Virus record (IMG/VR): IMGVR_UViG_3300025666_000022
Coordinates: 1-37,317 of that record
Source: a virus
Length of the DNA stretch: 37,317 nt
Strand: one strand, 5' to 3'
A model generated the notes under the pieces. The model saw nothing but the letters and a program-made list of their open reading frames with translations, was not told where the DNA came from and did not search any database. Below, one piece after another: positions 1-37,317 of this stretch; within the stretch, counting starts at the first letter, position 1, and each line of letters starts with the position of its first letter. The position numbers and the translations under genes were made by a program.

Positions 1-70
1 AACTTGTAGTGCTTGTAGTTCTTCTCAAAAGAATTGTGATGCATATGGAAGTTTAACAATAACAGAATAA
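1..70 (+). CDS. C-terminal end of an upstream Cys-rich protein (partial)
   Basis: The frame starting at base 2 is open from the window edge to a TAA at 68-70 and reads as a short tail rich in Cys, Ser and Thr (TCSACSSSQKNC, then a short beta-like end). The other two forward frames are closed early or lack coding character. The composition matches the Cys-rich virion proteins at 17-23.5 kb, so the missing body may be another fibre or decoration protein. Only 22 residues are visible, so no family can be assigned. The next gene starts two bases after the stop, which suggests one transcript. Confidence 0.6.
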   Translation, partial: TCSACSSSQKNCDAYGSLTITE

Positions 71-71
71 G

Positions 72-407
72 ATGGATTTAGAATCTATATTAAGTGTGCT
101 AAAAGACTACGACTTACCTACTATTATGTTAGGAATATATGTGTACATGCACATAAACAAAAAATTAACTGTAGTAGATAAAGCTGTCAACTGTAGGCCA
201 CCAGATGCAATGACAATAAGCCAGGAAGTAAGCGAAATTCATAGAAAGGTTGATGTTAATGCAACTACTCAGGCAAGAAATATTGAGTACATTAAAAAAG
301 AAATGGATAATAATAAAGACGCAAGTGAAAAAACATTTCAATGTATATCAAAAGAGATTAAGACTTTAAATAAAAGAGTAACAAGCATGTCTAAAGTTAA
401 GAACTAA
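72..407 (+). CDS. Small membrane-anchored coiled-coil protein, possible lysis accessory
   Basis: 111 aa. Residues about 14-32 form one hydrophobic segment (LPTIMLGIYVYMHI) that could anchor the protein in the inner membrane. The rest is charged and helical with heptad-like spacing (about residues 50-108), fitting a coiled coil. Two Cys are present. It lies one base after the previous stop and six bases before the two-helix protein at 413, and an amidase follows at 1114, so a lysis role (spanin-like or holin-associated) is plausible from context. No lipobox or family motif is visible. Alternatively it is a minor membrane-associated virion protein. The CDS is well supported, the function weakly. 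Confidence 0.55.
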   Translation: MDLESILSVLKDYDLPTIMLGIYVYMHINKKLTVVDKAVNCRPPDAMTISQEVSEIHRKVDVNATTQARNIEYIKKEMDNNKDASEKTFQCISKEIKTLNKRVTSMSKVKN

Positions 408-412
408 ATAAT

Positions 413-682
413 ATGATTATGAAAATTTGGAAAAACATTGTATGGTTCTTTACAGAAATGATGAACCTTTGGTCTGATAAGCCGTCTTTTTTCTCAAAGA
501 AAAGAGTTGAATCTAGTATTGCATTTATTATTGCACAAGTAGGAATGATTGCGTATTTAGTTACTCAAATAGATACAATGGATGTTTATGAGCTTCTTAT
601 GTGGGCAGGTGCTGAATTTTTAATTGCTGGTTATACAATTAATCAAATCCAAAAAGAGAAAAAATACAATAAAGAAAATTAA
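413..682 (+). CDS. Two-helix small membrane protein, holin candidate
   Basis: 89 aa with two predicted membrane helices: about residues 33-52 (ESSIAFIIAQVGMIAYLVTQ) and about 58-78 (VYELLMWAGAEFLIAGYTIN). Between them is a short acidic turn, and the tail is highly charged and Lys-rich. Size, topology and position beside an amidase gene fit a class II-like holin, which would permeabilise the inner membrane at lysis. Translation could start at Met1 (413) or Met3 (419). Neither has a clear Shine-Dalgarno sequence, as is usual in Bacteroidetes. There is no sequence motif specific to a named holin family, so the call rests on topology and neighbourhood. Confidence 0.6.
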   Translation: MIMKIWKNIVWFFTEMMNLWSDKPSFFSKKRVESSIAFIIAQVGMIAYLVTQIDTMDVYELLMWAGAEFLIAGYTINQIQKEKKYNKEN

Positions 683-709
683 ATATTTAGCTAAGCTAAC
701 TACTAAACA

Positions 710-740
710 TTTGATATTTAAACTTTTTATGTTATATTTG
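710..740 (+). promoter_or_regulatory. Bacteroidetes-type promoter TTTG-N19-TATATTTG
   Basis: TTTG at 710-713 is followed after 19 bases by TATATTTG at 733-740. This exactly fits the published Bacteroides vegetative consensus TTTG-N19/21-TAnnTTTG. The predicted start is near 747, giving a leader of about 23 nt before the ATG at 770. It would drive the small coiled-coil gene, the amidase and probably the packaging block. The -7 element lies in the left arm of a perfect inverted repeat, so activity may be controlled by whatever binds or forms there. Confidence 0.6.
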
Positions 741-765
741 CTATAACATATAACATAAAAAGTTT
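720..765. repeat. Perfect 18-bp inverted repeat with 10-base loop
   Basis: Arms 720-737 and 748-765 are exact reverse complements, with a 10-base spacer at 738-747. The right arm ends five bases before the ATG at 770. The stem is AT-rich with no G/C clamp, and the T-run after it is short, so it is a poor classical terminator. It overlaps the promoter -7 box. It could be an operator for a dimeric repressor, an mRNA 5' stem-loop that stabilises transcript or occludes initiation, or a weak bidirectional terminator for the holin gene. The inner part also allows an alternative pairing of 729-736 with 742-749. Confidence 0.7.
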
Positions 766-769
766 TATA

Positions 770-1111
770 ATGGAAAACCAAAATCAAGATCAAGCATCTG
801 AAATGTCAGATGTTGAAATGGCTGCAATGAGAAAAAAAATCACAGCCCAGTATAAGGAAGAAATCACTTTCTTAAAAACACAATCAACTTACGAAGACTT
901 AATGGCTACTATTGAGGAATCTAAATTCAGACGCTATCAAGCAATGGCTAGAAGCTCTCAATTATTTGCTCAAATGGAAGCATCAGGAGAAGAGAGTACT
1001 GAAGCAAAAGCTGATTTTGCAGCAGCTAAAAAAGAAGCAGAAAATAATGCTCAATCTACTCAAGAAAGAGAGCCTACGACTAAAAAACGTTCTTTAGTTA
1101 AAGAGAAATAA
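770..1111 (+). CDS. Small charged coiled-coil protein of unknown function
   Basis: 113 aa, almost wholly helical and charged, rich in Gln, Glu, Ala and Lys, with no Cys, no signal peptide and no membrane segment. Residues about 13-95 look like one or two long amphipathic helices; the ends are disordered (NQNQDQ at the N-terminus, TTKKRSLVKEK at the C-terminus). It stops two bases before the amidase start and sits directly behind the promoter and inverted repeat at 710-765, so it is the first gene of that transcript. It could be a virion or lysis accessory protein. I do not recognise a family. Confidence 0.5.
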   Translation: MENQNQDQASEMSDVEMAAMRKKITAQYKEEITFLKTQSTYEDLMATIEESKFRRYQAMARSSQLFAQMEASGEESTEAKADFAAAKKEAENNAQSTQEREPTTKKRSLVKEK

Positions 1112-1113
1112 TT

Positions 1114-2028
1114 ATGGAAGGGATTATTAAAGTTGGTAGTAAAAAGCGAAAAATTGTAGCTGAAATTCAAAAAATTATTGGTGTTAAAATAGACGGAACT
1201 TTTGGACCATTAACTGAAAGAGCTTTAATTGGTTGGCAATCAGAACATAATTTAGTTGCTGATGGTATAGTAAATCCTGCAACAATGATTGCTATGGGTA
1301 TTTTAGATACTGATGAGATGACTGCAGATTTTGCTCCTATTTTTAGAACTCCAAACGGTTTAATTGTTGAAAGACACTATTTACCAAAAGATCAGTACAT
1401 AGAGTATTCTGAACCAGTCATAAATGAATATATAATGCTACATCATACGGCAGGTAATTCAAATCCGTTTAAAACTATAGATCATTGGGGAAGAGATTCC
1501 AGAGGTAAAGTTGCTACAGAATTTGTATTAGGTGGACAAACCATGAAAAATGGAAAAGACAAACATGACGGTACAATGGTTCAAGCTTTTCCTGAAGGAT
1601 GTCAAGGATGGCATCTTGGAAATACAGGCTCGCGCTATATGAACAAACATTCAGTAGGACTAGAAATTAATTCTTTTGGTTATCTTGATGATGAGTTTAA
1701 GAATTATGTAGGCATGCTTGCAGATCCAACTCAAGTAGTTACATTAAATGAACCTTTTAGAGGAAAAAAGCACTGGCACAAATATTCAGATAAGCAGATT
1801 GAGGCGACACGTAAGTGGATTAACTGGATAGCAGAGCGTGACAGTATTGATATAATGGAAGGTCTAATCAAATGGATTAGAGAAGAAGGACCAACAAAAG
1901 CATTTGGGTTCCACCAAAAAGCTTATGAGGGTAAAGTTAAAGGTCTACTTACTCACACTAACGTTAGGAAAGATAAAATGGATTGTTTTCCTCAACAAGA
2001 GTTTGTAGATATGCTATTAAGTATTTAA
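1114..2028 (+). CDS. N-acetylmuramoyl-L-alanine amidase with peptidoglycan-binding domain (endolysin)
   Basis: 304 aa. Residues about 8-63 match a PG_binding_1 domain (DGTFGPLTERALIGWQSEHN then ADGIVNPAT). Residues about 103-300 form an Amidase_2 / T7-lysozyme-type catalytic domain. The zinc ligands are visible as His110 or His111 in MLHHTAG, His281 in LLTHTNVR, and Cys291 in DKMDCFPQ, with the H...H...C spacing of T7 lysozyme. The VGLEIN and TEFVLGG strands of the fold are also present. It should cleave the amide bond between N-acetylmuramic acid and L-alanine. There is no signal peptide, so export needs the nearby holin candidate. Length and the two-domain order are normal for a phage endolysin. 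Confidence 0.88.
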   Translation: MEGIIKVGSKKRKIVAEIQKIIGVKIDGTFGPLTERALIGWQSEHNLVADGIVNPATMIAMGILDTDEMTADFAPIFRTPNGLIVERHYLPKDQYIEYSEPVINEYIMLHHTAGNSNPFKTIDHWGRDSRGKVATEFVLGGQTMKNGKDKHDGTMVQAFPEGCQGWHLGNTGSRYMNKHSVGLEINSFGYLDDEFKNYVGMLADPTQVVTLNEPFRGKKHWHKYSDKQIEATRKWINWIAERDSIDIMEGLIKWIREEGPTKAFGFHQKAYEGKVKGLLTHTNVRKDKMDCFPQQEFVDMLLSI

Positions 2029-2038
2029 ACCAACAAAT
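2027..2038 (+). promoter_or_regulatory. AAACCAACAAAT leader element directly before a start codon
   Basis: This A/C-rich string begins in the amidase stop codon (TAA at 2026-2028) and touches the ATG at 2039. There is no Shine-Dalgarno sequence. Near-identical strings precede the starts at 9505, 12557, 17019 and 22604, so it looks like a shared translation-initiation or mRNA element. Confidence 0.45.
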
Positions 2039-2404
2039 ATGGCACAAGCAAATTTAGTACAGAAAAAAGTGCGTATGGGTCACCGTGATATTATTAAATA
2101 TCAACTGGTGACCTACTGCTTTGTTAATGATGTACAACTGAGCAACAACGAACTTGATTGTCTCACATTATTAGGAGCTTATGGAGAATATGAATTATCA
2201 GAATTTTGCGGCTCTGCTGTAGAAGAAAAAATTTTTAAAACTTCTCAGACTGTCCGAAACTTTCTTACTAAAGCTTCAAAATTAAAGTTGGTAAGGAAAG
2301 ACGGTACTAACAAGAAGAGTATTTCATTAGCTAAAGAATTGAATATTCAAACAAAAGGAAATATAGTATTAGATTATAAACTAGTATATGTTACCAAAAA
2401 GTAG
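2039..2404 (+). CDS. Possible winged-helix DNA-binding protein
   Basis: 121 aa. The segment from about residue 36 to 92 reads as helix-turn-helix followed by a basic wing: LSNNELDCLTLLGAYG, then TSQTVRNFLTKASKLKLV, then RKDGTNKKSISL. That pattern resembles winged-helix folds that sense or bind DNA, but no specific family is recognised. It opens a chain of overlapping genes (IHF-like, zinc protein, nuclease, terminase), so it could be a late regulator or a DNA-recognition partner in packaging. The 3' end overlaps the next gene by 17 nt, implying coupled translation. It ends with TAG. Confidence 0.45.
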   Translation: MAQANLVQKKVRMGHRDIIKYQLVTYCFVNDVQLSNNELDCLTLLGAYGEYELSEFCGSAVEEKIFKTSQTVRNFLTKASKLKLVRKDGTNKKSISLAKELNIQTKGNIVLDYKLVYVTKK

Positions 2405-2756
2405 TAAGCACTTCATACACCCTGTTGCTGAAAATTTAAGTATTGATCAGCAACTTGTAGAAGATGCGGTTAGCTTTTATTATTCTACGCTTAGGAAAGC
2501 ACTGAGTAATTTAGATTGTCACTTTATACAAGTAGAGAACGTAGGGTTGTTTAAAGCAAAAACTAAAGAACTTCCTAAGCTGGTTCATAAGTATGAGAAG
2601 CACCTCAGCGTGATTAAACCTGAAACATTTAATCAGATGGCAATTAAGAAGGACATTGAAACTAAGTTAGATAGAGTTTATCACTTGCAGCAATTAATAG
2701 ATGCTGACTTACAAAGAAGAAAGGAATTTTTAGAAAAAAAATATGGGAACAAGTAA
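2388..2756 (+). CDS. IHF/HU-like DNA-bending protein
   Basis: 122 aa. Residues about 19-60 carry the IHF/HU signature: a helical pair (VEDAVSFYYSTLRKALSNL) followed by the short strands IQVENVGLFKAK, corresponding to the 'I-x-V-x-N-x-G-x-F' core of bacterial histone-like proteins. The usual long beta-ribbon arm is shortened or replaced by a charged helical C-terminus (about 62-122). IHF-like subunits are a recurring feature of crAss-like genomes next to structural genes. Here it probably bends DNA for packaging or promoter architecture. Coding overlaps the previous gene by 17 nt and the next by 14 nt. Fold assignment is from the motif only. Confidence 0.65.
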   Translation: MLPKSSKHFIHPVAENLSIDQQLVEDAVSFYYSTLRKALSNLDCHFIQVENVGLFKAKTKELPKLVHKYEKHLSVIKPETFNQMAIKKDIETKLDRVYHLQQLIDADLQRRKEFLEKKYGNK

Positions 2757-3102
2757 ATTAAAAAAGTTTTGGGACAATAAATTAGAAATTTATGAAGGGC
2801 TCAAAAACAAAGCATTCAAGCAAGAACACATTGAAGAAATTGCCAGAGAAAGACTTATAACTTGTAACGCATGCCCTCACATCGACAAGAATGGGAGTAA
2901 GTGCGAAGTACCTGGCACTAAACCTTGTTGTGGTTTATGTGGCTGTTCCTTAAGTCTTAAGACAAGATCTCTTTCATCGCAATGTGCCGATGATAAAAAT
3001 ATACGCTGGAAAGCTATTCTCACAACTCAACAAGAAGACCAACTCAACAACCAACTCAACACAAACGAACATGGAAATTCAATTCACAGCAGCGGATCAT
3101 AA
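2743..3102 (+). CDS. Small zinc-type Cys-rich protein, unknown function
   Basis: 119 aa. Eight Cys occur at 41, 44, 54, 62, 63, 66, 68 and 81 (CNACPH, then SKCEV, PCCGLCGC, SQC). The CxxC ... CCxxCxC pattern fits one or two structural zinc sites. The N-terminal 40 residues are helical and basic; the last 25 are Gln/Asn-rich and low complexity. That low-complexity tail is encoded by the CAAC-rich stretch that also precedes the next gene's start, so it may be constrained by a DNA or RNA signal rather than by protein function. The gene lies inside the coupled packaging block, which suggests a DNA-processing accessory role. Confidence 0.55.
   Translation: MGTSKLKKFWDNKLEIYEGLKNKAFKQEHIEEIARERLITCNACPHIDKNGSKCEVPGTKPCCGLCGCSLSLKTRSLSSQCADDKNIRWKAILTTQQEDQLNNQLNTNEHGNSIHSSGS
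3038..3061 (+). repeat. Two tandem 12-bp CAAC-rich repeats before the nuclease start
   Basis: The unit ACCAACTCAACA occurs twice without a gap (3038-3049 and 3050-3061), ending nine bases before the ATG at 3071. It is translated in the preceding gene as a Gln/Leu/Asn-rich tail. It shares the CCAAC core of the leader elements found before five other starts. Confidence 0.6.
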
Positions 3103-3898
3103 ATACATAAGTAAAGATGATCCAACACAAAAATGGTTAAGTGCAACAGGGTTAGTTGGACTATTTAAACCAAAGTTTGATGCAGATGCTCAAGCTATAA
3201 AATCAGCTAAGAATAAAAAGTCTAAGTGGTATGGTATGAAGCCTCAAAATATCCTTGATATATGGGCCGGCGAGAATAAGAGAGCCGTGACATTAGGTAG
3301 TTGGTATCATGACCAGAGAGAGCAAGAGCTTATTGCTTGTGAGACTATTCAAAGAAATGGTGTAGACCTTCCTATATTCAGACCAATAGAACAGGATGGT
3401 ATTAAACTTTCTCCAGATCAAAATATTGCAGCAGGTATTTACCCAGAGCATCTTGTTTATTTAAAGTCTGTTAGGTTGTGTGGTCAGGCAGATAGAATTG
3501 AAGTTGTTGGAAATATTGTAAATATTTATGATTACAAAACCAACAAAGAAATTAAATTAAAAAGTTATGTTAATTGGGAAGGAAAAAGCAATAAACTTAA
3601 TGCTCCTATAGATCATTTAGATGATTGCAATTTTTATCATTATGCCTTACAAATGAGTTTGTATATGTATATTACACTAAAACATAATCACAGTCTTAAG
3701 GCTGGTAAAATGGAAATTCACCATATTATATTTGACGTAGAAGGTTATGATGATTACGGTTATCCTATTGTAGCTTATGATGCTGCAGGAGATCCTATTG
3801 TAAAAGAAGTAGTTCCTTATGAAATGCCTTATCTTAAAAAAGAAGTTAATGCTATGATAAATTACTTAAAGTTACATCCAGAAAAATATAAGCAATGA
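3071..3898 (+). CDS. PD-(D/E)XK nuclease, RecB/Cas4-like
   Basis: 275 aa from Met 3071. An upstream ATG at 2984 only adds 29 low-complexity residues encoded inside the preceding gene, whereas the 3071 start opens on the FTAADHKYIS / LSATG pattern usual for the N-terminus of these nucleases. Catalytic motifs are a His in WYHDQR (H80), the acidic motif in CGQADRI (D141), DYKT (D154, K156), and a downstream Gln/Tyr helix (YALQMSLYMY, Q194). This arrangement is that of RecB-family single-strand nucleases. The role may be processing of replication or packaging intermediates. It overlaps the previous gene by 32 nt and the next by 4 nt. Confidence 0.8.
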   Translation: MEIQFTAADHKYISKDDPTQKWLSATGLVGLFKPKFDADAQAIKSAKNKKSKWYGMKPQNILDIWAGENKRAVTLGSWYHDQREQELIACETIQRNGVDLPIFRPIEQDGIKLSPDQNIAAGIYPEHLVYLKSVRLCGQADRIEVVGNIVNIYDYKTNKEIKLKSYVNWEGKSNKLNAPIDHLDDCNFYHYALQMSLYMYITLKHNHSLKAGKMEIHHIIFDVEGYDDYGYPIVAYDAAGDPIVKEVVPYEMPYLKKEVNAMINYLKLHPEKYKQ

Positions 3899-4407
3899 TA
3901 AAGTTATTTGAAATAGAGAATAAAGTTGTTAAACCAACAGAGCATTGTGAAACCATCAAGTGGCTTAGAATAATAAAAGAAAACCATCCTAAACATGCAC
4001 TTAAGATTTATGCCTATTTATTTTACATGACTTGCCCTAGTGAAGAAAATCCTTTTTTTAATATACCAAGAGATATAAGAGAAGATATTGTTATAAAAGA
4101 TTTAGAAATAGATTTCTCATTAGAAGAAGACGAAATTATAGACGGTTTAAAGAATGCTTTTATAATGTATGAAACACCGACAGTAAGAGCTTACAATGCT
4201 ATTACAGTCATGTTAGATAATCTTGCAACATATATGGAAACAACTAGTGTTACTGCTGGCCGTGACGGAAACATAAATTCATTGCTCAGGATAGCAAAAG
4301 AGTTTGATTCAATCCGTCAGTCATATAAAGGAGTTGCCAAAGATTTAGCAGCTGAACAAGAATCTCACGTAAGAGGGGGTCAAAACTTAGGCTATGATCA
4401 ACTATGA
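3895..4407 (+). CDS. Unknown helical protein immediately before TerL, possible small terminase subunit
   Basis: 170 aa, mostly helical and acidic in the middle, with no Cys motif or membrane segment apart from a single CP pair. Start and stop form ATGA overlaps with both neighbours (3895-3898, 4404-4407), so its dose is probably tied to the nuclease and terminase. Position directly 5' of the large terminase is where a small terminase normally lies, and its size is right, but I do not see a clear N-terminal helix-turn-helix. The C-terminal 50 residues (RDGNINSLLRIAKEF then SYKGVAKDL) look like an amphipathic helix pair. The assignment is positional only. Confidence 0.4.
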   Translation: MIKLFEIENKVVKPTEHCETIKWLRIIKENHPKHALKIYAYLFYMTCPSEENPFFNIPRDIREDIVIKDLEIDFSLEEDEIIDGLKNAFIMYETPTVRAYNAITVMLDNLATYMETTSVTAGRDGNINSLLRIAKEFDSIRQSYKGVAKDLAAEQESHVRGGQNLGYDQL

Positions 4408-6623
4408 TCATTGAAAAATTTTACATAGAAGTCCCTACATGGGAAAACGATAAGTGGACATTAACTGAGTTCAATGATTTACAAGAGTTTAGAGACTTTG
4501 TAAAAAGTACTTTTAGAGAGCCTGGTAAATATGAATTTGATGAAACTGCTATTGAGTTTAATAAAGAAGCTAGAAATTTTAGAAATCAAGGAGATGTTTA
4601 TTGTTTAGCTCCTTACATGTCAAAGGATTTTATTAGCTATTGGGATCTTCAAAAAGCCAAAAGTATACACGGAGCTATATTTCATAATAATGGTAAAACT
4701 TGGTATTTACCAAGAGATTATTATTTCTGGGTAAATTTTCTTCCTATCTATGATAAAATGAAGAAAAGATTTGATTTTCCGCGCGTATGGGATGTTCAGC
4801 TTCACATGGCGCTTTATGAATGTCTAGCTGAATTACATTTTAAACATTCTTCTATACTTAAAAAAAGACAGATTGCTTCTTCTTATTTTCATATGGCTAA
4901 ATTCATTAATCGTATATGGTTTGATGAAGGAGCTATTCTTAAAATTGGAGCTTCACTTAAGGATTATATTAACCTTGCTGGTTCTTGGAAGTTCTTAGAT
5001 GAGTACAAAGCATTTTTAAACACAAGTACGGCATGGTACCGTCCAATGAATCCAGGTAAAGTGTTGGAGTGGCAACAAAAAATTGAAGTAACTAAAGGTG
5101 GTAGAAAAAAAGATGTAGGTCTTAAAGGGATGATAACAGGAATGTCATTTGAGCAATCAGATACAAAAGGTGTCGGTGGGCCGTGTACTTTATTTTTTTA
5201 TGAAGAAGCAGGTATTGCACCAACAATGGATAAAACTTTTGAGTTTCTCCGTCCAGCTATGCAAGCAGGGGAGGTTACAACAGGTATGTTTATTGCCGCA
5301 GGTTCTGTTGGTAATTTAGCTGATTGTGAGCCTTTAAAGCAATTTACATTATTCCCTAGAGAAAATGGTATTTATGAAGTTGAAACAGACTTAATAGATG
5401 ATAAAGGAACTATTGGGATGTCCGGTTTATTTATTCCAGAACAGTGGGGTATGCCCCCTTACATAGATGAGTTTGGAAACTCTATGGTTGAAGAAGCATT
5501 AGTATCTTTAGAAAATCAATTTGAAGTCTGGAGACAAGAGCTTAGACCTGAGCTATATCAATTACGTATATCACAGCATCCTAGAAATATTAAAGAAGCA
5601 TTTGATTACAGAGATAAGTCTATATTTCCTTCAAACTTAATTGCTGATCAGAAGCGTAAAATTGAAGAAAAAGATTTTCCTTATGAACTCATTGAATTAA
5701 GTGAAGGCGCTCAAGGAGAAGTTGTAGTTAAAAAAACTAACAAAGCTCCTATAACTCAATTTCCTATTAAGTTAAACTTGGATGATAAAACAGGCTGTCT
5801 TGTTGTATGGGAAAGACCTGATAAAAAACCTGAGTTTGGTCAATACATAGCATCAATAGATCCTGTTGGAGAAGGGAAGACTACTACGTCTGAATCTTTA
5901 TGCTCTATATATGTATATAAAACAGCAACTGAAATTACAAGAAGTGATATAAATGGAACTACTACTTTTATTGAAGGTGATAAAATAGTAGCATCTTGGT
6001 GTGGAAGATTTGATGATATTAATGATACTCACAAAAGATTAGAGTTAATTATTGAGTGGTATAGCGCTTGGACACTTGTGGAAAACAACATATCGCAGTT
6101 CATACAGTATATGATTGCTCAGCGTAAACAGAAGTATCTTGTACCTAAGAATCAGATGGTATTCCTTAAGGAGGCTCAGGCGAATAAAAGTGTTTACTCT
6201 GAATATGGTTGGAGAAATACAGGAACTTTATTTAAGGCGCATATGCTGAGCTACTTAATAGAGTGGCTTAAAGAAGTTGTTGAGGAAGAGTTTGACGAAG
6301 AAGGTAACGTTATTAAGAAGTATTATGGGATAAGAAGAGTGCCTGATATTATGGCAATGGTTGAGATGGAGGCATATAGACCAGGGGTCAATGTGGATAG
6401 GCTCGTGTCACTGGCAGCCCTTATTTCCTTTGTAAAAGTAAGAGAAGCCAACACTGTAAGGCTTACTAGAACAGAAAATGAATTGGACAAAAACTTGGAA
6501 AATTCACCAGATTTGTATAAATTAAAGAGAGGTGCTTTTAATAATATTGGCAAAAGTCGCGGTAAATCAGCTAGTGTCAAGAAACAAAGATCTCCTTTCA
6601 AACATATTGGTAGAAAACGATGA
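4404..6623 (+). CDS. terL: Terminase large subunit (packaging ATPase and nuclease)
   Basis: 739 aa, a length typical of crAss-like TerL. The ATPase half has a Walker B strand with catalytic acid, CTLFFYEEAG (residues 261-270), and a P-loop region KKRQIASSYFHMA (153-165) that lacks a normal GxGK[ST]. The RNase H-like nuclease half shows the three expected acidic motifs: IASIDPVGEG (D486), TLVENN (E560) and VNVDRLVSL (D665). The Lys/Arg-rich tail (from about 690) may contact DNA. The protein would translocate DNA through the portal, encoded directly downstream with a 4-nt overlap, and cut at the end of a headful or site-specific cycle. Confidence 0.88.
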   Translation: MIIEKFYIEVPTWENDKWTLTEFNDLQEFRDFVKSTFREPGKYEFDETAIEFNKEARNFRNQGDVYCLAPYMSKDFISYWDLQKAKSIHGAIFHNNGKTWYLPRDYYFWVNFLPIYDKMKKRFDFPRVWDVQLHMALYECLAELHFKHSSILKKRQIASSYFHMAKFINRIWFDEGAILKIGASLKDYINLAGSWKFLDEYKAFLNTSTAWYRPMNPGKVLEWQQKIEVTKGGRKKDVGLKGMITGMSFEQSDTKGVGGPCTLFFYEEAGIAPTMDKTFEFLRPAMQAGEVTTGMFIAAGSVGNLADCEPLKQFTLFPRENGIYEVETDLIDDKGTIGMSGLFIPEQWGMPPYIDEFGNSMVEEALVSLENQFEVWRQELRPELYQLRISQHPRNIKEAFDYRDKSIFPSNLIADQKRKIEEKDFPYELIELSEGAQGEVVVKKTNKAPITQFPIKLNLDDKTGCLVVWERPDKKPEFGQYIASIDPVGEGKTTTSESLCSIYVYKTATEITRSDINGTTTFIEGDKIVASWCGRFDDINDTHKRLELIIEWYSAWTLVENNISQFIQYMIAQRKQKYLVPKNQMVFLKEAQANKSVYSEYGWRNTGTLFKAHMLSYLIEWLKEVVEEEFDEEGNVIKKYYGIRRVPDIMAMVEMEAYRPGVNVDRLVSLAALISFVKVREANTVRLTRTENELDKNLENSPDLYKLKRGAFNNIGKSRGKSASVKKQRSPFKHIGRKR

Positions 6624-9394
6624 AAATTTATAATGCGTTAAATTTAAAGAATGGTGCTAAGAGCAAGCTTAACAGATTGTCAAACTTATCTCAACCTCTA
6701 CAGTTTTTACCAATGGTGGAAAAAGATGAGGAATGGAGTGCCTGGAATATGGATTGGTTAGAATGGAACGGACTTAAACAACTTAGAAGAAATGCTAGGC
6801 GATTGATGAAGAACTACAAACTAGCTCAAGGTATAATTGACAAAACAGACTATATAGTTGAAGAAGACAACGAGATGGGAGGAATTGTTGAACAGTTAGC
6901 TTCTGATGATGAAATGAATGCATTAGATTTAAAGTTCTATCCAATTATACCAAATGTAGTAAACACTTTAGTTGCTGAGTTTGCAAAAAGAAACAAACGC
7001 GTCACTTTTAGAGCAGTTGATGAATTTACACATAATGAGATTATAGAAAAGAAGAGACAAGATATTGAAGATGTTCTTGTAAAGTATGCTGAGTCTAAGA
7101 TGCTTAATGCAATGTTAGAGCAAGGTGCTGATCCAGAAGATCCTGAGATGCAAAAGATGATGGAAGAGAAAATGAGTCCTCAAAATCTTAGAACTCTTCC
7201 TGAAATACAAGACTTCTATTCTAAAGATTATGAAGTCATAGTAGAAAAGTGGGCATCTAAACAACACATCATTGATGAAGAACGCTTTAAAATGGATGAG
7301 CTAGAAGAAAGAGGTTTCCGGGATAAGCTTATTACAGATAGAGAGTTTTGGCATTTTGGAATGTATGAGGATGATTATGATGTAGAACTCTGGAATCCTG
7401 TATTAACATTTTACCATAAATCACCAGACGCAAGATATATTTCACAATCTAATTGGGTTGGTAAAATTGAAATGCAAGGTGTTGCAGATGTAATTGACCG
7501 ATATGGTTGGTTAATGAATGAAGAACAGTTAGAGTCATTGCAATTTGCCTATCCTGTTTCAGGAGCTGGTTATGCAATAACAGGTCAGCAAAATGATGGT
7601 TCTTTTTATGATGCTACTAAATCTCATGATTGGAATGTTAATGGCGCTTCTTTAGGAATGCGTCAGTATGAGTCAATGCGAGACAATTATGGAGGTAATA
7701 ATAATGATATAGTTGACTGGGTGCTTCAAGAATCAGAAGATTATAGCAATAATGATGGTCCAACTATGTTGCGTGTTACTACATCTTATTGGAAGTCTCA
7801 ACGTAAGATAGGACATCTTACAAAAATTGATGAGAATGGTGGAGTAATAACTGACATTATAACTGAAGAATATAAAATTTCTGATAATCCTATTTATAAT
7901 AATCAGTTAATAAGAAATAAAACTGCTTCAAATTTAGTATTTGGAGAGCACATAGAATGGGTATGGATCAATCACTCTTGGGGTGGTGTTAAAATAGGCC
8001 CAAATCAACCTACATTTTTAGGTATAGAAAACACCGGAGGAGTTAATCCGATTTATTTAGGAATTAACCAGAACCGTATAAATGCTTTAAAGTTTCAATT
8101 CAAAGGAGATAGCACACTGTATGGTTGCAAGCTTCCTGTTGAAGGTAGAGTATTTTCTGATAGAAATACACGTTCTACATCTTTAGTGGATTCTATGAAG
8201 CCTTTTCAAGTAGGTTACAATGTTGTAAATAACCAAATAGCAGATATACTTATTGATGAAATAGGTACTGTAGTTATGTTAGATCAAAATACTTTACCAA
8301 AACATTCTATGGGTGAAGATTGGGGAACTGGTAACTATGCAAAAGCAATGGTAGCTATGAAAGATTTTGGAGTTCTTCCTTTAGATACTTCAATTGCAAA
8401 TACAGAAAATGCACTTAACTTTCAGCATTTTCAACAACTAGATTTATCGCAGACAAACAGATTGATGTCTAGAATTCAATTAGCAAACTATTTTAAGTCT
8501 CAAGCTTTTGAAGTTGTTGGTGTTTCGCCACAACGCTTAGGTCAACAAATTGGTCAAACAGATACAGCCACTGGAATTGAGCAAGCTGTTTCTGGTTCAT
8601 ATGCTCAAACAGAAATGCACTTTGTAGAACACTCAGATCATCTTATGCCTAGAGTACACCAAATGAGAACTGACCTTGCTCAGTATTATCACTCTACAAA
8701 ACCTTCAATCAGACTTCAGTATATGACAAGTCTTGATGAACGTGTCAATTTTGAGATAAATGGAACAGAATTAATGTTAAGAGATATTAATGTCTTCTGT
8801 ACTACTAAAGCAAATCACAGAGCTGTACTAGAGCAAATGAAACGATTAGCATCAGAAAACAATACAACAGGTGCTTCTATCTATGATTTAGGAAAAATTA
8901 TTCAAGCAGATTCTATGGGTACTCTGAATAGTACGTTAAAAGGACTTGAAGAGAAAATGACTGCTAAACAAGCTGAAGAAAGAGGCCACGCTGAAGAAAT
9001 GCAACGTATGCAAGGTGAGCAGATGGAAAAAGAAAAAGCTATGGAGCAATCACATGAAGCTAAAGAGTCTGAGAAAAACAGACGTAAAGATATACTTGTA
9101 GCTGAAATTAAAGCATCTGGTTTTGGAGCAATGCAAGATATTAATAAAAATGAACAGTCAGATTTCATTGATAATATGGAAAAGATTAAAAAGACTGAGA
9201 ACTATGCAGACGTTACAAATATTCAGCAACAAAAAGTTAATGAAAATAAGAATCAGAATGCTGAAAAAAATAACATCAAGCGTGAGGAATTAGCAGTACA
9301 AAGAGAAAATAAATCAAAAGATCTTGAGATTGCTAGAGAAAACAAAAATCAGTATGATACTAAACCACAAAAGAAAGATAATAAAAAATCATAG
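6620..9394 (+). CDS. Portal protein
   Basis: 924 aa, following TerL with an ATGA overlap, the standard position. The central body (about 90-740) is a large mixed fold with many Trp/Tyr-rich strands (VELWNPVLTFYHKSPDARYI, EWVWINHSWGGVKIG), consistent with the clip, wing and stem of a dodecameric portal. From about residue 785 to the end it is a very charged, Gln/Glu/Lys-rich coiled coil (EERGHAEEMQRMQGEQMEKE), which could be an internal barrel or scaffold contact. The size is large for tailed phages in general but usual for crAss-like portals. It ends with TAG, followed by 110 bases containing a promoter-like element. Confidence 0.75.
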   Translation: MKIYNALNLKNGAKSKLNRLSNLSQPLQFLPMVEKDEEWSAWNMDWLEWNGLKQLRRNARRLMKNYKLAQGIIDKTDYIVEEDNEMGGIVEQLASDDEMNALDLKFYPIIPNVVNTLVAEFAKRNKRVTFRAVDEFTHNEIIEKKRQDIEDVLVKYAESKMLNAMLEQGADPEDPEMQKMMEEKMSPQNLRTLPEIQDFYSKDYEVIVEKWASKQHIIDEERFKMDELEERGFRDKLITDREFWHFGMYEDDYDVELWNPVLTFYHKSPDARYISQSNWVGKIEMQGVADVIDRYGWLMNEEQLESLQFAYPVSGAGYAITGQQNDGSFYDATKSHDWNVNGASLGMRQYESMRDNYGGNNNDIVDWVLQESEDYSNNDGPTMLRVTTSYWKSQRKIGHLTKIDENGGVITDIITEEYKISDNPIYNNQLIRNKTASNLVFGEHIEWVWINHSWGGVKIGPNQPTFLGIENTGGVNPIYLGINQNRINALKFQFKGDSTLYGCKLPVEGRVFSDRNTRSTSLVDSMKPFQVGYNVVNNQIADILIDEIGTVVMLDQNTLPKHSMGEDWGTGNYAKAMVAMKDFGVLPLDTSIANTENALNFQHFQQLDLSQTNRLMSRIQLANYFKSQAFEVVGVSPQRLGQQIGQTDTATGIEQAVSGSYAQTEMHFVEHSDHLMPRVHQMRTDLAQYYHSTKPSIRLQYMTSLDERVNFEINGTELMLRDINVFCTTKANHRAVLEQMKRLASENNTTGASIYDLGKIIQADSMGTLNSTLKGLEEKMTAKQAEERGHAEEMQRMQGEQMEKEKAMEQSHEAKESEKNRRKDILVAEIKASGFGAMQDINKNEQSDFIDNMEKIKKTENYADVTNIQQQKVNENKNQNAEKNNIKREELAVQRENKSKDLEIARENKNQYDTKPQKKDNKKS

Positions 9395-9448
9395 CTATAT
9401 AATGATGAAATATTTTAAAAGAGCTTTATGTTTCCAAACATTTAAGGT

Positions 9449-9476
9449 TTATTTTAGTTAAAATTGCGTATATTAA
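9449..9476 (+). promoter_or_regulatory. Promoter-like element upstream of the scaffold and capsid genes
   Basis: TATATTAA at 9469-9476 is preceded by AAAATTGCG and belongs to the same element family as those before 14757, 19021, 24507 and 34887. There is no TTG exactly 20 bases upstream (the sequence there is GGT), so the -33 box is weak. The gap 9395-9504 has no ORF and holds this element plus the AAACCAACAAT leader. Confidence 0.4.
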
Positions 9477-9493
9477 TAATAACAGTCATACAA

Positions 9494-9504
9494 AAACCAA
9501 CAAT
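9494..9504 (+). promoter_or_regulatory. AAACCAACAAT leader element before a start codon
   Basis: The element abuts the ATG at 9505 and is nearly identical to those before 2039, 12557, 17019 and 22604. No Shine-Dalgarno sequence is present. Confidence 0.45.
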
Positions 9505-10794
9505 ATGAGTGAAAAAAAAGAAGTAACAAATGTCCAAGAAGTCGATATTGATATAGATGAGATTTTAGGCTTTGATACTGATACGGTAATGCTTCCTGGT
9601 GAAACAGCAGCAGAGCCAAAAAAGAATGTTTTTTCTAAAATGAATATAGACACAACGTTCCTTGATAAGCCTCAAAGTAAAGAGGCACCGAAAAGTGTAG
9701 AAGTAGTTAAAGATGAAACTATTGATCCAGCTGCTCCAGTAGAAGCTGAGATTAAAAAAGACATTATTGACGAAAATGCGAATGATGATCCTAATGATAT
9801 ATTAGCTCCACCAAGCACTGATAATGAATTTGAAGATACTTCTAATAAAGGTGGAAGACCAACAGCTTTGGTATCAGCAGCTAAGAAACTTATTGAAAAA
9901 GGAAGGTTGATGCCTTTTGAAGATGATAAAAAAATTGAGGATTACACAGCTGAAGACTTTGAAGAATTAATTGAAGCAAATTTTGATTCATTTGAATCAA
10001 AACTTACTGGTGAATTACCAGCTCAGTTTTTTGAGCAAATGCCTGCAGAAATGCAACAAGCATATGAGTATATAGCTAAGGGAGGTACAGACCTTAAAGG
10101 AATGTTTAGTGCTCTAGCTCAATCTAGAGAGACTGCAGAACTTGATATAACTTCTGAAAATGGACAAAAGTCTGCAATCAGAAGCTACTTAAGTGCTACT
10201 GGTTTTGGAACTCCTGAAGAAATTGAGGATGAAATTTATGCTTATGATGACAGAGGAGATCTTGAGAAGAAAGCAAATCAGTTTAAACCTAAATTGGATG
10301 CTATGCAACAGCAAGTAGTTCAAAAAAGAATTAAAGAGCAAGAGTCGCAAACAGCATTAAGAAAAGACCAATCTCAAAAATACATTGAAAGCGTTTATTC
10401 TACACTTGAAGAAGGTAAGCTTAACGGTACCGATATAGATAACAAAGTTCAAAACATGCTTTATGCAGGTTTAGTTCAATCTAATTATCCTTCCGTTAGC
10501 GGTAAGCAAACAAATATGCTAGGACATCTACTTGAAAAATATCAATGGGTAGAGCCAAGACATGATTTGATTGCTGAAGCATTATGGTTACTTGCAGATC
10601 CAGATGGTTATAAAACAAAAATCAAAAGTGGTCAGGTTCAAGAAACTAACGCAGCTACCTTAAGAAAATTAAAAACAGAGCAATCTAGTAAGTCAAATAC
10701 TTCAACTGAAAATGAAGAAGTAAGCGCACCTGCTAGTAGAAAACGTTCCAATGGAGTTCAGAGACAAAAAAAGAACTTCTTTGGATATAAATAA
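9505..10794 (+). CDS. Acidic, disordered head protein, scaffolding candidate
   Basis: 429 aa between portal and major capsid genes, where scaffolding proteins normally lie. The first 120 residues are acidic, Pro-rich and low complexity (VQEVDIDIDEILGF, ENANDDPNDILAPP). The middle is helical (YTAEDFEELIEANFDSF; EQMPAEMQQAYEYIAKGG), and residues about 255-300 are a Gln/Lys-rich coiled coil. The C-terminus is basic (ASRKRSNGVQRQKKNFFGYK), a charge pattern that suits capsid-inner-surface binding. No protease motif is visible. It could equally be an internal head protein that stays in the virion. Its leader is the AAACCAACAAT element. Confidence 0.55.
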   Translation: MSEKKEVTNVQEVDIDIDEILGFDTDTVMLPGETAAEPKKNVFSKMNIDTTFLDKPQSKEAPKSVEVVKDETIDPAAPVEAEIKKDIIDENANDDPNDILAPPSTDNEFEDTSNKGGRPTALVSAAKKLIEKGRLMPFEDDKKIEDYTAEDFEELIEANFDSFESKLTGELPAQFFEQMPAEMQQAYEYIAKGGTDLKGMFSALAQSRETAELDITSENGQKSAIRSYLSATGFGTPEEIEDEIYAYDDRGDLEKKANQFKPKLDAMQQQVVQKRIKEQESQTALRKDQSQKYIESVYSTLEEGKLNGTDIDNKVQNMLYAGLVQSNYPSVSGKQTNMLGHLLEKYQWVEPRHDLIAEALWLLADPDGYKTKIKSGQVQETNAATLRKLKTEQSSKSNTSTENEEVSAPASRKRSNGVQRQKKNFFGYK

Positions 10795-10828
10795 GTAACA
10801 AATAAATAACAAATAAATACCCACACAA

Positions 10829-12466
10829 ATGAGTACACCAAGTTTTAACAACGGACTCTTCCTGAGAGATACAAATTATCAGGCAAGTTCACACGTGGAT
10901 TCTTACCATTTAGCTAACATGCTAAAAGATGCAGAGCCTACAGACATGGGACCAGTAGATATCTGGGCCATGACGCAAAAAGTAGAAATGCCTCTTTATC
11001 AAATGTCAAGCTTTGGAGGAAAGAACGTGATTGAAGTAGATAATGTACGAGGAGAGTGGAAATGGCAAACACCAATTTCACAAGATCTTCCTTATATTAC
11101 TGAAGACGTAGAACCTACAAATGTTCGTAAAGGTGAAGATGAAACAACTTTCAAAATTAAGCTTAATAAGCGTGAATTTGGACATGGTGACATCATCACA
11201 TACGACAAGTATAACGGTTGTGAATTAATTGTATCTGCAGATGAAGATATTCTTCCTATGGGAGATGGTTTTGTTTACACATGTACGCTAATTAACAATG
11301 ACAGCTACAGATTTTTAGATAATAAGTTTTTAGCGTCTGGAACTAAGTTTTTCAGAAAAGGTTCTGCACGTGGTGAATATGGAGAAAGATTCTCTGATAT
11401 TACAACGAAATCAGGATACCGTGAATTTTATAACTACGTAGGTGGTGCTGAAGCTCACGTTCACTATTCAATTTCTTCTAGAGCTGATATGCAGATTAAA
11501 GGAGGAATGAATGCAGATGGTACAGTACCAGTTACTGAAATCTGGAGAAATTTTGATTCTAGTATGGATCCTTCTGTATCTTCTATTGAGCAGATGGTTG
11601 GAACTATGGGTAAAGATTACGTTAAACGCGCAATGGCGAACGGAGATCTTTCACGTACTTTCTTAACATCACTTGAAGCTGCGCACCTTACAAAAGTAGC
11701 AACAGATATTGAGACATACCTTATGTGGGGACACGGTGGTAGATCGCGTCAAGATGGGCCGGATGATATTAGATTATCAGTTGGTTTATGGAAGCAGTTG
11801 GATAACTCTTTCAAAAGAGTATACAACAAGTCAAGTTTTGATCTTGAGTTGTTCCGTTCTGAGCTTTATAACTTCTACAATGGTAGAGTTGAGTTCACAG
11901 GTCCGGATCCAAAACGTCAGATCATCGTTCAAACAGGAATGGGTGGAATGAGAATGGTTAATGAAGCAATCAAGCGTGAAGCAGCTTCTGATAACTTCCT
12001 TCAAACAGGCAGTGGTAATAAAGAAGGTGGCGGTATCGGTGCTATTACCGGTTCTGGTATGGATTTAGGATTTGGATATGCTTTTACTAGCTATGTGATT
12101 CCATTTTTAGCAAACGTACAGTTTGTTATCAATCCAGCATTTGATAATGTTCATACTAATGATATTGAAAATCCTGTAATTGATGGATTTGCATTGTCAT
12201 CGTATTCTTTTATTATCTTTGATATAACGGATAACACAAATGACAACATTTATATGTTGAAACTTAAGTGGGATAACCAATTGAAATGGTGGTATCAAAA
12301 TGGTACAATGGATTACATGGGACGTTCTCAAGGATTCCAATCATCAGGTCAGTTTAACGGATACAGAGTTTACATGACTCAGTGTATGCCTGCGATTTGG
12401 GTTAAAGATCCAACTAAAGTTCTTAAAATTGTAATGAGAAATCCAATTACTGGAGGTTCATTCTAA
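10829..12466 (+). CDS. Major capsid protein (HK97-fold, crAss-like)
   Basis: 545 aa, soluble, with balanced composition and nearly no Cys, followed by the strongest terminator of the window, as expected for the most abundant protein. The N-terminal stretch (YHLANMLKDAEPTDMGPVDI) and the beta-rich region from about 40 to 230 (GEWKWQTPIS, GDGFVYTCTLINND) resemble the E-loop-insertion part of crAss-like capsid proteins. The C-terminal third (YSFIIFDITDNTNDNIYMLK, GYRVYMTQCMPAIWVKDP) looks like the P-domain and A-domain strands. No N-terminal delta domain is obvious. Order portal, scaffold, MCP supports the call. Confidence 0.75.
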   Translation: MSTPSFNNGLFLRDTNYQASSHVDSYHLANMLKDAEPTDMGPVDIWAMTQKVEMPLYQMSSFGGKNVIEVDNVRGEWKWQTPISQDLPYITEDVEPTNVRKGEDETTFKIKLNKREFGHGDIITYDKYNGCELIVSADEDILPMGDGFVYTCTLINNDSYRFLDNKFLASGTKFFRKGSARGEYGERFSDITTKSGYREFYNYVGGAEAHVHYSISSRADMQIKGGMNADGTVPVTEIWRNFDSSMDPSVSSIEQMVGTMGKDYVKRAMANGDLSRTFLTSLEAAHLTKVATDIETYLMWGHGGRSRQDGPDDIRLSVGLWKQLDNSFKRVYNKSSFDLELFRSELYNFYNGRVEFTGPDPKRQIIVQTGMGGMRMVNEAIKREAASDNFLQTGSGNKEGGGIGAITGSGMDLGFGYAFTSYVIPFLANVQFVINPAFDNVHTNDIENPVIDGFALSSYSFIIFDITDNTNDNIYMLKLKWDNQLKWWYQNGTMDYMGRSQGFQSSGQFNGYRVYMTQCMPAIWVKDPTKVLKIVMRNPITGGSF

Positions 12467-12486
12467 AGTAAAACTTACTACTATAC

Positions 12487-12516
12487 AAGCAGCAACTCTA
12501 CGGGGTTGCTGCTTTT
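12487..12516 (+). terminator. Rho-independent terminator after the major capsid gene
   Basis: Arms AAGCAGCAAC (12487-12496) and GTTGCTGCTT (12505-12514) pair perfectly around an 8-base loop and run into TTTT (12513-12516). It lies 20 bases after the capsid stop and is by far the most GC-rich hairpin nearby. Confidence 0.85.
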
Positions 12517-12535
12517 GGTGGTATAAGACATTATT

Positions 12536-12547
12536 AAACCAACAAAT
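12536..12547 (+). promoter_or_regulatory. AAACCAACAAAT leader element
   Basis: Located nine bases before the ATG at 12557, followed by AAACAACTT. It matches the elements before 2039, 9505, 17019 and 22604. No promoter was found between the terminator and this element, so the leader may act after some readthrough or RNA processing. Confidence 0.4.
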
Positions 12548-12556
12548 AAACAACTT

Positions 12557-13708
12557 ATGTCAAAAAAAGAAGCAAATCCACAAAAAGAGGGAGAATCAGC
12601 AGAAGTAATTGGTGTAGTAGAATCTACATCTCTTGATCCATCTGTTCCAGAAACATTAACTGCAACATTAGAAAAACCAAAAATTGGCAAAAAAAAACAT
12701 ATACCACAAGTAAAGGATATGTTTCAAAAAATGGGTAAAGTATCAATTAAACCATTTATAGATGCTAACAATGAAAATATGGGTCTTGAAGATTATGGCT
12801 TAGCCATTTATCCAGGAACACATCATGAAGAGCAGTTAGCCGCAATTGAAAGAAATGGTGTAGTAAGATACATAACAGGACTTGATGAGTTTGCACCAGA
12901 AGTACAAAAACTTAATATTCCTGAAAAAAAAGAAGCAGTAATACGTAATATTAGAATGGTAGTTGCTGAACTTGAAAAACAATTAGCAAGTAATGTAATC
13001 AATATTGAAGATGAACAATTTTGGGATAAAGTTACTTTGTTAAAACCTAATAACCATTCATTTTGGAAAAAAATTACTGTTAAATGTAGTAATGATGCAA
13101 CATATTTAGACCCGTTAAATGATGCATATGACTTAATTAAGTTTATGTCAATTGAAGCTGGTGGATTTGATTTAGTAAGCAAAAGTTACGATGATGCTTT
13201 AGCAAGACCAAAACCACCTAAATTTTACTTAGATAAAGAAGTACATACTGTTTCTACAAGAACTGTTTATAAAAAATTACGTAACAAAGCAATTGGTAAA
13301 TTAGATGGTTTATATTCTAAAAACCCTAAAAAGCTTCTTTACGTAGCAAAAATAGTTGACACCAATAGCGCAAGTTTTAAAACCTCTACACCAATTGATG
13401 TCCTTTATGATAAAATGGATGAATATATTGCTGGTAATGGATCAGAATCTACATTAGCTAAAGCAGCTGAGCGTTTTGTTAATATTGCTGAATTAGATAT
13501 GGAAACTTTAAAATTAAGAGCTCTTGTAAAAGATGCTTCTTTCTACAAAGTAATTTCATTAAAAGCTGATGGTATGTTGTACCATTCGCCAACTTCAACA
13601 ATGTTAGGCCGTAATGTTGCGGATGTAGTTGAATACTTAAGAAACCCTTTAAATGAGGATATTTTAGTACAATTGCTAGAAGAAATAGAAACTTATTGGA
13701 ATACATAA
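12557..13708 (+). CDS. Unknown protein downstream of the capsid gene, probable virion accessory
   Basis: 383 aa. The first 50 residues are charged and disordered; the rest is mixed helix and strand with a Lys-rich basic centre (VYKKLRNKAIGKLDGLYSK). It has one Cys and no signal or membrane segment. No catalytic motif is visible. The gene follows the capsid terminator and precedes a small basic protein and a connector candidate, a place held in related phages by conserved head proteins of unknown role. It may be a head-internal or head-completion protein. The start is supported by the AAACCAACAAAT leader. Confidence 0.5.
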   Translation: MSKKEANPQKEGESAEVIGVVESTSLDPSVPETLTATLEKPKIGKKKHIPQVKDMFQKMGKVSIKPFIDANNENMGLEDYGLAIYPGTHHEEQLAAIERNGVVRYITGLDEFAPEVQKLNIPEKKEAVIRNIRMVVAELEKQLASNVINIEDEQFWDKVTLLKPNNHSFWKKITVKCSNDATYLDPLNDAYDLIKFMSIEAGGFDLVSKSYDDALARPKPPKFYLDKEVHTVSTRTVYKKLRNKAIGKLDGLYSKNPKKLLYVAKIVDTNSASFKTSTPIDVLYDKMDEYIAGNGSESTLAKAAERFVNIAELDMETLKLRALVKDASFYKVISLKADGMLYHSPTSTMLGRNVADVVEYLRNPLNEDILVQLLEEIETYWNT

Positions 13709-13726
13709 ATTATAAAATAAAAAAAT

Positions 13727-13954
13727 ATGTTAAATAATAAACCATTATTAGATCCTATGGGAAATAAGGTAAAAAGTAGAACTGTTATGTTTGGTAAAAA
13801 CAAAGGAAAAACAAAAGAAACAACTATTTTTTCACCACAAAATAGAAAATCTCCTGGTCATACAGCTGGAAGAAAAGTGTCAGAATATTACAAAAAAGGA
13901 GGTTCTGTACGTAAAGATTCTCTTCTTTGTTCAATCTCTGGTATTAAAAAATAA
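13727..13954 (+). CDS. Small basic protein with a GGSV motif
   Basis: 75 aa, strongly basic (many Lys/Arg) with a Gly-rich, probably unstructured body (MFGKNKGKTKETTIF, AGRKVSEYYKKGGSVRKDSL). The YYKKGGSV motif resembles GG motifs repeated in the large proteins at 31696 and 34887, and could be an attachment or cleavage site. It lies 18 bases after the previous stop and 20 before the next start. A DNA- or capsid-binding head accessory is possible. A 63-codon ORF in another frame over the same bases is less coding-like and was not chosen. Confidence 0.5.
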   Translation: MLNNKPLLDPMGNKVKSRTVMFGKNKGKTKETTIFSPQNRKSPGHTAGRKVSEYYKKGGSVRKDSLLCSISGIKK

Positions 13955-13974
13955 TAAGATACTTACTGGAGATT

Positions 13975-14679
13975 ATGAATAACGCAACTATACAACTTAA
14001 AATACAACAAAGACTAAATAAAATAGCTTCAAGTGACTATGATAATATTGAAGTCTGGCAAATTGTTGAGTCTTTTAATAAAGGGCAAGTTCAGTGGTTA
14101 CGTAGAAACCTTCATGGTCTTAACGTAAAACAGACAGGTGATGAACAGTCTAAAAGAAGAATTGATGATTTACAAACAATTTTAACTGAGATAGAAATAC
14201 TTTTAATTAAAAGAGATCTATATTTTGAGTCTGAAGATTTACCTGAAAATTATTTTGAGTGGAAGCGTATTAGTGCTAATGGAGATACTGGATGTTGTGA
14301 AAAGCCAAAACGTATGGTTATATATTTAGATGCAGAAGCAAACGTAGATGAATTACTTAGAGATAATATTAAAAAACCAAGCTTACCTTGGGGTGAAACT
14401 TTCTGTACACTAATAGATAATAAAGTACGTGTTTATACAAACAATGAGTTTGATATAGTTGATGCTAGATTAACATATTATCGTCAACCAATAAGAATAG
14501 AAATTGCTGGTACAATAGATCCGTATACTCAATTATTATCTCCAGTAGATGTTGAGTGTGAGTTTAAAGATGACATTATAGAATTATTTGTAGATGAAGC
14601 TGCTAAAATTCTTGCTGGAGATATTGAATCTTTTAATATTTCTCAACAAGCATCTCAACAAGTTGAAGGCAATAATTAA
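13975..14679 (+). CDS. Head-tail connector / ring-protein candidate
   Basis: 234 aa. The N-terminal 90 residues are helical (IQLKIQQRLNKIASSDYDNI, then KRRIDDLQTILTEIEILL). The C-terminal half is beta-rich with an EWKRIS / ARLTYYRQPIRIE pattern, ending in a helix that contains FKDDIIELFVDEAAKILAGD. A C-terminal 'ELFVDEAAK' helix after a strand domain recurs in small connector and adaptor proteins of Bacteroidetes podophages. A GGAG sequence (TGGAG at about 13968-13972) precedes the ATG at 13975, one of the few Shine-Dalgarno-like sites in the window. Placement after head genes fits a ring between portal and tail. The family assignment is tentative. Confidence 0.45.
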   Translation: MNNATIQLKIQQRLNKIASSDYDNIEVWQIVESFNKGQVQWLRRNLHGLNVKQTGDEQSKRRIDDLQTILTEIEILLIKRDLYFESEDLPENYFEWKRISANGDTGCCEKPKRMVIYLDAEANVDELLRDNIKKPSLPWGETFCTLIDNKVRVYTNNEFDIVDARLTYYRQPIRIEIAGTIDPYTQLLSPVDVECEFKDDIIELFVDEAAKILAGDIESFNISQQASQQVEGNN

Positions 14680-14697
14680 AAAAAATTATAATGGGGA

Positions 14698-14728
14698 TTG
14701 TTTCTTTAAGGAATTTTCGTTATATTAT
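14698..14728 (+). promoter_or_regulatory. Promoter TTG-N20-TATATTAT before the 537-aa virion gene
   Basis: TTG at 14698-14700, then exactly 20 bases, then TATATTAT at 14721-14728, preceded by GAATTTTCG. Spacing and boxes are the same as at 18971-19001 and 24467-24497. The predicted start is near 14735, giving a leader of about 22 nt before the ATG at 14757. Confidence 0.65.
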
Positions 14729-14756
14729 AGTATATATAAATTAAATTAAAAGAAAA

Positions 14757-16370
14757 ATGGCGTATTTTAATCATGCATTTGCAAAATGCTTTATTGCCAC
14801 AAAAGCTGATCAAGTTGAAGCAGGGGTTCCTGGTGATGCAGGCGGAGCAGCTGGAGTGACAAACGGAATGGTTACTACTGTAGGAATGCACGTAAGTAAC
14901 TTAAAAAGTACAGCAGCATCCGAGGGATGGTTGTTAGGACCTGGTGTAACAGGTGTATTCGGAGTAAAAGGAGCAAACAAGGATTTGACTCTTAACATTG
15001 GTGAAACTCCAGATTGTTGTCCTTTTTATCTTGCTAGTTCATCTATCAAGATTAATGACAAGCAAGGACCTTTTCACGGAGGCTACCAAGTATCTAACAA
15101 GTCTAAGGAAATTAATCCTAAGTATATCCGTAAAGGATGGGTACAAACGGCTAATCCAGCTTCGGCAGCGGTTATGCAATTAGGTGGAACACCAGATAAT
15201 GTTGGTGGGCAAGTGCTTACTGTAGGATCATTAGTTGGCGGTACTGGTTATCCAGCAAGTCTTGCTGGAGTTGAAACAGCTACTCTTATATTAGGTAGTG
15301 GTTCAGGAGCAACTGTAGATATTACAACAACTGCTGGTGGAGTTATAACACTTGCTGTACTTAATAATCCAGGTATTGGATATGCTGTAGATGATGTACT
15401 TGTAATTCAAGGTGGTAATGATGATGGAACTATTACGGTAGTAACAGCAGAATTGCGTAATGCAAATTGTAATAAAGAGTTTATTTGTGAAGAGACTTAT
15501 TATTTACGTCTTGAGGTTAAAGGATCAGATGCTTTGCGTTTTGCTAACCATAACTTATATCAGAATTTAGGTGCATACACAGGATGTTGTGATGATCCTC
15601 TTGTACCAACTGCGGTAGATCCAAAGATTGTATACTTAGATTGGGCTCAGCAAATTGCAGGTCTTCCAGGTTCTACTCAAGGTAGTGATCAAGGAAATCC
15701 TTATTTCAAAGATTTCATTCGTCCAATAGTTGTTGTTGATGGTATATCATATGCAAAAGATGAAGCGGCAGCTCTTGAGTCTGGTCTTCCAGCAGCAAAT
15801 ATTTGGGCTAATATCCCAGCGGCAGTTGCATCAACAGCAGGTTTAATTTTGCTTGGTGCTTATGTAGAAACTGAATTTGGTGATTGTACATTCCAGCCAT
15901 CTGATTATTACTCAGTTGAGCCTCTTAAGCTTTATGCTTCTGAAGTTGATTTGAATGGTGATCCGTGTGCGTTTGAAGGTTTATGTGTAATTCATACATG
16001 TTTAGGAAATCAAGCAAACGGTCTTGGTGAAAGTGTTGCACGTGATGTGATTCTTCATGAAGCTTACTTACAGAATTTCATGTCAACTGACTTGAGAATC
16101 CGTGAAATTACTCAAGGAACAAACATTTGGGATGTGATTGATAGAGCTGCACGTTATGACAGAGTATTCTTGTTGCATTCAGTGCCAAGATTTAACAACC
16201 CATCAGGTACGTTTGATAACGATCAGTACTTATTGGACGTTATTACTCCAGATCATACAACTTTCTCTACCTACTTAACAGCAGTATTTGAAACTTGTAA
16301 TGTAGATTGTGAAGAAGTTGAGATTTATACAACAATACCGTGTACTTATAGTTTGCCAGTAGAACTGTAA
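14757..16370 (+). CDS. Abundant virion protein with an inserted Gly-rich beta module
   Basis: 537 aa. It has its own promoter and terminator, which suggests high, separate expression of a major virion component (decoration, auxiliary capsid, or major tail protein). The body is beta-rich with scattered Cys pairs (DCCPFYLASS, TGCCDDP, CNVDCEEVEIYTTIPC) and helices near 425-480. Residues about 141-236 form a separable module (GGTGYPASLAGVETATLILG, GSGSGATVDI, NNPGIGYAVDDVLVIQGG) of the GSGATA type seen in many phage virion proteins. The flanking sequence looks continuous without it. I do not recognise the parent fold. No signal peptide or collagen-like region is present. Confidence 0.55.
   Translation: MAYFNHAFAKCFIATKADQVEAGVPGDAGGAAGVTNGMVTTVGMHVSNLKSTAASEGWLLGPGVTGVFGVKGANKDLTLNIGETPDCCPFYLASSSIKINDKQGPFHGGYQVSNKSKEINPKYIRKGWVQTANPASAAVMQLGGTPDNVGGQVLTVGSLVGGTGYPASLAGVETATLILGSGSGATVDITTTAGGVITLAVLNNPGIGYAVDDVLVIQGGNDDGTITVVTAELRNANCNKEFICEETYYLRLEVKGSDALRFANHNLYQNLGAYTGCCDDPLVPTAVDPKIVYLDWAQQIAGLPGSTQGSDQGNPYFKDFIRPIVVVDGISYAKDEAAALESGLPAANIWANIPAAVASTAGLILLGAYVETEFGDCTFQPSDYYSVEPLKLYASEVDLNGDPCAFEGLCVIHTCLGNQANGLGESVARDVILHEAYLQNFMSTDLRIREITQGTNIWDVIDRAARYDRVFLLHSVPRFNNPSGTFDNDQYLLDVITPDHTTFSTYLTAVFETCNVDCEEVEIYTTIPCTYSLPVEL
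15177..15464 (+). other. Inserted GSGATA-type domain inside the 537-aa gene
   Basis: This covers codons about 141-236. The encoded pattern is an initial GGTGYP, a strand pair with ATLILGSGSGATVDIT, then GGVITLAVLNNPGIGYAVDD. Related but diverged patterns lie in the 481-aa gene (about residues 291-420) and the 305-aa gene (about 95-170). Boundaries are estimated from composition. Confidence 0.5.
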
Positions 16371-16393
16371 GATAATTAAATTTAAAGTTTAAC

Positions 16394-16435
16394 AAAAGGA
16401 GAGTGGAGTATTAACTCTTCTCTCCTTTTTTATTA
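16394..16435 (+). terminator. Rho-independent terminator after the 537-aa virion gene
   Basis: Perfect 10-bp arms AAAAGGAGAG (16394-16403) and CTCTCCTTTT (16420-16429) enclose a 16-base loop that can pair further (GAGT with ACTC). The stem is followed by a T-run and TATTATATT. It lies only about 10 bases before the next ATG at 16446. Confidence 0.8.
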
Positions 16436-16445
16436 TATTACTATT

Positions 16446-17000
16446 ATGGCACAACATGTATTAAGCGTAGAAGCACCAGTTACAATGAATAACTGTGTAT
16501 TAAGATTAGTAGACACTAGTGTATATAGTCCTGCGGTACCATATGACTGTCCTTTATTAGAAATAACATTACCCGGATTCAATTATGCAGTACAATTTAC
16601 TGATCCGTTAATTCAACAAAATTTTATCCTAAATTTAACAGCTTGTGATTTAGAAGTTCAAACTGCTAATTGCGGAACTTCATATAATGCTCTTCCTGAT
16701 GGAATCTATATTATTAAATATAGTGTAGCACCAAATGAAACCGTATACGTTGAATATAATCACTTACGCATTACTAAAGCTTTAACTTGTTATAATGAAG
16801 CTTTGTGTGATTTAGATATAGCAGCATGTGCTCCTGATGCAGAGATAACAAAAAAATTAAGGGCTCTTAGAGAAATAAAATCTTATTTAGACGCAGCAGT
16901 AGCTAAAGCTGAAACTTGTCACGAGCCTGCAAAAGCTATGTCACTTTACAACTATGCTATGAAACAATTAGGAAAATTTAATTGCAAAACATGTAAATAA
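16446..17000 (+). CDS. Probable virion protein, beta domain plus C-terminal helix pair
   Basis: 184 aa. Residues about 1-115 form a beta-sandwich-like domain (LEITLPGFNYAVQF, GIYIIKYSVAPNETVYVEYN). Residues about 120-184 are a helical hairpin with Cys at the ends (ACAPDAEITKKLRALREIKS; AKAETCHEPAKAMSLYNYAM; CKTC). The SVAPNETVYVEYNHLRITK pattern is one I associate with structural proteins of Bacteroidetes phages, without a named function. It starts right behind a terminator and is followed by the hidden 41-aa gene and the 586-aa Cys-rich protein, so it likely belongs to the fibre or decoration group. Confidence 0.55.
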   Translation: MAQHVLSVEAPVTMNNCVLRLVDTSVYSPAVPYDCPLLEITLPGFNYAVQFTDPLIQQNFILNLTACDLEVQTANCGTSYNALPDGIYIIKYSVAPNETVYVEYNHLRITKALTCYNEALCDLDIAACAPDAEITKKLRALREIKSYLDAAVAKAETCHEPAKAMSLYNYAMKQLGKFNCKTCK

Positions 17001-17007
17001 ACCAATA

Positions 17008-17018
17008 AAACCAACACT
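17008..17018 (+). promoter_or_regulatory. AAACCAACACT leader before the 41-aa gene
   Basis: It abuts the ATG at 17019, with a second similar string (AAACCAATA) just upstream. It matches the leader elements at 2027, 9494, 12536 and 22593 and supports real translation of the tiny ORF. Confidence 0.45.
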
Positions 17019-17144
17019 ATGAAATGTTCAAACTGTAAAGCTGCTTTAAGTTGCAGTTGTAAAAAAAGAGCGGCTAAAGACGGTACTGCATGTTGCGCAA
17101 ATTGTGTAGCTGCTTACAACAGTAGTATTACTGTAAAAAAATAA
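17019..17144 (+). CDS. Tiny Cys-rich protein (41 aa), zinc-binding candidate
   Basis: This short ORF starts at the ATG at 17019 and stops at TAA 17142-17144. Seven Cys occur at positions 3, 6, 12, 14, 25, 26 and 29 in the pattern CxxC-x5-CxC-x10-CCxxC, with a basic KKRAAKDG centre. The pattern fits a small treble-clef or zinc-ribbon-like knot or a disulfide-rich peptide. The gene fills most of the 151-base gap between its neighbours, has the AAACCAACACT leader abutting its start, and ends seven bases before the next ATG, all signs of a true gene. The function is unknown; a virion assembly or Cys-pairing helper for the neighbouring Cys-rich proteins is conceivable. Confidence 0.7.
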   Translation: MKCSNCKAALSCSCKKRAAKDGTACCANCVAAYNSSITVKK

Positions 17145-17151
17145 TTATTCT

Positions 17152-18912
17152 ATGGCAATTTTTCCTTATTTAGTTTTTACGTCTTGTTGTCTAAATGAAA
17201 GTGGAGAACAAGATGTTTTAGAATTCAATGTAAATGATGTAACTATAAATTGGTGGACCGGTTCTTGTCCCTCTTGTACTACTCCAAATAGTATTGGTGT
17301 ATGGGTTTATTCTGGTCCAGCAGAAAATGGGCTTATAAATAATGCTTGTTATGAGGTAACAAGGCCTAATTATATCCCACCTGAAACAGCGCCTATAAAT
17401 CCTGCTCCAGTAGATCTTTATATGACCCCTACAGGTTTTACTAATTGTCAACAAACTAGTAATATACCTGCATGTTCCTGCTCAGATGTTTGTTATGTAA
17501 TTCAACCTTGTGATGAAAGCGTACCCCCTTTTCAAATATCACTAAGTGATACAGAAACAGTATTATTAAATATAGGTCAAGTATATACATTTAATGATCC
17601 TTCTAGTACATTAATAGATAATGGATGCTACAAAGTACTAGAAGAAGCTCATTGCATTACGCCATTATACATAAATGTAACTGTAATAAAAGATTATGAT
17701 TCAACTGATTGTGATGTCTGTATACCATGTTATGAATTAACAGATTGTTCTGATCCAGATAACACAGTTATTATTAAATGGGATCCAGAAGACATACCAT
17801 TAGATGAATTAACAGCTTATGTATTTGATTTTGCACCGAGCATTTGCTGGTCAGCAGAATTACAATTCAGTCCATGTGAAGGAACTCAGTATGATGCATC
17901 ACACATTACAACTAGTTATATAGATTGTGATGAATGCTTAAAGCCTTGTTATAAGTTAATTGATTGTGAAGGATTATATCCTACTATATCAACAAATAAT
18001 CCAATCTTTCAAGGATATGTTGGGAGCGTTATTTTTTGGCAAGATGTATTAGGTGAGACGCATTGTGCAACTGTGGAAGTTTACGAATGTAAAAATGAAA
18101 ATTTTCCAGTAGAGCCAATAATTGTTCTTGATTGCTATGACACTTGTATTGAATGTTTACCTCAACCAATACCAATTCCAACATTTCAAATATCTAATAG
18201 ATCGGCAACTCCTGGTTATAATACTGCAGGATGTTCTCCAGAATATACGGAGAAAATTAATTGCAAATTTAGTGAATCTGTGTTTCAGGAAATGATTGCA
18301 AAACGTTATGGTTTAGATAGTTGCTGTGATATAGATGGAGAAAAATATGAAATTAAAAAAGCGCTATTAGATCTTGCCGCTATTAAAGAACCATATTTAT
18401 GTGAGCCTATATGCGTAGATTACAATTATTCCTTAGAACTTAATATTGGAGATTCAGCTATAACAACTTACATTGATTGTGATGGTCTTGAACAAACCGT
18501 AATACGAACAGCAGTAAGTACATATACAGATTACGCATTAACTGTATGCGCTTTAACTACAATGGTTCCTGTAATAGTTGTTACTAGAGCCAATATGAGT
18601 ATTGAACAATATAAATTGACAACAAGCTATAATACCTGTTGCCCGGTAGAGATTACCTGTATTGGATACACAATTTGCATGTCAAATGGAGGTAATGGAG
18701 AACAGAGAGTTAGATATTTTGATTGTGATGGTGCTGAGCAGGAAATTACTCTAGTTCCAAAGCAACCAAATACGTTTTATTACTTCTGTGGACTTCCAGG
18801 GCAAACTCTTACTAGAGATTTTGTATTTCTTCCTTCTGATACATTTGAAGTTAATCAAGTTGATTGTACAGAACTACCTCCAGTGCCAACAGGATCTTGT
18901 GCTGCTCCATAA
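17152..18912 (+). CDS. Modular Cys-rich fibre or decoration protein with CYxLxxC repeats
   Basis: 586 aa with about 43 Cys (about 7%). Three consecutive units of about 73-79 residues begin with CY-x-[IL]-x-x-C at residues 114, 193 and 266 (CYVIQPC, CYELTDC, CYKLIDC), and each ends with a DC-x2/3-C pair (CDVC, CDEC, CYDTC). A degenerate unit lies before them (CYEV at 66). Residues about 361-421 are a helical insert with RYGLDSCC. The C-terminus has two beta units opening on YIDCDG and YFDCDG. Composition and repeats suggest an extended extracellular protein stabilised by disulfides or metal. No signal peptide is present, as expected for a virion protein. No enzyme motif is visible. Confidence 0.6.
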   Translation: MAIFPYLVFTSCCLNESGEQDVLEFNVNDVTINWWTGSCPSCTTPNSIGVWVYSGPAENGLINNACYEVTRPNYIPPETAPINPAPVDLYMTPTGFTNCQQTSNIPACSCSDVCYVIQPCDESVPPFQISLSDTETVLLNIGQVYTFNDPSSTLIDNGCYKVLEEAHCITPLYINVTVIKDYDSTDCDVCIPCYELTDCSDPDNTVIIKWDPEDIPLDELTAYVFDFAPSICWSAELQFSPCEGTQYDASHITTSYIDCDECLKPCYKLIDCEGLYPTISTNNPIFQGYVGSVIFWQDVLGETHCATVEVYECKNENFPVEPIIVLDCYDTCIECLPQPIPIPTFQISNRSATPGYNTAGCSPEYTEKINCKFSESVFQEMIAKRYGLDSCCDIDGEKYEIKKALLDLAAIKEPYLCEPICVDYNYSLELNIGDSAITTYIDCDGLEQTVIRTAVSTYTDYALTVCALTTMVPVIVVTRANMSIEQYKLTTSYNTCCPVEITCIGYTICMSNGGNGEQRVRYFDCDGAEQEITLVPKQPNTFYYFCGLPGQTLTRDFVFLPSDTFEVNQVDCTELPPVPTGSCAAP

Positions 18913-18970
18913 ATGAATTTAATAATTATACCTCTAAGCAAAAATGTGTGACTATAAATACAACGTGCAT

Positions 18971-19001
18971 TTGTTAACGTGAATAAAATTTAGTATATTA
19001 T
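18971..19001 (+). promoter_or_regulatory. Promoter TTG-N20-TATATTAT before the fibre cassette
   Basis: TTG 18971-18973 (TTTG from 18970), 20 bases, TATATTAT 18994-19001, preceded by AAAATTTAG. The gap 18913-19020 has no ORF longer than 12 codons and no terminator hairpin that I can see. Confidence 0.65.
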
Positions 19002-19020
19002 ATAGTAATGTTTATAAACT

Positions 19021-20517
19021 ATGAAGCCATTAAATCTAAATAAAGAATCCTGTAATCCCATATCTTCCAATTGTGTTGTGTGGCAAGGACCAGACATTGA
19101 ATGTATCAACTTGTGTAAAGGAGATAGTGTAACTGATGTAGTTTATAAATTAGCTACTGAGTTGTGTGATCTATTAACTACATTTAATGTGGACAACTAT
19201 GATATAAGTTGTTTCAACTTATTAGAATGTGCGCCTAAAGATTTTGCTGCTTTAATTCAATTATTAATAAATAAAGTTTGTGAATGTTGTGGTTTAACTC
19301 CTACACCTATTCCAGGTACAGGTACAGTTGGTTGTCCTGATTGTGAAGTTACTATTTGTGAAGCTTTTTATTATCAAAATCCACAAGGTGACACAATTAC
19401 ATCAATGCAACTTGATGATTACGTAACAGCTATAGGCAATAAAGTTTGTCAACTTTTAAGTCAAATTGATACTATAAATGCTTCATTAGAAAATCATGAA
19501 CAACGTATTGTAATATTAGAAACAACTCCACCTCCTATATTGGTTTTGCCAAAAATAACACCTGAATGTGTTTTACCTGCAACACCAACTGATATAGATA
19601 CTGTATTGATAGCTTTAGAAGAACAATTTTGTTTACTAAGAACAGCAACTGGTGATCCAAGTCAAATTTATGCAGCTATTATAAAACAATGCGCAGGATT
19701 AAATGGTTCTCCCCAACTATCTGGTTCAGGAAACATGCAAGATATAATAGGATGGGCATCTATTACAGCAAATGCTGCTGATGCTTTTTCAAATCTTTGG
19801 TTAACTATATGTGACCTTAGAGCAAGTATTCAAAACATACAAGCAAATTGCTGTGATACAGGCTGTGATGGAATTACATTTGCAATAACAGCTACATTGC
19901 TTAGTGTTAATCAATTACAATTAACTTTTACAGGAGCAATTCCTGGAAACTTTGGAGATTGTAATGCAGGCTCATCAGTTATACTAACAGATGCTCAAGG
20001 TGGAACAACAACACTGACTCTTAATCTTATTTCAAATCATATAAATCAATCACCTTATATAATTGATTTGACTACTGTGCCATTAGATGGCAACTATAAT
20101 ATTAATGCTACTGCTACACTTTGTTCACTTGATAATGCAACTGGTACAACTTGTCAAAATGTAGCTACAGCTACAGCAGCAGCATCACAAAATTGTCCTG
20201 TGATTAATTTAATAGCAAGCACTTCTAGTTTACAGTATCAATTTATATACCAAGGTACAGTGCCATCATCAGGAACAGTTGAATTGTGGAACACTTCACA
20301 AACTGTAATGTTGCAATCTCAATTTTATAACTTTACTATACCAAATCAAACAGTTACTGACACTTTTTCAACTTTAAGTTCTGGTACAATTTATTATATT
20401 AGACTTGTAATAACAGGCAACAATGATTGTCCGTTTGTAGAAGGAACAACAACTGCACAAGGTTGCTTACCACCAACAAATGGAGGAATAGTAGAAATTA
20501 ATCCACCAGTTATATAA
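19021..20517 (+). CDS. Cys-rich fibre protein with two FN3/Ig-like domains
   Basis: 498 aa. Residues about 18-50 carry the module CVVWQGPDIECINLCKGDSV followed by an amphipathic helix with a terminal Cys; a related module is in the next gene. Residues about 110-290 are helical with heptads (LLSQIDTINASLENHEQRIV), suggesting a trimeric stalk. About 285-385 and 390-480 are beta-sandwich domains of FN3/Ig type (ITFAITATLLSVNQLQLTFT; LIASTSSLQYQFIYQG). It opens the transcript from the promoter at 18971. It could be a head or tail fibre. The function is inferred from modular build and neighbours. Confidence 0.55.
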   Translation: MKPLNLNKESCNPISSNCVVWQGPDIECINLCKGDSVTDVVYKLATELCDLLTTFNVDNYDISCFNLLECAPKDFAALIQLLINKVCECCGLTPTPIPGTGTVGCPDCEVTICEAFYYQNPQGDTITSMQLDDYVTAIGNKVCQLLSQIDTINASLENHEQRIVILETTPPPILVLPKITPECVLPATPTDIDTVLIALEEQFCLLRTATGDPSQIYAAIIKQCAGLNGSPQLSGSGNMQDIIGWASITANAADAFSNLWLTICDLRASIQNIQANCCDTGCDGITFAITATLLSVNQLQLTFTGAIPGNFGDCNAGSSVILTDAQGGTTTLTLNLISNHINQSPYIIDLTTVPLDGNYNINATATLCSLDNATGTTCQNVATATAAASQNCPVINLIASTSSLQYQFIYQGTVPSSGTVELWNTSQTVMLQSQFYNFTIPNQTVTDTFSTLSSGTIYYIRLVITGNNDCPFVEGTTTAQGCLPPTNGGIVEINPPVI

Positions 20518-20528
20518 AAATATACACC

Positions 20529-21119
20529 ATGGCAAAAAACTGCGGACATGACGATATACCTTGCGGATGCAAGGACACAGGGCTTTTAACTCCACCACCA
20601 TGTGGTCCAGGAGTTGATTGCCCTGACGGGACAGAATGTACTGAAACATTTGACGCAACATGTACTTACTATACCGGAGAGGATATTGTTTGTAATGATG
20701 TTGTTATAGTTACTGCAGGTAACAATGTAACGGAAATGATTCAAAACATTACAGATCATTTCTGTGCAACGCAAGGAGTTATAGATAATATTCTTTGTGG
20801 CGAAGAAGTTGTAGTATCAGCTGGCGTAACTTTTGATCAAGCTTTTATAGAACTTTCAGCATATTTTTGTGAAGCAATTGCTAATATTCCTGCAGGCCCT
20901 CCAGGCCCACCAGGTGATACAGGTGCTCAAGGAGATCCAGGTACTCCAGGCACCAATGGTTTAAGTGGTAGAGGTATTGCAGTATTTACACAAGCATTGC
21001 AACCAAATCAAACAGATTTTAATAATCAATATGGAACTATAGAAGGGTTTGGTGTCAATGGAATACCTGGAAGTGCTGTAATCAAGCCCGGTGATCTTTG
21101 GATAGAAGACTGCCCTTAA
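20529..21119 (+). CDS. Collagen-like fibre protein
   Basis: 196 aa. The N-terminus is Cys-rich (CGHDDIPCGCKDTG; CGPGVDCPDGTECTETF). Two copies of a GEDIVCNDVV / CGEEVVVSAGV strand-helix module follow (about 45-79 and 90-114), each ending in FC. Residues 123-149 are nine Gly-X-Y triplets (GPPGPPGDTGAQGDPG then GTPGTNG), a collagen-like triple helix that would force trimer formation. The last 45 residues resemble a small C-terminal cap. Such proteins normally build thin fibres on virions. It is translated 11 bases after the previous stop and 9 before the next start, so it is part of one cassette. Confidence 0.65.
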   Translation: MAKNCGHDDIPCGCKDTGLLTPPPCGPGVDCPDGTECTETFDATCTYYTGEDIVCNDVVIVTAGNNVTEMIQNITDHFCATQGVIDNILCGEEVVVSAGVTFDQAFIELSAYFCEAIANIPAGPPGPPGDTGAQGDPGTPGTNGLSGRGIAVFTQALQPNQTDFNNQYGTIEGFGVNGIPGSAVIKPGDLWIEDCP

Positions 21120-21128
21120 ACTAAAAAG

Positions 21129-22574
21129 ATGGGAGACTATAAAGTATTTGATGGTACTAATTGGGTTAATCCATGTACTTGTAATGTACATGTTATGCAG
21201 TCTAATGATGTTTGGAAGCTACTTGAACCTAGGACTTGTCCAACTCGTTATTGGGATGGTACTGAATGGTGTTTAATTACATGCGGTACACAAATTAGTG
21301 AAAAGACTGAAATTAACATATGGTTTGATTCATCAGGTTCAATGAATCAAACTTTGCCAGCATTAGAAAATATGCGCGATGAATTGTTAAAAGATTGTCT
21401 TTTGCCTTTATATAATAATGACTTGTTGCTCTATAATGAAAGAGTCAAAATTATTTCTAGCTGGACAGAAAGATCCATTAAACAATTAGGTACTGTAAGA
21501 AATTATAATGAGACTATACTGCAAAATCCTGCTTGGGTTAATAGATCTATAGATCTTACAGTAGATCTAGTTATAAATTTAGTTTATAGTGACGAAGGCC
21601 AAGGAAACGCAGACTATTGGAAATATGATTGTCTTCCTGATAAGTGTAATCCTGCTCAGTTATTTCCTGTACCAACTACGCAACAAGCCGGTTATTTAAA
21701 CGATGTAGCATACACAAGAGGTACAGTAGAAGCAGCAATTATTGATCCTAATCCTTATGAGATTAAAGGTGCTATGTTTAGAGTTGCTACATCTGATCCC
21801 GCTCTTATTAGACAAAGAGAGCTTGTTGAATTATTATTTAATGATAATGCATTATATTTTCCACCAACTAATCTTTCTGATTATTTAACAACAAACTTTC
21901 AATATAGGCTTGATACTTTGAAAGGGCAGTCTGTTAATTCACAATCGCCTTTTATAAGTTTTCAAATATATTATTTAGCAAATAATATTGATTGGAATGT
22001 AGGCACTTATTTAAATACACCTGTTACAACTGTAGGTATTGGTTCAGGTGCAGGAATGCTTTTAAATATTGAAGTACTTCAACATACTGGTATAGGTACT
22101 GCTTCTGTTGTTGCTCCCGGTATAGGTACATATACACCTAATGCTACATTAAACGGAAGTTTAAATTTTGGTAATGGTGCAAATACAGGAAATAATGAAA
22201 GTGTTATATTTACTACAGATTCTTTAGGTAATCCAACTGCTATTACAGGTTTTAATACAGTAGGTGATGGATTCATTGTTGGTGAGAATTGGTCTTTATA
22301 TCATTCAAGTAATCCCTCACAAATTAATCAAGCTATTGTTACTATAGATACAGTAGTTATATATAATCCTTTTACTATTACAGGTATAGCAAGTTATGGT
22401 AATGAACTATATTTAAATACAGATACTTTAGAAGTACAACCACCAATAACAGCAGCACCAGGTGTTCAAGTTGTTAATATCCAAGTTGGTGATGGTACAG
22501 GTTTTCCTAGTTATTATCTAGCTGAAGTTGTTTCATCATTAAACCAATTAGGGCTTGCTATTAATTGCTCATAA
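21129..22574 (+). CDS. von Willebrand A-domain fibre protein with a MIDAS motif
   Basis: 481 aa. Residues 4-52 hold two short WDGT-type strands (VFDGTNWVNPC, YWDGTEWCLITC) often found in phage fibres. Residues about 60-280 match a vWFA fold: INIWFDSSGSMNQTL gives DxSxS at D67, S69 and S71, and VINLVYSDEG (D155) fits the later metal-side acidic strand. In other proteins the MIDAS binds a divalent metal and a protein or glycan ligand. From about 291 to 420 a Gly-rich beta module (TVGIGSGAGMLLNI; TGFNTVGDGFIVGENW) seems inserted before a final strand-helix (QVVNIQVGDGTGFPSYYLAE). A receptor-binding or adhesion role is inferred, not shown. Confidence 0.65.
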   Translation: MGDYKVFDGTNWVNPCTCNVHVMQSNDVWKLLEPRTCPTRYWDGTEWCLITCGTQISEKTEINIWFDSSGSMNQTLPALENMRDELLKDCLLPLYNNDLLLYNERVKIISSWTERSIKQLGTVRNYNETILQNPAWVNRSIDLTVDLVINLVYSDEGQGNADYWKYDCLPDKCNPAQLFPVPTTQQAGYLNDVAYTRGTVEAAIIDPNPYEIKGAMFRVATSDPALIRQRELVELLFNDNALYFPPTNLSDYLTTNFQYRLDTLKGQSVNSQSPFISFQIYYLANNIDWNVGTYLNTPVTTVGIGSGAGMLLNIEVLQHTGIGTASVVAPGIGTYTPNATLNGSLNFGNGANTGNNESVIFTTDSLGNPTAITGFNTVGDGFIVGENWSLYHSSNPSQINQAIVTIDTVVIYNPFTITGIASYGNELYLNTDTLEVQPPITAAPGVQVVNIQVGDGTGFPSYYLAEVVSSLNQLGLAINCS

Positions 22575-22592
22575 TAAATAAATAAATATTAA

Positions 22593-22603
22593 AAACTAAC
22601 AAA
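22593..22603 (+). promoter_or_regulatory. AAACTAACAAA leader element
   Basis: It abuts the ATG at 22604. It has one base change in the CCAAC core relative to the elements before 2039, 9505, 12557 and 17019. Confidence 0.35.
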
Positions 22604-23521
22604 ATGGATTTAGAAATTTCATGGACAGCAAACTGGATAGGAAACTACAATGTATGCTATAGAGAAGCAGGTACATTAAACTATACGTGTTCAATAGAAT
22701 TTGTAGCGGCATTAGGTCCTGCAACAAAAACAATTACAGTGCCTAATAATTATTGTGATTTGGTAGTTTATGAAGGTTATATTCTTGCAGAGTGTCAAGG
22801 CAATGCTGATCCAGCAGAAGGTACACAATTTACAATACAAATAGTACAAAAAGATGATCCTTGTAATCCTTATAATGTACATTGTGATAATGCGCCTATA
22901 GCATCATTAATACCAAGTGCACCTGGTATAGATTATGTTACTGGAGAAGATGTTTTAGCTGATGGTATTCCTGTAGGAACTATAGTTGCTCCTACAGGTT
23001 TTATTACTGACGTAATAATAACTGATTCAGTAACAACATTTACAACACCTCCTGTAGTGACAATTAGTACAACAAGTGGTACAGGTGGTGCTATTCAATT
23101 AACTTTAGCTGATTGCCAACCAATACTTCAAGGATGTGATGGTACTAATGATCAAGGTGTACCTGTAAGTTCTATAACTCCTTCTATACCGATAGGTTCT
23201 GACTTTTACTTATGTGCTACAGCTGAGCCTGAACCAACACCTGCTGCTCAATATACAGTTACAGCTTTAGCAGGGACACCTTCTTATGAAACATGTCATT
23301 GCGAGCAATGTATAGAAGTAACAGTATCAAATCCAACAGGAACTAATTTATCTATTTGGTATACAACATATGATTCAGGACTAGGTTCAATAGTTTTATG
23401 GAAAGAGGTTATTGTTGCTGGTGCATCAAATCAATTATTAGCAAATCAAGCTATATCAGGTTCTGTGACAGCTCAGGTTGGTCTTGTAGTTGTTATAGAA
23501 AATTGTCCTGCAATAGCATAG
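22604..23521 (+). CDS. Cys-containing beta-rich fibre or decoration protein
   Basis: 305 aa. Residues about 1-85 form an FN3-like domain (ISWTANWIGNYNVCYREAG; TKTITVPNNYCDLVVYEGY). Residues about 95-170 resemble a worn copy of the Gly-rich module (APIASLIPSAPGIDYVTGED; TFTTPPVVTISTTSGTGGAI). The rest (about 171-305) is a further beta domain with CHCEQC and a final IVLWKEVIVAGASNQLLANQ strand pair, like a small fibre head. It is the last gene of the fibre transcript and is followed by paired hairpins. No catalytic motif is seen. It could be a decoration protein or an adhesin tip. Confidence 0.55.
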   Translation: MDLEISWTANWIGNYNVCYREAGTLNYTCSIEFVAALGPATKTITVPNNYCDLVVYEGYILAECQGNADPAEGTQFTIQIVQKDDPCNPYNVHCDNAPIASLIPSAPGIDYVTGEDVLADGIPVGTIVAPTGFITDVIITDSVTTFTTPPVVTISTTSGTGGAIQLTLADCQPILQGCDGTNDQGVPVSSITPSIPIGSDFYLCATAEPEPTPAAQYTVTALAGTPSYETCHCEQCIEVTVSNPTGTNLSIWYTTYDSGLGSIVLWKEVIVAGASNQLLANQAISGSVTAQVGLVVVIENCPAIA

Positions 23522-23577
23522 GGTTATGCATATTCTTGCACAGTTAAATAAATAGTGTCATTTAAAATATGTCATAG

Positions 23578-23638
23578 TTTGTTGGTTTACTGTGACTAAC
23601 AAAGAAAGCCCTAGGTATGTAAATATTTAGGGCTTTTT
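23578..23638 (+). terminator. Hairpin pair ending the fibre transcript
   Basis: The main terminator has arms AAAGCCCTA (23605-23613) and TAGGGCTTT (23628-23636), perfect 9 bp, followed by T-rich sequence to 23638. A weaker hairpin lies just before it: TTTGTTGG (23578-23585) with CTAACAAA (23596-23603), including one G-U pair. The gap 23522-23654 has no gene. Confidence 0.8.
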
Positions 23639-23654
23639 ACTTTAATTAAGAAAA

Positions 23655-24434
23655 ATGGAAAAAAAGAGACTTTTTTATGATATAGAAACTTCTTTCTGTA
23701 AAGGACATTTCTGGAGACCTGGTTATGGTCAAAACATTTTACCTCATCAAATAACAGATTATGCAAAAATAATATCTATCCATTGGAAATGGGAGGGAAA
23801 AGATAAAGTGCATAATCTTGATTGGGGATTAAAAAAACAATGTGATAAAAAAATGTTAGAAATTTTTGTTAAAGAAATGGAAAAAGCTGACGAAATAATT
23901 ACTCACAATGGTAAACGTTTTGACACTCCTTGGATAAGAACAAGATGTGTCAAACATGGTATACCAATTTCACATGTTTATAATGAAATGGATACTTATA
24001 AATGGTGTAAAAAATATCTTAACTTGCCAAGTAACTCTTTAGCTGAAGCTTGTAAATATTTTAATTTAGAAGCTAAGAAAGACGCAGGTGGTATAAAGAC
24101 TTGGATTGATGTAATATACAAAAAATCTAAAGAATCTTTAAAACATTTACTTTATTATGGTGATGGTGATATAATTAGCCTAGAGGCTTTATTTCATAAA
24201 CTTAGACCTTATACTAATCCAAATATGCATTACAGTGTTTTAAAAGGAGGCAATAAGTTTGAATGTCCTGAGTGTTCAGGATTAGGTAAATGGCATAAAA
24301 CATATACCACAAGGGCAGGTACTATCCAGCATTACATGTTATGTAGAGATAAAAAATGCGGCACACGATACAAAATCAATAATAAAACCTATCTAGACTA
24401 TTTTCAATATAAGCTGCTTAATAATATAAAATAG
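23655..24434 (+). CDS. DEDDy 3'-5' exonuclease with C-terminal zinc ribbon
   Basis: 259 aa. The RNase H-like exonuclease motifs are complete: FYDIETS (D9, E11), ITHNGKRFDTPWI (D90), and YYGDGDIISLEALF (Y168, D172), the DEDDy arrangement of the YprB/RNase_H_2 type. A C-terminal zinc ribbon follows: CPEC (204, 207) and C-x4-C (230, 235). It should remove nucleotides from a 3' end of DNA or RNA using two metal ions; the ribbon may guide substrate. It is unusual among tail genes. It follows a terminator directly, has no clear promoter of its own, and ends with TAG before the promoter at 24467. Expression could rely on readthrough. Confidence 0.75.
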   Translation: MEKKRLFYDIETSFCKGHFWRPGYGQNILPHQITDYAKIISIHWKWEGKDKVHNLDWGLKKQCDKKMLEIFVKEMEKADEIITHNGKRFDTPWIRTRCVKHGIPISHVYNEMDTYKWCKKYLNLPSNSLAEACKYFNLEAKKDAGGIKTWIDVIYKKSKESLKHLLYYGDGDIISLEALFHKLRPYTNPNMHYSVLKGGNKFECPECSGLGKWHKTYTTRAGTIQHYMLCRDKKCGTRYKINNKTYLDYFQYKLLNNIK

Positions 24435-24466
24435 ATATCTTTAGCTTATACACATGTATTGTTTAT

Positions 24467-24497
24467 TTGTAAAACACAGAAAATTTAGCTATATTAT
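24467..24497 (+). promoter_or_regulatory. Promoter TTG-N20-TATATTAT before the tail-assembly block
   Basis: TTG at 24467-24469 (TTTG from 24466), 20 bases, TATATTAT at 24490-24497, preceded by AAAATTTAGC. The ATG at 24507 is only 9 bases after the box, so the leader would be very short or absent. Confidence 0.6.
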
Positions 24498-24506
24498 ATT
24501 AGGACT

Positions 24507-25094
24507 ATGCGCAAAAATGAAATTAGAAAACCAGATCTTAAAGGTCCGAGATTTAGAAATAAAAGGATTAGTGTCTTAACAAGAAAAACGTTAAAGAATT
24601 TTCAAGACAAGTATCCTGAGTACAAAGATCTAAGCTTAAAAGAGTTTAAAAAAATAGTAATGTCATTTAATGCTGAAGTAGTACAAGGAGTAATTAATAA
24701 TAGAGATGGTATAGAACTGCCTGAAGGATTAGGTTTTATTTTTATGGGAACCTGTCCAGCAACAAAAAAGAAGAATGTAGATTATAAAAAGTCTTTTCAA
24801 TATGGTGTTGAAACATCATATAAAAATTGGGATTCTGATAATAATCTTTTAAAAATATTTTATACTAATCATCCTACTAAATATCCTTTTACTAATAAGC
24901 AGGTATGGTCTTTTAAGGCGTCTAAACCTTTTAGAAAAATGGCGTCAGATAATTATAAAAAAGAATGGGCAAAATATATTGTTGTTACTCCTACAGAAAA
25001 AATATCAGCAATGTTTGACAAATACCGTAAAAGAGAATATAAAAAGAACTTAAAACCAATCATTCCAGAAGGTTATGATGAATTTAAATTTTAG
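24507..25094 (+). CDS. Basic protein of unknown function preceding the tail connectors
   Basis: 195 aa, very Lys/Arg-rich, mixed helix and strand. The segment PEGLGFIFMGTCPATKKKNV then NLLKIFYTNHPTKY resembles a pattern I have seen in Flavobacterium and crAss-like phage proteins of unknown role. There is a single Cys and no membrane segment. It is first in the transcript from the promoter at 24467 and two bases before the connector candidate, so it is likely made with the tail. Its basic charge suits nucleic acid or acidic-protein contact, for example a tail assembly factor or RNA-binding protein. Confidence 0.5.
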   Translation: MRKNEIRKPDLKGPRFRNKRISVLTRKTLKNFQDKYPEYKDLSLKEFKKIVMSFNAEVVQGVINNRDGIELPEGLGFIFMGTCPATKKKNVDYKKSFQYGVETSYKNWDSDNNLLKIFYTNHPTKYPFTNKQVWSFKASKPFRKMASDNYKKEWAKYIVVTPTEKISAMFDKYRKREYKKNLKPIIPEGYDEFKF

Positions 25095-25096
25095 AC

Positions 25097-25774
25097 ATGG
25101 GTACAATAGGTGATGCTACATCAAGAGTAAGAAATGTTATTAAAGGTGTGAAAGAAGATGCTTTTATTACTGATCGTTTTATTTATAAGCTGATTTGGAA
25201 GTATGCAAAGACTTTAATCAAGCGTGAAGACACTATGAATGAAATATATAAGTACACAAGTCTTTTTTCTGAAATACCTTGTGTAGAGCTTATAGATGTA
25301 GACAAAGTAGATGCTTGTTGTACAGGAATTAAAACTTCTTGTACAATAAAACGTACTAAAGAAAGAGTACCTAAGTTATTAGAAACATCAGATGGTCCTA
25401 TAATTAGAGAAGCTTCTTCTTTAGATTACTCTGTTTCTTTGACTAGAACTTATCCTAGTATTTACACTAATATGACAAGGACTACAAGTTTTAAATATAA
25501 TAAATCAAAATACTATTGGTACTTAGATGGTTATATTTATATTCCTGATGTTGAGTGGGAATCTATGAGACTACAAGGAATATTTGAAGATGATACTACT
25601 GAGTTTATTTGTAATGATAATCCAGATGATGATTGTCGTTCTGAACAAGATAGAAATTTACCTATACCTGAACATTTGTTTTCTGAAATAGAACAGTTCG
25701 TGCTTAAAGAAATATTAACTGCTGGGCAAATACCTTCAGACGGAGCCGATGACAGCCAAAATATTATGAGATAA
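25097..25774 (+). CDS. Tail connector / ring protein candidate
   Basis: 225 aa. The N-terminal helix pair (ATSRVRNVIKGVKEDAFITD then RFIYKLIWKYAKTLIKRE) leads to a beta domain with aromatic strands (KYYWYLDGYIYIPDVEWESM), ending in an acidic linker (DDTTEFICNDNPDDDCRSEQ) and a helix (FSEIEQFVLKEILTAGQIP). This helix, strand-domain, helix build resembles small tail-tubular or ring proteins of crAss-like and P22-like phages. It is coupled to the next gene by a TAATG junction. The exact rank in the tail stack cannot be told from sequence. Confidence 0.5.
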   Translation: MGTIGDATSRVRNVIKGVKEDAFITDRFIYKLIWKYAKTLIKREDTMNEIYKYTSLFSEIPCVELIDVDKVDACCTGIKTSCTIKRTKERVPKLLETSDGPIIREASSLDYSVSLTRTYPSIYTNMTRTTSFKYNKSKYYWYLDGYIYIPDVEWESMRLQGIFEDDTTEFICNDNPDDDCRSEQDRNLPIPEHLFSEIEQFVLKEILTAGQIPSDGADDSQNIMR

Positions 25775-26787
25775 TGAGTTATAATTATACACTAGATTAT
25801 AGAACTTTTGATGAACTTGTTGCAGATGCTGCAAGTGATTTTAAAAAATATCAACTTGAAGGTATTATTGATAGCCAAGATCTAATAAAGGTTGCAAAGA
25901 GAGTAAACTATGATTTAGGTTTACGTATTTTTCAAACTAGAGAAGTTGTTCTTGAGGTAGAAAAGAATAAGGTACGCCTGCCTAATGACTTCTATGTATT
26001 AAACTTTGCGTTTGTGTGTAATAAGTATAGTATTAAGCAATATTTACCACAAGGTACTCATATTGAAGAAAGACTTATTGGTCAAGCTGCACCAGAGTAC
26101 CAACAAGCCCCACCAGAAGACGTTGACTTCTGTACTGATATAATTGTTCCAGATGTACCTTGCGATCCATGTGATCCATGCGCACAGTGTAATGAGCCAA
26201 CTTGTGGTGACACTTGTAATGCTTGTTGTGCTAAACCTGATTCGTGTACTTTAAGTTGTAATGGTGAAGTAAATCAAATTGTACAAGTTCTTAATTCTGA
26301 AATAAGACATTATGAATCAATGCTACCACTTACAATTGCTAAAAATGCTAAAGCTGTAGATCAAGACTGTCCTAACTTGCGTTGGAAAAGCCCATTTTCA
26401 GCTTACATTAAAGATGGTTGGTTGTATACAAGTTTTGAAACAGGTAAAGTTTATTTAAATTATCAAGGTATGATGGAAGACTCTGATGGTAATTTACTTG
26501 TTCCAGAGCATCCCTTACTTAATGAGTATTATGAATACGCATTAAAACAAAGAATATTAGAGAACCTGATCATGAATGATGAGGTAATTAATCCGCAAAA
26601 AATACAGTTAATTGAACAAAGGTTTAGAGTAGCACGTAATGCTGCTTTGAGTTTAGTTAATACACCAAACTTTGCAGAACTCAAAAGTTTCTACCAAGCA
26701 AACAGAAAAGCATTTTATAATAAGTATTACAGTATGTTTAGTAGCTACGGTAATGGAAATAGATTTAATGGAAGGAACCGGTATTAA
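25774..26787 (+). CDS. Tail connector / ring protein with a Cys-cluster insertion
   Basis: 337 aa. The flanks match a tail-tubular-A/P22 gp4-like connector pattern: DYRTFDELVADAASDFKKYQ, a helix with VAKRVNYDLGLRIFQTREVV, then VRLPNDFYVLNFAFVC. After residue 115 an insertion holds 11 Cys between 120 and 162 (CDPCDPCAQCNEPTCG then DTCNACCAKPD), before a strand-helix end (RWKSPFSAYIKDGWLYTSF; NEYYEYALKQRILENLI). The cluster could be a zinc knot or disulfide lattice and looks unlike the rest of the protein. The 3' end is 10 bases from the giant tail gene. Confidence 0.55.
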   Translation: MSYNYTLDYRTFDELVADAASDFKKYQLEGIIDSQDLIKVAKRVNYDLGLRIFQTREVVLEVEKNKVRLPNDFYVLNFAFVCNKYSIKQYLPQGTHIEERLIGQAAPEYQQAPPEDVDFCTDIIVPDVPCDPCDPCAQCNEPTCGDTCNACCAKPDSCTLSCNGEVNQIVQVLNSEIRHYESMLPLTIAKNAKAVDQDCPNLRWKSPFSAYIKDGWLYTSFETGKVYLNYQGMMEDSDGNLLVPEHPLLNEYYEYALKQRILENLIMNDEVINPQKIQLIEQRFRVARNAALSLVNTPNFAELKSFYQANRKAFYNKYYSMFSSYGNGNRFNGRNRY

Positions 26788-26797
26788 GCGTTAGACT

Positions 26798-29700
26798 ATG
26801 GCAATGAAAAAGCAAAATACAAGTACTGCTGGACTACATACCTTTCAAAAAGGACTAGGAGAAGATATAAATGGAATGGCTAAGGATGGAAGTTCTTGGA
26901 CTCAAGCACGGAATGCAGTAAACAATACTACAGTAGGTGATGTTGCTGAACTAAGTAATGAAGAATCTAATTACTTATGTGCTACGGCGCCATATACAAT
27001 TATAGGTTTTATACATTTAGAAGCTGACAAGTGGGCTGTGTTTTCTACGGATGATAGTAACAGCGAGATTGGTTTATTTGAAAGAGATTCATGCACTTAT
27101 GATACGGTTGCTAATGACCCTTGTTTAAACTTTAATAAAGACTATTTAATCATTGGAGTATCAAGAACTAACTTTGATTGTGATAATCAAGTCTATTGGT
27201 CTGATTCTTATAATCCTGACCGTACTATGTCTATACAGAATCCGCCTTGGATACAAGACTGTGTAGATGATAATGGTGACCTTCCTGGAGGATGTATCAT
27301 ATGTACTGATACGGATCAGCTTGACTGTGAAAAATTAAGAATAGCAGCCTTAGTAAAGAATATATGTTTAAGTACAAGTGTTGGAACAAGCAGTGGTGAA
27401 CTACTTAATGGGCAGTACTATGTTGTTGGTGCTTACGTGATAAATGGACAGAAAATTTTAGACTACTCAGCACCATCTAACGTACAGGGACTTTTTACCC
27501 ATCAGAATCTTGCGTCTTCTTTAGAGGTAACTGTTGATTTTGCTGATGAGGAATTTGATGAATTTGAATTAATTCTAATAAGCTTCAGCAACTTTCAAAC
27601 AGTTGGCAAGCGTGTAGGTATCTACAGTACACGACAAAAGGTTATTACTATTGACGCAATCATTGAAACATGGCCAGATGTAGATATAGGTAATATTGCA
27701 TTAAGAAATCCAATATTTGATAAATCTGATGGTATATACAAGAATGGAAAATACATGATGCGTATTGGTCCTACTAATAAGTTTGACTTTAATTATCAAC
27801 CTTTAGCTAATCAGATTGAGACAAGCTGGGTATCTATTGAATATCCTGCAGACTATTACCGTAAAGGTGGTACTAAGACTAGTTATATGCGAGATGAAGT
27901 ATATTCTTTCTTTGTAAGGTTTGTGTATAATACTGGTGACAAGTCTGCTTCATATCATATACCTGGAAGAGCTACTAACGCAAATGATGCAGGTCAAGTT
28001 ATAGGTGATGATTCTGCTGTTGATATTGCAGATGGCTTAATACCATATACATGGCGTGTATATAACACAGCGTCTATTAACCCCTCTTTTCCTTTAAGTG
28101 TTTTGCCAGACGGTGGAACAATACTTGCTGGAGGAAGTATGGGTTATTGGGAATCATCTGAGTATTATGATGATGACACCCCTGAAATATGGAATGCTAA
28201 TTTACCTGGTCAACCTCAATTTGATTTATGTGGTACACCTATACGTCATCATAGGTTTCCTGAAAATACAATAAGAGTTGCACCTTATACAGGCAGTACA
28301 ATTACTAATCATTATGATCCTGTAGCTGGAAATACTATTAGAATAATGTCTGTTCAGTTTGATAATATTCAACCACCTATTGACAATGATGGAAACGTCA
28401 TTCAAAACATTGTTGGTTATGAAATATTAAGAGGAACAAGAGAAGGTAACAAAACTGTTTTAGCAAAAGGTTTAATAAACAATGGTCGTGAATATGATAC
28501 AGCTTTAAATAATACTCCTAGACAAGGCATTTATGCAAACTACCCGTTTAATCCTTTGGGACCTGATAAGTTTTTAAATGCTCAACATACGAATTTTGTT
28601 GCTGATTCAGAACCTACTTATTTTACAATTCCTTTTGAACCTTATACAGGAATTAGAAAAGATCTTTTTACGTTCCATTCACCAGAAACTAGTTTTAGAG
28701 ATCCTTATTTATCTGCTAAAGAAATTAAAATTTATGGTGAAGCTAACGGTACTGTTAATGGTTACTTTGATTATCCTGATAAGCATCCTAAGCATAAGTT
28801 TATTACTGATGTTGCATTTGCTGTGTCTGCTATTGCAAGTATAGGGTATGCTGTTGTTAAAATGCAAGGTAAAAAAACTACTAATTATAAACCTACTACT
28901 AAGATTCATTTAGGTGGTAATTTATTAGGACAAGGGGCAGGTACAATATCAGGTCCTGCTAATAGTGGTTTAGGTAATACAGCTATAGGAATAATGAATA
29001 ATGCAATAGGTTTAGGCTCACTTGCTACGTTTGGTTCACTTGCGGCAATTGCAACAACATTAATAGGAGGAGAGACAAATAATCTACAAAATATTACAAC
29101 TAGTCAGGCATCTGAATTAGCTAGATTAGCACCTGGTACAATTAGTGGTTATTATAATTGGAGTAGAGAGGTTTCAGAAAATGAATCAATGCCTGATATT
29201 TTTAGAGTAATACAAGCGGTTCCTACTTTTTTATCTTATATGGGTCAAGGAACAGATATTTTTATTGAATTAATTAGAGCTTTTTCTCCTTGGCGACAAT
29301 ATGCTATGCAATATATGTCTCATGGTTTTTATAGCAGATTTAGAGGACCTACGATTGGTAATACAAAAAGAGGTTTAGGTGAACAAGGTTATATAGATCC
29401 TACGCTTCAAGACTTTGGTTTAAATTATAGAATAAATAATATTTACCGTTCAAGAACTGTTGCAATTGAAACTACTGGACTAGTTGCTAATCCACTTACT
29501 GTTGACAATACTCAACAAACATTTAGTGATGCTACCAATTTTCCAAATGGTCCTGATTGGCCTAATTTATCTACTGATGATAAGGTGCATCAAAAGTCAT
29601 TTAATACAACAGCTAGCTCACACTATGTTGCATTAAAGCAACGCTTGTTAGCACAATATGGACAAATAGCAAGTATTATTCAAGTGCCTGTTTCAACATG

Positions 29701-31696
29701 TATGGTTGATATTGCTGAGACTGGAACAGGTCCTTTGTTTAATGGTGATGTTTATATTGGTCGTTTTACTGAAAAGAATACTATGTTCTTTTTTTATGAT
29801 TGGTTATATGATTTACCTGACGGAGCTGAGTTTGATTATCGCTTATACAAGATGATAACTCATCCTAGATTTTGGATGGATACTGAATCTTTTGATTTGC
29901 AAGAATTTTTAGGCAGTCTTGGTGATTCTGTTACCTTTCCTGCTATTGATTTTGATCAAATTGTTGTTCCCAGTGGAAAAGCAGCTTTTGATAGAAAGTC
30001 AACAATTACTGGCATCTTTAATATAAAGAATGCTTTCATGTATCTATTTAATTCTGGTGTACGTGACTTCTTTGTAGAATCTGAAATAAATATTGATTAT
30101 AGAGATTGGGGTGATAATGATTCACAAAGACATTATGATCCGTATAGATATTCTGATTTAACTGCAATATTTAATAGTAATTTAATTAAAGCTGGTAATT
30201 TCTTTAAGTACGATTATAGTTTAAGTCAATCTAAATTGTTTAATAATTTTATAGCTTGGGGTAACACTCAAGCAAGAAGTTATGATCCAACTGTGGCTGA
30301 AGACTGTTATGTTTATAGACCTAAGCGTATTACTTATTCCTTACCACAAGATCTTGAGAATCAAAAAGACTACTGGAGAGTGTTTTTACCTTTCAATTAT
30401 AAAGACTTTAATAGCAAGGTAACTGCTATACGTCCAATAGGTAAGAATGGTGCAATTATGCTTTTTGAGAATGAGAGCCCTGTTCAATTTGCTGGAGTAG
30501 ATCAACTTGTTACAGATAGCGGAACAAAGGTTACAATAGGTGATGGAGGATTATTTTCACAACCACTACAGAATTTGGCCAATGTAGATGAGCCTATTGA
30601 GTATGGTTCATGTCAAAATAGATTGTCTATTGTAAACACACCATTAGGGATGTTTTACATGAGTCAGAACCAGGGTAAAATTATGCAAGTTGCAAATGGC
30701 TTGATGGCTATTTCAGATGCAAATATGAAGTGGTGGTTTGCTACATACTTACCATACCGATTAACAAATGATTTTCCTGATTTTGAATTACAAGATAATC
30801 CAGTTGTTGGTATAGGATGTCAAAGTATTTATGACAATAAGAATCAAATAGTATATTTTTCTAAAAAAGATTACCAATTAAGAAAAGATATACGAGATAA
30901 AGTTGAATATGTTAGCGGTAGAATGTTTATAGTAAATAACATTTTGCCAATTCAATTAGGTGACCCTAGATATTTTGAAGATGCTTCATGGACTGTAAGT
31001 TATGATCCAAAAGTAAAAGGATTTATTTCTTATCATGATTGGCACCCTGATCTTACTATACCCGGAAAGAAAACATTTATGTCATCTAAAGATGATGGTA
31101 TATGGATTCATAATGATAATTGTGCAAGCTATTGTAACTTTTATGGAACAGACTATCCATTTGAAGTAGAGTTTTCTGTACCAACAAATGTACAGGTGAA
31201 TACGTTACGTAGTTTAGAATATTACATGGAAGTATTTAAGTATGACGAAAATTGTTATGATAGGTTTCATGTGTTAGACTTCAACTTTGATGAAGCTGTT
31301 GTTTATAACTCTGAGCAGGTTTCAGGTTTGCTTAATTTAAACCTAATGCCAAAGAATAATGCTCCGGAGATATTAAACTATCCTCAGATTAATTTTAACA
31401 ATATTGATATTCTTTTTTCTAAAGAAGAACAGAAGTATAGGATTAATCAATTTTGGGACATTACTGATAATAGAGGTGAGTTTGATCCAACGGCTGAGCG
31501 TATGATATTTAATACAGCAGCTAATGGATATGTTAGAACATTAAATGCTAATAATTTAAATTATGCTAAATTTGAACTAGAACATAAAAAGTTTAGACAT
31601 TATCAGAATACAGTTCTTTTAAGAAGAAAAGTGTCAGGTAATAGAAACATGGTAGTTTCTACAACGGTTAATAAAAATCTTTTAAGTCCTAGATAA
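26798..31696 (+). CDS. Giant tail protein, nozzle / stabilisation (muzzle-like) candidate
   Basis: 1632 aa. Its place after two connector genes parallels T7 gp11-gp12 and P22 gp4-gp10 order, where the larger protein forms the nozzle or stabilising hub. Much of it is beta-rich with repeated Trp/Tyr strands (EADKWAVFSTDDSNSEIGLF; FVRFVYNTGDKSASYHIPGR), fitting a propeller or multi-beta fold. Residues about 671-757 are hydrophobic and Gly-rich with two membrane-like stretches (TDVAFAVSAIASIGYAVV; GSLATFGSLAAIATTLIGG). The C-terminal part resumes soluble beta structure (SWTVSYDPKVKGFISYHDWH). No tape-measure repeats are visible. It overlaps the next start by one base (TAATG). Confidence 0.55.
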   Translation: MAMKKQNTSTAGLHTFQKGLGEDINGMAKDGSSWTQARNAVNNTTVGDVAELSNEESNYLCATAPYTIIGFIHLEADKWAVFSTDDSNSEIGLFERDSCTYDTVANDPCLNFNKDYLIIGVSRTNFDCDNQVYWSDSYNPDRTMSIQNPPWIQDCVDDNGDLPGGCIICTDTDQLDCEKLRIAALVKNICLSTSVGTSSGELLNGQYYVVGAYVINGQKILDYSAPSNVQGLFTHQNLASSLEVTVDFADEEFDEFELILISFSNFQTVGKRVGIYSTRQKVITIDAIIETWPDVDIGNIALRNPIFDKSDGIYKNGKYMMRIGPTNKFDFNYQPLANQIETSWVSIEYPADYYRKGGTKTSYMRDEVYSFFVRFVYNTGDKSASYHIPGRATNANDAGQVIGDDSAVDIADGLIPYTWRVYNTASINPSFPLSVLPDGGTILAGGSMGYWESSEYYDDDTPEIWNANLPGQPQFDLCGTPIRHHRFPENTIRVAPYTGSTITNHYDPVAGNTIRIMSVQFDNIQPPIDNDGNVIQNIVGYEILRGTREGNKTVLAKGLINNGREYDTALNNTPRQGIYANYPFNPLGPDKFLNAQHTNFVADSEPTYFTIPFEPYTGIRKDLFTFHSPETSFRDPYLSAKEIKIYGEANGTVNGYFDYPDKHPKHKFITDVAFAVSAIASIGYAVVKMQGKKTTNYKPTTKIHLGGNLLGQGAGTISGPANSGLGNTAIGIMNNAIGLGSLATFGSLAAIATTLIGGETNNLQNITTSQASELARLAPGTISGYYNWSREVSENESMPDIFRVIQAVPTFLSYMGQGTDIFIELIRAFSPWRQYAMQYMSHGFYSRFRGPTIGNTKRGLGEQGYIDPTLQDFGLNYRINNIYRSRTVAIETTGLVANPLTVDNTQQTFSDATNFPNGPDWPNLSTDDKVHQKSFNTTASSHYVALKQRLLAQYGQIASIIQVPVSTCMVDIAETGTGPLFNGDVYIGRFTEKNTMFFFYDWLYDLPDGAEFDYRLYKMITHPRFWMDTESFDLQEFLGSLGDSVTFPAIDFDQIVVPSGKAAFDRKSTITGIFNIKNAFMYLFNSGVRDFFVESEINIDYRDWGDNDSQRHYDPYRYSDLTAIFNSNLIKAGNFFKYDYSLSQSKLFNNFIAWGNTQARSYDPTVAEDCYVYRPKRITYSLPQDLENQKDYWRVFLPFNYKDFNSKVTAIRPIGKNGAIMLFENESPVQFAGVDQLVTDSGTKVTIGDGGLFSQPLQNLANVDEPIEYGSCQNRLSIVNTPLGMFYMSQNQGKIMQVANGLMAISDANMKWWFATYLPYRLTNDFPDFELQDNPVVGIGCQSIYDNKNQIVYFSKKDYQLRKDIRDKVEYVSGRMFIVNNILPIQLGDPRYFEDASWTVSYDPKVKGFISYHDWHPDLTIPGKKTFMSSKDDGIWIHNDNCASYCNFYGTDYPFEVEFSVPTNVQVNTLRSLEYYMEVFKYDENCYDRFHVLDFNFDEAVVYNSEQVSGLLNLNLMPKNNAPEILNYPQINFNNIDILFSKEEQKYRINQFWDITDNRGEFDPTAERMIFNTAANGYVRTLNANNLNYAKFELEHKKFRHYQNTVLLRRKVSGNRNMVVSTTVNKNLLSPR

Positions 31697-34600
31697 TGAG
31701 TTTAAATAAAAAGTTATTAATAGAAGAAACTAAAAAAGCACATATAACTCCTCCAGTAAGGAGAGTTAATAAAAATATACAGCCTTCTTTTTTTATGGAT
31801 TCTACAAGTCTTTTACCTGAAAATTTTGCTCAACCTATGCCACCAATGTATGAAGAAGGTGGCGATGTAAAAGCACCAGGTGACGGATGGGAATATAAAC
31901 AAGCAGGCGAAGAATTTTTAACAAGACGTCAAGGTGGAACAGACTGGATTACAGCTAAAGGGGCTGCAAGAGATGCTATTCAATCTAAGATTTTTGCTCA
32001 ACCACAAATTACAGCTACACCTACAAGTCCTGTGGAGGTTGCTCAAATAAAAAATGAGTTAAAATCATATGATCCACAGAAAACAGGTAATGCTGATTAT
32101 ACTAGAAATATCCAAAGAAAGCTTGTTAACGCTGGTTATGATTTAGGTGGGTATGGTCCTAATAAGGATGGAGTAGATGGTGCTTTTGGAAATGCTACTA
32201 AAACGGCATTAGAATCTTTTAACTCAGGAATATCTCCAGAGTTTGCACCTGCATATATTAGACCAACAAAAAAAACAAGAGAAACTCAAATTAAAAAAGA
32301 TCCTGAAGCATATTCAAAATTTACTATAGCTAAAAATTTAGAACCTGGTATACTACCTACTTTATATTCGGGTACAGGAACTGAAGGTTGCGTGCCGGGA
32401 CAACAATGTTCTGCAAACGCTTCTATAAAGATGGGTAACTTATTGGGTGATGCAGTTGAAGGCGGAACAGAAGCTTTATGGGGGAAAAACGCATGGTTTC
32501 AAAAAGACTACTTGTTAAATAATGGCGGAGACTTGTTATATGAAACAGGTGAGCGTAATGTAGGTTTAATGGCTCAGGTACCGCCAGAGACATATGCTAA
32601 CTATCAAGTTGGTGATCATGTTCAATTAAATAGAGCTGATACACCTTCTAGTAAAAGATATGCGGCAGAAACAAGTGAATATAAAAATGAGAATATAGAA
32701 CACCAGGGCTTTATCATAGGAAAAGCTTCAGATGGTACGCCTCTTATTTGGCATGGTTCTGAAGATGGCACTGCTTACATTCAAAGAATGGATGAAGATT
32801 TGTTTTTAGACACAAGCCATGGTAAACTGAATTATAAAATTGCTTCAATAGTTAGAGGTAGTGCAATGAAGAATGCTGATAAAGATAAGTTAAGAGCTCT
32901 TCAGAACTCATCTTATTATTCTCCTATAAATGAAGATAACATACTGGTTCCAAATAAGAATGCTTCGCTGAAACAAAAGCAGATGGCTGAGGTTGTTAAT
33001 AGTTCTATTGGAGAATTTAAAAGCTTGGGTTATAATCAGGATGATTTAACATATATTAGTCAGCTGTTGGTTGGAGGTATAATGGATAATGAAACTTCTT
33101 CCGGAGAAAGTATGAAAGCTTATCCTAAAGAGGTTATTGCTGTTATGACAAAGAACCTTATGAGTATAGACCCAGGAGGTATCAGTAAGGATGGCATTGA
33201 TTTTAAGAAATTGCTAGATTCAGATCCCGAAGCTAGTAGAGGCATTTATCAACTGAAGCCTGAGATGAACTTTAAAGACAAAGATGGTAAGCTCAACAAG
33301 ATGGGAAAAGAGCTAGAAAAAATGGGTGTTTCTTTTAATGACATTGCTAGTAGTTCAGAAGCTCAGACTAAAGCAGGTGCTTTAATGATGCTTAACTATT
33401 ATGCTAACTTAAAAAAAGATCCTGATTTTGATGTAGAAACAAATCTATATAAAGGTAAGATTCCTGCAAGTTATCTTTTAGCTAAATCTTGGCAACAAGG
33501 TGGTGGCTGGTATAAGAAAGAAAAGTTCAGTGATCTTATTAATAATCTAGATGTTGATTATAGCTGGTCTGCTTTAGAGGGTGCTGTAGATAACATCGCT
33601 GTAGGAGATAAACAAAAAGATATTAAAGCAGAACTGAGAGCGGCTAAACAAGTTAAGGAAGCTCAGGATAAAGCTAGGTATGAGAAAGAGCGCGTAGACT
33701 ATTTTAATTCTGCAGAAGGACAAGCAGCTTATGCGCGTCAACAAGAAAAGGATAAAGCTGAAGCAGAGTGGGCAAAATATAATTCACCTAGTTCTGTATT
33801 TTATCAACAGCCTGCTGAGTCAACTAATGTGAATACAGCACCAATGCCTCAGTTTAAAAGACCAGTGTTATTTGATGAAGGTGGTCCTGTTCATTCACAC
33901 CCACATAAAAAAGGTGATGGGTTCTTATCATATGGAAATAATGCTGATTACTTTGATAGTCATGCTGTGTACTCTGATAATCCAGCTTACAATGAACAAA
34001 TACGTAAAAGGGTTTATAGCGGGAATTGGGCATTTAATCCAGATACGCAACAACTTAAGAAGTTAGGTAAAGCTGAGCAAGTTTCTGTTAATCCACAAGT
34101 AAATAGATGGGCTACACAATCAAAGAAAGAGCTTGAGCAAGAACGTAAAGCACAAGCATCTCACCAGAGACATATAAATGATAACAGATATACAGGTCTT
34201 GTAGATGTACAGATCCCTAAAGAGGCTGCATGGAATCCTGCTGGTGAAGAGTATGCAGGCCAGACTGTAAAGATGACTAAGGATCAAGCTGAAGATTTTC
34301 GTAATGCTAGCATGCAACACAATATGCGTGAGGTTTATAATCATCCATTATGGAGTTTACCTGGTCAAATAGCTATAGTAGGTGGCGGTGGAGCGGGTGT
34401 TAAAGCTCTTGGTGGTCTCAAGCCTGCTTATGCTAAAGCTTTTGCTTCTACTAAATTATTAGATAGAGGCATAAGGGGTGTGACTGCAAATGCTCCTAAA
34501 CTTCAAGGAGCCTTGTTAAAAGGTAGTAAGTATGCTAACATTAATAACATGGGTTTTGCTACATCAGTTGGAGCAGAGATTCCTTTAATCAATAGATTTG

Positions 34601-34833
34601 CTAAAGATCCTAATTGGACTAATGCAGGTATGTTGGCTTATAACACTTGGGGATTAGTTCCTGGTGTAGGTTATTCTAAAAATATTGCTAAGGCTGGTAA
34701 ACGTTATACAGATAACGTCATAAGCTCTAGTAGGTCTGCTGGCAAAATTCAACTACCAAATCCTTTTAAAAGAAGTCCGCAATACAAAAAAGGTGGTCAA
34801 CCTATATGGCAAGGCTTATTAGATAAACCTTAA
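31696..34833 (+). CDS. Virion-associated multidomain peptidoglycan hydrolase / cargo protein
   Basis: 1045 aa. Order: disordered N-terminus with EEGGDV (53-58); GWEYKQAGEEFLTRRQGG motif (64-81); PG_binding_1-like domain (133-178, with GVDGAFGNATKTALESF); cysteine-peptidase-like CHAP/NlpC region (225-390, C238 in GQQCSANAS, H336 in EHQGFIIG, GDHVQL); lysozyme/SLT-like region (440-605, E466 in MDNETSSGES, SRGIYQLKP at 514-522); charged linker; DEGGPVHS motif (about 729); and a C-terminal Gly/Ala-rich segment with PGQIAIVGGGGAGV that could enter a membrane. It likely travels in the virion and cuts the wall on entry. Catalytic roles are from motif likeness only. Confidence 0.6.
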   Translation: MSLNKKLLIEETKKAHITPPVRRVNKNIQPSFFMDSTSLLPENFAQPMPPMYEEGGDVKAPGDGWEYKQAGEEFLTRRQGGTDWITAKGAARDAIQSKIFAQPQITATPTSPVEVAQIKNELKSYDPQKTGNADYTRNIQRKLVNAGYDLGGYGPNKDGVDGAFGNATKTALESFNSGISPEFAPAYIRPTKKTRETQIKKDPEAYSKFTIAKNLEPGILPTLYSGTGTEGCVPGQQCSANASIKMGNLLGDAVEGGTEALWGKNAWFQKDYLLNNGGDLLYETGERNVGLMAQVPPETYANYQVGDHVQLNRADTPSSKRYAAETSEYKNENIEHQGFIIGKASDGTPLIWHGSEDGTAYIQRMDEDLFLDTSHGKLNYKIASIVRGSAMKNADKDKLRALQNSSYYSPINEDNILVPNKNASLKQKQMAEVVNSSIGEFKSLGYNQDDLTYISQLLVGGIMDNETSSGESMKAYPKEVIAVMTKNLMSIDPGGISKDGIDFKKLLDSDPEASRGIYQLKPEMNFKDKDGKLNKMGKELEKMGVSFNDIASSSEAQTKAGALMMLNYYANLKKDPDFDVETNLYKGKIPASYLLAKSWQQGGGWYKKEKFSDLINNLDVDYSWSALEGAVDNIAVGDKQKDIKAELRAAKQVKEAQDKARYEKERVDYFNSAEGQAAYARQQEKDKAEAEWAKYNSPSSVFYQQPAESTNVNTAPMPQFKRPVLFDEGGPVHSHPHKKGDGFLSYGNNADYFDSHAVYSDNPAYNEQIRKRVYSGNWAFNPDTQQLKKLGKAEQVSVNPQVNRWATQSKKELEQERKAQASHQRHINDNRYTGLVDVQIPKEAAWNPAGEEYAGQTVKMTKDQAEDFRNASMQHNMREVYNHPLWSLPGQIAIVGGGGAGVKALGGLKPAYAKAFASTKLLDRGIRGVTANAPKLQGALLKGSKYANINNMGFATSVGAEIPLINRFAKDPNWTNAGMLAYNTWGLVPGVGYSKNIAKAGKRYTDNVISSSRSAGKIQLPNPFKRSPQYKKGGQPIWQGLLDKP

Positions 34834-34836
34834 GGG

Positions 34837-34871
34837 TTTAGTTATAGTCTCAGTAAAATTTAGTATATTTA
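34837..34871 (+). promoter_or_regulatory. Promoter-like element before the last gene
   Basis: AAAATTTAGTATATTTA (34855-34871) repeats the string found at 18985-18999. There is no TTG 20 bases upstream; TTTAG at 34838-34842 is the nearest partner. The leader to the ATG at 34887 is about 15 bases. The gap 34834-34886 holds nothing else. Confidence 0.5.
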
Positions 34872-34886
34872 ATATATAGCGTAATT

Positions 34887-37317
34887 ATGAAAAATCTTTT
34901 AACTAGTATAAGCCAACCATGTTTAGATTGTGGTGGTCAGGCTAATTATCAAGAGGGTGGCGAGTTTCAGCCTCACATGATGTATAACCCTGAAACTGGT
35001 GAGCCTGTTGAAGTTGCTTCAATGGAGGAGCATATGGCTTTAGCAGAGCAAGGTTTCCTTTCAGAAGAGCAAGTACAACAAATGCAACAAGGTCAGCAAC
35101 AGCAAATGGAAGCAGGAGGTGCCCATATGCAGAATGGGTTGCAGGCTATGAAAAGCAATATCAATAAGCATTTCAAGAATGCGGCTAGTGCTAGAGACAA
35201 CATGTTCTTGAAGGATCCAAAGGCTCCGCAAAATCAAAGTACTGATGAATATACTGGTGCTAGAAAAGGTTTGTTTACAGATTTTGTTAAAGCGTCTACT
35301 CAAGATGCCTTGATGAAGCAAGCTATGGATGAAGTTACTGCCAATAAGGAACAGGAAATGATTCAGATGCAACAGCAAATGATGAATAGACAAGGATTAC
35401 CAATGGCTAAATATGGTTACAACATAGGTCAGAACTTTGGTATGGGGAATGAGAAAGACATTACACCATGGGTTAATGAATACTCAAATCAATTACAAGA
35501 TAATAAGAATGTCTTTGGTGCTGTGAAAGGTGCTATAGGTAGTGGTTTTCAAAACATGTTTGCCCCAAAAGAAACAAAGCTTAAGACTAAAACTAAATTT
35601 TTATTTGGTGATGACAAATATATTGAAGGAAGAGATATCCTTGATAGGCATGGTAACGTCAAACGTACTACAAAAGGAAAAGTAAAGAGAGATTATTTTG
35701 GTGAAGGGAGATGGAAAGATAAAAGAGCTTTTAAAAATATGGGTTACTCTAAGCGTGACCAAGCTAACTCATTGGTGACAGATGTTACTAATGGGTATCC
35801 ACAAAACCAGGTTAATAATAATCCACAGAATTTAAATACAGATATGAAAAGATACAATGACATGTTAGTTAATCCTTGGAGGCAACAAGGTGGTAGTATT
35901 ATGGATGAACGATTCGGAGGTATGGTTGACCCAAATGAATTCTATTATCACCAGGGTGGTAACATTCCTTCACATAATCATAGTGGTTCTGCTAGAGATA
36001 TGACTGATATGGTTGATCTAAATGGTCAGCAGGTTTGGTTACAAGGATACAACAGCAGTGATCCTAATGATGTTTCTGCATTTACTTCAGGAAATCAAAA
36101 TTGGTATTCTGGTAGAGGGAATAGCCAGCAAAGATATTTACCTCAAGATGCAGGTGGTTATACTCATAAAAATTTCTCACCGCGATGGGGTGGAGGTGAT
36201 CGTATAGCTGGTGATGAGGGTGACGGTAACCCAAAGATTCCTGGTGTTACAGGCTATTGGTCTGTTAAGCCTGGTGTATTGGGTCCTGACCATCCGGGTT
36301 CTTTTAATTACAATGTTATGGGTAACCCAGAGGGATTTGATGATTATTGGAAGAATAAAGCGGATTACATACCTACTCAGCAAAGTGGACCAAACGTAAC
36401 TTTTTCAGATCCAAATGACTGGAGAGGTGGTATGACACAAGCAGAGATTGATGCAATTGAGATAAGTGAACAGGAAGCTGCCGATGATGCAGCATATTAT
36501 GCTGCTAATCCGGGTGTTCCAAACCCTAATGCTAGTACAGGTTCTACTAAAAATGGCGCAGCAGCTTCAGTAGAAGAAGTTCAGAAAAATTCTGAATCAT
36601 CTGTTGGTAATACAGAGGTGGATAAAACTACAACCACTAAGAAAAAAAGAGGAAATTATGTGCCACCTGAAGAAGAAGATACTGAATTATTAGATAATGG
36701 TTCAGGGAACGGGAATAGAAGTATTCAGGGTCAAACAGGTTTTGGTAATGGTAATCAATATGGTTATCAAGTAAATGCTGGACCTAATGTAAATTTAAGA
36801 TCTGCATCTATTGATGACAAGTTCCGTATGCGTATGTTTGGTAGCGGCTTAAAAAGACACAAGGCAAACTATCAGTTTACTCATGATGGACAAGCGCCAT
36901 GGAGAAAAAATCAAGCAGATCCAAATGCTATATATCCAAATGCTGTAGACAGATTACCTACTAGGCCTTTAGAACAGATTGAGACTGGTGTTGATATAAA
37001 AAACATGCGTCCAATAGGAATGGATGGTAAAGAGATAGATAAACCAGATAGCCAAAAAAGTATTAGAGAATTGGCTATTGGAAATTTAGGTGAAGGTGAT
37101 TTTTCTGAAGATGACATCCTTAAGCAAATGGATGTAGTTAAGTCAATTAGAGATAGGTCAGGTGTAGATAGAACAGCACAACCTGAAAACTATGCACCCG
37201 AACCTTCAGCTGATATGGCTGGAGAGTTTCCATTAAGAGGTCGCCCAAAAAGAGTTGTTAGAAGAGCTGAGAGAAAGAATGATAGAGGTATAGCAAGCGG
37301 AAGAATCATTGAAGATG
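34887..37317 (+). CDS. Large Gln/Gly-rich cargo-type virion protein (3' end beyond the window)
   Basis: The frame is open from ATG 34887 to the window end, at least 810 codons, with no stop. It starts MKNLLTSISQPCLDCGG, then a YQEGGEFQP motif, a Gln-rich stretch around residues 66-76 (QQMQQGQQQQM), and further GG motifs: WRQQGGSI and YYHQGGNI. The rest is hydrophilic, Asn/Gly-rich and largely disordered, with short basic strings (RGRPKRVVRRAERK). It follows the wall-cutting protein. In crAss-like phages the large proteins after the tail genes are packaged and ejected and include an RNA polymerase; no polymerase motif is seen in this part. Partial at 3'. Confidence 0.65.
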   Translation, partial: MKNLLTSISQPCLDCGGQANYQEGGEFQPHMMYNPETGEPVEVASMEEHMALAEQGFLSEEQVQQMQQGQQQQMEAGGAHMQNGLQAMKSNINKHFKNAASARDNMFLKDPKAPQNQSTDEYTGARKGLFTDFVKASTQDALMKQAMDEVTANKEQEMIQMQQQMMNRQGLPMAKYGYNIGQNFGMGNEKDITPWVNEYSNQLQDNKNVFGAVKGAIGSGFQNMFAPKETKLKTKTKFLFGDDKYIEGRDILDRHGNVKRTTKGKVKRDYFGEGRWKDKRAFKNMGYSKRDQANSLVTDVTNGYPQNQVNNNPQNLNTDMKRYNDMLVNPWRQQGGSIMDERFGGMVDPNEFYYHQGGNIPSHNHSGSARDMTDMVDLNGQQVWLQGYNSSDPNDVSAFTSGNQNWYSGRGNSQQRYLPQDAGGYTHKNFSPRWGGGDRIAGDEGDGNPKIPGVTGYWSVKPGVLGPDHPGSFNYNVMGNPEGFDDYWKNKADYIPTQQSGPNVTFSDPNDWRGGMTQAEIDAIEISEQEAADDAAYYAANPGVPNPNASTGSTKNGAAASVEEVQKNSESSVGNTEVDKTTTTKKKRGNYVPPEEEDTELLDNGSGNGNRSIQGQTGFGNGNQYGYQVNAGPNVNLRSASIDDKFRMRMFGSGLKRHKANYQFTHDGQAPWRKNQADPNAIYPNAVDRLPTRPLEQIETGVDIKNMRPIGMDGKEIDKPDSQKSIRELAIGNLGEGDFSEDDILKQMDVVKSIRDRSGVDRTAQPENYAPEPSADMAGEFPLRGRPKRVVRRAERKNDRGIASGRIIED

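Follow-up and report, generated by a model that had tools for sequence, protein, structure and literature searches.

A vWA-like domain with a predicted metal site in a variable tail-region protein of an environmental crAss-like phage

Gene Neighbourhood of the ORF

The window analysed here, i.e., the whole 37,317 bases of a virus record, is an environmental crAss-like phage fragment. Pfam models of Crassvirales proteins were found to match the major capsid (PF23898; 10829–12466), ring 2 (PF25702; 25097–25774), ring 1 (PF24228; 25774–26787), and muzzle (PF25731; 26798–31696) genes, and the portal showed 23–33% identity to portals of crAss-like phages. The ORF at 21129–22574, the subject of this study, lies among these genes of the Crassvirales tail module, and the gene order from portal to muzzle was shown to be kept in IMG/VR relatives, the variable part of the syntenic loci extending from the 16446 gene to ring 2 (Table 1). 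The initial annotation had placed the ORF in a fibre cassette, which fits the position of the block, with the Crassvirus capsid gene on one side and ring 2, ring 1, and the muzzle on the other. The collagen-like neighbour that it named is real, yet short and under the Pfam cut-off; its "FN3-like" label for the downstream gene found no support in Pfam, and part of that gene product resembles a baseplate-hub PHROG.

Short matches to baseplate/connector PHROGs were detected in the proteins encoded at 14757–16370 (aa 146–230) and 22604–23521 (aa 98–170). Both matched phrog_460 weakly, which suggests that they have one small beta module in common. An RNase H-like/PolB-type exonuclease gene (23655–24434) follows the fibre cassette and precedes the 24507 gene; no matching gene was found at this position in the syntenic relatives whose layout was inspected. 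The closest isolate was Leptolyngbya phage Lbo-JY46 (accession no. PP438436; portal 33%, muzzle 25%), which is recorded from a cyanobacterium, an unusual source for crAss-like phages; possibly, a Bacteroidota contaminant was the true host.

Table 1. Features of the ORF and of its neighbourhood in the 37,317-base window.
Feature	Position	Strand	Evidence or conservation
Collagen-like tail gene, 196 aa, upstream, conserved neighbour	20529..21119	+	Pfam (below cut-off), synteny
ORF, 481 aa: putative docking module and vWA-like domain with internal insert	21129..22574	+	Family HMM match
N-terminal putative docking module, aa 1–55	21129..21293	+	Common to crAss-like proteins with differing C-terminal parts
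vWA-like core, aa 56–271, beta1-alpha1-beta2-beta4-alpha-beta5-alpha-beta6	21294..21941	+	HMM aa 54–271; AF2
DSSGSM, aa 67–72; DxSxS = D67, S69, S71	21327..21344	+	Invariant 48/48; single pattern match
E114, acidic, after strand 2; putative stand-in for the MIDAS loop-2 Thr	21468..21470	+	48/48
D155-E156, end of core strand 147–154, third MIDAS position	21591..21596	+	D155 46/48, E156 48/48
D192, invariant	21702..21704	+	48/48
Gly-rich insert, 186 residues, about aa 272–457, beta6-alpha7 loop	21942..22499	+	HMM; pLDDT below 50
Last helix of the vWA-like domain, aa 458–481 (PSYYLAEVVSSLNQLGL)	22500..22571	+	HMM aa 450–480; AF2
Variable fibre-cassette gene, 305 aa, downstream	22604..23521	+	PHROG match, synteny
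Tail ring 2, ring 1, and muzzle genes, marking the neighbourhood as a crAss-like tail	25097..31696	+	PF25702, PF24228, PF25731

Organization of the ORF and Conservation of the Motif

The N-terminal module contains two DGTxW-type motifs (aa 8–12 and 43–47) and four cysteines (positions 16, 18, 37, and 52), all of which recur in crAss-like proteins bearing other C-terminal parts, and it showed 44–47% identity to L107, L153, and members of the L226–L230 group. The vWA-like domain that follows is present in two pieces, aa 56–271 and 458–481. The family HMM, built from a 12-member alignment in which ORF aa 53–262 had been included and aa 450–480 left out, matched the ORF at aa 54–271 (E 2e-61) and separately at aa 450–480. 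In the homologues, strand 6 is directly joined to the last helix (YYxxLIxxxNNLGF), and about 186 residues intervene at this point in the ORF. The Gly-rich module that had been proposed to be inserted near the last strand-helix is thereby delimited, by the split HMM match and by homologues without the gap. Smaller additions in the same beta6-alpha7 loop were seen in distant members (L241–L249), and no relative of the insert was found among about 3370 fetched ORFs.

The residues reported earlier, DSSGSM at aa 67–72 and LVYSDEG at aa 151–157, were exact, as were the ORF coordinates. Eight positions (D67, S69, G70, S71, M72, E114, E156, and D192) were invariant in all 48 homologues; position 155 was Asp in 46 of them and Asn in the other two, and E114 was followed by Arg in 45, with a variable position thereafter. 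A degenerate DxSGSM pattern occurred once in the window compared to 0.01 expected in shuffles, and conservation of D67, S69, G70, S71, and M72 in every one of the 48 homologues shows that the DxSxS motif is not a chance occurrence. This motif lies where strand 1 ends, and D155, directly after strand 147–154, occupies the position at which a MIDAS has its loop-3 Asp following strand 4, both as in vWA domains. A MIDAS loop-2 Thr was not found in the 48 homologues, which instead have the invariant Glu114 after strand 2. In integrin beta I domains, a Glu has the role of the loop-2 Thr.

Searches for Related Sequences

Direct searches with the ORF gave no match in isolate phages, viral contigs, or the 29 syntenic records, and no significant match in Pfam, PHROGs, or PDB sequences. 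The family was opened with a codon pattern for FDSSGSMN, which retrieved 29 viral loci, about 20 of them encoding a domain that could be aligned with the ORF; a 12-member alignment then retrieved 52 viral and 17 bacterial loci, and the family as found here comprises about 65 sequences. The 12 aligned members did not match any Pfam (including VWA) or PHROG model, the one member searched against the isolate-phage collection (L195) had no match there, and no NCBIfam match above the cut-off was obtained for seven full proteins, bacterial and muzzle-type carriers included. PF13519 had no match in the window, PDB profile searches with the family gave chance hits only, and profile comparison did not connect the family with vWA apart from the motif itself (HHalign probability 22% and 3%). 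Judged from these searches, the vWA-like family is undescribed and outside the coverage of the Pfam, PHROGs, and NCBIfam models.

Structure Model

AlphaFold2 run with a 59-row alignment predicted a core of alternating strands and helices (aa 55–130, 141–150, 181–262, and 458–477) with pLDDT mostly about 90, including 91–94 for helix 460–473, a weaker loop at aa 131–180, and values below 50 for the insert; the single-sequence prediction was unusable (pLDDT 32). The antiparallel beta3 was left unassigned by DSSP in this model, in which aa 131–140 are of low confidence. In VIA-align, the model was matched to vWA domains of ITIH1 (Z 8.7–8.8), integrin beta2 (8.4), beta3 (8.0), integrin alpha1 (7.8), and vWF A3 (7.4), and to SGNH esterases including PatB at values close to these (7.0–8.1). 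These Z values are middling, and therefore the fold alone does not decide between vWA and SGNH. Foldseek found nothing in the PDB within an E threshold of 0.001, and the closest BFVD model was one without a name (A0A516LFG0_2; E 5e-10, 25% identity).

When a gap-free alignment from the first aligned residue to D67 is assumed, the aligned starts 58–289 (6fpy), 53–920 (1fe8), and 57–109 (3fcs) put D67 on residues 298, 934, and 119, the starting offset differing by two residues in some other rows (e.g., 6fpz and 1mf7). Residue 298 of ITIH1 is the position mutated in entry 6fpz (D298A), and residues 934 of vWF-A3 and 119 of integrin beta3 are DxSxS/MIDAS aspartates. In the model, the register of D67 with these three residues points to a MIDAS.

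The initial annotation of a von Willebrand A domain with a MIDAS motif is thus partly supported. With vWA/integrin I domains (PF00092, PF13519) the ORF shares a Rossmann-like core, DxSxS after strand 1, an Asp after a later strand, and a C-terminal helix, and the structure prediction that it had called for returned vWA and integrin domains among the best matches, with SGNH folds nearly as good. It differs from them in that its family has no Pfam hit, an invariant Glu replaces the loop-2 Thr, and beta3 was not seen. Motif, conservation, and fold class make the domain vWA-like; because the loop-2 Thr is missing and the antiparallel beta3 unseen, it is not called a proven member of the vWA family.

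Orthologues and Distribution of the Domain

Five related contigs (L226–L230) carry an orthologue at the corresponding position, with cores 37–41% identical, and in the tree the ORF and the four distinct orthologues (L226, L227, L229, and L230) formed one clade (support 100/99) on a long branch. Their modules are combined differently: L153 consists of the anchor and a 300-residue module, L226, L227, L228, and L230 of the anchor, a middle module, and the vWA-like domain, and L229 (7845–8645, 267 aa) of the anchor and the vWA-like domain, an organization to which the ORF adds its insert. The middle module of L226 showed 37% identity to the module of L153.

A complete variable part was available for 48 loci, 42 of which had been fetched by portal or ring 2 and the other six (L218 and L226–L230) because they carry the vWA-like domain. 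None of the 42 contained the domain (0/42), and since these cassettes are unbiased in this respect, the domain is not needed for infection in general.

In most family members, the domain was located at the extreme C-terminus. It ends a crAss_MUZ muzzle protein (L213; L210, L214, and L217 have a similar N-terminus) and proteins of 1750–1830 aa (L241–L249), and in Chryseobacterium it was found in a PKD protein beside Baseplate_J (L262; L261, L263, and L265 were alike). It was also present in proteins with a lipoprotein-type SCS N-terminus from Gillisia, Salegentibacter, and Salinimicrobium, and the two Gillisia neighbours that were scanned look like ordinary chromosomal genes. Flavobacterial lipoprotein-type proteins ending in the domain were L252–L254, L257–L260, L267, and L268. 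In the tree, the lipoproteins, muzzle ends, and Baseplate_J-linked proteins were joined in another clade (100/97). That phage tips, baseplate-linked injection-type systems, and Bacteroidota surface lipoproteins draw on the same pool of vWA-like domains, so that attachment could copy or engage domain-domain contacts of the host, is a speculative idea to which we give little probability.

Comparison with Known Systems

The nearest published parallel is gp164 of Bacillus thuringiensis phage 0305phi8-36, where a vWA is encoded in a gene of the baseplate/fibre region and is swapped for another domain in relatives (PMC2147016); it differs in phage lineage and in that the vWA sits centrally in gp164. 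The tail fibres of eCIS, which are phage-tail-derived systems, contain VWA and PKD among their receptor-binding domains (PMC12923769), and in Chryseobacterium the family described here likewise follows PKD in proteins adjacent to Baseplate_J; however, the eCIS VWA is found as Pfam VWA, whereas the present family is invisible to Pfam. Phage crAss001 belongs to the same order, Crassvirales, and has homologous ring and muzzle proteins, but the accessible sections of its description do not mention a vWA domain for the tail hubs, fibres, or muzzle (PMC10172136). In the literature searched, no paper joining crAss-like phages with von Willebrand was found.

Tandem canonical VWA domains were observed in a giant muzzle protein of other crAss-like contigs (L142:14634–16667; L162:1–1701, minus strand; L163:157–2166; L171:157–2166). 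Like the ORF domain, they are vWA with DxSxS in a crAss-like tail protein, but they have a Pfam VWA match (tested on L142), are located inside the muzzle, and carry an invariant Thr as well as a DG motif. Apart from the DxSxS motif, profiles did not connect them with the ORF family; they imply that vWA entered crAss-like tails more than once, or that the two diverged beyond profile detection. A gene pair of MoxR-type AAA+ and vWA was also seen in crAss-like contigs (L165–L169 and L172; the AAA+ neighbour was read in L172 only), and these MoxR-associated vWA proteins were set aside as a different system.

Alternative Explanations

The similarity of the model to SGNH esterases and PatB (Z 7.0–8.1), close to that to vWA, together with the resemblance of DSS after strand 1 to a GDS block, could indicate an SGNH/GDSL-type esterase that, in the manner of depolymerase tips, removes acetyl groups from surface glycans and uses S68 or S69 as its nucleophile. 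The catalytic Ser of block I and the Asp-x-x-His of block V that define SGNH hydrolases were not found: position 68 is occupied by S, N, D, or A across the 48 rows, which also lack any conserved His, and this rules out SGNH catalysis. S69 and S71 are both invariant, as a MIDAS requires. An esterase is therefore considered very improbable.

A purely structural domain, serving oligomerisation or locking of tail parts instead of host binding, is unlikely, though it deserves more weight. vWA domains often mediate protein-protein contacts within complexes, and the neighbours of the ORF are tail structural genes; in the crassvirus atlas, the crassvirus tail is described as a tightly interlocked assembly (PMC10172136). 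Several observations speak against such a role: none of the 42 unbiased cassettes has the gene, the domain stands at the C-terminus and recurs on unrelated proteins, host lipoproteins among them, and the copy in the ORF is on a long branch and has a large insert. The same accessory distribution (0/42 cassettes) would suit a domain that binds material other than the host (particles, extracellular matrix, or cell aggregates) and holds virions near hosts without binding an infection receptor, and the atlas raises the possibility that head fibres attach to molecules of the host or of the gut surface (PMC10172136). The location near the ring and muzzle genes, however, favours the tail, and binding of non-host material seems quite improbable.

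Proposed Function

The family, its conservation and fold class, the insertion, the orthologues, and the module shuffling are directly supported by the comparisons above. The ORF product is probably an accessory subunit of a crAss-like tail appendage with a metal-dependent adhesion tip, for which we infer virion location, metal, and ligand. Because aa 1–55 are common to tail-block proteins of related phages with differing C-terminal parts, this module may attach to some conserved tail or fibre component, and the C-terminal vWA-like domain would then be the exposed tip. A divalent cation would be held by D67, S69, and S71, with E114 and D155/E156 as candidates to complete the site, and could take an acidic group of a host-surface protein or another ligand, resulting in metal-dependent attachment. 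From vWA topology, the 186-residue insert would leave the beta6-alpha7 loop on the face of the metal site, and its probable effect in the lineage of the ORF is to remodel or mask the binding surface.

The ORF thus provides a concrete candidate host-attachment tip for crAss-like phages, with a predicted metal site. L229 is a compact natural version fit for expression, and the natural module swaps offer a comparison series. The new domain family spans environmental phages and bacterial genomes, with a hint of a domain pool common to host lipoproteins and phage tips.
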